Origin: a virus
Strand: one strand, 5' to 3'
Virus record (IMG/VR): IMGVR_UViG_3300032249_000551
Coordinates: 1-54,227 of that record
DNA length: 54,227 bases
Part shown: piece by piece, positions 1 through 54,227 of the stretch
Position numbering within the stretch: position 1 is the stretch's first letter
How the letters are laid out: the number at the start of each line of letters is the position of its first letter
Translations under genes and position numbers: made by a program
Notes under the pieces: model-generated
Told to the model about the DNA's origin: nothing
Database searches by the model: none
The model's input: the letters and a program-made list of their open reading frames with translations, nothing else

Positions 1-168
1 AGGTGATTTCTTTGCTTGTTCTGATGACACGGGTGGCTTTAAATTGTGCCCTTGCGCTTTAGCAGAAGCTCTACCTTTAGCATTTAATCCGCCTTCAGGG
101 TTCTTACCCTCTTTGCGGGTCCATGCAGGGGTTGATTTTTTAGCAGGAGCTTTTTTCTTTGTAGCCAT
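1..168 (-). CDS. DUF6321-like basic phage protein (partial)
   Basis: The ATG is at 166-168 and the frame runs off the left edge, so only the first 56 residues are present. The N-terminus is Lys/Ala-rich (MATKKKAPAKKS), followed by PAWTRKEGKNPEGGLNAKGR and a downstream NLKPPVSSEQAKKSP stretch. This matches the short PAW-x-RKEGK-GGLNAKGRAS pattern I know from phage DUF6321 proteins, whose function is unknown. Its start overlaps the stop of the next upstream gene by one base (TAATG), so the two are probably translationally coupled. The C-terminus is not visible. Confidence 0.65.
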   Translation of the reverse strand, partial: MATKKKAPAKKSTPAWTRKEGKNPEGGLNAKGRASAKAQGHNLKPPVSSEQAKKSP

Positions 169-1016
169 TACTTCTTCTTAATCCCAATCATGCGACCAGT
201 CTTTGGGTCACGAGTGACTGTTGGTTGTCCTTTAGTAGGAGCAGATTTCTTTGCAGGAGATTTTTTAGCTGGTGCAGATGCAACTGGTGTGGTTGCATTC
301 TTTAAAGAAACCATTTTTCCACCAGGCCCACGAGTGACTGTTGGTTGTGGTCCTTTAGGAGCTGCAGGAGCTGCTGGTGTAGATGCACGGTTACCTGGCA
401 TACCAACAAATGACTTAGTTGGTCTTGGAGCAACGGTTGGTGTTGGGTTAGTTGCAGGACTTGGTGGGGTCTTTAGAGTAAAGCTGGCGCTAACGTTACC
501 GTGCTTAAGTGAAACGTCTGTTCCGCCTTGTCCAGCTGCAGCAATTCGGCTTAATAAATCACCAGCGTGCTTATGTGCAACTTTAGACTCGTTAATAGTG
601 TTTGAAGACGTGTTGTTTGCTTCTGTAACTCTAAGCCCAGACTCTGTACGAAGTTTATCTGTAGATAGGTGATGCTCTACAGCAGCTTTTTCTATCTCGT
701 TATTGTGAGTAAGAACAATCTTTTTAATTTCGTGACGACGACCTGCTGCATCTTCTTTAAGTCTTTGCCCATGCTCCTGCAAAGATAGCGCAGAAGTTTG
801 ACCGTGCTCTTGAGCAGAAAGTCCAGATTGAATGTTTCCTGCGTGTGTGGCGTAATCTTTTGCTAATTCATTTCCATGGTGCGCCGCTTCTAAGTTCATG
901 CCATGTTGAAGCACCATTTGCCCTGTTGTGTTGCTTCGGGAACCCATGTTGCCCAACTTATTAGAAAGGCTATTTACAGTTGGGGTGATGTTTCCATTGT
1001 ATCGGCTCAAGTCCAT
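168..1016 (-). CDS. Unknown protein with repeated PTVTRxPxxG(K/R)M tail motifs
   Basis: 282 residues, not recognised. The N-terminal 160 residues are predicted helical and rich in His, Gln and Asn (repeated LQEHG/AQEHG units). The C-terminal third is Pro/Ala/Lys-rich and low complexity, with two copies of a QPTVTRxPxxG(K/R)M motif near residues 224-236 and 263-275. A related RD-x-KTGRI motif occurs twice in the 29401-30318 protein. The start lies in an ACTATTAGCACATGG context shared with the gene at 7471. A virion-associated or scaffold-like role is possible but only a guess from composition. Confidence 0.6.
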   Translation of the reverse strand: MDLSRYNGNITPTVNSLSNKLGNMGSRSNTTGQMVLQHGMNLEAAHHGNELAKDYATHAGNIQSGLSAQEHGQTSALSLQEHGQRLKEDAAGRRHEIKKIVLTHNNEIEKAAVEHHLSTDKLRTESGLRVTEANNTSSNTINESKVAHKHAGDLLSRIAAAGQGGTDVSLKHGNVSASFTLKTPPSPATNPTPTVAPRPTKSFVGMPGNRASTPAAPAAPKGPQPTVTRGPGGKMVSLKNATTPVASAPAKKSPAKKSAPTKGQPTVTRDPKTGRMIGIKKK

Positions 1017-1030
1017 GTGCTAATAGTCCC

Positions 1031-1390
1031 TTACTTTTCTTCTTCTGTTTGGGTATTCACTAAGCAATTTTCAATATTGATAAGACGTTCGTGCATCTCT
1101 GTAAAAGCTTCCATAATCAAAGCTTGATTCTCGTAAAGACGGTCCACTCGGTCTTTCACAGTTGTAAACCCCCCATTTTGACTTAGTTCACCATCAACGT
1201 TATTAAGCCGTTCCATCACACCTGCAACACGGTCACGACCTGGAGATTCCTCTTCGCCTTCCCAGTCCCGCATAAAGCGTTCCATCCACTCAGCCCAACG
1301 CTTTGCACGTTTGTAAAACGGGTTTAGTAATATCCCAAGGCTAATGAGAGCACCAGCGACAATGCCGATAGTTGTAAAGGTACTAGTCAC
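1031..1390 (-). CDS. Membrane-anchored coiled-coil protein, possible holin/lysis accessory
   Basis: 119 residues. An N-terminal hydrophobic segment (about residues 5-24, TIGIVAGALISLGILLNPF) is followed by a basic Tyr/Lys/Arg turn, then an acidic helical tail (about 60-119) likely to form a coiled coil. This single-anchor, coiled-coil layout resembles DUF2746-like actinophage membrane proteins found near lysis genes. It sits directly upstream, in transcription order, of the 168-1016 gene and downstream of a second small membrane protein. A spanin-like or holin-accessory role is inference. Confidence 0.6.
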   Translation of the reverse strand: MTSTFTTIGIVAGALISLGILLNPFYKRAKRWAEWMERFMRDWEGEEESPGRDRVAGVMERLNNVDGELSQNGGFTTVKDRVDRLYENQALIMEAFTEMHERLINIENCLVNTQTEEEK

Positions 1391-1408
1391 TGGTGCTACT
1401 CCTATAAA

Positions 1409-1606
1409 CTATTCTTCTGAACCTAGTCCGTATGCTTTGTAGGTTGGGTCAACCCACTTAAAAATAGGAGCTGCAAGTGAGCCCAAAAGAACTGCATATT
1501 CAGGCTTGATGTCTGCAACGAGTGCAAGCAAGACTGTGATTGTTGCTACTCCTACTGAGCGTAGGTATGACTGGATTTCAGATTTAGCTTTTGGTGAAAG
1601 TTTCAT
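1409..1606 (-). CDS. Putative small holin
   Basis: 65 residues with two hydrophobic segments (about residues 17-32 and 36-50) separated by a short DIKPE turn, a basic N-terminus and an acidic C-terminus. The end (FKWVDPTYKAYGLGSEE) resembles small two-helix actinophage holins of the r1t type, which often carry a KWxDPTxKxxG tail. The adjacent membrane-anchor gene and the CHAP endolysin at 3889-4398 in the same leftward unit support a lysis role. Family assignment is by pattern only. Confidence 0.55.
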   Translation of the reverse strand: MKLSPKAKSEIQSYLRSVGVATITVLLALVADIKPEYAVLLGSLAAPIFKWVDPTYKAYGLGSEE

Positions 1607-1698
1607 TGGATTCCTAACCTGGAAATTAATGTCTTTTTTGCCCTTTGGTTAAGTGTGAATCAAGAATCTAATTTGTGCAGTCTAAGCGTAGATAAAAA

Positions 1699-1914
1699 TT
1701 ACATTGGCTTTCTTAGTTTATTAACGATTTGCTTTGAGCCAACATCTCCAGAAGAGTTTACTGACTCTCCTTGAACACCTCGTCCTCTACTTGCCCACGT
1801 AAATATTGATGCACGTGTTTCAGACTTTACAGTTGGTTTAGAAACTTGAAATCTTTGTTCAACACCTTTTCGGTTGTTAATTGTAAGAGGGCGTCGGTTT
1901 AGTTGCGGCTCCAT
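1699..1914 (-). CDS. Hypothetical basic protein
   Basis: 71 residues, not recognised. It is Arg/Lys/Ser/Asn-rich without hydrophobic segments or cysteines, so probably soluble and partly disordered. Its ATG overlaps the TAA of the upstream 1914-2234 gene (TAATG at 1914), which supports expression by coupling. About 90 bases with no clear signal separate it from the holin-like gene downstream. Confidence 0.5.
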   Translation of the reverse strand: MEPQLNRRPLTINNRKGVEQRFQVSKPTVKSETRASIFTWASRGRGVQGESVNSSGDVGSKQIVNKLRKPM

Positions 1915-2234
1915 TAGTACCCGCCACCACCGCTGTCTGCACCTGCTCCGCCAACATCGCCGTAACTTCCAGCAGATGTTCCGCCCATTCCACTGTAGTC
2001 ACTTGCTGAAGCTCCTGAAGACGGCTCTAAGTTACCTGGAGTATTAGTTCCTGAAGAAGTTGTTTGTAAAACATTTCCAGCAATAAGTGCACCAGTCATG
2101 TATGGGTAAGAACCCCACCAGTATCCATTACCAACAAATCCTTGTTCTCTAGGGCGAGAAAAGCGTTGACGCTGTTGGTCTTCTGCAGTTTCAATAGCTC
2201 CGTCAAACTGACGACCTATGTTTCTATTCTTCAT
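1914..2234 (-). CDS. Hypothetical Gly/Ser-rich protein
   Basis: 106 residues, not recognised. The N-terminal half contains Arg/Gln-rich helical sequence and an aromatic patch (GNGYWWGSYPYMTG, about residues 36-49). The C-terminal 45 residues are Gly/Ser/Ala low complexity ending GGGGY. It is coupled on both sides: ATGA with the 43-residue gene upstream and TAATG with the gene downstream. Composition would suit a minor virion component, but no family is recognisable. Confidence 0.5.
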   Translation of the reverse strand: MKNRNIGRQFDGAIETAEDQQRQRFSRPREQGFVGNGYWWGSYPYMTGALIAGNVLQTTSSGTNTPGNLEPSSGASASDYSGMGGTSAGSYGDVGGAGADSGGGGY

Positions 2235-2362
2235 GATGTTTTATCCAAATTCTCTTTGTTGTATGCACCCACGTCTTGCTTTACTGCTCCGTACATTCCT
2301 AGGCCATAAAACTGTTGACCAGAAATTGGTTGCCATAACTTGTAGTAATCAACCATTGTCAT
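2231..2362 (-). CDS. 43-residue small protein
   Basis: A short frame starts ATG-ACA-ATG-GTT at 2362 and ends with a TGA overlapping the next ATG (ATGA at 2231-2234). The product begins MTMVDYYKLWQPISGQQFYG and is aromatic-rich. Its position, filling the gap between two coupled genes with a 4-base distance from the upstream stop, supports a real gene. An internal ATG (third codon) is an equally good start. Function unknown. Confidence 0.55.
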   Translation of the reverse strand: MTMVDYYKLWQPISGQQFYGLGMYGAVKQDVGAYNKENLDKTS

Positions 2363-2366
2363 TGGG

Positions 2367-2564
2367 TTATCGGTCTGCATAGATAAACAATCCTTCTGGG
2401 TCATGAACTTGAACGGATTGTTGAACTAATGTGTAGCCAGTTTCTTTTGCATGATGACCGCAGAAATAAAGTTCTCCAGTTAACAATGTTGCACGAACCA
2501 TTGCTCGTGCAGCACACCTGTCGCAGCGGTCTAATGCCGTTAACTCTCGTTGTGCGTGTAACAT
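2367..2564 (-). CDS. DUF7455-like zinc-ribbon protein
   Basis: 65 residues. The core LTALDRCDRCAARAMVRATL, then GELYFCGHHAKE, matches the actinobacterial DUF7455 pattern (LT-x-x-DRCDRCGAQA...G-x-LLFCAHHxxE), a small zinc-binding family of unknown function that is widespread in Actinobacteria. Cys14, Cys17, Cys36 and the HH pair are the likely metal ligands. It is the first leftward gene after a divergent gap of about 48 bases from the small rightward gene at 2613. This is one of the clearest actinobacterial-host markers here. Confidence 0.75.
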   Translation of the reverse strand: MLHAQRELTALDRCDRCAARAMVRATLLTGELYFCGHHAKETGYTLVQQSVQVHDPEGLFIYADR

Positions 2565-2612
2565 GTCTTTAGTTTACCCCTTTCTCAGAATAAGTACGGG
2601 CATAATACGGAG

Positions 2613-2729
2613 ATGGAGTCTAAAGAGTTCCTTGAACGGTATACTTGCGCTCTATGCAATAAACGATACGTAGTACCTGATTTAGCACGTATGTGCGAGA
2701 AAAAACACTTGGAGAACTCTGATGCCTAA
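2613..2729 (+). CDS. 38-residue Cys/His microprotein
   Basis: Rightward frame inside a leftward block. The product starts MESKEFLERYTCALCNKRY and contains C-x2-C and a later C-x4-H pair, i.e. a minimal zinc-finger-like arrangement. It overlaps the next rightward gene by 8 bases (2722-2729), suggesting translational coupling. A CATAAT hexamer ends 6 bases before the ATG, so a leaderless transcript is possible. Function unknown; calling it a gene rests on the Cys pattern and coupling. Confidence 0.5.
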   Translation: MESKEFLERYTCALCNKRYVVPDLARMCEKKHLENSDA

Positions 2730-2898
2730 ATATGAATATTCCTGCATACAATGCGATGTAGATTACGAAAAAGAACGCAGCATCCATGATGCAGAACCTA
2801 GGTATGTCTGCGACAAGTGTGGCTACGCTCTTCAACGGGTTTATAACTCTTTTGGCCTTCAATTCAAAGGCTCAGGGTTTTACAAGACTAGTAACTAA
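2722..2898 (+). CDS. FmdB-type zinc-ribbon protein
   Basis: 58 residues: MPKYEYSCIQCDVDYEKERS, then YVCDKCGYALQRV and a SFGLQFKGSGFYKTSN tail. This is the full FmdB/CxxC_CxxC_SSSS zinc-ribbon pattern, including the typical F-x-G-SGFY-x-TS ending. Members are widespread small regulatory-like proteins of unclear biochemistry. It is rightward among leftward genes, coupled to the 38-residue gene before it, and its stop overlaps the convergent gene 2895-3197 by 4 bases. Confidence 0.8.
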   Translation: MPKYEYSCIQCDVDYEKERSIHDAEPRYVCDKCGYALQRVYNSFGLQFKGSGFYKTSN

Positions 2899-3197
2899 TC
2901 TTCTTTAGAGTATTCCTCAATAAGCTGTAAACAAATAGATTGCTCTGACATTAAGTAATTTTCAATTTCAGAACGACGAAGAGCTATTTGTTCTTCAGTT
3001 TGGGTAACAATCTCTTCTGAGAGCTCATCAAGGTGTTCCTTATACTGCTCAACCATGTAACCCAATACGGACTGCATAGTGGCTGCTTGTAGTTGTGCTT
3101 TTTCCCATCTATCTTCAATGGCTTTGCGTTTTTTTCCACGTAAGAAGTCTTTTTGCTCTGCTTGATTGATTGCGGCTTTATCTTGACGTTTGCTCAT
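2895..3197 (-). CDS. Hypothetical coiled-coil protein
   Basis: 100 residues, almost entirely predicted helix: a basic N-terminal 35 residues (SKRQDKAAINQAEQKDFLRG) then an acidic heptad-like stretch (about 50-98). No family recognised. It lies 17 bases downstream of the proteasome-like gene in the same direction, so the two may be co-expressed. Its stop overlaps the stop of the rightward FmdB-like gene by 4 bases. Confidence 0.55.
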   Translation of the reverse strand: MSKRQDKAAINQAEQKDFLRGKKRKAIEDRWEKAQLQAATMQSVLGYMVEQYKEHLDELSEEIVTQTEEQIALRRSEIENYLMSEQSICLQLIEEYSKED

Positions 3198-3214
3198 GAC
3201 CTTACCTTATCAGA

Positions 3215-3763
3215 CTATTTGTATTGCTCAACAACCTGAATAGGACCAGAAGTATTTACATCTAGCTTTGCAGCAATCTCAATTGCTTTTTCGGGCTTTG
3301 CTCCTGCATGTAAAGCGCCTATTGCATAGTCAGAACCAGAGCCTACTCCGTAGATTCCATTTCCTGACCGAATTACAGATAAGTCATCACCGATGTCAAA
3401 CAACTCTCCACCAACAGCCATAATAAAGCTAAACCGATTGTCTTCCGCTTTTCCATCGCTTTTGCCTTCGTTAAAATCATAACCATTATCAGTTAAACAT
3501 TTTCTAAGAGAAGGCATTGCTTTGGTAATCATGAAATGATAAATGTCTTCAGAATCTTTTAAAGTTAGTTTTGGAGGTACCCAGAAATGCTGTACAACAT
3601 CACACGGTTGAACTTCACCACTTCCTGCGACTAAAAAAGCCCCACGTTGTGTAATTTTTTTCATGTCTGGATGGTTGTAACGACGCCCACCATCACCAGT
3701 TACCTGATTATCTGCGGCAATAACACACTTGTCTTTATATTGAACAGCAACGATGGTTGTCAT
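3215..3763 (-). CDS. Proteasome beta/HslV-like Ntn-hydrolase peptidase
   Basis: 182 residues from ATG 3763; a GTG at 3769 is in frame, but GGGGGTGAG sits at Shine-Dalgarno distance only for the ATG. After Met removal the protein begins TTIVAVQYKDKCVIAADNQV, the N-terminal threonine signature of the 20S beta/HslV family. Counting from that Thr, the conserved Asp falls at 17, a Lys pair at 34-35 (HslV Lys33 region), and GVGSGSDYAIGAL matches the late GSG motif. Length fits HslV (about 175). No HslU partner is visible. Phage head-maturation proteases and host proteasome-like enzymes are both possible comparisons; the fold call is firm, the role is not. Confidence 0.8.
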   Translation of the reverse strand: MTTIVAVQYKDKCVIAADNQVTGDGGRRYNHPDMKKITQRGAFLVAGSGEVQPCDVVQHFWVPPKLTLKDSEDIYHFMITKAMPSLRKCLTDNGYDFNEGKSDGKAEDNRFSFIMAVGGELFDIGDDLSVIRSGNGIYGVGSGSDYAIGALHAGAKPEKAIEIAAKLDVNTSGPIQVVEQYK

Positions 3764-3888
3764 ACTCACCCCCAGGTAGAAGAACCCCCCTAGGTTACCA
3801 TCTAAAACAGCCTTTTGGGGAATGTCCGTTTTGGGTAATATAACCTAGACGGGGTTTAAAAGCCCCCTAGCGGTCCTTACGCTGCGGT

Positions 3889-4398
3889 TTAGGCGTCTAG
3901 GTACTTAGGACGTCCAAAACCCTCAATAAAGACTGAGAGGCCCTTAGAGTTCTTTTTATAGGCACGAATCTTCTTAGCGCATTCGCCGCCGTTGCGTTCG
4001 CTTGCTTTCTTCTTCTTTTCTCCAGAAGTGTTTCCTTCAACCGTAGTTACCGTTCCGTCACCGTTGTCTTTAACTACAATGCCTACGTGCTCAATAGGAG
4101 CTCCGCCTTCTGTAAAGTCAAAGTAAACAATGTCACCTGGTTTTGGGGTAGCTTTTGATGCTTCTGTCCAAGTCCCTAGTTTTTTAAATGCTGCTGCACC
4201 TGCAACTGTGGATACTGTGTTAGGAATCTTGACGCCAGCTTGATGGGCACACCACATCAGAAAACTACCGCACCAAGGTTGGAAATTTGCTTTAGTAAAA
4301 GCTCCATACTTAGTTTGGTTATCTTTTGGTCCTTCTACATACCCGACTTCTTTAAGGGCAACGTCAACGATTGCTTTAGCTGTTCCTAACTCTGTCAT
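3889..4398 (-). CDS. CHAP-domain endolysin
   Basis: 169 residues forming a single CHAP (Cys/His amidohydrolase/peptidase) domain: Cys43 in FQPWCGSFLMW, His104 in PIEHVGIV and a downstream Asn123 in EGNTSG provide the usual triad. It would cleave peptidoglycan amide or cross-bridge bonds at lysis. There is no signal peptide and no separate wall-binding domain; the C-terminal KIRAYKK...GFGRPKYLDA is basic. The holin-like genes at 1409-1606 and 1031-1390 follow downstream. TAATG coupling to the basic 60-residue gene upstream. Confidence 0.85.
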   Translation of the reverse strand: MTELGTAKAIVDVALKEVGYVEGPKDNQTKYGAFTKANFQPWCGSFLMWCAHQAGVKIPNTVSTVAGAAAFKKLGTWTEASKATPKPGDIVYFDFTEGGAPIEHVGIVVKDNGDGTVTTVEGNTSGEKKKKASERNGGECAKKIRAYKKNSKGLSVFIEGFGRPKYLDA

Positions 4399-4580
4399 TA
4401 TTTTGCCTTTTTTTCTGGTCGTTTTACAGTTCTAACTACAGGAGGTTGGGCATCTTCTTTCATTTGCTTTTCTTTTTTAAATGCCCGTACTTCTCTTGCT
4501 TTTTTATTCCGTACATCTTGTTTAATCTCTGGGCTCTGAATCCGTAGCTTCTTTACGCCCATCTTAGTTGACTTAGCCAT
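4398..4580 (-). CDS. Small Lys-rich protein
   Basis: 60 residues, about 40% Lys/Arg (KKLRIQSPEIKQDVRNKKAR and a KRPEKKAK end); likely a nucleic-acid-associated or disordered basic peptide. No family recognised. Coupled by one-base TAATG overlaps to the HNH-like gene upstream (4580) and the endolysin downstream (4398). Confidence 0.5.
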   Translation of the reverse strand: MAKSTKMGVKKLRIQSPEIKQDVRNKKAREVRAFKKEKQMKEDAQPPVVRTVKRPEKKAK

Positions 4581-4846
4581 TACTTCTTCTTTCGGTTCTT
4601 ATTGCCTTTACCAATGTTTTTGGAGGCATCCATTACCTGTAAATTCTTCTTGCCATCATTGTGCTTGTTATTATCCTTGTGGTCAACGTGCTTGTTTTTA
4701 GGAAGCTTCTTGCCTAATTCTTTCTCTTTTTCATAGCGAGCTGCGTTAGTAGACTTAAACTTCTTAGTAACTGTGTTGTAGATAGTCATCTTTTTGCGAC
4801 CACCCTTGGACTTGTCTTCGTAAGGTCCATAAACTTTAACGGTCAT
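4580..4846 (-). CDS. Small HNH-type nuclease-like protein
   Basis: 88 residues. The core KHVDHKDNNKHNDGKKNLQV reproduces the H-(V/I)-DH-x-(D/N)-x-N-x-x-N-x-x-x-NL pattern of His-Me-finger HNH homing nucleases, with the DH and the NL-Asn as likely catalytic and structural residues. The flanks are very Lys-rich. It is shorter than typical homing endonucleases and lacks an AP2 or zinc domain. ATGA overlap with the Cys-rich microprotein upstream. Confidence 0.6.
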   Translation of the reverse strand: MTVKVYGPYEDKSKGGRKKMTIYNTVTKKFKSTNAARYEKEKELGKKLPKNKHVDHKDNNKHNDGKKNLQVMDASKNIGKGNKNRKKK

Positions 4847-4941
4847 TCGCTAACCTTCCATTCACAGATGCACTTGCAGGTGTCTACATCGCAGACACCG
4901 CTGCTCATATCGTGCTCACACTTTACGCATTTCATGGTCAT
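4843..4941 (-). CDS. 32-residue Cys-rich microprotein
   Basis: The frame starts at 4941 (ATG-ACC-ATG) and ends in a TGA overlapping the next ATG (ATGA at 4843-4846). The product begins MTMKCVKCEHDMSSGVCDVD and has six Cys in 32 residues (C-x2-C, then C-x4-C-x-C-x-C), consistent with one zinc knuckle. Coupling and composition support a real gene; function unknown. Confidence 0.5.
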   Translation of the reverse strand: MTMKCVKCEHDMSSGVCDVDTCKCICEWKVSE

Positions 4942-4958
4942 AGTGTATGGTGTCTGCT

Positions 4959-5333
4959 ATGCCATTTAAGGATAAAGTCAAGCAAAGAGAGTCGGCACGT
5001 AAACATTACGCCCGTAACTCAGAGGCAATACAGAAAAGAACGGCACAGAACAATCGCCTCATAAGACGACGTAATAAGTCTTACATTGATGGGGTTAAGG
5101 GCACGAATCCTTGTGCGGATTGCGGCGTCTCGTACCCACCTTACGTGATGCAATTTGACCACATAGTTGATGGCAAACGAGGCAACGTGGCTGATATGGC
5201 ACGCTCTGGGTTCTCCATTGAGAACCTTCAGGCTGAGATAGACAAGTGCGAGCTCGTGTGCGCTAATTGCCATGCTGAAAGAACGCACGGATACAAAGAC
5301 GAATTAGAAGAAGACTTTCCTAACGAAGCTTGA
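4959..5333 (+). CDS. HNH endonuclease (homing-type)
   Basis: 124 residues from ATG 4959 (an ATG at 4947 adds four residues). The MPFKDKVKQRE beginning is typical of this actinophage HNH family, which favours 4959. Zinc ligands CADC and CELVCANC flank the HNH core: QFDHIVDGKRG supplies the DH and NCHAERTHG the final His. Such enzymes cut DNA and often act as free-standing homing nucleases. It runs rightward between leftward genes, as expected of an inserted selfish gene. A sister HNH gene lies at 18646-19230. Confidence 0.8.
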   Translation: MPFKDKVKQRESARKHYARNSEAIQKRTAQNNRLIRRRNKSYIDGVKGTNPCADCGVSYPPYVMQFDHIVDGKRGNVADMARSGFSIENLQAEIDKCELVCANCHAERTHGYKDELEEDFPNEA

Positions 5334-5353
5334 ACGCCCAGGACGCTTTTTTC

Positions 5354-5845
5354 TCAGCGACCGCTTTTTAACTCATCAACTAAGGAAGCCCAAGTAGTCA
5401 GGTGCTTCTTATCAATCTTATAGAAGGTCTCGGTAATCTTGCGATAGGGGTCTTGCGTCGTGTGCTTAAACCAATGTTCCTTAGTGTTGGAGTGAACAAC
5501 CAACATATTGCCTGACTTCTGACTCACCATCACATAAGCGTAGGGCTTGACCTCTTTAGCTTCATAACCAGAGACTGTATCTACATAGAGATTAGATTGC
5601 CAGAATACAGATGGGTCCTCTGAGAAACCTAGGTTACGCGACTTCACCTCTAGAACTAAACCGTTATCTAGGATGATGTCTTTCTCTTCTTTTGTTAGGC
5701 GCCTGATATCAGCGTCCGAAGTGACAAGTTCTAACTCAGGGACGGTACAACCAATACCTTCTGCACGAAGACGTTGCGCAACTAACTCATTGAAGGTGTG
5801 ACCTTCTGTCATAGCTGCGTGGTAATCAAACTCTACGACGCCCAT
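5354..5845 (-). CDS. Possible PD-(D/E)XK nuclease-like protein
   Basis: 163 residues. IILDNGLVLEVKSRN (about residues 57-71) gives the D...E-V-K arrangement of restriction-endonuclease-like folds, followed by alternating strand/helix sequence (PYAYVMVSQ, NMLVVHSN). The N-terminal E-x-HTFNELVAQRLRAEG helix would precede the core. Substrate unknown; it may act on phage or host DNA. The start overlaps the upstream 5833-6048 gene by 13 bases. Call is by motif only. Confidence 0.5.
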   Translation of the reverse strand: MGVVEFDYHAAMTEGHTFNELVAQRLRAEGIGCTVPELELVTSDADIRRLTKEEKDIILDNGLVLEVKSRNLGFSEDPSVFWQSNLYVDTVSGYEAKEVKPYAYVMVSQKSGNMLVVHSNTKEHWFKHTTQDPYRKITETFYKIDKKHLTTWASLVDELKSGR

Positions 5846-6048
5846 AGTTGCTCCTCTAGTTGTAACTCTGCTTCAACAGTAGCAGGGTCTGGCTTTGGTT
5901 TCTTCACCTTCAGGGTTTGTTCGTGATACGTAGGGTCATAACTTATAGCACCTGTTGCACCCGTTAGACCTTTGTTCCAATTATCTTGTCGGTGATTACG
6001 GAATTGTTCTCTTTGTTTTTCATACTCTTTACGATATTTGTCATCCAT
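5833..6048 (-). CDS. Hypothetical protein
   Basis: 71 residues, not recognised. Charged N-terminal helix (KYRKEYEKQREQFRNHRQDN), a TGATGAISYDP middle and an acidic C-terminal helix. No Cys or membrane segment. It sits between the nuclease-like gene and a C2H2 microprotein, two bases from the latter's stop. Confidence 0.5.
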   Translation of the reverse strand: MDDKYRKEYEKQREQFRNHRQDNWNKGLTGATGAISYDPTYHEQTLKVKKPKPDPATVEAELQLEEQLWAS

Positions 6049-6050
6049 CG

Positions 6051-6152
6051 TTATTCCTTTGAGTTGTGATTTTTAAAATGTTCTGCGGCTTGGTCTTCAC
6101 GATAAGGTGCATTACATAGTACGCAGTTCTTTAGTATCTTAACTACTTGCAT
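6051..6152 (-). CDS. 33-residue C2H2-like zinc-finger microprotein
   Basis: A short frame from ATG 6152 with a good ribosome-binding site (GGAGAG, about 5 bases upstream). It encodes KNCVLCNAPYREDQAAEHFK then NH: C-x2-C-x11-H-x3-H, a single C2H2-type finger. Two bases separate it from each neighbour. Function unknown; a DNA- or protein-binding adapter is plausible. Confidence 0.55.
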   Translation of the reverse strand: MQVVKILKNCVLCNAPYREDQAAEHFKNHNSKE

Positions 6153-6154
6153 CT

Positions 6155-6439
6155 TTACTCTCCTTCAAAAATACTGTGTCTTCTCTTCCATAGATATAAC
6201 CTACCTAGGACCTTACCTCGTATGGCGAACTCAAGAAGCAACCGTGTTGTGTGGGTTTCACGGTCTAGCTGGTACATGCGAAATATACCTGTGCGCTTCA
6301 GGTGCCTTATTAAATACTTTTCAAGCTCTGAGCTTATCTCTTCTGTATTGCACTTGGGACATTGCTCTGTTGGATTGGCAACGCCGTACTCAACGTTGAA
6401 TGTCCCACCACAATCAAAGCAAAGGACTTTAGGACTCAT
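6155..6439 (-). CDS. Zinc-ribbon hypothetical protein
   Basis: 94 residues. The N-terminus VLCFDCGGTF...EQCPKCNTE gives a C-x2-C / C-x2-C zinc ribbon (Cys7, Cys10, Cys27, Cys30). The remaining 60 residues are basic and helical (EKYLIRHLKRTGIFRMYQLD). Could be a transcription or DNA-associated factor; no family recognised. Confidence 0.55.
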   Translation of the reverse strand: MSPKVLCFDCGGTFNVEYGVANPTEQCPKCNTEEISSELEKYLIRHLKRTGIFRMYQLDRETHTTRLLLEFAIRGKVLGRLYLWKRRHSIFEGE

Positions 6440-6479
6440 CGGGTATTCCTTTTCTCGGTAACAGCTACCCTGGAGCCTA

Positions 6480-6758
6480 CTACATACTTCTACGTATTTG
6501 GTCCATCTTGTATTGAGTCCCTGGGTCCTTCTGAATCTTGCCCCAGTTCTTTCTCATCATCTTTACCTGCTTCTTATCTGCTGCAGGCCAGTTGAACGAT
6601 TCGCCATTTTCAGGGGTGACTATAGAGATGCGTCCTGGTTCATCTGGGATTGTCTTACCGTTACGGGTAGCCATGCCAGATGGTGTCTTCACAATGCGAA
6701 ATGACTTCCCATGTTCTTTTCCGAATTGGATGTAGGAAAGTTTATCGGAAGCACTCAT
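6480..6758 (-). CDS. Hypothetical protein
   Basis: 92 residues from ATG 6758, chosen because it forms an ATGA overlap with the upstream stop; the frame is open 11 codons further. Product begins MSASDKLSYIQFGKEHGKSF and has a basic C-terminus. Not recognised. Part of a small operon with the zinc protein 6755-6961 and the GNAT-like gene. Confidence 0.5.
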   Translation of the reverse strand: MSASDKLSYIQFGKEHGKSFRIVKTPSGMATRNGKTIPDEPGRISIVTPENGESFNWPAADKKQVKMMRKNWGKIQKDPGTQYKMDQIRRSM

Positions 6759-6961
6759 GCTTGCACCGTATGTCCGAAGTCTTCTGAGCATTGCCAGTAT
6801 GACTCTTTAGCCCCAACCGACTTCTTGTTCAAGTTGTACCCAGCGCCTTTGCGAGCAGTAACGCTAGTAACCTTCTTAGGAGTAAACTCTATCTTCTCCA
6901 TAGAGGAACCACATTGAGGACAAGCCTTCTGGTCTTTTCTAAACTCCTCGTTGCGACTCAT
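6755..6961 (-). CDS. Zinc-finger-like hypothetical protein
   Basis: 68 residues with ACPQCGSSMEKIEF near the N-terminus and SYWQCSEDFGHTVQ at the end, i.e. C-x2-C plus C-x5-H, probably one zinc site. The intervening segment is basic (PKKVTSVTARKGAGYNLNKK). ATGA-coupled on both sides: to the GNAT-like gene upstream and the 92-residue gene downstream. Confidence 0.5.
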   Translation of the reverse strand: MSRNEEFRKDQKACPQCGSSMEKIEFTPKKVTSVTARKGAGYNLNKKSVGAKESYWQCSEDFGHTVQA

Positions 6962-7350
6962 TGGCGGCTAAAGTCAATCATGCCACGCATCTGTGACTCT
7001 CGTGAACGAGCAACCCTCTCAGGCATTTCACCACCGACCTTCTTAGCCCAGCTTTCACCTGCCTCTGTCATCAAGTCAGAGTGCTTAGGTGAGATACCTG
7101 CATTTGCTGAGTTGCTTTTAGCGGTGTTCCACAACTTGGTTGCAAGACCCTTGTTACGGTGCTTTGGGTGTGTCTCAAGACCCATCACTTCGCCTTGGTG
7201 GTCTAAGGTCATGTTGGACATCAACTGACCGCTTTTAGAGTCAGACAAAACATAGAAGTGTGGGTGAGCTGGGGTGAACCAGGGGTAGTACTGAATCTTG
7301 TGAGTACCGTCGTCCCAAGACTTAGACTGTGGGCTACTTTGCTCGCTCAA
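6958..7350 (-). CDS. GNAT-like N-acetyltransferase
   Basis: 130 residues. GEVMGLETHPKHRNKGLATK (about residues 53-72) carries the GNAT motif A, with the R/Q-x-x-G-x-A acetyl-CoA pyrophosphate loop at HRNKGLAT. The fold would be short but complete. The C-terminal SDLMTEAGESWAKKVGG resembles the end of the second small GNAT at 26238-26546, so the two are probably paralogues. Substrate unknown. Overlaps the 45-residue gene upstream by 17 bases. Confidence 0.65.
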   Translation of the reverse strand: MSEQSSPQSKSWDDGTHKIQYYPWFTPAHPHFYVLSDSKSGQLMSNMTLDHQGEVMGLETHPKHRNKGLATKLWNTAKSNSANAGISPKHSDLMTEAGESWAKKVGGEMPERVARSRESQMRGMIDFSRQ

Positions 7351-7471
7351 CTGGCACCTTCTTTACCTTCTTACGGTTGTACACCTTCTTTGAGGGTACG
7401 GCGCCTGCAGCGTTAGAGCGACGAAGCTCTTGAATACGCTGGACCTTGGATAAGTTGTCTGAAGCAGCCAT
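7334..7471 (-). CDS. 45-residue basic protein
   Basis: The frame starts at ATG 7471 and ends in TAG at 7334. Product begins MAASDNLSKVQRIQELRRSN and ends in a Lys/Arg-rich tail. Not recognised. No Shine-Dalgarno sequence is visible; instead a TACTAT hexamer ends 6 bases before the ATG in a context shared with the gene at 7939, suggesting leaderless transcription. Confidence 0.45.
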   Translation of the reverse strand: MAASDNLSKVQRIQELRRSNAAGAVPSKKVYNRKKVKKVPVERAK

Positions 7472-7476
7472 GTGCT

Positions 7477-7501
7477 AATAGTAAGGCTACTGCCTTGTCG
7501 T
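7477..7501 (-). promoter_or_regulatory. Candidate leaderless promoter, repeat of the 7939 element
   Basis: Read leftward: AAGGCAGTAGCC, T, TACTAT, TAGCAC, ATG. Same block, same spacing and a -10-like hexamer 6 bases from the ATG as at 7939. Conservation of the non-coding context between two unrelated genes argues that it is functional. Confidence 0.4.
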
Positions 7502-7519
7502 TACTGGATAAAAAAAATA

Positions 7520-7939
7520 TTAGATACGTCCGCCATCTCGTCCATTTTTGACGTAAGACTCTTTGCTAGGGTCAAACTCAGGAAAACTTCTTTTTATAGC
7601 TTTTAGATTATCATCTTGACCAAGTACTGAGGCGACTTGACCCTTAACTTTGAAAGCTTTGCCCGCAAAGATGGTCTTATCACCATGAGCGTTCTTAGGA
7701 AACTCAGTTCCCTCAGCAGGCTCTACCTCATAGACGTTGCCGTGGTGTACTGGGTACTCGCCACCGTCGTTTGCTCCGTAACCACTAATCACTCTACTTT
7801 GGGCGTGCTTAAGTGCGTAATCTAAATCAGAGGTAGCCCAAGCCGTTCCGTGCTCAGTTCTTGATTTAATAACATCCCCTGGCTTGAGAGTCTCAATGGT
7901 CCCGTGGAAGAGGGCGCTAGAGAGGTTATTCTGACTCAT
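7520..7939 (-). CDS. Arr-like ADP-ribosyltransferase-fold protein
   Basis: 139 residues. LFHGTIETLKPGDVI, HGTAWATSDLDYALKHA and NVYEVEPAEG follow the order of the rifampin ADP-ribosyltransferase (Arr) family: the HGT NAD-binding motif, a (Y/W)-x-T-x-D-x-A helix, and a V-Y-x-VEP strand. It would use NAD+ to modify an unknown target. It is the first gene of the leftward block next to the large divergent region. Similarity is by pattern and activity is not shown. Confidence 0.5.
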   Translation of the reverse strand: MSQNNLSSALFHGTIETLKPGDVIKSRTEHGTAWATSDLDYALKHAQSRVISGYGANDGGEYPVHHGNVYEVEPAEGTEFPKNAHGDKTIFAGKAFKVKGQVASVLGQDDNLKAIKRSFPEFDPSKESYVKNGRDGGRI

Positions 7940-7944
7940 AAGCC

Positions 7945-7975
7945 AATATTACGGCTACTGCCTTACTCTGTACCC
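7945..7975 (-). promoter_or_regulatory. Candidate leaderless promoter
   Basis: Read leftward: AAGGCAGTAGCC, G, TAATAT, TGGCTT, then the ATG of 7520-7939. TAATAT is a good -10 and ends 6 bases before the start codon, so transcription could begin at or near the ATG. No convincing -35 is visible. The AAGGCAGTAGCC block and the -10 spacing recur upstream of the gene at 7471. Confidence 0.4.
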
Positions 7976-8128
7976 CTCAACCATGGCTGAGCCCTGGGGG
8001 TTCCCTGCGGAAAACACGCTTAACTGTGGGGGTCATTTGTGCCAAAAGATTATTATTTATTAACGATTACATTCACAACTTGTTTCTTAAAGAAGTATTT
8101 ATTGTTCTATCTCCGCATAAATAATTAA

Positions 8129-8593
8129 AATAACTATTGTTTGATAGCAACTTTGATAGCGAGATTAAATAACTATTGGCTACTGCTTATTTTTATCGCA
8201 ATCTTTGTGCGGATACCACCAGACTAAACACCAACTTTGCAAGTTGTAATCAGGTATAAACAACTAACTAAATACATTGTGTATCACTAACTATTTACTA
8301 TGTGATTACAAGTTATGTATTCAATAGTTATGTAAATACATTCATTCATCACACTAATAACTATTCTCTTATCTATCTCTTATTACTTATTCTCTTATGT
8401 ATTTATTACTACTCATTGTTCTTTTGCATAAGGGGGCTACGCCCCCTTGCACCCCCACTCATTCGCAATAGTTATTAGCACTTGCAATCTGCAAACAGAT
8501 AGTTAAAGAAACAACTAACAATAAATAACTATTAACTAATCTTCTTTTACTTGACACTTCAGTTATTCCTGCACCTTCTATTAAATAACTATC
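8129..8593. repeat. Dispersed AATAACTATTG iteron-like repeats
   Basis: Copies at 8129-8139, 8168-8178, 8356-8366, 8524-8534 and 8584-8593 on the plus strand, and at 8322-8331 and 8466-8476 inverted. Three are exact 11-mers; the rest differ at one or two end bases. The unit is nearly self-complementary apart from its centre. Spacing is irregular (about 34-154 bases). Low sequence complexity makes chance copies possible. Confidence 0.45.
8430..8448. other. Perfect GC-rich hairpin
   Basis: AAGGGGGC-TAC-GCCCCCTT: 8 bp perfect stem, 3-base loop, in otherwise AT-rich DNA. No T-tract follows on either strand, so a standard intrinsic terminator is unlikely. Confidence 0.5.
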
Positions 8594-8984
8594 TATAACT
8601 TCTTTTGTATTTGTTTCTTATTTAATTTATCTGTTACTACTTATGTTTATTTATTCTTTTGTTATTACTGAAAATAAATACACAAAATAACTTTGCGTTT
8701 CTTCTTTTGTATCTCTTATCTATCTACGGACAGCGCACCGAATTACTCATAAAAAATTGCGTTATTTATGCGTAAGACACGCGAGTTGCAGACCCCTGCC
8801 CCTATCTGTTACGCTTGCGCCAGCAAGTTGCTCTCCCGAATGGGACAGGCGGTTAGCGAAATAAACAAAAGTTAGTTTTGTTTTTTTATTTTGTATGCAA
8901 CGCAATCGTGTGCGTTATTAAATAAAACAAAATAAATAAATACAAACTTCTTTTGTGCAAACTCGCTACGAAATTATTTACTGC

Positions 8985-9014
8985 TTGTATGTATTACATA
9001 CAACACTTCAAGTG
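8985..9014. promoter_or_regulatory. Adjacent perfect palindromes (operator-like)
   Basis: TTGTATGTATTACATACAA (8985-9003) has 9-bp perfect arms about one central base, and is followed immediately by CACTTCAAGTG (9004-9014) with 5-bp arms. Such dyads are typical binding sites of dimeric repressors. They lie about 220 bases upstream of the first rightward gene. Confidence 0.45.
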
Positions 9015-9140
9015 TGCAAGTGGTAAATAAAAATAGAAACTATAAATTGAATGATGTAATAACTACGCAACTGCGACAAACTCAAATGGTTATTACTAAG
9101 TGACATTGTTTCTATCTTGCAAATTATTTAATTACATTCT

Positions 9141-9197
9141 GCTATTCACTAATTGTTATGAGCGATTAGTGAATAGCGGTGTGCAATTAACTTGCAC
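9141..9197 (+). promoter_or_regulatory. Upstream dyads of the rightward operon
   Basis: A perfect 13-bp inverted repeat (GCTATTCACTAAT at 9141-9153, complement at 9165-9177, 11-base spacer) is followed by GTGCAA-TTAAC-TTGCAC (9181-9197). Both end 35-55 bases before the ATG at 9232. They could be an operator pair or an RNA leader hairpin controlling the operon. Confidence 0.5.
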
Positions 9198-9231
9198 TAA
9201 CAACTAACAACTAATACGAATGGAGTAACAA

Positions 9232-9621
9232 ATGACAACAACAACTATCGCACCTGTAATCACTAACACAACAACACGACAGACAGATAGAAAACAAAAA
9301 CACACAATTACTTTCAACGATAAGTTTCGTGTGAATGTTACAACTATTCACGACAAAGAACGCAAGGCGTATCGCACTTATGTTTCTGTTGTTACTTTTG
9401 AGATTAGTAACAACTTTGTTATTGAGAAGTCAATCGGTTCTATCTTTGGTGGTTTGTACGCAACTGTTATTCGCACTACGCCATGCAATCGTTTCTCTCA
9501 ATCTTCTTTTGACATTGAGTGTGCAAATGCTCGCAACGATTACAACGCACTTAGCGGTCACTATGAACAACAAATAACTGCACTACTAAACGACAAGGAG
9601 TTACTAAGTGAAACTAATTAA
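9232..9621 (+). CDS. Hypothetical protein, first gene of rightward operon
   Basis: 129 residues, not recognised. Thr-rich N-terminus, then strand-rich sequence (TITFNDKFRVNVTTIHD, RTYVSVVTFEISNNF). Good ribosome-binding site (GGAGTAACAA-ATG). First gene after the divergent region, so likely early expressed. Its end overlaps the small membrane protein by 14 bases. Confidence 0.6.
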   Translation: MTTTTIAPVITNTTTRQTDRKQKHTITFNDKFRVNVTTIHDKERKAYRTYVSVVTFEISNNFVIEKSIGSIFGGLYATVIRTTPCNRFSQSSFDIECANARNDYNALSGHYEQQITALLNDKELLSETN

Positions 9622-9751
9622 ACGATTACTAATTGCAATCATCTTTATCGTTGTTATTGCTTTCTTGTTTGATGTAACAACACCTGCTGAGTGCAAAAAT
9701 AAATCGGTTGAACAACTATCTCAATTCTGCATTGACCTTCTTTATCCTTAA
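9608..9751 (+). CDS. 47-residue single-pass membrane or secreted protein
   Basis: GTG start at 9608 with a perfect AAGGAG 7 bases upstream, inside the end of the previous gene. Product MKLIKRLLIAIIFIVVIAFL continues to a 24-residue polar tail with two Cys. The hydrophobic N-terminal segment is a signal anchor. Function unknown; small early membrane proteins of phages may alter the host envelope. Confidence 0.55.
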   Translation: MKLIKRLLIAIIFIVVIAFLFDVTTPAECKNKSVEQLSQFCIDLLYP

Positions 9752-9797
9752 TCACTTGCAATCTTCTTTAACAACTAATAAGAAACGGAGTAAATAA

Positions 9798-9911
9798 ATG
9801 TCAGTACCTACCGCAACAATAGATGAACAAGGCGTGACTATTTTCTTTGATGAAGATGTTACTTCTTACTTCCAACTCGTATCGTTACTGAATAAAAAGG
9901 AGAATAAATAA
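9798..9911 (+). CDS. 37-residue acidic small protein
   Basis: ATG 9798 behind AACGGAG. Product begins MSVPTATIDEQGVTIFFDED. Its stop abuts the next ATG, and its last codons (AAG-GAG-AAT) supply the next gene's ribosome-binding site. Function unknown. Confidence 0.5.
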   Translation: MSVPTATIDEQGVTIFFDEDVTSYFQLVSLLNKKENK

Positions 9912-10172
9912 ATGCGAATTAAAATCGTTAAAGATAATCACCCAAGCAACGAAGAACTAATTACTTCAATGTTAATTGCAATTCAATTCTTAAATCCTGA
10001 ACACGAAAAAGAAGATGTGTTATCGGGTGTCTTGCAATTACTAAGTGAAATCGTTGATAGAAAGAAACTTCTTTTACTTGCAGATAGCGTGTGCAATTCT
10101 GCAAGTAATAAGTTTGATGAAGTTAAATCGCTATACGAAATGTTCCAACTAGACACCGACATAAACAACTAA
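9912..10172 (+). CDS. Hypothetical helical protein
   Basis: 86 residues, acidic, predicted all-helical, without recognisable motif. AAAAGGAGAATAAATAA precedes the ATG. Probably cotranscribed with the AAA+ gene 26 bases downstream. Confidence 0.55.
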   Translation: MRIKIVKDNHPSNEELITSMLIAIQFLNPEHEKEDVLSGVLQLLSEIVDRKKLLLLADSVCNSASNKFDEVKSLYEMFQLDTDINN

Positions 10173-10197
10173 CAACTAACAGAAACGGAATAAATAA

Positions 10198-11556
10198 ATG
10201 ACATACGCAATTCTTATCTCAGGTCAAGTAAATACAACAGATACAAAGCAAGTAATTATCGCAAGTCATAACGGCAACACTCATACCTTCATGCGTGTAA
10301 CAAATGGTGGTCGTGGTGAAAGTAATTCATGGAGTGCAAGAGAGTTAGATGAACACAACTCAATCGGCACACTTGATTACAACTTAATTGGTGAAGTGCT
10401 ATCAACACCACTAACAAGTGTTGATGAAGTTGCACTTAACAATAACGAGATACCAAATGTTTTAATACAGAAACTTACAAAGCAGTATCGCTTACGCAAT
10501 CTAACAATAGATACAACACGCACTATCCAAAGTGTTGTTGATGAAGTGCAGGTACTAATTGAACAAGACCCTGCACTATTAAGTAAGTATCGCTCTGACG
10601 GCAGAAGCGATAAGCACGCCACAACTAAGACCGAAGGGACAAAACAAATGACACCACGCAACACAATCAACCCAATCGCTAACGAAGCAATAGTGATTAA
10701 CAAAGTAGAACGCAACGATAAAGAAGAACGCACACTTGCGTTCATACCTTCTTTAACAAGTGAAGCGGTACGCACTTATGTACCACGCACTTTCGCTGGC
10801 AACTTAACAGAAGACCAACTCTATACATACGCATTGAAGTCAAAGAAGAATGTATCTATTCAAGGTCATGCAGGTACAGGCAAGACAACTTCTTTAATGA
10901 CATTCTCTGCAAAGAATGGTTTGGAGTTTGGTTCAATGAGTTGTAATGCAGGTGTAGAGCCTTCACAATTCTTTGGTCGTTATGTTCCAAATGCAGAAGG
11001 TAAGTTGGAATGGCGTGACGGATTATTTACGCACTTCTTTCGTAATGGTGGAGTGTTAGTAATTGACGAAGCGAACTTTCTTCCACAGAAAATTGCTTCT
11101 GTATTACATGGTGTTCTTGACGACCGCCGAGTATTAACTTTGTTAGAGCATGACGGCGAAGTTATTACTGCAAATGAAAACTTACTTATCGCTATGTGCT
11201 ACAACGACGGCTACAAAGGTACTTCTAAGTTTAACGAAGCGTTCGCAGACCGCTTTTGGATTAAGTTAAACTTTGAGTACGACACCGACATTGAAAAGAA
11301 GTTTATTCCTTCTAAAACTTTGTTGGAACTTGCAACTTCAATGCGAGCAGACACAATCGCTGGCACTTATGAAACACCTGTATCAACTCGTTTGCTAAAG
11401 CAGTTTGTTGATTTAGCACAGAACCTTAGTTACGACTTTGCAGTTGATAACTTTGTTAATAACTTCCGCGAAGATGAACGCTCTAGCGTGAAACTTCTTT
11501 TGGACTCTCAACGACACAACTTGGAACTAGAACTTATCGGAAAGGTGAGTGAGTGA
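10198..11556 (+). CDS. MoxR/CbbQ-like AAA+ ATPase
   Basis: 452 residues. Residues 1-150 are an unrecognised domain; 151-180 are linker-like. The AAA+ core has Walker A GHAGTGKTT (about 222-230) and Walker B GVLVIDEAN (about 285-293), with MoxR/NorQ-type features (FFGRYVPNAEGKLEWRDG pore-loop region, NEAFADRFW sensor region). MoxR ATPases work with VWA partners to remodel or load cofactors into target proteins. The VWA partner follows directly, with GTGA overlap. An internal ATG at 10648, behind the repeated CCGAAGGGACAAA motif, could give a 302-residue core-only product. Confidence 0.8.
   Translation: MTYAILISGQVNTTDTKQVIIASHNGNTHTFMRVTNGGRGESNSWSARELDEHNSIGTLDYNLIGEVLSTPLTSVDEVALNNNEIPNVLIQKLTKQYRLRNLTIDTTRTIQSVVDEVQVLIEQDPALLSKYRSDGRSDKHATTKTEGTKQMTPRNTINPIANEAIVINKVERNDKEERTLAFIPSLTSEAVRTYVPRTFAGNLTEDQLYTYALKSKKNVSIQGHAGTGKTTSLMTFSAKNGLEFGSMSCNAGVEPSQFFGRYVPNAEGKLEWRDGLFTHFFRNGGVLVIDEANFLPQKIASVLHGVLDDRRVLTLLEHDGEVITANENLLIAMCYNDGYKGTSKFNEAFADRFWIKLNFEYDTDIEKKFIPSKTLLELATSMRADTIAGTYETPVSTRLLKQFVDLAQNLSYDFAVDNFVNNFREDERSSVKLLLDSQRHNLELELIGKVSE
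10631..10643 (+). repeat. 13-mer CCGAAGGGACAAA, copy 1
   Basis: Exact, inside the AAA+ gene's linker (encodes Thr-Glu-Gly-Thr-Lys). An ATG follows GAAGGGA after 8 bases. Confidence 0.8.
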
Positions 11557-13535
11557 CAATGAGTACCTTCTTTATAGAACAACAAGCAGAACAAGAAAAG
11601 AAGCAAGCACTAAAGCGCAAGCGCGTTGGTGCGTTAGCAGGTGTGTTCTCTAAAACTCTTTCGGTATTAACAACTCACAAAATTAGTGTGAATGTTGTTG
11701 ATAGAAAAGACATTGGCGCACCTGCTTATTCATCTACAAAAGAAGTTTGGTTGAATGTTGCTCACATAAAAGATGACTTCACACCAAATGCAATCGCTAG
11801 TTACAACGGACTTGCGTTCCACGAATTAGCACACTTGCGATTTACTCCACGCAACGGCTCACGACTTGTTCAGAAGATTAAAGATGAACAAGCACAGAAT
11901 GAATTGTGGGAAGCGTTCAACTGTTTAGAAGATAGTCGTATTGAGTTTCTTCTTACAGGTTGGTTGCCTTCTACAAAAGCGTGGCTTGTTGCAACTATGT
12001 GTGACTACTTGCTCTCTGATGAAGAAGCAATAAGTCGTGCGTTCCCACTTGTTTATGGTCGCAAGTATTTACCTGTTGAATTGCGACAACTAGCAAGTGA
12101 CAACTTTATTAAGCCTGAGATACAACAAGAGATAGCAAATGTTATTGACAAATACAATGCGCTATCTCTTGTCGGTAATGAGAATGTTGATGTTGCTTTC
12201 AATCTCATAAAGAAGTTTGCAGAACTACTTAGTGAGTTACCTGCACTTCCACAATCACCACAAAGCGGTGAAGGTGAAGGCACAACAATTACTATCCGTA
12301 TCAAAAGCCCACATGGTCACGAAGGCAGACCAACACAAGGCTACGAGTCAAGTTCTGTGCGCCCTGCAACTAAAGAAGAACAAGAGCGTGCTAAGAAGAA
12401 CGCACAAAAGAATGTTGTTGAAGTAATCATAGATACAACACCAAAAGAAAATACAAAAGAAGATGTGTCCGAAGGGACAAACTCTGATACACCAACACAA
12501 TCAACACCAACACAATCAACACCAAAAGATAATTCTTTTGATGATGATTTTGAGTTTGATGATTTTGATTTTGATGATGATGTTGATGATGATGTTCAAT
12601 CACCTTCTACACCAAAAGAAGGTGGCAAGGGTATCGGTAACGAAGCAGGTAAAACAGGTAGCAACAATCAAGTAACTGATTTACTTAATGACATTCTTTC
12701 TGATGTTGTTAAAGAAGTTAGTAAAGGTATCAACGACATAGCAAAGCAACTCGGTGTTGATACACAACTTGACGGCGGTAACGCTAGAACTCCTAACAAA
12801 GCAGATTACAACGAAGTGCGTATTCCCGAAGAACTATCTTTGCTTGCAAAGAAGTTTGGACTTGAACTAGAACGCTTACAAGCAGAGTATGACCCTGCTT
12901 GGTTAAATGGTGAGCGTTCAGGAAAATTAAATGCAGGTCGTTACTTACGCGGTGACGAATTAGATACTGTGTTTGATGAATGGTCAGAGGGTCGTGATGA
13001 TGTTGTAAGTATTGAAGCGGTTATTCTTTTAGACCGAAGTGGGTCAATGAGTGGTCGTAATGCTGACAACGCTTACAAATCTATGTGGGCAATCAAGAAG
13101 GCACTAGAGCGTGTAGAAGCGCGAACAACTGTTGTTACTTTTGATAGTCGTACCAATCTTCTTTATGGTGCAGATGAAAAAGCAGGTACAACAATCAGAG
13201 ATGCTGGTGCTGACGGCGGTACAAATCCAAACGACTCACTTCTTTATGCAAAGCGTGTTCTTGCAGAGAGCGACAAAGCAATCAAGGTTCTATTCATGAT
13301 TACTGACGGCGCATGGAATACAGAAGAAGGCGAGAAGGCAGTTACAGACATGAAGAACGCAGGTGTTCTTACTTGTCAGGCACTTATCTCTAACTATGCA
13401 CACACCGCAGAGGACTTAGATAACTACCGACATTCTTTTGAGTTAATGACTTCAATGCAATCTGCAAAAGACATTCTCACTCTCGGTAAGAACTTAGTGC
13501 GACTTGCAATCACACGCAATCTAGTTAATGCGTAA
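11553..13535 (+). CDS. VWA protein with HExxH metallopeptidase-like domain (CobT/DUF2201-like)
   Basis: 660 residues, GTG start overlapping the AAA+ stop (alternative ATG 11559). GLAFHELAHLRFTPR (about 86-100) is an HExxH zinc-peptidase motif, followed by NCLEDSRIEFL, a third-ligand-like segment. A Thr/Ser linker and a very acidic stretch (about 328-350, mostly D/F) precede the VWA domain, whose MIDAS residues are in ILLDRSGSMSG (about 492-502), GGTNPNDS and MITDGAWN. This order matches putative metallopeptidase-VWA proteins paired with MoxR ATPases. Target unknown. Confidence 0.75.
   Translation: MTMSTFFIEQQAEQEKKQALKRKRVGALAGVFSKTLSVLTTHKISVNVVDRKDIGAPAYSSTKEVWLNVAHIKDDFTPNAIASYNGLAFHELAHLRFTPRNGSRLVQKIKDEQAQNELWEAFNCLEDSRIEFLLTGWLPSTKAWLVATMCDYLLSDEEAISRAFPLVYGRKYLPVELRQLASDNFIKPEIQQEIANVIDKYNALSLVGNENVDVAFNLIKKFAELLSELPALPQSPQSGEGEGTTITIRIKSPHGHEGRPTQGYESSSVRPATKEEQERAKKNAQKNVVEVIIDTTPKENTKEDVSEGTNSDTPTQSTPTQSTPKDNSFDDDFEFDDFDFDDDVDDDVQSPSTPKEGGKGIGNEAGKTGSNNQVTDLLNDILSDVVKEVSKGINDIAKQLGVDTQLDGGNARTPNKADYNEVRIPEELSLLAKKFGLELERLQAEYDPAWLNGERSGKLNAGRYLRGDELDTVFDEWSEGRDDVVSIEAVILLDRSGSMSGRNADNAYKSMWAIKKALERVEARTTVVTFDSRTNLLYGADEKAGTTIRDAGADGGTNPNDSLLYAKRVLAESDKAIKVLFMITDGAWNTEEGEKAVTDMKNAGVLTCQALISNYAHTAEDLDNYRHSFELMTSMQSAKDILTLGKNLVRLAITRNLVNA
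12469..12481 (+). repeat. 13-mer CCGAAGGGACAAA, copy 2
   Basis: Exact, in the VWA protein's disordered linker (Ser-Glu-Gly-Thr-Asn). No start codon follows. Confidence 0.8.
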
Positions 13536-13540
13536 TCAAA

Positions 13541-13567
13541 TGGGGGCAATCAAATCGGTTGCCCCCA
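13541..13567. other. Hairpin after the AAA+/VWA pair
   Basis: TGGGGGCAA-tcaaatcgg-TTGCCCCCA: 9-bp perfect stem, 9-base loop, 6 bases after the VWA stop. No T-tract follows on the coding strand, so it may be an mRNA-stabilising or processing hairpin, or a weak attenuator, rather than a full terminator. Confidence 0.5.
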
Positions 13568-13595
13568 ATAACAAAAACGAAACGGAGTAATACAA

Positions 13596-14177
13596 ATGAA
13601 ACTATCTGAAATTAAATTAAATGGTGAGTATGCAATCGTTCCTTCATGGACATACAACAATAAATCTTCAAGAGATGTAGATACTGTACGAGAGAATGAT
13701 GTTGTTAAAGCAACTATCTATTCACTTGATAAGTATGAGTACGAGCCAAGCAATCGCAAAGACTCACCCAACTTTACAAAAGCACAACAAGGCAATCGTT
13801 CTGTTGGAATTATTGTTAAGGCAGTAGATAACAATGGCAAAGAGTATTACTGGACTTCACGACTTGCAGATGTTATTGCAGAGTGGTCTGTGCTTGAACC
13901 TAAGTGGAACTCTGCAAAGTCTAAAGAAGAAGCAGAGCGACTCTTGCGTGAAGAAGCGCAACGCAAAGAGCGTGAGTTGCGCCGACAAGTAGAAGAAGAA
14001 GTAGAACGCTCTCGCGTATCTGTTGTTGCTACTTCTAAAGACTTGTTAGGAGAACAGACAACTGTTGAAGTAACTACAAATGGTTACGGATTAGATTACA
14101 AAGCAAGTGTAAATCTTTCTCTCAAAGAGTTTGAGTTGTTAATTGAAATGGCGTTCGCTGGTAAGGAGAACTACTAA
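13596..14177 (+). CDS. Hypothetical protein with charged coiled coil
   Basis: 193 residues. The N-terminal 95 residues look like a small beta-rich domain (GEYAIVPSWTYNN, GIIVKAVDNNGKEYYW). Residues about 108-140 form a strongly charged coiled coil (EEAERLLREEAQRKERELRR). Not recognised. ACGGAGTAATACAA-ATG is a good ribosome-binding site; TAATG coupling to the next gene. Confidence 0.6.
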   Translation: MKLSEIKLNGEYAIVPSWTYNNKSSRDVDTVRENDVVKATIYSLDKYEYEPSNRKDSPNFTKAQQGNRSVGIIVKAVDNNGKEYYWTSRLADVIAEWSVLEPKWNSAKSKEEAERLLREEAQRKERELRRQVEEEVERSRVSVVATSKDLLGEQTTVEVTTNGYGLDYKASVNLSLKEFELLIEMAFAGKENY

Positions 14178-14320
14178 TGCAACTGGAACTAACTAACACA
14201 GAAATCGCAGTAATACTTGAAGCGTTAGGTAAGGAGAAGGCTTACCTAAATGCTCATGGTCACAAAGAGTCTGCTCACAAAGTGAGTGACCTTCAATCAA
14301 AGATAAAGAACGGAGAATAA
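14177..14320 (+). CDS. 47-residue small protein
   Basis: ATG 14177 shares a base with the preceding TAA. Product begins MQLELTNTEIAVILEALGKE and is helical with a His cluster (AHGHKESAHK). Resembles short phage helix-turn-helix hairpin proteins, but no family can be assigned. One base separates its stop from the next ATG. Confidence 0.5.
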   Translation: MQLELTNTEIAVILEALGKEKAYLNAHGHKESAHKVSDLQSKIKNGE

Positions 14321-14321
14321 A

Positions 14322-14717
14322 ATGGGACAAGAACTATTAGAACGCACAGGTTGGGTCAAGAAGCCACGAAAGTATTTTGTTGCTACCAATAGCAAGGGAT
14401 ACAGAGTGATACGCGGTAGCGCAGATAGAGATTACTTCTATTGTGTAATCGCAAAAGAACTTAATGCGTGGGGTTCTATCTATGCCTCATTCTCTGCAAC
14501 AGAACACAACGCAAAGAAGTATTGCAAGACATGGAACAACAGAGAAGCAGACCGCTATGAGGTTGTGAAGTGTGTGCAGGTAACTGCTAAAGAAGTAAGA
14601 GCAATCAAAAAAGAAATTGCTTTAGAAGTAATCAAATACAAAGAAGAACAAGAACGACTACAACAAGAGTCCGCAGGGACAAACCCATGCACAGAATACG
14701 AAAAGGAGAATAACTAA
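14322..14717 (+). CDS. Hypothetical protein
   Basis: 131 residues, aromatic and basic N-terminal domain (RKYFVATNSKGYRVIRG, FYCVIAKELNAWGSIYASF), then a charged C-terminal helix. The C-terminal tail encodes the repeated 13-mer (Ser-Ala-Gly-Thr-Asn at 14670-14684). TAATG overlap with the DUF6011 gene. Not recognised. Confidence 0.55.
   Translation: MGQELLERTGWVKKPRKYFVATNSKGYRVIRGSADRDYFYCVIAKELNAWGSIYASFSATEHNAKKYCKTWNNREADRYEVVKCVQVTAKEVRAIKKEIALEVIKYKEEQERLQQESAGTNPCTEYEKENN
14671..14683 (+). repeat. 13-mer CCGCAGGGACAAA, copy 3
   Basis: One difference (A to C at position 4); in the C-terminal tail of 14322-14717 (Ser-Ala-Gly-Thr-Asn). Confidence 0.8.
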
Positions 14718-15424
14718 TGGCAACACTATCTACACACCGCACAGGCGGTGCAAGAGGCGCAAATGGATACGGAGAGTATCAAGTGCGCTATGCAAGTCCT
14801 AAGCAACAAATCTTCTTAAAGACACTACTGGAAACAAAGGCACATTCTTTTGGAGATGTAGATGTCGCAACACTTAATGTGCAAGGTGCTGGAGAACTAA
14901 TCACTAAGTTACTTGCACTACCTAACAAGGCTGGAGTTGTTGTTGCACCAAGTGAGAAGCAACTTTCTTTTGCAAAGTCGCTAACTGAAAAGAAAGAAGG
15001 CGGTGTTGATACTCTCAATCACTATCTACGCAATCGCAAAGTATCTTCTTTAGAAGAACTAGACCGCAAAGATGTGTCAGAGATTATTAACGCATTGAAG
15101 TTTGCAAAAGAAGTTACACCGCCAATCAAGATTACAGAAGTTGGTGCTTACATACTTGACGGAATTGTTTATTCAATCCGACAGAACTCTGAAACAAAGC
15201 GTTGGAGTGTTTGGACTTACTCTGATGTTGCAAAGAAGTATGTACGCAACGACAAAGAGTTTGGTGTTATCTACAAGTTAGATACAACAGACCGCTTAAC
15301 ACTAGAACTTGCTATTAAGTATTCTGCACAGGTTGGTATCTGTGTGCATTGTGGCAAGACCTTAACAGTATTGAAATCTGTTGCTGGTGGTATCGGACCA
15401 ATTTGTTCTAAAAGATACAACTAA
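14717..15424 (+). CDS. DUF6011-type protein
   Basis: 235 residues. The C-terminal VCVHC-like segment ICVHCGKTLTVLKSVAGGIGPICSKRYN matches the DUF6011 zinc motif (C-x2-C-x-x-LT...S...G-x-GP-x-C). Two internal related segments, YASPKQQIFLKTLLE (about 25-39) and VAPSEKQLSFAKSLTEKK (about 76-93), are the paired PS-x-KQ units common in such phage proteins. Function unknown; probably nucleic-acid associated. Confidence 0.65.
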   Translation: MATLSTHRTGGARGANGYGEYQVRYASPKQQIFLKTLLETKAHSFGDVDVATLNVQGAGELITKLLALPNKAGVVVAPSEKQLSFAKSLTEKKEGGVDTLNHYLRNRKVSSLEELDRKDVSEIINALKFAKEVTPPIKITEVGAYILDGIVYSIRQNSETKRWSVWTYSDVAKKYVRNDKEFGVIYKLDTTDRLTLELAIKYSAQVGICVHCGKTLTVLKSVAGGIGPICSKRYN

Positions 15425-15438
15425 GGAAGGAGTAACAA

Positions 15439-15750
15439 ATGTTAATAAGTGAGTTAAAAGAACTTATAGCAAATTACAAAGATAGTGACTCTGTTGTTGT
15501 TGCGCTATGGGATAAAGAATGTTTCAAGGCGTTAAATACAGAAGCACGAATAGTTACTGACAGAGAGTGGAACTATGTTGCCGAAAACTTTAGCGTGCAA
15601 ATGCACGACCAAATGTTAGGCGCAAGTATTCGCGGAGTGTTAGAAAACAAAATGCAATCAACTGATGAAGCAACAGAAGTGTTTATTGCTGACTTCATGG
15701 AACAGTACCGAACAGGTACAACAGAAGAACAACTATGGGACAAGGAGTAA
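15439..15750 (+). CDS. Hypothetical acidic protein, paralogue of the next gene
   Basis: 103 residues. The pattern VVVALWDKECFKAL near residue 20-33 parallels WAIWVDKEELAQII in the next gene, and both end EQ/DLWDKE, so they look like tandem duplicates. The last codons contain AAGGAG, which serves as ribosome-binding site for the next ATG three bases after the stop. Function unknown. Confidence 0.55.
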   Translation: MLISELKELIANYKDSDSVVVALWDKECFKALNTEARIVTDREWNYVAENFSVQMHDQMLGASIRGVLENKMQSTDEATEVFIADFMEQYRTGTTEEQLWDKE

Positions 15751-15753
15751 CAA

Positions 15754-16080
15754 ATGAGAACAGTTAAAGAAGTTATAGATTATTTATCCACACTTAATCA
15801 AGACGATAAAATCTGGGCAATCTGGGTTGATAAAGAAGAACTAGCACAGATAATTACAGATACAGAGTACGAAGATGAAAACGGAAATCTACTTGAAGTC
15901 ACACCAAAAGAAATTAGTAATGACTTTCTTGAAGATGTAATGCAAAGCGTAGATAACGCGGAGTATGTGTGGGACAGGTTTTCAGATGAAGTAAGAGATG
16001 AAACAAGGAATAAGTGGGAAAAACTACATGAAAAAATAACCGAAGCAAAAGAAGATACAGACCTATGGGATAAGGAGTAA
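15754..16080 (+). CDS. Hypothetical acidic protein, paralogue of the previous gene
   Basis: 108 residues, acidic, helical C-terminal half, ending LWDKE like its upstream neighbour. CTATGGGATAAGGAGTAA at the 3' end again embeds the ribosome-binding site of the next gene. A perfect TTATCCACA lies at 15784-15792 but is probably fortuitous. Function unknown. Confidence 0.55.
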   Translation: MRTVKEVIDYLSTLNQDDKIWAIWVDKEELAQIITDTEYEDENGNLLEVTPKEISNDFLEDVMQSVDNAEYVWDRFSDEVRDETRNKWEKLHEKITEAKEDTDLWDKE

Positions 16081-16084
16081 GTAA

Positions 16085-16513
16085 ATGACAACACTAGAGG
16101 TACAACAAGAAACGAAAGTAAGTGTAAGTGGCAATCTATCGTTCTATTGTTATGTGACACTAAAAGATAGTGAGCAGATAATCATAGACATTCCCGAAAA
16201 AGAATGGACAGGTGGAACTTACAAATCTACTGGTGTGATAAAGAAGGTTAGGTTAGAACAAATCTGTTACCAATCGGGATACGGAGATAATCCGCAAGTT
16301 TATCTTTACTCAATAGAGTTTCGTGGGTTTAGAAAAGACAAAGGGTTGCGGTACAGAACAGAACGACTACATAGCCCTGACCAAGAAGTGATAGACCAAA
16401 TACCTGATGAGTACCACACTTACGCGAGAGTCGCGTTTGTAAAGAAGGTAGCAGAACTACAAGAAGAACTAACGACTATGACTAATGGGGGAATACAAAT
16501 TGGAAAAAAATAA
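16085..16513 (+). CDS. Hypothetical protein
   Basis: 142 residues, beta-rich middle (NLSFYCYVTLKDSEQIIIDI, QVYLYSIEFRGFRKDKG) and a helical C-terminus. Not recognised. AAGGAGTAAGTAA-ATG start. Its end overlaps the HTH gene by up to 29 bases. Confidence 0.55.
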   Translation: MTTLEVQQETKVSVSGNLSFYCYVTLKDSEQIIIDIPEKEWTGGTYKSTGVIKKVRLEQICYQSGYGDNPQVYLYSIEFRGFRKDKGLRYRTERLHSPDQEVIDQIPDEYHTYARVAFVKKVAELQEELTTMTNGGIQIGKK

Positions 16514-17156
16514 CACAACCGAAGGGACAAAAAGTATGCGACTTACTAAGGGAATGAAACAACACAAAGAACAAATCTTGGTGGGTACAAGAGTACCTAA
16601 ATCAGATTTAACTTTACCAAAAGAAGTTTCAGACATTCTTATTGGACTACCACTAACAGAACGCAAAGCGTATGCAAGCGAGTTGCGTAAGGTTGGTTGG
16701 ACACTTCAATCTTTAGCGACACCGCTAAACCTAACGAGAGAGTCCATTCGTCTTTATACACTTGTGGAACACACAGGAGAAGTGTTAGCAAAGATTAGAC
16801 ACTTACCTATTGTTCAACCGCCTGTTATAGAAGTCTTTGTTGAAAGAGTGAAGCGTGTAAAGCCTGACCCAAAGGTGATAGCGCAACTAAAAGAACTTCA
16901 ACCTAAAGCGTTTATGGTTAGAGGTAAAGGCAAATCCAATCGTGAAGAAGCAGAACTTTATACACGACTTATCTATGAACTAATGGAGAGTGGTGTATCG
17001 GGTTATCGCATAGCAAAAGAACTTGGTGTTACCCATAGTGCGCTGGCGTTTCGTTTAGTGCGTTACGGATACACAACAAGCAACGGAACTTCTCGTTCAT
17101 ACAGACAACTAACACACCGAAAGACAGGAGAGGGAAATGCCGAACTGGTGCAGTAA
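16485..17156 (+). CDS. Double helix-turn-helix DNA-binding protein
   Basis: 223 residues from ATG 16485. Two HTH-like segments are visible: GWTLQSLATPLNLTRESIRL (about 71-90) and SGYRIAKELGVTHSALAFRL (about 171-190), both with the A/L-x-x-L-(G/N)-V/L-(T/S) turn pattern. Likely a phage transcriptional regulator. A later start at ATG 16536 sits 8 bases after GAAGGGA of the repeated 13-mer and would remove the 29-base overlap, so that start may be the true one. Confidence 0.6.
   Translation: MGEYKLEKNNTTEGTKSMRLTKGMKQHKEQILVGTRVPKSDLTLPKEVSDILIGLPLTERKAYASELRKVGWTLQSLATPLNLTRESIRLYTLVEHTGEVLAKIRHLPIVQPPVIEVFVERVKRVKPDPKVIAQLKELQPKAFMVRGKGKSNREEAELYTRLIYELMESGVSGYRIAKELGVTHSALAFRLVRYGYTTSNGTSRSYRQLTHRKTGEGNAELVQ
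16519..16531 (+). repeat. 13-mer CCGAAGGGACAAA, copy 4
   Basis: Exact, near the N-terminus of the HTH gene (Thr-Glu-Gly-Thr-Lys). An ATG (16536) follows GAAGGGA after 8 bases. Confidence 0.8.
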
Positions 17157-17775
17157 CGAATTAAAGATACAAGGTAGTCCTAAAGAACTTTCTAAACTTA
17201 TTAAGAAGGTTCAGATTACTAAAAGTGAAGCAACAGAAAATCATTGTGAGTCTGTGTTCTCTTGTCACAGAGTCATTCCAAGACCACTTGATAAAGAAGA
17301 TGAGTGGTACGAATGGAATGTTGCTAACTGGGGAAGTAAGTGGGACTTAAATGATGTTCGCTTTGACGGAGATGTAGATGATAAAGAAGTTTCTTATTAC
17401 TTTGAGAGTGCTTGGTCGCCTGTTGTACCTGTGATTGAAGCACTAGCAAAAGAGTTTAAGAAACTTTCTTTTACTTATACTTTCTATGAAACTGGTAGTG
17501 ATTACTGGGGCGAATTAGAGTATAAGAAAGGAGAACTGATAAGTGAAGATAGTGGTGATGTAAGTAGCGCAAGTTGCGAACGACTTGAATACTTAATGGG
17601 TAGTCACCACTACTGCGAAGATTGCTACGACCAAATAGAGTGCTACGGAGATAACACCGCAAAACTCTGTGAAGATTGTTTAGCAAAAGAAGATGAAGAA
17701 GATGTTTCTTTATGGGAAGGAGAAACAAGTGACTATCAAGCAAATAAATCTTTTGCAGATGTATCAAGTATCTAA
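17137..17775 (+). CDS. Api92-like/DUF1281-type protein
   Basis: 212 residues. MPNWCSNELKIQGSPKELSK, WNVANWGSKWD and YYFESAWSPVVPVIEALAKEF reproduce the Api92-like signature (MPNW-C-x-N-x-L-x-I-x-G ... WG-x-KWD ... F-x-T-x-WSPP). A Cys4 segment (HYCEDCYDQIECYGD...LCEDC, about 158-180) looks like an added zinc site. Function of the family is unknown; it is common in phage and plasmid early regions. Its 3' end encodes the next gene's ribosome-binding site. Confidence 0.7.
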   Translation: MPNWCSNELKIQGSPKELSKLIKKVQITKSEATENHCESVFSCHRVIPRPLDKEDEWYEWNVANWGSKWDLNDVRFDGDVDDKEVSYYFESAWSPVVPVIEALAKEFKKLSFTYTFYETGSDYWGELEYKKGELISEDSGDVSSASCERLEYLMGSHHYCEDCYDQIECYGDNTAKLCEDCLAKEDEEDVSLWEGETSDYQANKSFADVSSI

Positions 17776-17968
17776 AGGTATTTATCAAACAAAAGATGAT
17801 TTGTTTCAGATAAAGAAGATAGACAACAAATGGAGTTGGTTCATACGAAGTGGCTCTGCTTGGGTAGCAAAAGACAAAAGACAATACAAAACAAAGTCGT
17901 GGTGCGAAAGGTGCATTGAAGTTGAAAGCGGTTTTGTTTATGATGATGAAACACTATGGGAAGGGTAA
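17729..17968 (+). CDS. Hypothetical small protein
   Basis: 79 residues from GTG 17729, chosen for the perfect AAGGAG 7 bases upstream; the frame is open 12 codons further back. Product begins MTIKQINLLQMYQVSKGIYQ with a Trp-rich middle and a C-W-C-type pair (SWCERCIE). Ends TLWEG, echoing the LWDKE ends upstream. Overlaps the Api92-like gene by 47 bases. Not recognised. Confidence 0.5.
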   Translation: MTIKQINLLQMYQVSKGIYQTKDDLFQIKKIDNKWSWFIRSGSAWVAKDKRQYKTKSWCERCIEVESGFVYDDETLWEG

Positions 17969-17975
17969 AAGAAGA

Positions 17976-18164
17976 ATGGCAATTAAGTCGTACAAAGTAG
18001 AACTAACTACCGCGATTGCAGTAACACTAAACAATGACGAACACACCGCTAACAACTTGTGGGAAGTTATTGTAGGTAAAGCAAAAACTCAAATGATAGA
18101 CCAAGACATGAACGACAAGAACTATGTGTTGAAGGTTGTATCCGAAGTTACAGAAAGGGAATAA
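17976..18164 (+). CDS. Hypothetical small protein
   Basis: 62 residues from ATG 17976 (behind GAAGGGTAAAAGAAG); an upstream in-frame ATG at 17916 would overlap the previous gene heavily and lacks a ribosome-binding site. Product begins MAIKSYKVELTTAIAVTLNN and resembles a small alpha-beta fold. Not recognised. Confidence 0.5.
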   Translation: MAIKSYKVELTTAIAVTLNNDEHTANNLWEVIVGKAKTQMIDQDMNDKNYVLKVVSEVTERE

Positions 18165-18167
18165 AAA

Positions 18168-18341
18168 ATGATTTGCGATTATTGTTTGTCAAAAGAAACA
18201 GAGTTAATCTTCTGTAACTTATGCGAAACACACCAAGATAAAATGTCTAGCCTACTTGTTGTTTGCGCAAATCATAAAGAACTAGGACTAGCAAAAATAA
18301 AAAGGGAAGGAAGAAAAAATGGGAAAGTTATTCATTCGTAA
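18168..18341 (+). CDS. 57-residue zinc-ribbon microprotein
   Basis: ATG 18168, three bases after the previous stop. MICDYCLSKETELIFCNLCE gives two C-x2-C pairs (Cys3/6 and Cys16/19), then a third Cys/His pair (VCANH). Basic C-terminus. Overlaps the next gene by 23 bases. Function unknown. Confidence 0.5.
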   Translation: MICDYCLSKETELIFCNLCETHQDKMSSLLVVCANHKELGLAKIKREGRKNGKVIHS

Positions 18342-18474
18342 GATTACAGAAGCAGATGAACTATGGTTCTGCGATAACTGTAATCAACAAGGTGTCCGAG
18401 CAAATGGCAAAGACATTGTGAGTGCTAAAGAAGTTGTGATGTGGGTCTGTTACAACTGTGTTGGCAAGGTATGA
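18319..18474 (+). CDS. 51-residue zinc-ribbon microprotein
   Basis: ATG 18319 behind GGGAAGGAAGAAAAA. Product begins MGKLFIRKITEADELWFCDN; Cys pairs WFCDNCNQQ and WVCYNCVGK form a C4 ribbon. ATGA overlap with the next gene. Function unknown. Confidence 0.5.
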   Translation: MGKLFIRKITEADELWFCDNCNQQGVRANGKDIVSAKEVVMWVCYNCVGKV

Positions 18475-18662
18475 AGTGCCAAGAGAAAACTGCTTACCCA
18501 ACTAAATACAAAGCAGAAAAAGCCATGAGTTTGATTTGGAAAAATCATTGGCTAAATAACAATAGAAAGAAACCTTGCGCTACTTACAAATGCGAAATCT
18601 GCGGTAAGTGGCACTTAACAAGCCAAGCCCGAAGGGACAAAACAAATAGCCCAAAGAACTAA
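18471..18662 (+). CDS. Zinc-finger protein of the CxxCGxWHLTS type
   Basis: 63 residues from ATG 18471, chosen for its ATGA overlap; MKCQEKTAYPTKYKAEKAMS then YKCEICGKWHLTS. This K/R-x-Y-(R/K)-C-x-x-CG-x-WHLT(S/T) ending is a recurrent small actinophage family of unknown function. The 3' end carries one copy of the repeated 13-mer (18629-18641) and overlaps the open frame of the HNH gene, which is in the +1 frame. Confidence 0.6.
   Translation: MKCQEKTAYPTKYKAEKAMSLIWKNHWLNNNRKKPCATYKCEICGKWHLTSQARRDKTNSPKN
18629..18641 (+). repeat. 13-mer CCGAAGGGACAAA, copy 5
   Basis: Exact, where the zinc-finger gene and the open HNH frame overlap; encodes Pro-Glu-Gly-Thr-Lys in the HNH frame. An ATA follows GAAGGGA after 8 bases. 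Confidence 0.8.
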
Positions 18663-19230
18663 GACCTGTATTGGTTGTTACAAGGCACTACCACTAACAA
18701 GGTTCAACAAGTATCCGCAAGGCTCATACGGCAGACGAGCAAGGTGTAAGTCGTGCCAAGCAATCCACCGCAAAGGTTCTGCCGATAGAACGGCAAAGCG
18801 TTTAGCGTTGGAGTCACAAGGTAAAAGACAATGTAGCAAGTGCGGAAAGAAGAAAGCCTTATCTTCTTTTCAACTTGCTACCCGCAAAGGCAGAACAAAA
18901 AGCAGAGAAGGTGTCTGCAAATCTTGTGTAAGTGAAAGACAAAAGAACAATCACTTGACTAAAAATCAAGAGATAAGGTTGTTCATCTACAACTACAAAA
19001 GAACTCACCCTTGCCAAGTGTGTGGTGAAACTGATGTAGAGATGTTGGAGTTTGACCACATTCACTCAAAGAAGTTTGACATTAGCAACGGAGTATCTAA
19101 AGGTGTGAGTATGCACTTGCTAAAGAAGGAACTTGCTAAGTGTGTTGTGTTATGTTCCAATCACCACCGCAAGAAAACGCACGCTGAACGCAACACTTGG
19201 TTGCACAGGCTTGCAAAAGAAGAAGCATAA
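18646..19230 (+). CDS. HNH endonuclease with tandem zinc modules; start unresolved
   Basis: The frame is open from 18619. The conventional start is TTG 18808 (140 residues), but upstream codons clearly encode a second zinc module, TCIGCYKALPLTRFNKYPQG then RCKSC, similar to CSKCGKKKALSSF...VCKSC just after 18808. No ATG, GTG or TTG precedes that module. I place the start at ATA 18646, 8 bases after GAAGGGA of the repeated 13-mer; the equivalent position in the copy at 10631 is ATG. A +1 frameshift from the preceding gene is the alternative. The HNH core is CQVCGETDVEMLEFDHIH...CVVLCSNHHRKKTH. Confidence 0.5.
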   Translation: MAQRTKTCIGCYKALPLTRFNKYPQGSYGRRARCKSCQAIHRKGSADRTAKRLALESQGKRQCSKCGKKKALSSFQLATRKGRTKSREGVCKSCVSERQKNNHLTKNQEIRLFIYNYKRTHPCQVCGETDVEMLEFDHIHSKKFDISNGVSKGVSMHLLKKELAKCVVLCSNHHRKKTHAERNTWLHRLAKEEA

Positions 19231-19242
19231 AGAAACTACATT

Positions 19243-19283
19243 AAAGGGGATAGGTTGCCAACTGGCAATCTATCCCCTTTTTT
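19243..19283 (+). terminator. Strong intrinsic terminator of the rightward operon
   Basis: Read rightward: an AAAGGGGATAG arm, GTTGCC / GGCAAT continuing the stem, a 4-base AACT loop, then CTATCCCC and TTTTTT. The stem is about 17 bp with a single G-T pair. It ends the operon 13 bases after the HNH stop and insulates the integrase gene. Confidence 0.9.
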
Positions 19284-19286
19284 GTT

Positions 19287-19315
19287 TTGCCTTCTAAGTT
19301 ACTCGCTGGTAGGTT
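19287..19315 (+). promoter_or_regulatory. Candidate integrase promoter (leaderless)
   Basis: TTGCCT (19287-19292), 17-base spacer, TAGGTT (19310-19315), then 6 bases to the integrase ATG at 19322. There is no Shine-Dalgarno sequence before that ATG, which fits a leaderless transcript, common in Actinobacteria. The -35 matches TTGACA at 4 of 6 bases. Confidence 0.4.
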
Positions 19316-19321
19316 GTCCTT

Positions 19322-20674
19322 ATGGCTTACGCAATCAAACGCAAAGGGCGATTTACCGCCTATTACCGCCAAGACGGAAAAGTCAAATCCGTAGGCACAT
19401 TCTCATCTAGGGCTAAAGCAATTAACGCTGGATTACTCGCCGAAGAAGGCGAGTTTAATCTAATGCCCGAAAACCAAAAGACATTCAACACTTATTTAGA
19501 GCAATTAGCACTCTCACACGACATCAGAGTAATCACCCGTAAGAATTACATTACCCTGCTAAAGAAGTATGCCCAACCTTCTTTAGGGTCTAAGCGCATC
19601 TCCGCTATCACCAAGAAAGACATAAAGACCCTGTTTGATAATCTCGCAAATCAAGGGATTAGCCCAAGCACAATCTCACACCTAAAGACTTCTTTAGGTT
19701 CTCTATTCAGGCTCGCCGTTGATGATGACGCAATAGCCACAAACCCAACCCACCGCATAAGACTAAGCACGCCCAAGCCAGACCCCACATACACCCTAGA
19801 GCCTAAAGACTTTCAGGCTATCTTAAAGAACTTACCCACAGACGGAAGCCGTCTTTTAGCCCAGTTTCTTGTTGTTAGCGGCTGCCGATACGGAGAAGCC
19901 ACAGAACTTAGAGTCAAGGACTTTAACTTTGAGTCAAAGGAAGTCTATGTCAGACGCACAGTTTCAGATGTAGGCTACGCCTACCAGCCCGCAGGGACAA
20001 AGTCCGAGGGGACAAGATTTCTCATTGTGCCAGCTACCAAGAACGGCAATAAAAGAACTGTTGTTCTGAGCTCAGCTCTAGTATCAGAGATAAAGAAGTT
20101 TGTAAAGGCAAAAGCCTTAGCAAAAGAAGACCTAGTCTTCTCAAAGCACCTGGTTGAGAAGAAGAGTAAAATAGAAAGCCCTATCACAAGCGTAGGGAAG
20201 CCTTACACCATTGGAAGCAGGAGATTCCAACACGCAACGGCGTATTCATACAATGTCGGCGGTTGTAGGTGTGAAGCATGTAAAGAAGCGGTCAGGGAGT
20301 ACCGCAATCACTATAGAAAGGACAAGGGAAAGGGCAAGGTAGAAAGCCTTAGCAAAAGCACTAGCAAAAGCCTTAGCAAAAGCGAAAGCCCTAGCAAAAG
20401 CCTTAGCAAAAGCCTTAGCGAAAGACACCTACCTCGTGACAAGTGGCGAGCCATTTGGAACGAAGCCATCAACAAGTCAGGGATTGGTTGGTACCCCACT
20501 ACTCACGACCTTCGGCACGCTAACGCTACCCAGTTGTTAAAGAACGGGGTAGATGTGCATGAGGTCAAAGAGCGGTTAGGTCACCAGTCAATCGTAACTA
20601 CGGAGAGATACCTGCATCGTATCCGTCACCAGCAGTCAAACGCAGCCGAGGTTGTGAATGACTATTTGGAGTGA
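19322..20674 (+). CDS. int: Tyrosine integrase with embedded zinc-like module
   Basis: 450 residues. N-terminal arm-binding-like region (AYAIKRKGRFTAYYRQDGKV), SAM-like core-binding domain (about 55-145), then the catalytic domain: Arg in SGCRYGEATELR, H-x-x-R in THDLRHANAT, H in LGHQSIVTTERYLH with the nucleophile Tyr in ERYLH. Unusually, between the first Arg and the H-x-x-R lies FQHATAYSYNVGGCRCEACK, a GCRC-x-x-C zinc-like module usually found as separate small phage proteins, followed by a (SLSK)n repeat at about 341-367. It should integrate or excise the phage genome. The GTGA at its end is not used as start by the next gene. Confidence 0.9.
   Translation: MAYAIKRKGRFTAYYRQDGKVKSVGTFSSRAKAINAGLLAEEGEFNLMPENQKTFNTYLEQLALSHDIRVITRKNYITLLKKYAQPSLGSKRISAITKKDIKTLFDNLANQGISPSTISHLKTSLGSLFRLAVDDDAIATNPTHRIRLSTPKPDPTYTLEPKDFQAILKNLPTDGSRLLAQFLVVSGCRYGEATELRVKDFNFESKEVYVRRTVSDVGYAYQPAGTKSEGTRFLIVPATKNGNKRTVVLSSALVSEIKKFVKAKALAKEDLVFSKHLVEKKSKIESPITSVGKPYTIGSRRFQHATAYSYNVGGCRCEACKEAVREYRNHYRKDKGKGKVESLSKSTSKSLSKSESPSKSLSKSLSERHLPRDKWRAIWNEAINKSGIGWYPTTHDLRHANATQLLKNGVDVHEVKERLGHQSIVTTERYLHRIRHQQSNAAEVVNDYLE
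19989..20016 (+). repeat. 13-mer, copies 6 and 7 (tandem)
   Basis: CCGCAGGGACAAA (19989-20001) followed by CCGAGGGGACAAG (20004-20016, 11 of 13) in an integrase loop (Pro-Ala-Gly-Thr-Lys-Ser-Glu-Gly-Thr-Arg). Confidence 0.75.
20341..20425 (+). repeat. 12-bp tandem repeat encoding Ser-Leu-Ser-Lys
   Basis: About seven units of an AGCCTTAGCAAA-like 12-mer, encoding SLSK/TSK/SPSK variants within the integrase. Related unit sequence recurs at 20107-20130 (still coding, different context) and at 21214-21241 just outside a coding region. Confidence 0.7.
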
Positions 20675-20676
20675 TT

Positions 20677-21207
20677 ATGAAACTAACAACAAAAGGAAAG
20701 ATAGTGTTTGGGTCGTTGTTTACAGCGATGTTTTTGATGGCAGGAATGTTGGCTTTACCGCCAGCATTTAGCCCAACAAAAGCCGAAGCACAAGCAATAG
20801 AGCAAGAAGCGCAAGAAGATGTACTAACCAAGTATGTCAATGCAGATGATTTAACTGACTCACAGTTAGTAGAGTTACTGCAAGCCGTAGGCTTCAAAGG
20901 TCACGACCTTAAAGAAGCATGGGCTATTGCGAAAAAAGAATCACATGGTAATCCGCTATCACACAACGGTAATCGTAAGACAGGAGACAACTCCTACGGT
21001 CTATTCCAAGTAAACATGCTTGGTTCATTAGGTGATGCAAGGCGAGATAAGTTCAATTTGGCTTCTAATGCTGAACTGTTCAACCCTGTGGTTAATGCCC
21101 AAATCGCTTATCACATGAGCGATGGTGGCACAGATTGGAGCGCATGGAAAGGTACTGAAACTGACGTAGTAAAGCGTTGGTTAAAGAAGTTTCCATCAGA
21201 GCAATAA
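20677..21207 (+). CDS. Secreted lysozyme/transglycosylase-like protein
   Basis: 176 residues from ATG 20677 (GGAG 5 bases upstream; the overlapping GTG 20671 has no ribosome-binding site). A signal peptide (basic MKLTTKGK, hydrophobic core 9-30, AEA cleavage near 38) precedes an acidic linker and a lysozyme-like domain: AWAIAKKESHGNPLSH with the likely catalytic Glu88, DNSYGLFQVNMLG, and NPVVNAQIAYHMSDGGTDWS. It would cut peptidoglycan outside the membrane. Located after int and bounded by a terminator, it looks like a moron or lysogenic-conversion gene rather than part of the CHAP lysis cassette. Confidence 0.75.
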   Translation: MKLTTKGKIVFGSLFTAMFLMAGMLALPPAFSPTKAEAQAIEQEAQEDVLTKYVNADDLTDSQLVELLQAVGFKGHDLKEAWAIAKKESHGNPLSHNGNRKTGDNSYGLFQVNMLGSLGDARRDKFNLASNAELFNPVVNAQIAYHMSDGGTDWSAWKGTETDVVKRWLKKFPSEQ

Positions 21208-21253
21208 TCGTAGCCAAAGCAAAAGCCATAGCAAAAGCAGGTGCATAATAGGA

Positions 21254-21285
21254 AGCCCCCTCAGAAATGAGGGGGTTTTCTTTTT
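21254..21285 (+). terminator. Intrinsic terminator after the lysozyme-like gene
   Basis: GCCCCCTCA-GAAA-TGAGGGGG followed by TTTTCTTTTT. 8-bp perfect stem with a GNRA-like tetraloop. Confidence 0.9.
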
Positions 21286-21318
21286 GTGTTACACTCAGAG
21301 CAGGGAAGGGGGTAGTAA

Positions 21319-21477
21319 ATGGCAAAGCACCATGACAAAGTTGCAGCAGCACTAGCAACAAGAATTGCAAATATGCCGAAAGGCGATGGTTACAAGAAGC
21401 CTGGAAGTATGAATCCAAGAAAGACTGGATACATGAGCATTAAGGCTAATGAAGCAAAACGGATTTTAAGTAAGTAA
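21319..21477 (+). CDS. 52-residue basic protein
   Basis: ATG 21319 behind AAGGGGGTAGTAA. Product begins MAKHHDKVAAALATRIANMP and ends in a basic helix. It stands alone between two perfect intrinsic terminators, implying its own promoter in the 35 bases upstream. Not recognised. Confidence 0.55.
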   Translation: MAKHHDKVAAALATRIANMPKGDGYKKPGSMNPRKTGYMSIKANEAKRILSK

Positions 21478-21481
21478 AGAT

Positions 21482-21510
21482 AAGCCCTGAGAAATCAGGG
21501 CTTTTTCTTT
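21482..21510 (+). terminator. Intrinsic terminator
   Basis: AAGCCCTGA-GAAA-TCAGGGCTT followed by TTTCTTT. 9-bp perfect stem, GAAA loop, 4 bases after the preceding stop. Confidence 0.9.
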
Positions 21511-21522
21511 ATCATTGTACTT

Positions 21523-21912
21523 ATGTCAATCCCATTAGCCACCTCATACCATGCAGGAGACCGTTCTTTTGAGCGAGATGTAGACTATCGCCTTGCTTCA
21601 AATGTAGTAAAACAAGGTCGTCAAACAATACAGGACAATGGAAACATTCTCCATGAAGACCGTGACCCTGACAATATTGACCATGTTATTAAAGTAATTA
21701 CAACGCCTCACCCAAAGAAGATTGTTACAGTTATTAGAGATAAGACTCGTCCTTTTGCGGAAGAGCAAGCACGAGCAAAAGCAGACAAGACTGCTAAAGG
21801 AGAAGCAAAAGCAAAAGCAGATACAACCGCTGCTCGTAAAGCGGCACAGAAAGCAAGAAAACAAGAACGTTCTGCAGCGGCTAGTAACAAACAGCCAAAA
21901 GGCAAGAAGTAA
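21523..21912 (+). CDS. Hypothetical protein, possible DUF4258-like fold
   Basis: 129 residues. The N-terminal 70 residues (SYHAGDRSFERDVDYRLASN ... KIVTVIRDKTR) have the H...R...V-V...I-(V/I)-TV-x-R layout of DUF4258/RelE-like small proteins; that call is weak. The C-terminal 55 residues are an Ala/Lys/Glu/Arg low-complexity helix. It lies between two intrinsic terminators, with little room for a promoter (about 12 bases after the preceding T-tract), so read-through or an embedded promoter is needed. Confidence 0.5.
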   Translation: MSIPLATSYHAGDRSFERDVDYRLASNVVKQGRQTIQDNGNILHEDRDPDNIDHVIKVITTPHPKKIVTVIRDKTRPFAEEQARAKADKTAKGEAKAKADTTAARKAAQKARKQERSAAASNKQPKGKK

Positions 21913-21918
21913 AAGAAG

Positions 21919-21950
21919 AAGCCCCCCAAATAACTGGGGGGCTTTTTCTT
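21919..21950. terminator. Bidirectional terminator at convergent junction
   Basis: AAGCCCCCCA-aataac-TGGGGGGCTT followed by TTTCTT on the plus strand; 10-bp perfect stem. On the minus strand it is followed by CTTCTTTTAC, so it can also end the leftward transcript arriving from the ribonucleotide reductase side. Confidence 0.85.
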
Positions 21951-22038
21951 AGTCTCTACACGAGTAACAAATACCGTCAGAAGATTCTTTTGGTAGTTCT
22001 TCAAACTCTTCAAAACATTTTACGCACTTTATTTTCAT
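21949..22038 (-). CDS. 29-residue zinc-ribbon microprotein
   Basis: ATG at 22038 overlaps the reductase stop (ATGA). Product MKIKCVKCFEEFEELPKESS, then ICYSC near the end: C-x2-C and C-x2-C in 29 residues. Position directly after nrdJ resembles the small partner proteins sometimes trailing ribonucleotide reductases, but there is no redox CPYC motif. Function unknown. Confidence 0.5.
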   Translation of the reverse strand: MKIKCVKCFEEFEELPKESSDGICYSCRD

Positions 22039-24152
22039 TGACTATCCTTGATTAATTTGACCTCACAAGCGTCTGTTGTGCAGTAAGCCTCTCCGATAGC
22101 ATCGGCTGCCATACCTGCGTACACGCCTGATAAGTCAATAGGCATAAGGCTCATGCGACCTTCTTCATATTCTTCAGATGTAATCTGTGTGTAAGGCATC
22201 TGTGGATAGACCATGTTACCCATTGGTAGGAAACTAATCGTCTTTAGCTGACCATCGTGCATGTGCAAGATAGAAGCAATAGAGTCTGATTCCTTCTCAG
22301 GGTCAAAGGTTACAGTTACAGAGACAGAGTTATCTGACCAGTAACGCTGTACGACTACAGCGAGTGCAACCTTTTCATGAACTGAAACTTCTTTTTCTGC
22401 TCTCTTAGCGGTAGTCTCAATTGGGAAGAATACAACGCTTGTTGTTTCTGGAGATTCAGAAGCGGGTTCAACTCTGTAGTTTGCCATCTTAAATAGCGGA
22501 AGCATTGGGTCAGAGTTTGCAAAGCGGATTGCTCTGTTAAAGAACTTACCGCCTGATGCCCAGTGAACGCCAGGAGACTCTCCAGCAAGGATAGAGACAG
22601 TTCCCGATGGCTTTACTGTGGTCATCTTGATTGACTGACGGATGCCAAGCCACTCAGAGTAAGACTCGTCATACTTCTTTACGACTTCGTAGCCAGTGTT
22701 TAGCCAGTCACGCAATACAGTCCAGCCATTGTTATCTGCAAAGTTAGCAATACCAGAGATTGATGTTCCAATACGGCGGTTACGTTGCATGATTGCGTTG
22801 GTCTCTTCCCAGTGAGTTGGTAGAAGAGTTACAGTCTTGGCGTAAAGATAGGCAAACTTCAATGTTCTTTTGAAGTCTTCTAAATCAGTGTGGCGATTCA
22901 AGTAAGTCTCCACAAGTGTGCAACACTCATAAGACTCAAGAGATTGTTCAGCGCAAGGGTTGTATCCAGCGATTCGCCAATCTTTGTTGTTAGGTGGGTC
23001 AATAAGACGACCGTACTTGCGTGATACATCCATCCACACAACTCCAGGCTCACCATTACGAACGATGCCGTCAATAATCTTAGAGAAGTCTGAACCGACC
23101 TTTGCCTCTACAGAGTTGTTAGACATCCAAGCCCACCCTGGATTAGCAGGGTCATAAGAGTTACGCTCAGGAAAGACTTCTGGGTTCTTAAGGTTTAAAA
23201 AGGTGTCGTCATCAATCTGACCTATAAGAAGCTCAGCACTACGGCGTACATTTCCTGAAACAACACACACGCCAATCATGTTGCCAATGTCTGCTATGTC
23301 AGTCTTAGATAACTTCTCACCAACACGACCAGCAAACATCTTGTTGATGTGGTTGTGGAGTCTTAGGAGAGGTTCGTGTCCTGCTGCAGTTCCACCAAAG
23401 GTCTTGATTGGCGTACCTGCTGGGCGGATTTCTTCGTAATCAAATACTGGAGCCTTCGTATCTGGCTTGAGGTAGGCATTGATGAGGGCGGCTGTAGATT
23501 CAACCCATCCTTCTCTGGTGTCAGGGATTTTATATTCGTAAGTTTCTTTTGGTTCATAGATTGTGAAGTCCTTGTCTGCTCCCTTGTCATCAAAGCCAAC
23601 GCCCACTCCGAGCATTGAGGCTTCCATAAGGAAAGCGAATGGTTTTGCTGGGTCGGTTTTTACCATTGACCCAGTAGATACAAACGCACAGTTCTGCAAA
23701 GCAGCAGAGTTGCGTTGTTCATTAACGAGTGGGGTACCCATTACCCATAGTCCACGTCCAGGTGGAGTCCACTTCAGGTTGAAGAGACGGTCAAATGCTT
23801 CTTTAGCCGAGGCTGCTGCCTTAGCGTCTGACCAAGGAAGTCGCTGACGCTTGGCGTGGTCTTTCTGTAGGGAGTACATGCCGTTGATGACTCGCTCACA
23901 TACATCTACCCAAGTCTCCTTAGTACCATCTGCCTTAAGTCGTGAATAGGTACGAAGAAAAGTAATTTCTCCAACTGAGTTTCCAGCAGCATCCCTATAC
24001 CCGAAAGGAGCCTTCTTGTCCTTGTACGAAGCGACGAAGTCATTTGTTAATTCAAAAGAAAACAGACCCAATTCCTTACCACCATTTCTATGTTTATGTA
24101 AATACCCCTTAACAGGGAACCCTATTGTGCCGTGGCGAAACCTACCACGCAC
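22035..24152 (-). CDS. nrdJ: Class II (adenosylcobalamin-dependent) ribonucleotide reductase
   Basis: Up to 705 residues. FELTNDFVASYKDKKAPFGY, LRTYSR, AALQNCAFVS (first redox Cys), NPCAEQSLESYECCTLVE (thiyl Cys plus Glu) and a C-terminal CTTDACEV redox pair match the monomeric B12-dependent RTPR type. It makes dNTPs without oxygen, provided the host supplies cobalamin. The start is uncertain: GTG 24152 has no ribosome-binding site, conserved sequence begins only near residue 31, and TTG 24071 or CTG 24065 sit next to AAGGAA. No cobalamin riboswitch box was found upstream. Confidence 0.9.
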   Translation of the reverse strand: MRGRFRHGTIGFPVKGYLHKHRNGGKELGLFSFELTNDFVASYKDKKAPFGYRDAAGNSVGEITFLRTYSRLKADGTKETWVDVCERVINGMYSLQKDHAKRQRLPWSDAKAAASAKEAFDRLFNLKWTPPGRGLWVMGTPLVNEQRNSAALQNCAFVSTGSMVKTDPAKPFAFLMEASMLGVGVGFDDKGADKDFTIYEPKETYEYKIPDTREGWVESTAALINAYLKPDTKAPVFDYEEIRPAGTPIKTFGGTAAGHEPLLRLHNHINKMFAGRVGEKLSKTDIADIGNMIGVCVVSGNVRRSAELLIGQIDDDTFLNLKNPEVFPERNSYDPANPGWAWMSNNSVEAKVGSDFSKIIDGIVRNGEPGVVWMDVSRKYGRLIDPPNNKDWRIAGYNPCAEQSLESYECCTLVETYLNRHTDLEDFKRTLKFAYLYAKTVTLLPTHWEETNAIMQRNRRIGTSISGIANFADNNGWTVLRDWLNTGYEVVKKYDESYSEWLGIRQSIKMTTVKPSGTVSILAGESPGVHWASGGKFFNRAIRFANSDPMLPLFKMANYRVEPASESPETTSVVFFPIETTAKRAEKEVSVHEKVALAVVVQRYWSDNSVSVTVTFDPEKESDSIASILHMHDGQLKTISFLPMGNMVYPQMPYTQITSEEYEEGRMSLMPIDLSGVYAGMAADAIGEAYCTTDACEVKLIKDSQ

Positions 24153-24233
24153 TTGTTAACTTTGTTTACTTTAAAATCTATCTTGGCAGGGTGAACCCTG
24201 ATTCAGGTTAGAGGAAGTACTGTTATCAAGTAA

Positions 24234-25739
24234 CTAGTCTTCTAGTGAAGACTGAATAATTTTTGTGACTGTATCTTCTTTTAAGGCTTGAGGTAACTCT
24301 CTTAGAGCTTGAGCTTTGTCTCCGAAGATAGCGGAAAGAACTCCACCAGCGCCTTGACGCTGTGCTGTAATCTGAATGAACTCTTTGTCCGAGGCCATGT
24401 CGTTAACTTCTTTAACCATTTTGATTAGGCGGTCAACTTCTTGAGAGACGTTTGGGTCTGCGTATCCACCGTTCATTTCTTCAGCAAAACGCATAAAAGC
24501 AACTCTTTGACCCTGCATTTCAATCATTGAGGTCATCAAAGCCTTGAGTTGGTCTTTGGTTTTGACTTCAATAGGGAGGTTGAAGGCACACGTATTTAAG
24601 GGTTTGAAGGCTGGACAGTTGGCAGCTACAAAGCAAGTGTCACACTGTCTTAAAGAAGATTGCTGGGTTTGTACTACTGGGATATCCATCAGGACGTCTT
24701 TGCCGTCATCGTCTGTTTCAACAACAGTCTTCATCTTGTATCCAAAAACAGGTAGGTTCTGAACCTCTGAAGGGTCTCTTTGGACTACTTCTTGACGCTC
24801 AAGTTTCCGCATCTCAGAGACACTGTTATCAGAAAGTACCCCCCCTAGTTCCATCAAACCACTCATGAGTGGTGTGTCACTGTTATCAGATACTTTGCCT
24901 TCTTTACCCCCATCAATGATGTGGAAATTAGGTGTTTTCTTGTCCATGGATGCCTCTAACTGTAGGTATGACCAGACCGCAACTCTAGTCGCTTCAAGGG
25001 TGTTATCTTGGCTAAACCCCAAATAGTCTAACCCTGCCTTCTCTACAATGCGCTTGTAGCGAGGGCGTGCTTGGTCTTTCATGCGCTTTGGGTAACGCTT
25101 AATTTGGGCGCCATCCCATACAATTGTTTCGCCTCTTCGCATTGGGCTAAGCCATGACAATGTGCTGGCAGTGCTAAATGGTACCTGTCGGATGTTGTCT
25201 GGCTTGGCACAGGCAAGGGCGTGGTACTGAGTCCCAAACTGCCTCTGGTAGCCCCGTGTGAGGGCTGCTAGGCTGGTTACAGACTCAATCTCGTCGTTGG
25301 GTATAACTACGTTCTGGTAGGTCTGAGACATTAGTTTAAGGGATGGCAGACCGTACTCTTCATGCCAGACTACCCAGAACTTAGGGTCGTGCTCATAAAA
25401 GGGTCTCTGGGCTTCTACCCAATCCTTGCCTAAAACCATAGAGTCAAACTCCATAAAGGCTGATGCTCTCTCAGAGTTATCCACAAGGAACTCTTGGTAA
25501 TCAGCGGCTAAAGAAGTTAATTCTTCTTTTGACAGTCCTGCTTTGTCAGCTTGAGCTGCACCAGACTCAATGAACACCTGGGTGTCGGCATCAAAGTGCT
25601 CGCTAATCAACCATCTTTTGGTAGTGGGCAAACCTCTTTTGCGTAACGTCCAAAAGTTGAGTCCCATTGACTCAACCTTGGAACCAAAAAGAAGATTGCG
25701 GTTGGAGCCTACTTCAGCCCCGCTAAAGATGACACGCAT
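24234..25739 (-). CDS. Conserved phage protein of unknown function, TIM-barrel-like
   Basis: 501 residues from ATG 25739 (TGATG overlap with the HAD-like gene). Residues 1-270 show alternating strand/helix sequence: VIFSGA, QVFIESGAAQAD, AFMEFDS, YHALACAKPDNIRQVPFSTA, WLSPMRRGETIVW. The ESGAAQ segment recalls the DSGGFQ of tRNA-guanine transglycosylases, but this is weak. A Cys4 site, CDTCFVAANCPAFKPLNTC, lies at about 365-383. The C-terminus is helical. I cannot assign a function; a nucleobase-modifying TGT/DpdA-like enzyme is one possibility. Confidence 0.55.
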   Translation of the reverse strand: MRVIFSGAEVGSNRNLLFGSKVESMGLNFWTLRKRGLPTTKRWLISEHFDADTQVFIESGAAQADKAGLSKEELTSLAADYQEFLVDNSERASAFMEFDSMVLGKDWVEAQRPFYEHDPKFWVVWHEEYGLPSLKLMSQTYQNVVIPNDEIESVTSLAALTRGYQRQFGTQYHALACAKPDNIRQVPFSTASTLSWLSPMRRGETIVWDGAQIKRYPKRMKDQARPRYKRIVEKAGLDYLGFSQDNTLEATRVAVWSYLQLEASMDKKTPNFHIIDGGKEGKVSDNSDTPLMSGLMELGGVLSDNSVSEMRKLERQEVVQRDPSEVQNLPVFGYKMKTVVETDDDGKDVLMDIPVVQTQQSSLRQCDTCFVAANCPAFKPLNTCAFNLPIEVKTKDQLKALMTSMIEMQGQRVAFMRFAEEMNGGYADPNVSQEVDRLIKMVKEVNDMASDKEFIQITAQRQGAGGVLSAIFGDKAQALRELPQALKEDTVTKIIQSSLED

Positions 25740-26233
25740 CAATCAGACCAGAGTTCAGCCACTGTATCTTTTGGTCTTTGTGCTTGTTCTGAGCGTGCGA
25801 TGTTTACTTTGTTGATAGAGTCTTCAATGTCCGACCAGCGTCGTACTTTCTTTGGGGCATCTGGTCGGTTTTCAACCACAGCAAACCCAGGATGGCTGAA
25901 GAGAAGTGCTGGAACTCTTTGCTCCATAAAAACCCAAGCACACATAGTTGGGTCAGCATCTACGTACATCTCAATCGGAGCTCTGGAACGAGAGAGAGTG
26001 AACTGTCTCTTCTTTAGGTCCTCACCTGCCAGCTCAAAAGAAGAATCAATCAAGTCGTCGTAGTTAATGATTCCGTGCGAGTTTAACCATTGCTTGGCAT
26101 CTGCTTCTTTGCGGGAGGTCATGATGGCAACACGGTTATTGATATTTAGGGCGTAGTAAAGCGCCACTCCTGCACGGATTGGTTCTCCAGAATCCGAACT
26201 TAGTACGCCGTCTAGTGATACGAGTATGTTCAT
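25739..26233 (-). CDS. HAD-like protein lacking the nucleophilic Asp
   Basis: 164 residues. MNILVSLDGVLSSDSGEPIR is the HAD motif I position, but the usual D-x-D reads S-L-D: the first (nucleophile) Asp is Ser. Motif II looks intact (AIMTSR) and YVDADPTMCAWV replaces motif IV. The middle carries the cap-less HAD Rossmannoid pattern. Likely an inactive phosphatase fold used for binding, or an enzyme with altered chemistry. Coupled to the 501-residue gene downstream; 4 bases from the GNAT-like gene upstream. Confidence 0.6.
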   Translation of the reverse strand: MNILVSLDGVLSSDSGEPIRAGVALYYALNINNRVAIMTSRKEADAKQWLNSHGIINYDDLIDSSFELAGEDLKKRQFTLSRSRAPIEMYVDADPTMCAWVFMEQRVPALLFSHPGFAVVENRPDAPKKVRRWSDIEDSINKVNIARSEQAQRPKDTVAELWSD

Positions 26234-26237
26234 TTAT

Positions 26238-26546
26238 TTATAGGCTATCTGCCCAAGCCTTTCCTTCTTTAGACTGAATGTTTGAGTGAATTGGTTTTAC
26301 TATTCCTTTTTGAGCATTTGCATGTAACAACATTCCTGTTGCAACACCTTTTCTTCTATGTTCTGGAAAAGTAGTTATTTGTAATATGTGACCACCAACT
26401 GGGTCCCATTCCATCATTCCTGCCATTTTATTGGTTGAAGAGTGAACAGCAGTAACTCTGTGGGCTTCTTCTCCGTACTCGTTTGGGTTACCTGGTTCAA
26501 AATCGTAGTCATACTTTCCAAGCTGTGTTTCGCTTAAGTTGCTCAT
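26238..26546 (-). CDS. Small GNAT-like acetyltransferase
   Basis: 102 residues. GGHILQITTFPEHRRKGVAT carries motif A with HRRKGVAT as the acetyl-CoA loop; C-terminal IHSNIQSKEGKAWADSL parallels SPKHSDLMTEAGESWAKK in the GNAT at 6958-7350. ATGA-coupled to the nucleotidyltransferase gene upstream. Substrate unknown. Confidence 0.6.
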   Translation of the reverse strand: MSNLSETQLGKYDYDFEPGNPNEYGEEAHRVTAVHSSTNKMAGMMEWDPVGGHILQITTFPEHRRKGVATGMLLHANAQKGIVKPIHSNIQSKEGKAWADSL

Positions 26547-27475
26547 CCTTTTGCCCTATACGTTGCTGCTCTCCTAATAAGAGTCTGAGTATCTGGCAGT
26601 TCAACACCGTAAGTCTCGTCTGCTTGTTGTGCTTTGTATGCTGACCAGTACTCAGACATCTTCTTTAGGGCAGGTACGGTTCCGTACTTCTTTCCAGCCT
26701 GCCATCTATAGTTGTAAAAATCTGCGTAACCTTCGCCCTCTGTACGAAAGGCAAACTTGCGTGCCCCGTGAATGTCTTCATACATTGCAGAACCCTGCGT
26801 TAGGGCTGCGTGCAGGCGTGCCTCTGCATTACGGCGTGCTGGGTCGTTCTGTGCAGCCTGTACGTCAGTTAACGCCTTGGTATAGCGTGTAACAATCTCG
26901 GTTGCTACTGATAGGTCACGCTTTGCTACTTCATCCCATACGCGATTTTCTGGAGCAGTTGTCTGCTCAGGATGGACTGTCCACTCATTGTGGGTTAGGT
27001 CGTATGCTGCATAAGGGTTGATAGTGCGAATGTCGGTAGCACCTGGGTTTACATAGAAGGTAACCTCATACCCGTTCCAGTCTTGTGTCTCTGGCTGTAG
27101 GTGAATGCGGAAATCTTCGTTTAACATACGGCTAATCTCTACATCACCAAGACCCATAAACTCTGGATGGGCTTTGCGGAACTGAATGTAGTTAACCCCA
27201 ATAAGAACGTCTAAGTCCCCAGGTTGGCGTGCTGCTGACCATTGATATGAGACACCAGAGCCTGCAATCCATACGTGCGCCCATAGGTTTGGGTTACGGT
27301 ATTTCTCATTTAAGAAACCAAACAGAAGTTGAAGTATCCCATTACGAACCCATCCCTTTAAAGTCTTTTCTGAGAATAACTTAGGGTCTAACTCTGTTTC
27401 AGGGGCAGAAAAATAGGAAGTAGCAGTTCCCTGAATGTGGACAGGGTTTGAGTTACTTCCTAAGTTCTTAAACAT
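26543..27475 (-). CDS. Nucleotidyltransferase (Pol-beta superfamily)
   Basis: 310 residues. VWIAGSGVSYQWSAARQPGD then LDVLIGV (about 68-94) has the G-S-x(n)-D-x-D nucleotidyltransferase motif, with a later D/E strand likely in YEVTFYVNPG. The C-terminal 150 residues are helical and basic. Such phage enzymes transfer NMPs to nucleic acids, proteins or small molecules; the target is unknown. Next to GNAT and HAD-like genes. Confidence 0.7.
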   Translation of the reverse strand: MFKNLGSNSNPVHIQGTATSYFSAPETELDPKLFSEKTLKGWVRNGILQLLFGFLNEKYRNPNLWAHVWIAGSGVSYQWSAARQPGDLDVLIGVNYIQFRKAHPEFMGLGDVEISRMLNEDFRIHLQPETQDWNGYEVTFYVNPGATDIRTINPYAAYDLTHNEWTVHPEQTTAPENRVWDEVAKRDLSVATEIVTRYTKALTDVQAAQNDPARRNAEARLHAALTQGSAMYEDIHGARKFAFRTEGEGYADFYNYRWQAGKKYGTVPALKKMSEYWSAYKAQQADETYGVELPDTQTLIRRAATYRAKG

Positions 27476-27494
27476 AGCCTTAGTTTAGAGCGTA

Positions 27495-27782
27495 TTAAGC
27501 TTTTGTTGGGTCTATCCCACGCTCAGATAATGCTTCTGCAATCTTTGCACGCTGTTGCTCGCTAGGAGGTACAGGCTGTAGGGCATCAACTACGGCTTTA
27601 GCAACACGCTCAGCCAGTAGGAAGTCATCAATCTCTGAGACTAGTTGCTTGCTAGTCTGATAAATATCGTAGGTACTAGCGGTACGCGTTACGTTCTCAG
27701 TAACAGGCACTGTTTCAAGTGTCCCATCTGACCTCATTATTACAGAGTACGCTGCTTGAATCTTAGGTGTTTCTTCAGTCAT
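27495..27782 (-). CDS. Hypothetical protein
   Basis: 95 residues, not recognised. Beta-like N-terminus (AAYSVIMRSDGTLETVPVTE), helical middle with Leu/Ala heptads, C-terminus Pro/Ala-rich. One-base TAATG overlap with the upstream Cys-containing gene. Confidence 0.5.
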   Translation of the reverse strand: MTEETPKIQAAYSVIMRSDGTLETVPVTENVTRTASTYDIYQTSKQLVSEIDDFLLAERVAKAVVDALQPVPPSEQQRAKIAEALSERGIDPTKA

Positions 27783-28330
27783 TAGTTTAGTCCTAACAGT
27801 TTTTGTTTGCGTTGGTTTACGGCGATAGATACTGGGCAGAAGTTACAGAGGTAGGTCTTTGGACCTGCTTCATCCTGGTAACGGCCCATACCCTCTGCTT
27901 TACGTTCTTTTGCAGTATTAGGTATGAGTAGCTTTTCTTTGATTTGCCAATCATTGCAACCATCTTTAGGTTTGTTGTGCTGTTGGTAGCAAGACATGGC
28001 GTCTTCAAGAAACATAGAGCGTGAGTCGTAAAAAGTATCATCTACTTCTGCAAGACCCTTAGAACCTCCGCCTTTAATCTGGCGAATGATTTCTTTCTTA
28101 GACTCTGTTTTTGCCCAAGCACGTAAAGGCAGAACAAACAGTTTGCCTTTGTGTGGCTCACCTGATGGAAATACGTGTGCTTCACAAGCAATCGCTAACA
28201 GGTGGTCTTGTTCTGGAGCGCCCTCGTATGGAGGAAGTTCATCTAAAGATTCGCAGACGAGACAGTACAACAACCGAAACATCGGTTCATTGTCCATCTT
28301 TTTTTCGCCCAAAATAGGTACGTTACTCAT
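27782..28330 (-). CDS. Hypothetical protein with paired cysteines
   Basis: 182 residues (an internal ATG at 28297 is an alternative start). LLYCLVCESLDELPPYE and a C-terminal TYLCNFCPVSIAVNQRKQ each hold C-x2-C pairs, with CYQQHNKPKDGCNDW between; probably zinc or iron-sulfur binding. Not recognised. Confidence 0.55.
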   Translation of the reverse strand: MSNVPILGEKKMDNEPMFRLLYCLVCESLDELPPYEGAPEQDHLLAIACEAHVFPSGEPHKGKLFVLPLRAWAKTESKKEIIRQIKGGGSKGLAEVDDTFYDSRSMFLEDAMSCYQQHNKPKDGCNDWQIKEKLLIPNTAKERKAEGMGRYQDEAGPKTYLCNFCPVSIAVNQRKQKLLGLN

Positions 28331-28365
28331 TGTGCTCCTTGTAGTAGTCCGATTATCTTAGCAGA

Positions 28366-28749
28366 TTATTGATTCCACAACCCTTGCTCTGCTGAGTCAG
28401 CCTTGGCTTTGCGCTTTGCTGCACGACGTTCCATAGTCTTTTCACGCTCACTCTTAACGCCAATTGCACGGCGAGTTACTGCCTGCTTCTGTGCAGTAGT
28501 TGGGCTGTGGTAAACATCTGGGTAATGCCATCCACCTTCGTGGTGTACAGCCAATGGTGTGTCAGAACGTGGGTCGTTAACTGTGTAGTCAATGTTCTTT
28601 AGGCCCTTTAGTGCCTCTGAAAACTGAGTACCAGATAACCAACCGTGTGAACGTGGTGCTCCTGCGTGTCCCTCAAAGTTGTTACCCTTGAATGGTTCAC
28701 GAGCTGCAATTAGTGGACCAGCATTTACGTTAGAAGTTCTTTTAGCCAT
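28366..28749 (-). CDS. Hypothetical basic protein
   Basis: 127 residues, His/Gly/Arg-rich, no membrane segments: VHHEGGWHYPDVYHSP near the centre, strongly basic helical C-terminus (MERRAAKRKAKADSAEQG). TAATG coupling with the microprotein upstream. One of several small polar proteins at 28.4-33.1 kb that may be virion or DNA-binding components. Confidence 0.5.
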   Translation of the reverse strand: MAKRTSNVNAGPLIAAREPFKGNNFEGHAGAPRSHGWLSGTQFSEALKGLKNIDYTVNDPRSDTPLAVHHEGGWHYPDVYHSPTTAQKQAVTRRAIGVKSEREKTMERRAAKRKAKADSAEQGLWNQ

Positions 28750-28910
28750 TATCTTCCCATCGCTTTCTTATGGTTTTTACGTGCACATTTGCCGCATACT
28801 GTTCCTGCAAAATAACCTAATGCATCTTCATGACCGCATTTAGCAACCATTTTATTTTGAGGTGGTTGAATATTGCGGTTCTCTTGTGAGCGGTCTGGGA
28901 CATTAGCCAT
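28749..28910 (-). CDS. 53-residue zinc-binding microprotein
   Basis: ATG 28910 to TAA 28749. Product begins MANVPDRSQENRNIQPPQNK and then has KCGHEDALGYFAGTVCGKCA: C-G-H...C-x2-C, a likely zinc site, with basic C-terminus. One-base overlap with the downstream gene. Function unknown. Confidence 0.5.
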   Translation of the reverse strand: MANVPDRSQENRNIQPPQNKMVAKCGHEDALGYFAGTVCGKCARKNHKKAMGR

Positions 28911-28912
28911 GA

Positions 28913-29119
28913 TTACTTACCTGGGTTTACCTTGTTTGGAAACTCAGATGTGATGAAACCATAACCGTAAAAAGGATGAAGTGATTGACGATTGTCTAAC
29001 GTTGATTCGTCACCAAGACCAGGAATTACCTCTGTGTCTGGACGAGCTTTGCGATACTTACCATCTGTAGCACCATTGTTTAGTGATGCGTTCATTGAAC
29101 GTGATGAATTAACAGCCAT
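28913..29119 (-). CDS. Hypothetical polar protein
   Basis: 68 residues, Asn/Ser/Gly-rich, without motif. Product begins MAVNSSRSMNASLNNGATDG. Separated by 2 bases from both neighbours, so clearly within the operon. Not recognised. Confidence 0.5.
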   Translation of the reverse strand: MAVNSSRSMNASLNNGATDGKYRKARPDTEVIPGLGDESTLDNRQSLHPFYGYGFITSEFPNKVNPGK

Positions 29120-29121
29120 GA

Positions 29122-29400
29122 TTATTGACTCTTTCCTTTAGTTCTTGGTTGTGAACCTGGTTTGATTACTCTAAAACCATCATTTTTTTCTGTTGGCATA
29201 TCAGCAAACGCTTTTTCACTCGCTGGTTTTCCCCATGTGCGTGCGTTTTCAGAGCCATGTCCTGCTGCTATACGGTTTGCGTACTCGTTACCGCTGTTAG
29301 ACCACTGCGTAGTTGCTGGACGTGGATTCTTTAAACCCTTGCTTTTCATCCCTGTAATTTTGCCCAATGGCTTTTTATTACGGCGGTCGTTAAAAAACAT
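29122..29400 (-). CDS. Hypothetical basic protein
   Basis: 92 residues, Lys/Gly/Asn-rich (NDRRNKKPLGKITGMKSKGL), disordered-looking. Abuts the 29401-30318 gene without a gap. Not recognised. Confidence 0.5.
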   Translation of the reverse strand: MFFNDRRNKKPLGKITGMKSKGLKNPRPATTQWSNSGNEYANRIAAGHGSENARTWGKPASEKAFADMPTEKNDGFRVIKPGSQPRTKGKSQ

Positions 29401-30318
29401 TTAATTACCTCTTTGTCTTTGTGCTCGCTGGGTTTCCATCTTTTTGCCCTCAGATAGTCTATCGGCAATTCCTGACTTAAGTTGGGTTATAACGCTAGAA
29501 GAATTGTGTTTAGGGTAAATGGTGTGATGAGCCATAGCCCCTAGTGCATGATGGATGGTTTTATCCATGTCTAAAATAGTAGGGTGAAGGGTGTTGAACG
29601 CCTCTACGTGACCATGGTAATCAGAGGTACCTTTGGTACGTCCCATATCGTCAATGTGCTTAATGGCTTGGTTTACTGCTGGAGCAATGACTTTGTGAGG
29701 CACTGCTAATCCCTTTAATTTACGAGTTGCTTTTTCTCCAGTAGGTTTTGACTCGTCAATGTAAACAGGCTCACGACGGGCACCTGCTCCTGGAGCAAGG
29801 GTAGGACGAGAGCGCTCAGGTGCTGGCGCTACTGGTTCTAATACAGTTGTTTTAAATTCTTGTGGTTTGGCAAATGGTAATTGAACTATGCGACCAGTTT
29901 TTGCATCTCGCACAACTTTGTTAGTTGGTTTTTTCTTTTTTCTTTTTGGTCCTGGTTCAACAATAGTTACTCCACGAGCAAGTTCTCCACGCTTTGGTGC
30001 TCTAATACCTTTTTGAGCTAACTTTTTTCCTGTACTAATTACAGGACCTGGTAATTGAACTTTAGGAGCAGCAGAGGGACCTTGGTCTTCATCTCCTGCA
30101 ACACGAGTAGTGTCTACACCTAATCCTATGCGCCCGCTCTTTTTATCACGTGCAAGTACTTTTTTAGCTTTAACGTCCTCAACGCTAACACGCTTATCAT
30201 CTGTTTCTTTTTCAGATTTAGCTTTTTCAGCAGCAGCAAGTTCAGCAGCGGAACCTTTTAGGCGTTTAGACTCCTCTAAAGATAAAGGTGTTTTTTTTCC
30301 TTTTTCGTCTTTAGGCAT
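29401..30318 (-). CDS. Large basic disordered protein with RDxKxGRI motifs
   Basis: 305 residues. N-terminal charged helix (Lys/Glu/Ala), then ARDKKSGRIGLG (about 56-67) and VVRDAKTGRIVQL (about 133-145), two copies of a motif also present in the 168-1016 protein. A KRKKKKPTNK patch and Pro-rich linker follow. The C-terminal 90 residues look folded and His-rich (HGHVEAFNTLHPTILDMDK, HHALGAMAHHTIY). Possibly a virion or DNA-associated protein; not recognised. Confidence 0.55.
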   Translation of the reverse strand: MPKDEKGKKTPLSLEESKRLKGSAAELAAAEKAKSEKETDDKRVSVEDVKAKKVLARDKKSGRIGLGVDTTRVAGDEDQGPSAAPKVQLPGPVISTGKKLAQKGIRAPKRGELARGVTIVEPGPKRKKKKPTNKVVRDAKTGRIVQLPFAKPQEFKTTVLEPVAPAPERSRPTLAPGAGARREPVYIDESKPTGEKATRKLKGLAVPHKVIAPAVNQAIKHIDDMGRTKGTSDYHGHVEAFNTLHPTILDMDKTIHHALGAMAHHTIYPKHNSSSVITQLKSGIADRLSEGKKMETQRAQRQRGN

Positions 30319-30320
30319 GA

Positions 30321-30521
30321 TTAAACCATCTTCCGCTTTATACGGTCAGACATCTTTTGAGAGTAGCAAGATGCGCACATACCTTTGCTGTGCAATACCT
30401 GTACTGGGTTCATAATAATTCCGCAAGTTGAGCATGGATGTGAACCCTTGTACCGAGTTGCATTCTCAGCAATTTGACGTGCTTGAATTTCCATCATGAA
30501 TGAGCCGTCTCCATCATCCAT
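30321..30521 (-). CDS. Zinc-ribbon small protein
   Basis: 66 residues with SHPCSTCGIIMNPVQVLHSK and MCASCYSQKM: a C-x2-C...C-x2-C ribbon (Cys30/33 and Cys49/52), acidic N-terminus, basic C-terminus. Two-base gaps to both neighbours. Function unknown. Confidence 0.55.
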   Translation of the reverse strand: MDDGDGSFMMEIQARQIAENATRYKGSHPCSTCGIIMNPVQVLHSKGMCASCYSQKMSDRIKRKMV

Positions 30522-30523
30522 GG

Positions 30524-30718
30524 TTATTTCTCCTCTGGCTTATGCCAAGACGTCATTCCCTTTGGGTAATCTAACTTACCTTTTGGTGTGTTGCGGTTAA
30601 TTCCATGTCCTGTTGAAAACGCTGAGTACAAAGGCTCGCTTGATGCTGGACGACCACTACGGTCTGCAGGACCTTTTGCCCATCGTTTTGCCCAGTTTGA
30701 TGCGTTGCTATTACCCAT
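30524..30718 (-). CDS. Hypothetical polar protein
   Basis: 64 residues, Lys/Ser/Gly-rich (NASNWAKRWAKGPADRSGRP). Coupled by a one-base overlap to the upstream gene at 30718. Not recognised. Confidence 0.5.
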   Translation of the reverse strand: MGNSNASNWAKRWAKGPADRSGRPASSEPLYSAFSTGHGINRNTPKGKLDYPKGMTSWHKPEEK

Positions 30719-31080
30719 TAGATACCACCTAAGTCGTTACGAGATGCGGCTTGGAATCCTGCTACACCGCCTGAGAACCAGGATACACGTGGCTCTGCGT
30801 AAACTCTGTCTATAGTTACAACATCATCAATTCCTGGTTGTCCACGGAATCCATAACCAAAACGGTCAGGAAACAAACGAATCTGTGGAAGTGGTGGACG
30901 AACCATTGCTTGGATGTCTTTTCCAGGAACGTTCATAATCATGAGCGCTTGAGTTGTTAAACGCTCCATGTTGGATGTAAAAGGCCCATTATACTGCCAA
31001 CGTTTTGCTACTTGGTCAGGCTGTATTGGTGCACGCCATGGCTTTGTGTAATCGTAATTACCGTCAAATTTTTGCGTCAT
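30718..31080 (-). CDS. Hypothetical protein
   Basis: 120 residues from ATG 31080, chosen for the TAATG overlap with the upstream stop. Aromatic- and Pro-rich (MTQKFDGNYDYTKPWRAPIQ; RPPLPQIRLFPDRFGYGFRG). No motif recognised; composition suits a virion component. Confidence 0.5.
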   Translation of the reverse strand: MTQKFDGNYDYTKPWRAPIQPDQVAKRWQYNGPFTSNMERLTTQALMIMNVPGKDIQAMVRPPLPQIRLFPDRFGYGFRGQPGIDDVVTIDRVYAEPRVSWFSGGVAGFQAASRNDLGGI

Positions 31081-31613
31081 TATCGCCACGCTGGTTTCAA
31101 GTATGCAAGCATTGCTTGACGACGCTCATTGATTTCACCAGGAGTATTAGCGATGGTATTTGCTTTACCATCATTAACAAGGTGAGGAGCTGGAACTAAA
31201 CTTACTTGAGGTGCATTACGCAATGTCTGGTAAACATTAACACCATTTACATTTACGTATGCAGCTTTCATTTGGCGTTCAATGCCAGACATGTCGTTGA
31301 TACCTTCAGGCCAAAAGTACATGGAGGGCTCAATGCGCTCACCCTTGTGTACGCCACGTTGATAGGCTTTCTGGTTGACGCGAGACTTGATACTATCCAG
31401 CAAACGGTCATCACGACGTGAGCGGATAGTGCCAAGGTATCCATCAGGATACTCGGCAGAAGGTACTCTGCCAACACCAATACGAGATGCATCCATCTCG
31501 TCACGGGCTACAGAAGTTCCTGAACCACCCTGATTATTATACCCATACACGCCACCAGACCCAAGGGACTGCCAGTTCTGTGAGGGTGAAAAGTTATTTG
31601 TTCCACCTGGCAT
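31080..31613 (-). CDS. Hypothetical protein
   Basis: 177 residues. Gly/Ser/Asn-rich N-terminus, a basic middle (GTIRSRRDDRLLDSIKSRVN) and a mixed C-terminal domain. Coupled on both sides by one-base overlaps. Not recognised. Confidence 0.5.
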   Translation of the reverse strand: MPGGTNNFSPSQNWQSLGSGGVYGYNNQGGSGTSVARDEMDASRIGVGRVPSAEYPDGYLGTIRSRRDDRLLDSIKSRVNQKAYQRGVHKGERIEPSMYFWPEGINDMSGIERQMKAAYVNVNGVNVYQTLRNAPQVSLVPAPHLVNDGKANTIANTPGEINERRQAMLAYLKPAWR

Positions 31614-32179
31614 TAGTTTACCTTTGGTGGACGGGGCTCTGTTATGCCGTGACGCTTGCGTGCTGCTTCGTTACGGATATTGCGCATATTGTGCATGTTC
31701 CAAACAGCATCTTCGTTGCGAGAAATCATTTTGCGTTCTGCTGTTTTTTTATACTTATGTCCTGTAGACAAATCAAGTTGAACGCCTTTTTCTTTTGCCT
31801 TGGAATCAACCCAACTTCCCATCACTGCTTTAGCGTCAGTTGCATGTCCTTGTAAACGCAAAAAATGAGATGCAAATTGTTTTGGGTTTAACTTCGGGGA
31901 TTTAGTTCCTGTACTTTCAAAGGCTGTGTCAACAGGTTGACCGCTGAGCTTAGAAGGCTCTTTACCTACTAAAAAAACTTTTTCTCCAGGCTGGATAACA
32001 TTGCCGCTGGTCAAGTTTATTGACGCTCCACCGTAGTTGTTTGTACTGTCTATGAACTCTTGAGCGCCCTTTGGGTTACTAGCCAGTAGGCGTGTTTCGT
32101 CTTTTGTGTACGAAGGTCTTGAGCTGTCTTTAGCAATGTCTTTTAGGCTATCAGGCATCTCACCAGGTCTAGGAGTCAT
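31613..32179 (-). CDS. Hypothetical protein
   Basis: 188 residues, soluble, basic C-terminus (ISRNEDAVWNMHNMRNIRNE). No motif recognised. It is divergent from the small rightward gene at 32230, so the 50 bases between hold both promoters or a ribosome-binding region for each. Confidence 0.5.
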   Translation of the reverse strand: MTPRPGEMPDSLKDIAKDSSRPSYTKDETRLLASNPKGAQEFIDSTNNYGGASINLTSGNVIQPGEKVFLVGKEPSKLSGQPVDTAFESTGTKSPKLNPKQFASHFLRLQGHATDAKAVMGSWVDSKAKEKGVQLDLSTGHKYKKTAERKMISRNEDAVWNMHNMRNIRNEAARKRHGITEPRPPKVN

Positions 32180-32229
32180 GTTACTATTTTCCTTCTTAGA
32201 ACGCTAAATGTCTGTATAAAGGAGACTAA

Positions 32230-32391
32230 ATGTCAGTAGAGGTTGTTGCCGTAGATTTTAACCCAACTATTTGGGCTGTCTTTTGTGAACTATGTACCTC
32301 GTACATTGGTGAACCAACCCAAAACGATGAGTTAGTTGACCAAATGTACGAAGAACATTGCGCCCTCCATGGGCTTGTTCCTGAGAACTAA
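32230..32391 (+). CDS. 53-residue Cys/His microprotein on the opposite strand
   Basis: ATG 32230 behind a perfect AAAGGAG, 5 bases away, and a TATAAA hexamer at 32214-32219. Product begins MSVEVVAVDFNPTIWAVFCE, with FCELC and HCALH giving a C-x2-C / H-C-x2-H zinc pattern. It runs rightward inside a leftward block, and its stop overlaps the convergent gene by 4 bases, like the pair at 2613-2898. Confidence 0.6.
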   Translation: MSVEVVAVDFNPTIWAVFCELCTSYIGEPTQNDELVDQMYEEHCALHGLVPEN

Positions 32392-32645
32392 TTCTTTAAG
32401 AAGTTTGCTCCAGTATCTGACTTTGGCAACGGAGTTGAAGAACTCGCGTCATCAAAGTTCAGCACGCTTCCAGCAGTTTGACGAGACAGTGATACTCCCT
32501 TTTTAGAACGCCAAGAAGTTTGTTGACCAACACTTGTGTTGGTTGCTTTACTTAATGACAAAGGAGCTTCAGTTTCTTCGTGGTACTGAAGGGGTTGCCC
32601 AGTTAAACTGGTAGAACCAAATTCTGAAGAAGAAATAATTGACAT
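32388..32645 (-). CDS. Hypothetical Ser-rich protein
   Basis: 85 residues, Ser/Thr-rich, disordered-looking, no motif (MSIISSSEFGSTSLTGQPLQ). One base separates it from the upstream gene's stop. Not recognised. Confidence 0.5.
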   Translation of the reverse strand: MSIISSSEFGSTSLTGQPLQYHEETEAPLSLSKATNTSVGQQTSWRSKKGVSLSRQTAGSVLNFDDASSSTPLPKSDTGANFLKN

Positions 32646-32646
32646 A

Positions 32647-33105
32647 TTAGTATGAAGCGCTGTTTCCGTCGTTAAAGTTTGGTGCTTGACGACCAGCTAC
32701 TGAACGAACAACTCTGCCGTTTGCCATTGTCTCTGATGATGCTGGGTCGTGTCCTGCAGGAAACTTCACTGAGATACGGTGACGAGCACCCATACGCTCT
32801 GACTGTGCTGCATTACCTGCAGAAACATTTGAACGGTTTGCTTTTCCGCCAGATGTTGGGTCTCCAGCTTGTGTGTTTTTCTTTGGAATTTGTGTACCAA
32901 CAGTTGGAGTTCCGCTTACATTGTTAAACTTTGCAGCATCCATACCCATATAACGGCGTGGAGAACTTGCGTGTGCTGCAGAAGCTAAGATTTCTTCTGT
33001 TGTTGGAATATTTTTGCTCATACTTTTACCTGCTGACTCTAGATGTGATGAAGGGGCGCCCATGCGACGTCGCATTGCGTGACCCATGTCTGAGAAATTT
33101 GCCAT
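32647..33105 (-). CDS. Hypothetical polar protein
   Basis: 152 residues, Ser/Asn/Gly/Arg-rich; basic N-terminus (MANFSDMGHAMRRRMGAPSS) and a VKFPAGHDPASSE segment. Good AAGGAGTAATC ribosome-binding site. Not recognised; last of the small polar gene run. Confidence 0.5.
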   Translation of the reverse strand: MANFSDMGHAMRRRMGAPSSHLESAGKSMSKNIPTTEEILASAAHASSPRRYMGMDAAKFNNVSGTPTVGTQIPKKNTQAGDPTSGGKANRSNVSAGNAAQSERMGARHRISVKFPAGHDPASSETMANGRVVRSVAGRQAPNFNDGNSASY

Positions 33106-33141
33106 GATTACTCCTTGCTTTGGTATAAGGATACGACGGTT

Positions 33142-33432
33142 TTAGCTTGCTGTAATGTGAAAGACGATTGCAGAAATTTCGCCGTCTCGTGACTCAATGG
33201 TTGTAAACCCTGGCTTATCCGTTAAATCCATACCACGAGGGGCTACATACCCACGAGCAATTGCAATGGCTTTAACTGCTTGGTTTACTGCTCCTGCACC
33301 AACAGCACGAAGCTTTACTTCACGCTTGTCATAAATGGCATGGGCAATGGCTGAGGCTACGCTTTGAGGATTGGAGCTTGCGCTCACTCGCAAAAACGGC
33401 TCTTCTTGTGATACTTCTGGTGTGTTACTCAA
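33142..33432 (-). CDS. spoVS: SpoVS-family protein
   Basis: 96 residues. FLRVSASSNPQSVASAIAHA, LRAVGAGAVNQAVKAIAIARG and YVAPRGMDL match stage V sporulation protein S (core K-VS-(A/S)-x-S-P-x-SVAGA, A-(I/V)-GAGALNQAVKA-(V/I)-AIARG). SpoVS is a small Alba-like nucleic-acid-binding fold that affects sporulation and cell-division timing in Bacillus; in a phage the role is unknown. Gene is separate from its neighbours by about 36-53 bases. Confidence 0.85.
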   Translation of the reverse strand: MSNTPEVSQEEPFLRVSASSNPQSVASAIAHAIYDKREVKLRAVGAGAVNQAVKAIAIARGYVAPRGMDLTDKPGFTTIESRDGEISAIVFHITAS

Positions 33433-33485
33433 TTGTTAGTCCTTTGGTTCGGTGTCGTGTGCCACTCCCGAATCAAAGGATAGGT

Positions 33486-34073
33486 CTAAAACCGTGCTTG
33501 GTCTCGGTATTTAGGGTCTGACATTTGCTCAGCTACTGCCTTTTCAACTTCGTTAATTGAAAATTTTCCTACAAGGCGTGCTAAAGCGTAGGAATCTGCA
33601 GCATTGTCGTCATTGAACTCTACGCCCCATCGTTTGTATATCTGTAACAACATCTCTTGTTTCTTGGCATTCCCTTTGCCCGATGCGTACTTCTTAAGGG
33701 TCATTGGAGGAACTTTTAAAGGAAATCTACGTGGGTCATCTTCCACATACATGTCGTAGATAGCTAATCGTACGGTTGCTGAAAGTTCTCCAAGAACTAA
33801 GGCTGCTTGGCTTGCAAGTACAGTTCCTTCCATTGCTATGTCTACAACTTCTAAATCATGTTCTTCTAGATACATTAAGTGGTCTGTTAACCATTGACGA
33901 ATATCTACAAGGCGTTCAATCCCAAAATAAGGAGACTTGTATACCCAAGTAAGGTGTTTCTTTGGGTCGTCTAGAGAAAGTGCAGTTAACGCAAACCCTG
34001 TAAGAGACTGGTCAATACCAACCGTTACATTGCCTGCAGTGTTTAGTCCGCCGTCTATTACTTTAGTTGTCAT
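33486..34073 (-). CDS. ruvC: RuvC-like Holliday junction resolvase
   Basis: 195 residues. RNase-H-like acidic residues are in place: Asp21 in TVGIDQSLTGFAL, Glu in IAMEGTVLASQ, and Asp in DDNAADSYALARL; also the KVPPMTLKKYASGKGNAKKQ loop typical of RuvC substrate binding. Would resolve branched DNA during recombination or before packaging. 11-base overlap with the dNMP kinase gene upstream. Confidence 0.8.
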   Translation of the reverse strand: MTTKVIDGGLNTAGNVTVGIDQSLTGFALTALSLDDPKKHLTWVYKSPYFGIERLVDIRQWLTDHLMYLEEHDLEVVDIAMEGTVLASQAALVLGELSATVRLAIYDMYVEDDPRRFPLKVPPMTLKKYASGKGNAKKQEMLLQIYKRWGVEFNDDNAADSYALARLVGKFSINEVEKAVAEQMSDPKYRDQARF

Positions 34074-34605
34074 GAGCGTAGGAGTCCATTCTTGTGTGGA
34101 CTAGTAACTCTAGTTCCTCAAGCGTGCCTCCGTTGCTTAAAATCTTATCTACTTTATACCCATCTAATTCCGACTCAGAAATATGAGCGTTAACAGCTTG
34201 TACTCCTGGTCGTTTTATACGCCATATTTGAGCGTCATCATACTTCTTAATTGCATCCGCTTCATTTGTAAAACGAACATCAGTAATAACATAGTTACCT
34301 TCAAAATGAACCTGACGCAAAGCTTGCTGTACCCAAAAGTTTTCACCAAAAATAGTTCGTGCGCCTACCCCTAAGCTTTGAAGTAAATAGCGTATTTCAG
34401 GAAACAGCACCTTTGCTTGGTCCCAACCGTACGCACTAACTACGCTTTCAACTCTAAACCCGTCTCTAATTAATGGGTTTGTTTCAATTAACAACTCTCT
34501 AATCTTGTCTGCAAATGCAACACGAGTGTACCCATACTTCTCCACAAGTGTTTGTGCAACGCTGTCTTTACCTGATTGTGCATAACCTGTTAGGCCGATA
34601 ATCAT
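34063..34605 (-). CDS. Deoxynucleoside monophosphate kinase
   Basis: 180 residues. P-loop IGLTGYAQSGKDSVAQTL (about 3-20), then VITDVRFTNEADAIKK (Walker B/DVR) and WRIKRPGV lid-like segment, as in actinophage dNMP kinases. Phosphorylates dNMPs to feed the dNTP pool together with the class II reductase. ATGA coupling to the coiled-coil gene upstream. Confidence 0.75.
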   Translation of the reverse strand: MIIGLTGYAQSGKDSVAQTLVEKYGYTRVAFADKIRELLIETNPLIRDGFRVESVVSAYGWDQAKVLFPEIRYLLQSLGVGARTIFGENFWVQQALRQVHFEGNYVITDVRFTNEADAIKKYDDAQIWRIKRPGVQAVNAHISESELDGYKVDKILSNGGTLEELELLVHTRMDSYAHDN

Positions 34606-35072
34606 GCTGAGAACTTATCTTTTCGTGTTGCACGAAAGTCATTGGTGCGACGAGTAATCTCACGAGAAACTAACGCCACATCTCTCTCAAAGTTGTTTGC
34701 TACAACCTCTACCATTTTTCGGTACGCATAGGCGTGAGTAAGCTGGTCTTCTAAATCCATAATTTTTGGGTCAGCAGCAACCTGAGCTTTGATGAGGGTT
34801 ACTCTCTCGCCTTTAACTTTTGAATTATCTTTAGCTAAAAACAATTGAGCTTCTAAAGAGTCTTTCTTTTTATTCAGTACATGCTCATCAACTTGAGCTG
34901 CAGCTAACTGACCTGCAACAAAGTTAGACCAAGCTGTTAATTGAGTAAATAAAGCACTCAACTCATCGCTATCTAATATGGAAATGTCTCTTGGCATTTT
35001 TGGTTGTTCTGATTGGTCAGGCCACATACTAATGTTTTGTTCTGCCATACGCTTTACTGCCAAGCCTGACAT
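34602..35072 (-). CDS. Hypothetical coiled-coil protein in the recombination operon
   Basis: 156 residues from ATG 35072 (TTTAGGACCA upstream; the frame is open to 35108). Mostly helical with long Gln/Leu/Ala/Lys heptads (AAQVDEHVLNKKKDSLEAQ), C-terminus basic. Position between Cas4-like nuclease and dNMP kinase suggests a DNA-metabolism accessory. Not recognised. Confidence 0.5.
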   Translation of the reverse strand: MSGLAVKRMAEQNISMWPDQSEQPKMPRDISILDSDELSALFTQLTAWSNFVAGQLAAAQVDEHVLNKKKDSLEAQLFLAKDNSKVKGERVTLIKAQVAADPKIMDLEDQLTHAYAYRKMVEVVANNFERDVALVSREITRRTNDFRATRKDKFSA

Positions 35073-35082
35073 TGGTCCTAAA

Positions 35083-35940
35083 TTAAGCACCCCAACCCTC
35101 CAAATCAACTACTGAATTACAAGACTTGCAACCATCTGGGTTGACATTGCACTCAGGCATTTTCTTTTCATTTACGGCTTTCATTAATTTCTGTGCACTA
35201 AAGAAAATACGCTCAACCATTTCGTAGTCTGCTTTAACTGTAAATTCTTTAGTTGCTTGGTCTGCCTTGTTCTCGTATAAAAAAACAATTTCTTTTGGCG
35301 CTTCTTCACCGTACATACGGTGTGCTAATTCTAAATACATCTGACCCTGCAGTAAATGGCTGCGGAATGGACGACGAATGTTGTTGAATGCTTTGGCAAT
35401 GTCTCCGCCAGCATCTGCAAGAATGTCGGGGGCTTCAAAGCGTAGGGTTCCTGCGCCAATAGACTTGATTTCAATTAAGCAATCATCTCCGATGTCTTTA
35501 ATCCAACCATCTGTGTGCCCTGCGATGCGTAAGTTGTCATCTACAAGAGTAACTTCTCGGTACTCCATAACGTCTTTACGACCACAGTCTTTGCAAGCTG
35601 GAGAGATACCTATGGTCATTACTTGACAAGCTAAGCACTCAAACTTCCCATAAAGAACATTCATTTCCTGGAAACGAGACTGCCACTTAGCGTGGATGTA
35701 ATGGCCTTCATCAAAGATGTTTTGCAATCTAAGATTTGGTTTGTTTCTATTCGCTTCTCCACCCGTTAGTAAATGATAAGCATAACGGTGACACCAATCA
35801 GGTTTGATTATTTCTGACGGGTGGAGTACATCTTGGCGACGGTCGTCTAACGGACGGCGCATAAGGTGCCGTTCAACATCACCCAATAAGCGTGTTGTCG
35901 TCTTCTTTGCATCTAAGAACTTCTTTAGTTCTGTAGCCAT
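35083..35940 (-). CDS. Cas4/RecB-like PD-(D/E)XK exonuclease
   Basis: 285 residues. RIAGHTDGWIKD and CLIEIKSIG supply the H/D...E-x-K catalytic motifs, and HLLQGQMYLEL the Q-x-x-x-Y motif of RecB/Cas4 nucleases. Cysteines at DWCHRYA and the C-terminal ECNVNPDGCKSC could hold an Fe-S cluster as in Cas4; CLACQ...CKDCG near 101-119 looks like an extra zinc site. Likely processes DNA ends for RecA-dependent recombination or replication. Confidence 0.75.
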   Translation of the reverse strand: MATELKKFLDAKKTTTRLLGDVERHLMRRPLDDRRQDVLHPSEIIKPDWCHRYAYHLLTGGEANRNKPNLRLQNIFDEGHYIHAKWQSRFQEMNVLYGKFECLACQVMTIGISPACKDCGRKDVMEYREVTLVDDNLRIAGHTDGWIKDIGDDCLIEIKSIGAGTLRFEAPDILADAGGDIAKAFNNIRRPFRSHLLQGQMYLELAHRMYGEEAPKEIVFLYENKADQATKEFTVKADYEMVERIFFSAQKLMKAVNEKKMPECNVNPDGCKSCNSVVDLEGWGA

Positions 35941-35941
35941 G

Positions 35942-36274
35942 TTAGTCCTTACTGAAAATAAACTCCTTAAGAGTCATCTTCTTAGCGAATGATTTTTTCC
36001 ACTTACGTATTAAAGCATTTCTTTCTCTGTGGCTCAATCCTCCCCAGATTCCGTGTGGTTCGTCACGAGTGACTGCATCCCACAAACAACCTTTTAGTAC
36101 AGGGCATGGACTTTTACCATTTTCACCAAGGCAATACACCTTAGCTTTATCGGCAATTAATTTATATCGGTCCTTATCTCTTGGAGGATAGAAAATGTCT
36201 TCTTCCTCTTGGCTTTTAGGAGCGGCTCCAAAGCAACGTGCTTTAGACCACCACGGCGATTCATTTTCATACAT
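35942..36274 (-). CDS. WhiB-family Fe-S transcription factor
   Basis: 110 residues. Four Cys (14, 48, 57, 63) and the G-(I/V)-WGG turn (residues 75-79 in EPHGIWGGLSHRERNAL), followed by a basic C-terminus for DNA binding. WhiB proteins are confined to Actinobacteria and their phages; they bind [4Fe-4S] and the primary sigma factor. Odd: the usual C-x2-C is expanded here to C-x8-C (residues 48-57), a 6-residue insertion that may change cluster properties. Confidence 0.85.
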   Translation of the reverse strand: MYENESPWWSKARCFGAAPKSQEEEDIFYPPRDKDRYKLIADKAKVYCLGENGKSPCPVLKGCLWDAVTRDEPHGIWGGLSHRERNALIRKWKKSFAKKMTLKEFIFSKD

Positions 36275-36277
36275 GTA

Positions 36278-36595
36278 TTAAGCATCCTTTAGACGGTCCC
36301 TCATCTCTAGAAAGTCGTCTTCAAGAAGAATTACGTAATTCTCCCCATCTAGATGAACGCCCAATACTGGTATACGTCCATCAAGGATGGCCTCTGTCGT
36401 TATTTTTTTCAACACCTCTGACTTTACAGAAAAAGATTTCTTCCCTGTAAACTTATGTTCAATCAAGAGGTCGCTTGACCGAACATCTCCCTTATGAGAC
36501 CAAAACGCTCCAGATGCAGCCATAGTTTTACCGCCAATTTTCTTAGCAAGTCTCTTCTCGTGCTTCTGAGATTGTTTTTGCCCTTCAGTCTTCAT
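36278..36595 (-). CDS. PD-(D/E)XK resolvase-like protein
   Basis: 105 residues from ATG 36595, which overlaps the recA stop by 11 bases; an upstream frame is open but shadows recA. WSHKGDVRSSDLLIEHKFTG has GD...D-x-L-I-E-x-K, the archaeal-Hjc/Vsr-like nuclease core, then SFSVKSEVLKKI. Likely a small branch-specific or structure-specific nuclease working with RecA. Confidence 0.65.
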   Translation of the reverse strand: MKTEGQKQSQKHEKRLAKKIGGKTMAASGAFWSHKGDVRSSDLLIEHKFTGKKSFSVKSEVLKKITTEAILDGRIPVLGVHLDGENYVILLEDDFLEMRDRLKDA

Positions 36596-37631
36596 CAATT
36601 GCCAATGGTGCTGCATCTGATGAAAGTACCGCTGCTTGTATAGCTTCTTTAAGGTCAACTTCTTCACGGATGCTTGCAATGACAGACTCAATACCCTGCC
36701 ACTTACGCTCACCGTGATAAAACCAACCACCTTTGCGTTCAATAACTCCCATGATTACACCGAGAGAGGCAATTTCTTTAGCGAAATCAAACTCCCCAGG
36801 TTCACAGGCGCCACCTGGCGCAAAGTAGAAATCAAAGTATGCAACACGCTGTGGTGGTGCAGTCTTGTTCTTTAATGTACGAACAACAATTTGTTGCCCT
36901 ACTCGTACTTTGTTTGTTCCTGAACCAATTTCAATCCATTCCTTACGACGTACTTCGCAACGAGTAAAGAACGCATAGTTCTTTCCTTCTCCTCCAGGAG
37001 TTGTGCGGGGGTCACCATGCATTACGCCGATTTTCATTCGGTACTGGTTGATAATCAACCCAAGAACAGGACGCTCATCTTCAGTTAGAGAACGTTTCAT
37101 TGCTGTACCAACTACACGAAAAAACTTGTTTGTAAGAAGTGCTCCACGACCAACGGTTGCCTCACTCATATCTTTTTCCATCTCTGGCATTGGAGACAGT
37201 GCTGGCAGTGAATCAATAACAATTGCGTCTACAGACTTGGACTCAGCAAACTCAATGACTGCTTGGTATGCCTCCTCCATAATAGAGGTTTCAATAACAA
37301 TAACGCGAGACGTGTCTACGCCACACATTACTGCATACTCTGGCACCCATTGCTCAGCAGCTACCCAAACAGTTGTGTAGTCAGGGTTCAGTGCTTGATT
37401 CGCTGCAATAGTTTTAAGAGCGAGAGCTGTCTTGCCGTGCGACGGTTCCCCAATAAGTTCGTTCCATTGATTCCCAGGGAAACCACCGCCCAGTACAAAA
37501 TCAAGGGTAGTAGAGCCACTAGTAATACGAGGGATGATATCACTACGAATATCCGACGCCATAACAACAACGTCACCTTTAAACTTTTTGTTAAGTTGTG
37601 CAATAAGTTTGCGTGCTTCAGCATTTATCAA
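36585..37631 (-). CDS. recA: RecA-family recombinase
   Basis: 348 residues. Walker A GEPSHGKTALAL (about 61-72), Walker B VDAIVIDSLPALSP, conserved Gln region LIINQYR, and loop TTPGGEGKNYAFFTRCEVRR. Length matches bacterial RecA (about 340-350). Catalyses strand exchange; with RuvC and Cas4-like genes it forms a recombination module. ATGA-type coupling to the zinc-ribbon gene upstream. Confidence 0.85.
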   Translation of the reverse strand: MINAEARKLIAQLNKKFKGDVVVMASDIRSDIIPRITSGSTTLDFVLGGGFPGNQWNELIGEPSHGKTALALKTIAANQALNPDYTTVWVAAEQWVPEYAVMCGVDTSRVIVIETSIMEEAYQAVIEFAESKSVDAIVIDSLPALSPMPEMEKDMSEATVGRGALLTNKFFRVVGTAMKRSLTEDERPVLGLIINQYRMKIGVMHGDPRTTPGGEGKNYAFFTRCEVRRKEWIEIGSGTNKVRVGQQIVVRTLKNKTAPPQRVAYFDFYFAPGGACEPGEFDFAKEIASLGVIMGVIERKGGWFYHGERKWQGIESVIASIREEVDLKEAIQAAVLSSDAAPLAIDED

Positions 37632-38002
37632 TTTACTCTCCCAATAATTCCCTGTGGATTCCAGTTACTTTGAACATCATTACCTTGCGCAGATTTTGCA
37701 CTGCCTTCTACTTTGGCTCCAGTCAATGAGCCGTAACGACTGCCTGCTTGTGTTATTGGATATCCACAGTCGTAACATCTGGCTGCAGCGTTCTGTACTG
37801 CCATGTAGTTGTTGCCACCGCACTCAGGACAAGATTGAGTTTGACTTGCGCTTTGTGCTTTAGAAAGCGGTTGAGTGTATGCGGGTTGTGGCATTGGAGC
37901 CATCGGCTGTTGTGATGGTGGCATTGGTACATCTGCAGGGCGAGCAACAGGCTGTGCAGGTTGCGCTCCCAGTTGTTTAGCCCACCAGTCGGCACTACTC
38001 AT
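37628..38002 (-). CDS. Zinc-ribbon Pro/Gln-rich protein
   Basis: 124 residues from ATG 38002 (ATGA with the polymerase stop). N-terminus MSSADWWAKQLGAQPAQPVA, then a Pro/Gln-rich linker, then SCPECGGNNYMAVQ...CYDCGYPI (C-x2-C/C-x2-C ribbon), then a polar tail. Possibly a helper of PolA or RecA, between which it lies. Not recognised. Confidence 0.55.
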   Translation of the reverse strand: MSSADWWAKQLGAQPAQPVARPADVPMPPSQQPMAPMPQPAYTQPLSKAQSASQTQSCPECGGNNYMAVQNAAARCYDCGYPITQAGSRYGSLTGAKVEGSAKSAQGNDVQSNWNPQGIIGRVN

Positions 38003-39999
38003 TTTGCTTCTCCCCACTTGTCTACAATCTTTACTTCAGCAATTAAAGGAACTGTAATTTCTTGCAAGTTAATTCCTTCCATAGATAACCGAATGGCTTC
38101 GGCTGTCTCTTCTGCTAAATCTTCACGTGCAACTGTAACGAGTTCGTCGTGCACCGTCAACACCACATTAACATCTGGTTCGTCTATAAAACAAGAATGT
38201 GCTCTAACAATGGCAAGTTTCATCAAATCTGCTGCAGAACCTTGAATAACAGTGTTAAATGCTTGTCGGTCTGCTCTGCTACGGAGCCCTTTGTCTGTGG
38301 ACTTTAGGTCAGGGATGTAACGACGGCGACCAAAAACAGTCTCTACGAAAGGGGTTGGAGATTGTTGACTAGCTAATCGTGTTACCTTTGCTTTGTACTT
38401 AGCAATGTCGTTAAATCTTTCAGTGAAATCATTAAGAAGTTTTCTTGCTGCGTCCACAGTTAGCCCAAGAGACGAAGCAATTTTGTCAGGGCCTACACCG
38501 TAGGTCATAGCTAACACCAATACTTTACCTGCTTTACGGTCAAGTCCAACTGTGTCACCAATAGTTGTGTAAATGTCTTTACCATTTAAATAGTTGTCCA
38601 TCATAATTGGGTCGTTAGAGAATGAAGCAACAATACGAGGTTCAATCTGAGAGTAATCAGCAACTACTAACTTATAGCCTGGAGGTGCTACAAAGAGATT
38701 ACGAATAAGCTTTCCATACTGACCACTGCTTGGAATATTCTGTAGATTTGGGTCACTGCTGGAGAAACGTCCTGTCTCTGCTCCGTGTGACTTAAAGCTT
38801 GTGTGTACTTTGCCGTTAATTAAAAGCGATTTCTTTTCAAGAATACGTGACTTACCTGCGTTAGTACGAACAATGTCTCCACCTAAGTACGGCATTACAT
38901 ATGTAGTCATAAGCTTATTTAAATCTTGATACTCAAGAATTGCATCAACCAACTCATCTTTAGCGCGATAAAACTCTAGTGCCTCTGATGAAACAGAATA
39001 CTGATTAATAGTTAACGGCAATCTTGCAGCTAACATATCTTGCCCTTTAGTAGTCAGAGCAATCTTAATCTTAATGTTAGGAGTAATGCCACGACCACCT
39101 TCTTCTTTAGGTGAGAACAATATCTTTTGTTTTTCTTGCACCGAGTTCATTGGGAATGGTTTTCCTGCAAGCCTATACGCACGAGCAACTGCGGCATCAA
39201 TATCTATTTCAAGGCGTTTTTTTAAATTAGTTAACTCTTCAACGTCAACAGTTGCTCCAGCTAACTCCATATCACATAAAGCGCCAACAATATCCATCTC
39301 TAGTCCCCATACACGGGCAAGACTTCCCGTTAATTTAGGGGCTAACTCTTTATACAACTTCCAAGTAACCTCGGAGTCAAACCCTGAATAGTGTGCTACC
39401 TCTGAAAAAGAATGGACCTCAACCATTGCTCCAATACCTTTTTCAACTTTAATCTTTAAATACTTTTCAGAGCAATCTTTTAATCCAAGCTTTCCACGAT
39501 TACGATTATCAATAACAAATGCAGCCATCAAAGTGTCAAAGAAAGGTTTTTTAGGTACTACGCCTCGGTAATACTTAGCAATTGATTTAAGGTCAAACTT
39601 TATGTTATGACCAACCTTTAACTGGTCACTAAAGAACAAAGGTTTTAAGGCTTTAAACACATCTCCAGGTAACAACTGCTCTGGTGGCGCATCAAATACT
39701 GGAGTCCACTTAGCTTGGTTCTTTGAGTAGTCTGTTTCTTTTAGCTCTTTACCTGCAGCAACTTTCTTTTGACCACTTAGAAGCAACTCTTTATCCCAGT
39801 GTAAGAAGTCACCATTTGGGTGCCCCATAGGGATTACATCAGTACGACCTTCAGTAGCTAATGACAGCCACAACACATCATTTACAACAGGTTGGATTCT
39901 ATTTTCTCCAACTGTTTCCACGTCAAATGCAAAACCATCTACCTTGGAGTAAAACTCAACAAGTTCTTCAAGCTGTTTCTTAGTTGTAATTATGTTCAT
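37999..39999 (-). CDS. polA: DNA polymerase I-family polymerase with 3'-5' exonuclease
   Basis: 666 residues. N-terminal DEDDy-type 3'-5' exonuclease: FAFDVETVG (about 24-32), GHNIKFDLKSIA, HYSGFDSEVTW. Polymerase motifs: ETGRFSSSDPNLQNIP, motif A VVADYSQIEPRIV (about 443-455), motif B RADRQAFNTVIQGSAADL, motif C VVLTVHDELV (about 612-621). No 5'-3' exonuclease domain. Phage replicative polymerase; preceded by a perfect 14-bp hairpin at 40022-40060. Confidence 0.9.
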   Translation of the reverse strand: MNIITTKKQLEELVEFYSKVDGFAFDVETVGENRIQPVVNDVLWLSLATEGRTDVIPMGHPNGDFLHWDKELLLSGQKKVAAGKELKETDYSKNQAKWTPVFDAPPEQLLPGDVFKALKPLFFSDQLKVGHNIKFDLKSIAKYYRGVVPKKPFFDTLMAAFVIDNRNRGKLGLKDCSEKYLKIKVEKGIGAMVEVHSFSEVAHYSGFDSEVTWKLYKELAPKLTGSLARVWGLEMDIVGALCDMELAGATVDVEELTNLKKRLEIDIDAAVARAYRLAGKPFPMNSVQEKQKILFSPKEEGGRGITPNIKIKIALTTKGQDMLAARLPLTINQYSVSSEALEFYRAKDELVDAILEYQDLNKLMTTYVMPYLGGDIVRTNAGKSRILEKKSLLINGKVHTSFKSHGAETGRFSSSDPNLQNIPSSGQYGKLIRNLFVAPPGYKLVVADYSQIEPRIVASFSNDPIMMDNYLNGKDIYTTIGDTVGLDRKAGKVLVLAMTYGVGPDKIASSLGLTVDAARKLLNDFTERFNDIAKYKAKVTRLASQQSPTPFVETVFGRRRYIPDLKSTDKGLRSRADRQAFNTVIQGSAADLMKLAIVRAHSCFIDEPDVNVVLTVHDELVTVAREDLAEETAEAIRLSMEGINLQEITVPLIAEVKIVDKWGEAK

Positions 40000-40021
40000 T
40001 TAATACCCCTCAAATTAGTGT

Positions 40022-40060
40022 GTAGTAGGGGCCTGGAAACGGAAGACAGGCCCCTACTAC
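40022..40060. other. Perfect 14-bp hairpin upstream of polA
   Basis: GTAGTAGGGGCCTG (40022-40035) and its exact complement (40047-40060), 11-base loop. It lies between the SSB-like stop (40071) and the polA ATG (39999). No T-tract follows in the leftward direction, so it could be an mRNA processing/stability element, an attenuator or an operator. Confidence 0.6.
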
Positions 40061-40070
40061 TGTGGAAGTT

Positions 40071-40721
40071 TTACGCTATTGAACGTGCGATTTCAAGAAG
40101 TTCAGAGCGAGGGGTCTCTCGGACTACTTCGTCTGCTGTAAATAATTCAGCAGATGCAATCTGTTCGTTAACGTTTTCAAGGTCTAACTTCCACTCCTCG
40201 GCAAGGTCACGACCACGTACATAGTTGAGGGTGTACTGTGTCGTTGGGCCTGTTCCCATGCGAGAAATTTCCCAGAACTCACGGTCAAGTGGTCCCTTAC
40301 GCTCATCGTCATGAGCTTTCTTAATCTGACGAGCCAATGATGGTGGAGCAGTTAAAACCTGCACACCTGTAGTCTCGCCAACAATAACGAGAATGTTAAA
40401 AGCAAATTTGCCACGAGGCTTATCCCCAAGGATGTCGCAAAGTGGGCATGTGTCTCCGATACAAACAAAGGACTTCTTGCCCTTTGGACGTTCAATCCAG
40501 TGCTGCTCGTAAGTAGCGAATGGACGGTCTTGGAGGAACTTGATGAGCTGTGGCTCATCTGAGAAACGGAAATCAGTTGGGAACTCTGAGTTGTCTGTCT
40601 TTAACAGAGCATCTACTGCATCCCAACCTTCTTGTACGGTTGTTCCAACCTTTGGCTGGATTGTTTCGCTGTCTTCAGCGAGGTATGTGTCAGCATCAAC
40701 TGACGGTTTTGCAATCGGCAT
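40071..40721 (-). CDS. ssDNA-binding-like protein
   Basis: 216 residues. SFVCIGDTCPLCDILGDKPRGKFAFNILVIV and GTGPTTQYTLNYV match the actinophage ssDNA-binding pattern (G-D-x-CPLC-D-x-x...(K/R)-x-x-FN-V-(I/V) ... G-x-G-x-x-T-x-Y-x-V). An acidic tail is expected of SSBs; here the C-terminus is mixed. Position just upstream of polA in the replication block supports the role. Confidence 0.6.
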   Translation of the reverse strand: MPIAKPSVDADTYLAEDSETIQPKVGTTVQEGWDAVDALLKTDNSEFPTDFRFSDEPQLIKFLQDRPFATYEQHWIERPKGKKSFVCIGDTCPLCDILGDKPRGKFAFNILVIVGETTGVQVLTAPPSLARQIKKAHDDERKGPLDREFWEISRMGTGPTTQYTLNYVRGRDLAEEWKLDLENVNEQIASAELFTADEVVRETPRSELLEIARSIA

Positions 40722-40743
40722 TTGGTTCCTTTGGTAATGAGGC

Positions 40744-41220
40744 CTAACGGCTCTCGGTGGATGTGATGTCCTTCCAGCGGCTAATTAGTGCCTCTGTAAG
40801 GTCTTCGTGCTGGCCCCACTCTACACGAGCAGTGCCTATCAAGCCTCTCTTGGCGAACTCGTCAACAGTGGCTTCAATCAGCGCTCTAGTATACACCCGA
40901 TTGCCACCAGTTTTCTTACCGCCAAGTGTTTTGGCACGAAGTCTGTATGGCGCTCTGGGGATGTAACCTTTGCGTTCCCATAGACGAATAGTCACAATTT
41001 GCTTTTCCAACGCTAGTGCTAATGCACCGATTGTAAAGACCTCTGTATCTTCTCCGCCTAATCGTTTAATGATTGGGTTTGCATCCCAGCCATTTGTTTC
41101 TCCCGCCTTACGACGAGAAACCTTTGGGTCCGCCTCACGGCGTTTCTTCTTGGAGCCAGGGATGTACTCTAAATCGGCAAATGCCTTTTCAATTTCGTCC
41201 TGCCCTCTTAGTCCAGCCAT
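40744..41220 (-). CDS. MerR-like helix-turn-helix protein
   Basis: 158 residues. EVFTIGALALALEKQIVTIRLWERKGYIPRAP (about 60-91) is a MerR-type HTH with the R-x-WERKG-x-IP signature; the rest is basic. Likely binds phage DNA to regulate the replication block or helps initiation. No C-terminal effector domain. Not further assignable. Confidence 0.65.
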   Translation of the reverse strand: MAGLRGQDEIEKAFADLEYIPGSKKKRREADPKVSRRKAGETNGWDANPIIKRLGGEDTEVFTIGALALALEKQIVTIRLWERKGYIPRAPYRLRAKTLGGKKTGGNRVYTRALIEATVDEFAKRGLIGTARVEWGQHEDLTEALISRWKDITSTESR

Positions 41221-41221
41221 G

Positions 41222-41659
41222 TTACTTCTTCAGCACCAATGCCCAAGTAATTGATTGTGGATACATGTCATCTACTTCTTCTTCAGTAAGCACATCTTCG
41301 TAGAGAGCAGCCATAAGAGCGTCTTCATCTACAACACGGATTGTTTTATACAGAACATCTTCAAGTCCATGTTTAATAATAATCTCTTCTGCTAGTGCCT
41401 CATCAATTTTGCGAGATACACGGCGTTGTTTAACTACTGAGGAGTAACCTTCTACTTCTTCTGGAAGTTCAATAACAACATTACCTTTGTCATCTTCTTC
41501 GCCAATTTCATCAAGGTTCTCAAACAACAATGCACGAAGTGCTTTCTGTTCTTTTTCTAAATAATCTAATTGTGCTTTTAAAAAAGCATACTTTTTAGTG
41601 CGAGAAATTAAATCGTTCTCGTCAGAAAAACGTGGTTCTTCATTTTTTACTCTTGCCAT
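41222..41659 (-). CDS. Hypothetical acidic coiled-coil protein
   Basis: 145 residues. The N-terminal half forms a coiled coil (KYAFLKAQLDYLEKEQKALR), then an acidic region with VVKQRRVSRKIDEALAEEII. Between the helicase and the MerR-like gene, coupled to both. Not recognised. Confidence 0.5.
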   Translation of the reverse strand: MARVKNEEPRFSDENDLISRTKKYAFLKAQLDYLEKEQKALRALLFENLDEIGEEDDKGNVVIELPEEVEGYSSVVKQRRVSRKIDEALAEEIIIKHGLEDVLYKTIRVVDEDALMAALYEDVLTEEEVDDMYPQSITWALVLKK

Positions 41660-43287
41660 TATTCCCCCTTTAAGAAATTCAAAAGACTTCCTACTGTTAA
41701 GTCTACACCGCCTTTTACATTAATGCCAGTTCCATCCATAACAGCGTCTGCTACAGCGTTTTTTTGCATTAACATTTGGTGTTGTCGTTCTTCAATAGAG
41801 TTTAACACGAGGAAGTCTTGTATGACAACATGGGACCACTCACTAGAAGCACGACGAATTCTAGAGTTACGTTGAACGGCTGTGCCAGAAGACCAGGGTA
41901 AGTCAAAGTTAACCAGTAAGTTTGCTTGAGGTAGGTCTACTCCGTAGCCGCCTGCATCAGACGATACAAGTACCCTAACTTCTTTAGAGGTTTGAAAAGA
42001 AGTTTTAGATTCTTCTTTTTCTTTTGCGTTTAGCAGTCCTGAGTAGAGAGTGCTAACTATCTTCTTTGCCGTAAGTGCTTCTTGGATAAGGGGAAGCATA
42101 CCTAAGTAGCAAGTAAAGATAACAACCTTATGGTCTTCGTTTGCTTCTATGTGTTCTACTACATAGTTTATTACAGCGTCTAGCTTCGGAGATTTCGTCG
42201 CCTTTGCAAGAGCTCCAGAAGCTTCAAGACCAGCCACGTAAACACTGCCGCCTTTAGAACCTTCAAGGTTGACTTTTTCACCATCAATCTCCTGCCATCC
42301 ATTATGAAACTTAGTTGAACTTTCAACTAAAAGCTGTGGGGAATCACATAACATCCTTAAAGAAGTTATCTTAGACATTATGGAACCACGTATCTTATCA
42401 GCTGGTCCTCCTGCTTTGTGGCCTTGTCCATAGTGGGCGTCTAAAGAAAAGGAACCCCCTAGCAGCTCTTGTGCATCCATAAGCTCTTGTATCAAGTCTG
42501 AAGAAATCTTGGCATAAAGTTCTGCGCCAGCTTTGTCTAGTGGTATTAGGTACGGTTCTAAGTGGATTGTCTCAGGCAAGTATGGGGACACATCTGGGTC
42601 TTTCTGAGTCTTTCGTACGGCAACCTGTTTCATTTTCTCATGGAAGATGGGTAGGTTTCGGTAGCGCTGTACTCCACCAAAATGGTTACGCACTATAAAG
42701 GTCTGGTCAAACAAATCAAAGCGTCCAAGAACGGTTGAATCAACAAACTGCATAATGCTGTATAACTCTTCTGGGCGCCCGTTCTCAATTGGCGTACCTG
42801 TTAAAGCAAAACGAATAGGTACCTTACGTGCAAGTTCTTTAACTTTTTTTGAACGTTGAGAACGAAAACTTTTAATGGCAGTTGCTTCGTCGCAAACTAC
42901 TGCACCCCACTCATAGTCTTTAATAATGTCCCAATCAGCAACGATAGTTTCGTAGTTAGCAATAATGTAACCAGTGTGGTCTTCCCACGTCATATCTCGT
43001 TCCCAACGGATGTAACGGGTTCCTTTAGAGCCATCAATTACGGAAGAGTAATCATCTGAAAACTTGTTAATTTCTTTTTGCCATTGGTACTTCAAGCTAG
43101 ACAGAGCAATGACGAGTGTTGGCTTCGTTAACTCTCCGTCTTCTTTTAGTTTTTCTAACGCTGCAATAGTCATACAGGTTTTTCCTAAACCCATCTCATA
43201 AGCAACAAGCATTTTTTGACGAGAAGCCATTTTGGTAACGTCGTCTACTTGATACGGTTTTAACTCACCTTTGAACATCTGGGTCAT
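41659..43287 (-). CDS. SNF2-family DNA helicase/translocase
   Basis: 542 residues. Motif I AYEMGLGKTCMTIAAL (about 27-42), Ia LVIALSSLKYQW, II VVCDEATAIK (about 129-138), III FALTGTPIENG, V/VI VLVSSDAGGYGVDLPQANLL and QRNSRIRRAS. This is the full SWI2/SNF2 motif set common in phage replication blocks, where the enzyme likely remodels DNA-protein complexes or assists recombination. Overlaps the zinc gene upstream by 23 bases. Confidence 0.85.
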   Translation of the reverse strand: MTQMFKGELKPYQVDDVTKMASRQKMLVAYEMGLGKTCMTIAALEKLKEDGELTKPTLVIALSSLKYQWQKEINKFSDDYSSVIDGSKGTRYIRWERDMTWEDHTGYIIANYETIVADWDIIKDYEWGAVVCDEATAIKSFRSQRSKKVKELARKVPIRFALTGTPIENGRPEELYSIMQFVDSTVLGRFDLFDQTFIVRNHFGGVQRYRNLPIFHEKMKQVAVRKTQKDPDVSPYLPETIHLEPYLIPLDKAGAELYAKISSDLIQELMDAQELLGGSFSLDAHYGQGHKAGGPADKIRGSIMSKITSLRMLCDSPQLLVESSTKFHNGWQEIDGEKVNLEGSKGGSVYVAGLEASGALAKATKSPKLDAVINYVVEHIEANEDHKVVIFTCYLGMLPLIQEALTAKKIVSTLYSGLLNAKEKEESKTSFQTSKEVRVLVSSDAGGYGVDLPQANLLVNFDLPWSSGTAVQRNSRIRRASSEWSHVVIQDFLVLNSIEERQHQMLMQKNAVADAVMDGTGINVKGGVDLTVGSLLNFLKGE

Positions 43288-43450
43288 CCACTGGGCAGGG
43301 AACTGTCAGTAAAGTTCCGCAGTCGTCACACTCTCCATCAACAAACCATAGAGAAATGTCGTAATCTTCAAACATCGCTTTAATATTAAATATTAAATGA
43401 CCACACAAAGGACAAGCATGTGTTGGAACTCCTCGTGCATCTAATGCCAT
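43265..43450 (-). CDS. Zinc-ribbon small protein
   Basis: 61 residues: ACPLCGHLIFN and GECDDCGTLLTVPC give a C-x2-C / C-x2-C ribbon (Cys13/16, Cys41/44). Overlaps the primase stop (10 bases) and the helicase start (23 bases), so it is co-translated with both. Possibly an adaptor of the replisome; not recognised. Confidence 0.6.
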   Translation of the reverse strand: MALDARGVPTHACPLCGHLIFNIKAMFEDYDISLWFVDGECDDCGTLLTVPCPVDDPDVQR

Positions 43451-44379
43451 ACGTAAGCTGCTTTTCCATAAATCATGTCACGAGCAGTATCAATGCCTTG
43501 ACGAATCTCTTGCTCTGTCATGTCTCCTGGGTCCTTAACATCAATTCCTGTGTAGTTGAAGTAGGCCAATTCAATACCATATTTGCGAGCAAAACCACGC
43601 ATAAGTTCATTGGCATGTATTCCAGCATCGTCCTTATCAAATGCTGCAATTACTTTGTTGGCTCTACGCATAATCTTCGCTTGTTCTTCGCTTATGATGG
43701 CGCCGTAAGTTGAGATTGCACCTTCAACCCCTGCTGAAGCAAGGCGTGCCACATCTAGTGGGGACTCAACGACAACAAGAGTCTCCGTGCTCATTACCTC
43801 TACACCAAAGACGGTTCTAGATTTCTTAACACCTTGCGGCTGGTTACGGAAGAAACGACCACGTGCACCTTTTTCTTGCCATCCCCATAGAGAGTAATCG
43901 TTAGGGTCACGGATTGGGACAATCCAGGCTTCGTTATTAACATCCCATAGGACTCCGTGATGCTTTGCTGCTTCTGCACTGATGAACCTCTTTCGTAGTT
44001 CTTTCTCTGGTGGCTCTGTATAGACAGCAAGACGAGCCTCTGACATCGCTATTGGTTCTTCAATGGTGACATACTGTGGCAATTCACGGATACGCTTTAA
44101 CAGTACATCAACATCAAGCTCTGCACTAGAAGTTACATAATCTTTTGCATCAAAATAATCAATGCCCTTGATGTCTGCAACCAACGTATACACGTTGCCT
44201 TTGTAACCACAGGAGAAGCAGATGTGTGCTCCAGTTACGGAGTTAATCCACCACGACGGATTGTGGTCTTCTTTTCCAGTGCGAGCTTTGTGCATTGGAC
44301 ATAGCCCTTGTACCTCTTCACCTCTCTGAGAAACAAGGGGTATATCTAATGAAAGTAAAACTTTTTCTACATCAACCAT
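43441..44379 (-). CDS. dnaG: DnaG-like primase (CHC2 zinc finger + TOPRIM)
   Basis: 312 residues from ATG 44379 (an in-frame GTG lies at 44406). N-terminal zinc finger GLCPMHKARTG...HICFSCGYKG, then TOPRIM motifs VVVESPLDVARL (Glu) and AFDKDDAGIHAN (D-x-D). Shorter than host DnaG and lacks its C-terminal helicase-binding domain. Makes RNA primers, probably with the DnaB-like helicase encoded just upstream (8-base overlap). Confidence 0.8.
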   Translation of the reverse strand: MVDVEKVLLSLDIPLVSQRGEEVQGLCPMHKARTGKEDHNPSWWINSVTGAHICFSCGYKGNVYTLVADIKGIDYFDAKDYVTSSAELDVDVLLKRIRELPQYVTIEEPIAMSEARLAVYTEPPEKELRKRFISAEAAKHHGVLWDVNNEAWIVPIRDPNDYSLWGWQEKGARGRFFRNQPQGVKKSRTVFGVEVMSTETLVVVESPLDVARLASAGVEGAISTYGAIISEEQAKIMRRANKVIAAFDKDDAGIHANELMRGFARKYGIELAYFNYTGIDVKDPGDMTEQEIRQGIDTARDMIYGKAAYVWH

Positions 44380-45625
44380 TGTTATCCCAGTTAGAGCAGA
44401 ACTCACAGCTCATCATCGCTGACTCATCGTGGAAGCAACCTGTCTCCCATTTCCAGGTAAGGGATGTCTCTTTAGGTGGGCAGTTACGGGAAGCAACAAC
44501 TTTTAATAAACGAATGGAATCATCTTCTTCTACAGGTTCTAGACCCAAAATAACATCTGAGTCTTGGAAGAAGGAAGATGAGTACCCAATAGAGTCTGCA
44601 GTAACTTTTCCAGCACGCATCTTCCAAAGCAAAGTCTGAGTAGTAATAACAATTGGCTTATCAATCTTCTGCGCTAAGCGCTTTAGAGCACGAGTGATGT
44701 TAGTAATTGCTTGAGGCGTATTCATCTCACCAGTTAAATCATCAAGCATCAAATACACACCGTCTACAAAAACAATGTCTGGCTTTAACTGCTCAATCTT
44801 TGCTGACAAAGACGAGACCGTAATACCGTTTACTGCATCTACTAGATGGAATGGGTGCTCTGTCTCCATAGTGTTAAGCATGTCAATATAACGGGCTTCT
44901 TCTTTCGGTAAAAGCTTTCCACGTCGTAATCGTCCGTGGTCAATATGTGAGCGCATTGCGTCGTGACGCTGTTGTTGCTCATGATTGTTCATTTCAAAAG
45001 ATTGAAACATAGGAGTCTTACCTAGTTTGTGAATGTTAATAGCAACCTGCAATGCAACCTGAGACTTACCTGTCTTAGGTGGAGCAATGATTGTAACTAA
45101 CTGACCGCCCTGTAATCCTGCAGTTGCTTCATCAATATCTTTAAACCCTGTCGGTATACCTAAGAACTCTTGGTTCTGAATTGCTTGGTACTCCTTGTAA
45201 CGTTCTTCTGTATTCTTAGTTAAATCAATCTCATGTGTTCCTAAAACGCCTTGCTCATTAACTTTAGAAACAGTTTGTTCCATAGCAAGTATTGCAGCGT
45301 TGTGATTGTTGTCCTGTAACTGCTCAACCGCACTCTCTAAACCCTGTCGTGTGAGCATACGACGGCGAAAATCCACCATCGTGTCCAGCAAGTAATCCAT
45401 GCTGTCTTCAACATTAAGAACTTTGTAGTTTGGGTAATGGTCAAGAACAGTTGTTGCCGTAGGCACTTCGCTGTACTCGCTGTAGTGCTTACGTACAAAC
45501 GCCCAAACTTTCTTGTTGTCGTCGTCTAAGAACCAGACATCTGTTATACCGCGTTGAAGTACAGGGGTAATCTCACGTTCCTTGATTACCTTGCTAACTA
45601 GTCTGTGTTCGTTATCTGCTGCCAA
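44372..45625 (-). CDS. dnaB: Replicative DnaB-like helicase
   Basis: 417 residues, TTG start at 45625 next to the upstream stop. N-terminal helical domain; RecA-like motor with Walker A IIAPPKTGKSQVAL (about 178-191), PMFQSFEMN, Walker B DIVFVDGVYLM, and VITTQTLLW. This is the DnaB/gp4D-like family. The C-terminal CHDE-x-x-MSCEFCSNW-type tail (CFHDESAMMSCEFCSNWDNN) is Cys-rich, an unusual addition. It should unwind the fork and bind the primase. Confidence 0.85.
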   Translation of the reverse strand: MAADNEHRLVSKVIKEREITPVLQRGITDVWFLDDDNKKVWAFVRKHYSEYSEVPTATTVLDHYPNYKVLNVEDSMDYLLDTMVDFRRRMLTRQGLESAVEQLQDNNHNAAILAMEQTVSKVNEQGVLGTHEIDLTKNTEERYKEYQAIQNQEFLGIPTGFKDIDEATAGLQGGQLVTIIAPPKTGKSQVALQVAINIHKLGKTPMFQSFEMNNHEQQQRHDAMRSHIDHGRLRRGKLLPKEEARYIDMLNTMETEHPFHLVDAVNGITVSSLSAKIEQLKPDIVFVDGVYLMLDDLTGEMNTPQAITNITRALKRLAQKIDKPIVITTQTLLWKMRAGKVTADSIGYSSSFFQDSDVILGLEPVEEDDSIRLLKVVASRNCPPKETSLTWKWETGCFHDESAMMSCEFCSNWDNNG

Positions 45626-45742
45626 TTACTTCCACCGCTCCCCACATGTTTGACACTGTAAAAAAGAGTTACCGTTTACCCAAAGACGTGCAATGTCATT
45701 TGAACGACACATCGGACAATTAGTGTTTGCAATACTGAACAT
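45626..45742 (-). CDS. 38-residue zinc-ribbon microprotein
   Basis: ATG 45742 behind GAGGGAGG. MFSIANTNCPMCRSNDIARL then LQCQTCGERWK: C-x2-C/C-x2-C ribbon like the zinc modules of RNA polymerase or primase partners. Its stop abuts the helicase TTG start, whose ribosome-binding region it encodes. Function unknown. Confidence 0.55.
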   Translation of the reverse strand: MFSIANTNCPMCRSNDIARLWVNGNSFLQCQTCGERWK

Positions 45743-45760
45743 AGCGCCCTCCCTCAAGGA

Positions 45761-46177
45761 CTAGATATTATCTAACTGTACCCCTGCAGAGCCATACATA
45801 GCGACTCGGCCTGGAACATCTATTACAGCCTTAAGATTAGCACGGTATGGCAGAGCTCCTACCAGCTCATGTGGGTCCTCGTAGAGTTGCCAGTAGTTGA
45901 ATGGGTTGACAACCCTGCGCTCAAGTTTTTCAAAGGCTTTATCAAGTAGTTCTTCTGTCCAGCCTTCGCTTTCAAAGCCAGCTAGCTCTAAAGAAAATGC
46001 GTAGTTGTTAGACAGGTGCCACAGCTTGTTAGCTGCAAGTAAGTCAATCTCTCCGATTGCAAAAGAAGTCTTCTTTACCAAAAGACGTTTAGAGACTTCT
46101 TCTTTTAGTTTCAGTGTGACGTCTGTCACACACACAACTTGCGGAGAGGAGACGTTGGAAATGTCTCCGTTTTTCAT
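45761..46177 (-). CDS. Hypothetical protein in the replication operon
   Basis: 138 residues, alpha/beta-like (SPQVVCVTDVTLKLKEEVSK; NYAFSLELAGFESEGWTEEL; VGALPYRANLKAVIDVPG). ATGA overlap with the SWIM-like gene. Not recognised. Confidence 0.5.
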   Translation of the reverse strand: MKNGDISNVSSPQVVCVTDVTLKLKEEVSKRLLVKKTSFAIGEIDLLAANKLWHLSNNYAFSLELAGFESEGWTEELLDKAFEKLERRVVNPFNYWQLYEDPHELVGALPYRANLKAVIDVPGRVAMYGSAGVQLDNI

Positions 46178-46479
46178 ATAACTTCTATCGTTGCGTAGTT
46201 TACTACAAACTCACGGAACTTCTTAGGGTCTTCACTAGCCTCGTATGCCCACTCTTCTGGAACTGAGTTAGGTACGTTGATTGAGTAGTGACCTGTGTTT
46301 TTAATCTTGTTGTTTACAAAAGAGGTGTGTTTGCAGTTCTGCTTCTTTACCCACACTGGGCAGTTGCAACGGGTCTGCTTAGACTTAGTTTCTAACTCAA
46401 CCTCAAATACACCAACGCCTTGAGCAGAGATAAACTGCTGAACAGTCATCCACTCTGCACTCATGCTTGGTCCTTTCAT
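46174..46479 (-). CDS. SWIM-type zinc-finger protein
   Basis: 101 residues. TRCNCPVWVKKQNCKHTSFV gives C-x-C-x(8)-C-x-H, the SWIM zinc-finger signature, usually a DNA or protein interaction module. ATG 46479 overlaps the loader's stop (ATGA); ATG 46464 behind AAAGGACCAAGC is an equally good start. Between the DnaC-like loader and helicase genes, so probably a replication or recombination accessory. Confidence 0.6.
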   Translation of the reverse strand: MKGPSMSAEWMTVQQFISAQGVGVFEVELETKSKQTRCNCPVWVKKQNCKHTSFVNNKIKNTGHYSINVPNSVPEEWAYEASEDPKKFREFVVNYATIEVI

Positions 46480-47198
46480 TGGGCACCTCTTAGGTCTGAA
46501 CCTAGTATAGGCACTCTTATAAACGCTTCGTTAGCAAAACTCGCCATTGCTTCGCTGTATTGTGATTCCCAATTTTCTAAACGAACATTGGTAGTAACAA
46601 TTGTAGGCAATCCCTTGTCATAGCGCAGTCTTAGAATCTCATCAAAAGATGTGTCGTCATACTTAGAGCCGTATTCTTTACCTAAATCATCAAGGATTAA
46701 TACTCTGACGTTTAGCCAGTCAAAACGGCAACGACCATGAAACCCATCTAACTCATAACTCATCTCTCGCTTATCTTCACCGTCCATGTCAAAGGTTGAT
46801 TTCTTACGAGATAAAAACTCTGGATAGGTCATGTAGTACACAGGACGAAACTTTAACCCGTACTCAGTTGCATTTAGCCCTAGCAGTTTGCTTGCTAAAG
46901 CATCGTCGTCTGGCAAGTTACGGACAATTTCCATAGCCGCAACAACAGCGTGTGTTGTCTTACCAAGACCAGGACCGCCATCAAACACAAGCCCTACGCC
47001 GTTTACGCCGATGTTTCCAATGCTCTTAATAACCTGACCTGAAGTAACGTCCTCAACCCAGGAAAAAACCTCTCCTGGAAATGACCCTACTTTCTCAGTA
47101 ATGTCACTTGGTTCTAAACCAATAAACCTACGCGGTATGTTTGAAGTACGTAGTAGCCAGTGCTTTTTCAATGGAGACAAAGTATTGATGTCATACAT
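46476..47198 (-). CDS. DnaC-like AAA+ helicase loader
   Basis: 240 residues. Walker A VFDGGPGLGKTTHAVVAA (about 71-88), Walker B VLILDDLGKEYG (about 167-178) and sensor I TIVTTNVRLENW follow the DnaC/DnaI/IstB pattern. Likely loads the phage DnaB-like helicase. The start overlaps the small wHTH-like gene by 8 bases. Confidence 0.8.
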   Translation of the reverse strand: MYDINTLSPLKKHWLLRTSNIPRRFIGLEPSDITEKVGSFPGEVFSWVEDVTSGQVIKSIGNIGVNGVGLVFDGGPGLGKTTHAVVAAMEIVRNLPDDDALASKLLGLNATEYGLKFRPVYYMTYPEFLSRKKSTFDMDGEDKREMSYELDGFHGRCRFDWLNVRVLILDDLGKEYGSKYDDTSFDEILRLRYDKGLPTIVTTNVRLENWESQYSEAMASFANEAFIRVPILGSDLRGAQ

Positions 47199-47346
47199 CT
47201 GTGTTACCCCCTAATTCTTTGTCTAACTTTATTCGGCCCTCATCCGTTATACCAAACCGAGGATTTAAATCTTCATCGTAGTCAACAGAAACAAGCCCTA
47301 ACTCAAATAAATGCATTAGGGCTTGCTCTAGTTGGTCTTCTTCCAA
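47191..47346 (-). CDS. 51-residue winged-helix-like small protein
   Basis: TTG 47346 directly after the upstream TAA (ATG 47316 is an alternative giving 41 residues). MEEDQLEQALMHLFELGLVS then DLNPRFGITDEGRIKLDKEL is the end of a winged helix (L-x-x-GLV...Y-x-(I/L)-T-x-x-G-x-x-x-L). Likely a small DNA-binding or replisome adaptor. Coupled on both sides. Confidence 0.5.
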   Translation of the reverse strand: MEEDQLEQALMHLFELGLVSVDYDEDLNPRFGITDEGRIKLDKELGGNTDV

Positions 47347-47493
47347 TTACTTGTCTTCGTTTTCCTTAAGCCAAGCAGCAAAAGCAATCTGTGTTTCTTC
47401 TTCTGGGACTGAGTGTTCTTCAAGGTATTCCAAGAAGTCTTCGTCTTTCATTAAATCAGGTGTGTCTTTAAATGTAAAACTTAGTATGTTCAT
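47347..47493 (-). CDS. 48-residue acidic small protein
   Basis: ATG 47493 overlaps the preceding TAA (TAATG). Product begins MNILSFTFKDTPDLMKDEDF and is very acidic, helical, ending WLKENEDK. Function unknown. Confidence 0.5.
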   Translation of the reverse strand: MNILSFTFKDTPDLMKDEDFLEYLEEHSVPEEETQIAFAAWLKENEDK

Positions 47494-47801
47494 TATGCTT
47501 TAAACTCCAGTACTCCAACGAAAGCTGTTGGCTTGTCAGTTGTTTTATCAACTCTAGTTGTTTCTAACTTTACGCTTTTGCGAGGTGTCATTGCTAGCAC
47601 CTGTGATTTAATCCAACGCTTACCTGCTGATGCATTTTTCCAAGCTGCTTCTGCACTTACAGCCTCTGCTGGTTGCATTGAGTTTAGATTGTCATCATCA
47701 ATCATTGGAGTAAGAAGGCTGACATTAGCCAACCATGCGCCACCTTGTTCAGTGTTTAGTGTAAGTGTTGCTGTGAACTTCTTTGTAATTTTCTTTGCCA
47801 C
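47493..47801 (-). CDS. Hypothetical protein
   Basis: 102 residues, basic beta-like N-terminus (MAKKITKKFTATLTLNTEQG), then Ala-rich helix and strand-like end (KPTAFVGVLEFKA). Two bases from the winged-helix gene upstream. Not recognised. Confidence 0.5.
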   Translation of the reverse strand: MAKKITKKFTATLTLNTEQGGAWLANVSLLTPMIDDDNLNSMQPAEAVSAEAAWKNASAGKRWIKSQVLAMTPRKSVKLETTRVDKTTDKPTAFVGVLEFKA

Positions 47802-47803
47802 GT

Positions 47804-48787
47804 TTAGTTCTCCTTGCCTTTCAATCGTTTTTCATGTCGCTCTAGTTGTGCACGTCCACTCAAAGAGTTCTGGAACACACGACCGTCACTGGAGATGAGA
47901 GTACCAGATGCTGGAGCCGTCTCAATCTTAGCAGTAACTTTGTTAAGTCCTAGGTTTTCTCTTGCTTGGTTCATCTTCGTGCCGAAGGAGGCTAGGTACT
48001 TCTTGTAAAGGTGAGGAGCCTCGTCCCCAATGTCTTTGAAGTTACGCTCATCCTGCAGGAACAGCCGAAGCAATTCAAGCTCTATGAGCGGGGTTGTTCC
48101 GTACTGTGAGCGGAACTTTCGGAGTGCGCCTGATAGCGATTTGACGGATACAGTTCCTGGAAGTAGCGGGTATTTACGGCCCACTTGGTAACTAAACTCT
48201 GCAGCAACGTCCATCGCTGTCCACTCGTGCTCTGGTCGCTTTCCACGGGTCTTTGGGTCTGACTTACGGACTTTAGGCTGTGGCGCATCCTTGGGTTCAA
48301 TAAGCCCAAAGCCAACCAAATCTTCCGAATCATCGGCGTAGTTTCTCATAGGAACCTTTATTTCTTTAGTGAAACCTTCGGTTTCAGATTCTTTTAATTT
48401 ATAACTAGCTTTACTACTATGGCTATTAGGTACTAATGGTCTAGTAGCTATATAGCTAGGGTGGCTATTAGTCACGTAGTCATGTGAGGTGCGGTAATTT
48501 TTTACCAACTTCTCATCCACATGTTGGTAATTTTTTACCAATATCTTTTTCTTTCCTTGGTAACCGTTTGCCCGCTTACTGGTCTGTGTGGCTATTAGCC
48601 CAACACCCTCTAGCCCCTTGAGGGCGCTACGGACCGTCTTGTCGCTTGATTTGCCAGTCTCTACACAGAGCTGGGCTACTGTGGTCTCTACGAGCCCGCC
48701 AGGGCCCGCAAAACGGCACAGTATGGCAAAGAGACGGAACTGAAAATCAGTTATCTTGGCTGAATAAGCCTCTAGCGGGATGTACAC
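47804..48787 (-). CDS. Winged-helix replication-initiator-like protein
   Basis: 327 residues. Residues about 13-75 form an HTH_36/DnaD-type winged helix: DFQFRLFAILCRFAG, TVAQLCVETGKSSDKTVRSA, LEGVGLIATQTSKRANGYQG. A long polar linker leads to a C-terminal helical region (about 200-290). First gene of the replication operon in transcription order, upstream of the loader, helicase and primase, which fits an origin-binding or primosome-organising role. Confidence 0.7.
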   Translation of the reverse strand: MYIPLEAYSAKITDFQFRLFAILCRFAGPGGLVETTVAQLCVETGKSSDKTVRSALKGLEGVGLIATQTSKRANGYQGKKKILVKNYQHVDEKLVKNYRTSHDYVTNSHPSYIATRPLVPNSHSSKASYKLKESETEGFTKEIKVPMRNYADDSEDLVGFGLIEPKDAPQPKVRKSDPKTRGKRPEHEWTAMDVAAEFSYQVGRKYPLLPGTVSVKSLSGALRKFRSQYGTTPLIELELLRLFLQDERNFKDIGDEAPHLYKKYLASFGTKMNQARENLGLNKVTAKIETAPASGTLISSDGRVFQNSLSGRAQLERHEKRLKGKEN

Positions 48788-48796
48788 AGGCTTAGC

Positions 48797-49390
48797 CTAC
48801 TCCTCATCTTCAAATGGCGATATGTCCTTTTTGTCCAATTGCTCGTTGAGGTGCTGCACAACGGCTTGACCTAACGACTCCATGACCGTGGTGGCTATGA
48901 AGGCGCTCATCATATCCACAAAGACTCCAAGAGCCTTGTGCATCCCATCATGTAGTTCGTCTGGGTCCATACCTAAAAAGGGATTCTCATCCAATTCAAT
49001 CGGGTCCATTCCGTCAGTTACATCCCAAATATCTAATGCCAAGTCTTCAACGGTGTGGATGATTAGATGGTCAGTAAGGCTGTCTGTCCAAACAATTCCA
49101 ATGGCATCTCCAGGAGACAGTTGTCTTAGCAAGTCATTGACTGGGTCTTCACAGACCACAAATGCATCAACCTGTTTGATGATGTGCCCTACATCTGTAG
49201 CGTCACTTAGGAAAGCAGTTACTTTAACTTTGTTCTCTAAGCACTTTCGTATAATGCTTTGAGAGAAGTCATCGTAGTCTGTCTTTACTGGAAAAAGTAC
49301 TTCGGGCGATTGTTCAGAATATTTCGTGAGCAGTTCGTCAATTCCATGTGATACATCCAAATCATCTTCTGAAAAAACAGCGATTTTCAT
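48797..49390 (-). CDS. Hypothetical protein, Rossmann-like N-terminal domain
   Basis: 197 residues. KIAVFSEDDLDVSHGIDELL, KVKVTAFLSDATDVGHIIKQ, VDAFVVCEDPVNDLLRQ, AIGIVWTDSLTDHLIIHTVE show repeated strand-helix alternation as in nucleotide-binding (SLOG/flavodoxin-like) folds. The C-terminal 60 residues are helical and acidic. No catalytic motif found. Upstream of the replication operon. Confidence 0.5.
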   Translation of the reverse strand: MKIAVFSEDDLDVSHGIDELLTKYSEQSPEVLFPVKTDYDDFSQSIIRKCLENKVKVTAFLSDATDVGHIIKQVDAFVVCEDPVNDLLRQLSPGDAIGIVWTDSLTDHLIIHTVEDLALDIWDVTDGMDPIELDENPFLGMDPDELHDGMHKALGVFVDMMSAFIATTVMESLGQAVVQHLNEQLDKKDISPFEDEE

Positions 49391-49397
49391 TGTGCTC

Positions 49398-49673
49398 CTA
49401 AATAGGTGGTAGTCGTCGTGGAGTAGTTAAAACCAATGGTTTATTGATGTATTTGTTTATGATTAGCACAATAAAAGATATTGCTGGTACAGCAACTACA
49501 AACTTTAAATTGATTTCATAGAAGCATGTTAATGCGCCAAAGCTTAACGGCAATGACAGGATGGAGTAAATCTTTTCCTTACCAAGAAACATCTTTAAAC
49601 CAATAGAGACAAGCTCTATAGCAAAAGTTACTGCAAGACTTGAAAGGATTATTGATATAAGTAGGTTAACCAT
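49398..49673 (-). CDS. Multi-pass small membrane protein
   Basis: 91 residues with three hydrophobic segments (about 3-28, 37-52, 57-73) and a polar tail (INKPLVLTTPRRLPPI). Located between the tail genes and the replication block; could be a second holin or an exclusion protein. Not recognised. Confidence 0.55.
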   Translation of the reverse strand: MVNLLISIILSSLAVTFAIELVSIGLKMFLGKEKIYSILSLPLSFGALTCFYEINLKFVVAVPAISFIVLIINKYINKPLVLTTPRRLPPI

Positions 49674-49682
49674 GGGCGCATA

Positions 49683-51947
49683 CTACACCGCCGTGAGGTT
49701 TGTGTACTCTGGTGGATAGGATTTTTCGTAACTTCTAATACGCCAGAATGAGTTTTGAGGCATCCAGTCCTTTAAGGTGTAACCTAAGCGTGGCACCTTT
49801 AGTGGTTTGCTATTGTACACTGAAGAGTATGAGTTACCAACTGTACCTTGCCACACCGCACCAAATGGATTACCGCTAATTGCTGAAAGACTTCCATCAA
49901 AGTAGTCTGTTGACTTAGGGGCTTTCTCTGCTTGTATAGAGTCCAAATAGATTGTGTTTGCTCCAGTACCTGAGAACACAACTTCAAGAGTTGCTATTCC
50001 AGAACCAATACCTACAAGAGCAGTTCCAGGAGTTGCAGCCGAACTACGTACTGTATCTATGTATTCGTCTTGTAACCAAGAAGCAGATGAGGTGACAGTG
50101 TAAGGGGTAGGAGCGTCAGTAGAGACAACTGTTCCTAGGGAGTCTCTTCCTACAAATGTTACGGTGAAATCTGCAGTTGCTTTTTTATAGAAAGACAATG
50201 CATAGTACTGACCCTCTTCAACTGGGAATGAGTTAGAGGTGTATGACCAAGCACCGCTTGTGTTTACTAACTTTGCGCTGTGTGTACCTGAGTAAGACTC
50301 TTCTGGGTAACTCACGTCTTGTGTAACAGTGAGGTTAGTGCCTACTTTTGTCCAACTGTTTGTTACGTTTGTTTCAAAGGTTGGGTTTTTAATAAAGTTT
50401 GTTTTATCAGGATTTAAAAAGATATCTACTGCACGTGCCTCGTCATAGGAAACTGTTTGTCCACTTTGGACGCAAACCATATCTACATAGTACGTTCCAG
50501 CCGCAGACCAAGCAAGTTTAACAGAGGCATACACAGCATCTGTTTTACCGTTTTCAACTAAACCTGTAGTAGTTGTAGTACCAGTAGCTGCTCCGCTTGT
50601 TACAGTAAAAGTGGTTGTTGTCGGTGTTGCAGCAATGGTTGCTCCAGTAAGGTTGAACGCTGTATCTGGGCTTAAAAAACCTGAGATGGTCACTGTTTCT
50701 CCTGCAACCAAATTATGAGCCGAAGAAGTTGTGTACGTAATAGTTCCTGAAGCACCAGTAGCTGTAGACACAGCAACTGACACGTTCTTTGTTGTTCTTG
50801 CGCTAATAGATGCTTGTGCCCAGGTATTTGTAGCTGAAGTTGCTGAGCCAGATGATGCGCTACCAATTTGTACGCCTTTGCCATCGTGGTAAGTGATGGT
50901 TGGAGTTATTGTTCCAGCACTTGCTGGAGACTTTACCTGAGCAGAAAGCGTGTAGTAAGTAGCTGGGTTTACAGGCACACCTTTTCTAACTGGGTCGTCT
51001 AACCCTAGAATCATTGAACCAGCTCCTGTTGCAACAATTTTACAGGTGTAGGTTAAATCAATATTGTTTGAGTTTGTAGGCGGTGTTTGTCCTGTAGATG
51101 AAACAAATTCTGAGGTGTTTGTGCTTATCCAATTACCTGTTGATTGGTAGAAGGTTGAGTCTTGTGCGGTTAGCATAAGGTTATTGGATACGGTTATAGT
51201 TGGTGCATAACCTGTAAGTGCTTCAACATAGGTGCTTAACCCATTTTCTGTTCCTTTATGGGTGTACATATAGATAGCTTCACGTATAAGTTGTTTTTGA
51301 TTTTTAACTGGCAATCCAAGTTCTGGTAAAAGCCCGTAGTTTGCATTTTCCAAAGGAAGCATTGAAGCCACAGTTGAAATGCGAGTGTGGTCTGGCAATA
51401 ACAAATCTAAATAAGTTATTGTTTCTTCTAAGTCAAAAGCAAAAGCATCTATAAAAATTGATAAAGCGGAGTTTGGGTCTACTGGTGATAAAGGGCTTTG
51501 TTCTTTGCTTGTGTAAACTCTTGGTAAATAGCTCAAAAGTTTTTCTGATGTGCTGTGGTTTGTAGGAACTACCGCAGAAATAGAACCTGCAATCACCCAA
51601 GATTGAGCAGATGTAAACAAAAAGATTCTGTAATAAAGTGGTTTACCTGGCACTAAAGGTGGAGTGTTTGGTAAGTCTTCTACCCCACCTCCATCGTTAA
51701 ATGAAGTTTTTGTAAATGAGTCTGTTGCTGATTCATAGACTACAGTTCCGTCTTCTGCAGTTTCTGGGTAAGAATTTTGATTACGGACTATGCGAACACG
51801 ACTGTAAGTTCCTGTTGGAGTTTGCCAGTACAGGTATGCCTCATAAAAGTCAGTAACAAGCAACGACATAGGTTCAACAGAGTACGCAAGTAGTGGGTTG
51901 ATACCGTACTTAGATATTCCATATACCGCGTTACCATAATTAGCCAT
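49683..51947 (-). CDS. Tail/baseplate protein (P2 gpI-like domain) with carbohydrate-binding-like repeats
   Basis: 754 residues. Residues about 1-130 fibronectin-like start; about 135-250 are gpI-like: LLSYLPRVYTSKEQSPLSPV, IDAFAFDLEETITYLDLLLP, LPLENANYGLLPELGLPV, REAIYMYTHKGTENGLSTYV. Then Thr/Ser-rich beta modules, including GTITYTTSSAHNLVAGETVT that recurs in the baseplate J-like gene, and two carbohydrate-binding-like domains (SGTHSAKLVNTSGAWSYTSN; YYALSFYKKATADF). C-terminus PRLGYTLKDWMPQNSFWRIR. Likely a baseplate-wedge/fibre hybrid for host contact. Confidence 0.7.
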   Translation of the reverse strand: MANYGNAVYGISKYGINPLLAYSVEPMSLLVTDFYEAYLYWQTPTGTYSRVRIVRNQNSYPETAEDGTVVYESATDSFTKTSFNDGGGVEDLPNTPPLVPGKPLYYRIFLFTSAQSWVIAGSISAVVPTNHSTSEKLLSYLPRVYTSKEQSPLSPVDPNSALSIFIDAFAFDLEETITYLDLLLPDHTRISTVASMLPLENANYGLLPELGLPVKNQKQLIREAIYMYTHKGTENGLSTYVEALTGYAPTITVSNNLMLTAQDSTFYQSTGNWISTNTSEFVSSTGQTPPTNSNNIDLTYTCKIVATGAGSMILGLDDPVRKGVPVNPATYYTLSAQVKSPASAGTITPTITYHDGKGVQIGSASSGSATSATNTWAQASISARTTKNVSVAVSTATGASGTITYTTSSAHNLVAGETVTISGFLSPDTAFNLTGATIAATPTTTTFTVTSGAATGTTTTTGLVENGKTDAVYASVKLAWSAAGTYYVDMVCVQSGQTVSYDEARAVDIFLNPDKTNFIKNPTFETNVTNSWTKVGTNLTVTQDVSYPEESYSGTHSAKLVNTSGAWSYTSNSFPVEEGQYYALSFYKKATADFTVTFVGRDSLGTVVSTDAPTPYTVTSSASWLQDEYIDTVRSSAATPGTALVGIGSGIATLEVVFSGTGANTIYLDSIQAEKAPKSTDYFDGSLSAISGNPFGAVWQGTVGNSYSSVYNSKPLKVPRLGYTLKDWMPQNSFWRIRSYEKSYPPEYTNLTAV

Positions 51948-51956
51948 TTATAATCC

Positions 51957-52640
51957 TTATCGGATGTCGCCTAGTACAAACCATGTGTCAGTCTCTGTCT
52001 TTATGCAGGTTGCTGCAGAATACTGAACACGGGTATATGGAGCTGCAACGGTTGCTCCTGCAGAAACAATAGTTGTTGTACCAGGTGTCACAGCAGAGAT
52101 GGTTGTTGTTCCAGCTCCAAATTGAGCTACATTTAATTTTGTGCCAATTGGATAAGCAACCGAAGCATTTGTTGGGATTGAAAAAATATTTGCAGTTGCA
52201 ACTGTCATAGTTACTAGCTTGTCTGCATCTGAAAGAACTGCTGTATACGATGCTGTTCGTGCGTTAATACCGATGTAGATTTTTGCATCGTTCAATACTG
52301 GTGCAGTACCAAAAGAAGTTAAAGATGAGCCAGTAATTGTTGATTTAAGAGTAGTTCCAGCAAGAGTTTCTGCAGCAATAGCTGCTACTTGAGCACGGGT
52401 ATTCGCAATACCGATTTCAATATTATTAATGCGGTCTTTAACGGTTGACCAGGTAGTAGTAGTAGTATCAAACCCAGTTGTCCCCCACCCAGAGCTAGTT
52501 AACGGAAAAGTTCCAAGAGTAGTTTCAATAGATGTAACTTCACCCTGAAGGTCATTGATGTGAGACGCAATAACGGTATCTGTAAAGTCAACTTTAGAGC
52601 TAAAGTCGTTCTTAATATTCCCTGGGTAATAGACTGCCAT
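51957..52640 (-). CDS. Tail fibre/appendage-like protein
   Basis: 227 residues. N-terminal helical coiled segment (SHINDLQGEVTSIETTLGTF, TVKDRINNIEIGIANTRAQV) then a Thr/Ala/Val beta-rich C-terminus with the SYTAVLSDADKLVTM motif seen in phage fibre tips. AAAGGTAACTC-ATG ribosome-binding site. Sits between the spike and the gpI-like protein, typical of fibre or receptor-binding genes. Confidence 0.6.
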   Translation of the reverse strand: MAVYYPGNIKNDFSSKVDFTDTVIASHINDLQGEVTSIETTLGTFPLTSSGWGTTGFDTTTTTWSTVKDRINNIEIGIANTRAQVAAIAAETLAGTTLKSTITGSSLTSFGTAPVLNDAKIYIGINARTASYTAVLSDADKLVTMTVATANIFSIPTNASVAYPIGTKLNVAQFGAGTTTISAVTPGTTTIVSAGATVAAPYTRVQYSAATCIKTETDTWFVLGDIR

Positions 52641-52696
52641 GAGTTACCTTTCCATCGTAATGTTGTATTTTCTCTGGTTTACGTGCTAATTACTGC

Positions 52697-53173
52697 CTAA
52701 ACGTGAGTGTGACTAGTGCTTGCCTTTGTAGCCATCTGTGCTTCCAAAGTATTAATCCGTGTTTCGTGATCTTTTAACTTGTTTGCAATAGTTAAAAGAG
52801 TTTTTGTAAGGTCAACTACTTGAGTACCATCAGGCTCTGTTGCGATAATGAGGTAAGGTGCTAAACCAGATAAAGAGATTGAGTTTGAAAGTGGGGTTAC
52901 TAAGTAGGGTTTACTAGCATCCTGATGTTTTCCAAATGACCCTACCCAAACAGGGTATTCCGAATCTCCAGAAACGTAAGAAACCCAAACACCTTGACCA
53001 ACCTTTGGTGGCTCAGAATGAATGCCATGAGGTTCAACAGGCCAAACCCAGTCAGTAACTTCAACACCTGTTGTTTGAGGAACTAGAACCTGTAACCTAC
53101 GTTGATTAAGTGGGTCTCTGTTATTTTGAACAATCCCTCTATAGAACCCAACATTTTTACGAACATTATCCAC
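52697..53173 (-). CDS. Baseplate spike/hub protein (gp5/gpV-like OB fold)
   Basis: 158 residues. GFYRGIVQNNRDPLNQRRLQ VLVPQ, then PPKVGQGVWVSYVSGDSEYP and VWVGSFGK match the phage_base_V/gp5 N-terminal OB-fold. The C-terminal segment (LANKLKDHETRINTLEAQMA) is a coiled coil instead of a beta-helix needle. It marks a contractile-tail baseplate. Overlaps the baseplate J-like gene by 8 bases. Confidence 0.75.
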   Translation of the reverse strand: MDNVRKNVGFYRGIVQNNRDPLNQRRLQVLVPQTTGVEVTDWVWPVEPHGIHSEPPKVGQGVWVSYVSGDSEYPVWVGSFGKHQDASKPYLVTPLSNSISLSGLAPYLIIATEPDGTQVVDLTKTLLTIANKLKDHETRINTLEAQMATKASTSHTHV

Positions 53174-54227
53174 TGTAAGCGCCGATGTTCATGTTGGTTT
53201 CTTTAAACCTAAATATTTCATTGGCAAACCCTGTAAGAGGTGCAAGCCCTGTAACAACTCCTGTTCCAGAAGCTGTTCCAGTAGTTGCGTTAGCTACTAC
53301 GATTCGGTAGTCATCAACAGCTACTACAGGTGCATTTGAAACGTTAAATCCAGCAGCAGATAACGATGTAATTGTAACCGTTCCACCAGCTTTCATAGCA
53401 TGGCGTTGGTTTGTGGTGTAAGTAATGTACCCAGACGCGACTGTGTCTAAGTTGTAACCTACTTTTACATTTGTTGCATTTCCAGTAATGGTAGTACCAT
53501 TTTTATACAACGCAGTTAACTTCGCTGTCTTTACACCTTCAGTTTGATTTAAAATATACTCAATATCTTGAGGATAAATGGTGTCTTGAAATTGCATTCC
53601 AGTGTATCCATAGACTGTAAGTAAAGACTTTTTAATGTTTACATCTACTTCAGTCTGTGTGTATTGACTTAGTTTTACGTACTGAACAGTTACAATTAAA
53701 TCAGAGTACGAAGGAGGTTGCACCGTTACGGTGCTTCCTATCAAAACTTTATCTGACAAATAGTCAGAAACATTGCTTGCTAACTCTGTGTATTCAGAAG
53801 TAACCGTTCCTGAGCTATTTAATCCAGGTTGTTCGTCAGTGTCATTTATACCTCTAGAGGGTGCAATGTATACGGTTACAGAAGTCCAAGTTGAAGCATA
53901 AGCGTTTGCTTTACCAATCCCAGTAACTGACACAGCTAAGTCTTCATAATCTTTTAACGTTACAGCTCTGTTTGACGCTCTTAGAGCAAGTGGTGCAGAC
54001 GCTCTAATCTCATCATTACTTTCAGGTTCTGCCCCACCTACAGCGGCAGCACCGTTAGACACCGTAATAGCAGAGGCAAGAGCGGTGGTAGCAGCTGTTG
54101 TGCTTCCTGGGATATAAGAAATTGTGTCAATTACGTTTGAAGAGATGTTACCTAAGTTTCCTCCGCCTACTGTGTACATTGCTTTAATCACAGAACTAGC
54201 TACTGGTATTGCTCCAGAAACTCCGTC
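53166..54227 (-). CDS. Baseplate J-like protein (partial at 5' end)
   Basis: The frame is open to the window edge, so the N-terminus is missing; a GTG at 54191 is not a convincing start. APLALRASNRAVTLKDYEDL then AVSVTGIGKANAYAS, VTVYIAPSRG, and NIKKSLLTVYGYTGMQFQDT, IYPQDIEYILNQTEGV match the baseplate J/gp47 family of contractile tails. Near residues 240-310 of the visible part lies a GYITYTTNQRHAMKAGGTVT module shared with the 49683-51947 protein. C-terminal FANEIFRFKETNMNIG. Confidence 0.75.
   Translation of the reverse strand, partial: DGVSGAIPVASSVIKAMYTVGGGNLGNISSNVIDTISYIPGSTTAATTALASAITVSNGAAAVGGAEPESNDEIRASAPLALRASNRAVTLKDYEDLAVSVTGIGKANAYASTWTSVTVYIAPSRGINDTDEQPGLNSSGTVTSEYTELASNVSDYLSDKVLIGSTVTVQPPSYSDLIVTVQYVKLSQYTQTEVDVNIKKSLLTVYGYTGMQFQDTIYPQDIEYILNQTEGVKTAKLTALYKNGTTITGNATNVKVGYNLDTVASGYITYTTNQRHAMKAGGTVTITSLSAAGFNVSNAPVVAVDDYRIVVANATTGTASGTGVVTGLAPLTGFANEIFRFKETNMNIGAYSG

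Follow-up and report, generated by a model that had tools for sequence, protein, structure and literature searches.

A viral stretch of 54,227 nucleotides (IMG/VR record IMGVR_UViG_3300032249_000551, hereafter the window) was found to carry a gene for a group I proteasome-like threonine peptidase that is predicted to be catalytically competent. With moderate confidence, it is interpreted as an unfoldase-independent, self-compartmentalising late peptidase of an actinobacteriophage, of the type formed by HslV and BPH (bacterial/beta-proteobacterial proteasome homolog; PDB 5ovs and 5ovu). Viral proteasome relatives are on record, whereas this common actinophage branch of them has not been described as such before. 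The new elements are this branch and its abundance, two genomic architectures in which the peptidase has fixed positions, the distinction between phages in which it is core and those in which it is optional, and catalytic residues that are intact throughout. The features of the window are listed in Table 1.

Table 1. Positions of the peptidase gene and of other features of the window
Feature	Position	Strand	Remark
Group I proteasome-like threonine peptidase, 182 aa	3215..3763	-	Thr2 becomes Thr1 once Met is removed
Likely ribosome-binding element, GGGGG 5 nt before the peptidase ATG	3764..3774	-	Predicted from sequence
CHAP/NlpC-type endolysin	3889..4398	-	Directly upstream of peptidase
100-aa protein	2895..3197	-	Directly downstream of peptidase
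Holin-like/phrog_9869 protein	1031..1390	-	Unbiased late-operon anchor
CobS/MoxR-like AAA+ ATPase	10198..11556	+	Sole candidate phage-encoded unfoldase-like partner seen; not adjacent to peptidase
CobT-like protein with VWA domain	11553..13535	+	Partner of the CobS-like ATPase
WhiB-family regulator	36011..36253	-	Actinobacterial host marker

Peptidase gene, catalytic residues and fold

The minus-strand reading frame encodes a protein with the N-terminus MTTIVAVQYKDKCVIAADNQVT. The open reading frame listing extended it to 3215-3769 via a GTG codon. The ATG at 3763 was preferred because GGGGG lies 5 nt upstream and because an M-T start is near-universal among homologs (Met at the start in 73/80, Thr at position 2 in 78/80), so the coordinates in the preliminary description were right. 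Since nearly all homologs begin with M-T, a propeptide appears to be absent. In mature numbering, the motifs singled out earlier were all present: Thr1, Asp17, the Lys of PDMKK and GSG at residues 46-48. The catalytic Lys was assigned to K35 because two residues are inserted ahead of the Lys33 position. Among 211 aligned homologs (unprocessed numbering), Thr2 was kept in 210 and both Asp18 and Lys36 in all 211, as were both glycines of the second GSG motif. Loss of the catalytic Thr in relatives, an outcome that the preliminary description had raised, did not occur. Thr, Asp and Lys were all invariant in a 63-sequence alignment of the portal-site set as well. As judged from the coding sequences, the peptidase is under purifying selection (omega 0.08 and 0.14), with a median dN/dS of 0.080 over 856 pairs in the window peptidase group and 0.139 in the ct2KA10 peptidase group. 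RNA structure in the 125 nt upstream of the gene was not unusual (z -0.45), and promoter and terminator counts were at chance level.

The proteasome/HslV-like fold proposed earlier was borne out by profile matches, a structural model and PDB comparisons. PF00227 matched with an E value of 5.5e-5 and 23.3 bits (gathering cut-off 22.4), and PHROG_1040, 'peptidase HslV family', matched at 1.7e-33, so phage members have already been catalogued. That family is broad, mixes subfamilies and gives no function beyond the HslV-like label. The AF2 model (24-sequence alignment; pLDDT 91.4, pTM 0.86) placed helices 51-59, 74-92, 144-152 and 157-167 around two sheets in an alpha-beta-beta-alpha proteasome fold, with a strand at 111-117 after the first two helices and a final strand at 176-181. 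In the structure search, BPH came first (TM 0.72-0.73), with HslV and then 20S beta below, and all of the 50 PDB matches listed were BPH, HslV/ClpQ or 20S proteasome chains. Profile scores followed the same order, at 46.8 bits for BPH, 34.6 for HslV and 26.5 for 20S beta. In a maximum-likelihood tree with weak deep branches, the window proteins grouped with the ct2KA10 group, near the homologs of phages DSL-LC01, Pumpernickel and Hum25. Another clade (99.1/100) held homologs from T5-like, Moorella and Psychrobacter phages together with plasmid homologs from rhizobia, Paraburkholderia and Streptomyces. No placement in a different Ntn family emerged, fold and profiles being proteasome-like. On its profiles and predicted structure, the window protein is a proteasome-fold threonine peptidase.

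Distribution and position in two phage types

A tblastn search of annotated phages returned 143 records, most of them T5-like phages of Salmonella and Escherichia with around 31% identity, and also Actinomycetia phage DSL-LC01 (35%) and ct2KA10 (42%). A second query listed Arthrobacter and Microbacterium phages with homologs, and more distant copies were present in the cultured Microbacterium phage Pumpernickel and Arthrobacter phage Hum25. In IMG/VR, one scan yielded 70 peptidase loci, most at 58-93% identity, and a wider scan found the peptidase in at least 574 of 600 candidate stretches. Scans of genome contigs found no cellular relatives; they used one or two short patterns each and are weak evidence of absence. 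A WhiB gene was present in 19/22 related records (window included) and in 21/24 of a second set, and among control genomes the WhiB profile matched in Corynebacterium only. These genes indicate an actinobacterial host, as had been presumed. Other homologs (Pumpernickel L076, T5-like Eps7 L074, Pantoea AAS21 L082 and Tunturi_5 L079) adjoin thymidylate synthase, ribonucleotide reductase (RNR), DNA ligase or thymidylate kinase genes, settings that differ from the late position of the window peptidase.

The position next to the lysis genes noted in the preliminary description was recovered, with an endolysin directly upstream. In the window-like group, the endolysin cluster was found in 96/124 loci (immediately upstream in 78) and the 100-aa protein cluster in 75/124. 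Related contigs of 95-100 kb shared the order endolysin, peptidase, small genes, holin-like gene, terminase, portal, 252-aa protein, major head protein, contractile tail, replication, B12-dependent RNR, integrase and CobS/CobT. In this layout the peptidase and the endolysin read in the same direction, and the head and tail genes lie downstream of the peptidase, the head genes at a distance of about 10 kb. When the holin-like gene was used as anchor, the peptidase was present in 40/40 window-type contigs with room for it. The cultured relatives by portal were the Streptomyces phages BRock and Alone3 (55%), and the peptidase was absent from both; in Alone3, portal and capsid are separated by an annotated scaffolding protein.

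Further genes of the window included an adenosylcobalamin-dependent ribonucleoside-triphosphate reductase above its NCBIfam cut-off (22035-24152) and a queuine tRNA-ribosyltransferase-like gene (24234-25742; phrog_887) that may encode a DpdA-type enzyme for the modification of DNA with 7-deazaguanine. By eye, 6958-7350 resembled a GNAT acetyltransferase and 7520-7939 an Arr-like ADP-ribosyltransferase, the latter with no Pfam match. A tyrosine integrase with an SLT lysozyme-like gene immediately after it (19322-21207) was conserved in the ~100-kb relatives, which suggests a temperate lifestyle.

In the ~39-kb phages of the ct2KA10 group, the peptidase was next after the portal in 80/81 loci. 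These loci had been found through the peptidase, and the count was therefore repeated with unbiased anchors. With the ct2KA10 portal as anchor, the peptidase lay 17-96 nt downstream in 68 of 78 loci with room; ten loci lacked it, and nine of these contigs, searched whole, held no copy elsewhere. It was also absent from the cultured portal relative WRightOn (portal 42%). The counts of 40/40 with the holin anchor and 68/78 with the portal anchor identify the peptidase as a core gene of the ~100-kb type and as an optional one of the ~39-kb type. In a joint tree, window-type peptidases were placed among portal-type ones, which suggests that the gene may have been transferred between the two phage types.

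At the portal site, peptidases were 25-100% identical behind portals that were 81-100% identical. Two downstream neighbours were as diverse (median 37% and 46%, compared to 42% for the peptidase), so this diversity is not specific to the peptidase and does not by itself point to an arms race. A reading of the site as one of allele replacement was dropped for the same reason. In the ~39-kb actinophages (positions 20785-26605 in L073), the genes after the portal-peptidase pair, for a Gly-rich 160-aa protein and a 1711-aa protein, greatly exceeded portal and terminase in diversity.

Proposed mode of action and alternative roles

In the favoured mechanism, Met1 would be removed by host methionine aminopeptidase to expose Thr1, which Asp17 and the Lys33 equivalent would then activate. 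Synteny suggests that the peptidase is made late. Given a fold like that of HslV and BPH, the most likely assembly is a double ring made of beta subunits only, and this ring would probably be entered without a dedicated AAA+ unfoldase, as in BPH. Such entry is argued for by the failure to find an HslU-type ATPase and by an 18-residue charged loop after helix H2 at the pore-loop site, a loop that was modelled with low confidence (pLDDT about 60) and is shorter in the 39-kb relatives. The most likely task of the enzyme late in infection is to trim or degrade phage or host proteins that are unfolded or flexible. Its core status in the ~100-kb lineage and optional status in the ~39-kb phages point to a fitness or proteostasis factor, not an obligate assembly enzyme.

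The preliminary description had reported no visible HslU-like partner. This held for ATPases of the HslU/ClpX type, as AAA_2 gave no match over the cut-off in 18 phage records, although some of these are fragments, as IMG/VR contigs are, and an unfoldase could have been missed. It did not hold for AAA+ ATPases as a whole, because a CobS-like ATPase is encoded 6 kb away, adjacent to its CobT-like partner (10198-13535), and this pair is common to the window lineage and DSL-LC01. A two-part machine, in which the CobS-like ATPase and the VWA protein would unfold substrates for the peptidase, appears quite improbable. The ATPase was found in every checked window-lineage contig of at least 53 kb and in DSL-LC01, and BRock and Alone3 lack both genes. 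However, the two genes are on opposite strands, no HslU- or Mpa-like docking tail is visible at the ATPase C-terminus (...GKVSE), and the CobS-like ATPase was absent from ct2KA10, from the peptidase-carrying 39.8-40.3-kb phages and from T5-like Eps7. The CobS marker used, phrog_249, matched all 14 control genomes and hence marks the AAA+ class, not CobS alone. The 39-kb phages, which have the peptidase without CobS, led to rejection of this ATPase as an obligate partner of the whole peptidase family; it may help the peptidase in one lineage and is not a general partner. A host ATPase could also serve the phage peptidase.

The peptidase could instead act in virion or prohead maturation, with the proteasome fold taking over from an S78-, S77- or S14-type head protease in the cleavage of internal, scaffold or portal-associated virion proteins. 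The 39-kb phages make this role attractive, since the gene has a fixed position in them, after the portal and ahead of internal, scaffold and capsid genes, and since no S78 protease was found there. In one contig (G008), the stretch from portal to major head protein contained no known protease; in the search for S77 head proteases, the control gave no match anywhere. A general head-protease role is nevertheless unlikely, since the ten loci without the peptidase have closely related portals and since BRock and Alone3, with their terminase-portal-scaffold-capsid order, and WRightOn build heads without it. In addition, DSL-LC01 carries annotated capsid proteases beside the peptidase, and in the window lineage the gene is distant from the head genes. 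The morphogenetic protease offered in the preliminary description thus agrees with gene position in the ~39-kb relatives and conflicts with these clean absences. A narrower proposal, in which the peptidase serves the actinophages that carry it as a maturation protease of a new type, linked to virion or portal, conditionally needed and passed between unrelated kinds of phage, is considered slightly less probable again.

Removal of specific host proteins late in infection, as host takeover or counter-defence, would fit the accessory status and high diversity of the gene in the 39-kb phages and the presence of homologs in many unrelated phages, but the equal diversity of the downstream neighbours, the late position and the lack of recognised defence-related neighbours make this role improbable. 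The 20S proteasome is common in Actinobacteria, and the preliminary description had considered a competitor or inhibitor of it. Phylum and fold would suit such a poison of the host enzyme, yet the catalytic residues, unneeded in a decoy, are fully kept, the 20S beta profile scored well under those of BPH and HslV, and no alpha-like partner was seen; this idea found no support and is extremely unlikely. Cultured and manipulable phages with distant copies (Pumpernickel and Hum25) and cultured relatives without one (BRock and WRightOn) make the role of the peptidase directly testable.

Comparison with known proteasome relatives

Phage proteasome homologs (PPH and AAH) were reported in 2021 as widespread and without known function, with no function-suggestive genomic context and no actinobacteria-specific phage carrying AAH (Fuchs et al. 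2021, PMC8665760), and BPH was annotated in a Citromicrobium phage in 2022 (PMC8953757). No known function for any phage-encoded proteasome homolog was found in the literature searched. Anbu and connectase illustrate that a proteasome fold does not need a closed ring to function and can also serve in a ligase (PMC8665760).

Among these systems, the 20S proteasome beta subunit has a propeptide and an alpha partner, whereas the window peptidase starts with MTT, matches the 20S profile more weakly, and has no alpha-like gene in the window. Anbu has a C-terminal helix H5, whereas the window peptidase model ends in a strand, and no Anbu chain was among the listed profile and PDB matches. PPH, the other phage-rich subfamily besides AAH, are likewise phage-encoded group I homologs; they have about 140 residues and lack H2, which is modelled at 74-92 in the window peptidase. 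AAH, whose cellular members come from alpha-proteobacteria and actinobacteria, resemble it in being group I, phage-borne and without a known AAA+ partner (Fuchs et al. 2021, PMC8665760). A tblastn search of plasmids gave homologs with 25-31% identity in rhizobia, Paraburkholderia and Streptomyces, taxa that fit the AAH distribution in that study; these presumed AAH, identified as such from taxonomy only, sit in the 99.1/100 clade without the window protein. On Sinorhizobium fredii plasmid pSfreNXT3b (L234, 4001-4546), a cellular proteasome-like homolog is flanked by nifQ and by an iron-sulfur assembly gene, with nifS close by, and its relatives are present on many legume-symbiont plasmids.

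HslV (ClpQ) shares with the window peptidase the proteasome beta-like fold, the TTI N-terminus after Met removal and the GSG motifs. Membership of HslV itself was not upheld, as the scores were far under the family cut-offs (22.9 against 157.75 bits for TIGR03692 and 23.8 against 137 bits for NF003964) and no HslU was found in the 18 phage records. BPH is the best solved relative (profile E 2e-11). The two have in common the Thr1/Asp17/Lys33 arrangement, the lack of a propeptide, a charged loop after H2 and no known unfoldase (PMC8665760). They differ in that identity is about 20% and that the window peptidase is phage-borne and known here from sequence and model; in the tree, two BPH chains formed their own pair (98.4/99) apart from it, with deep branches weakly resolved. 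By sequence comparison, the window peptidase is of BPH/HslV type yet not HslV, separate from the presumed AAH and not matching PPH.
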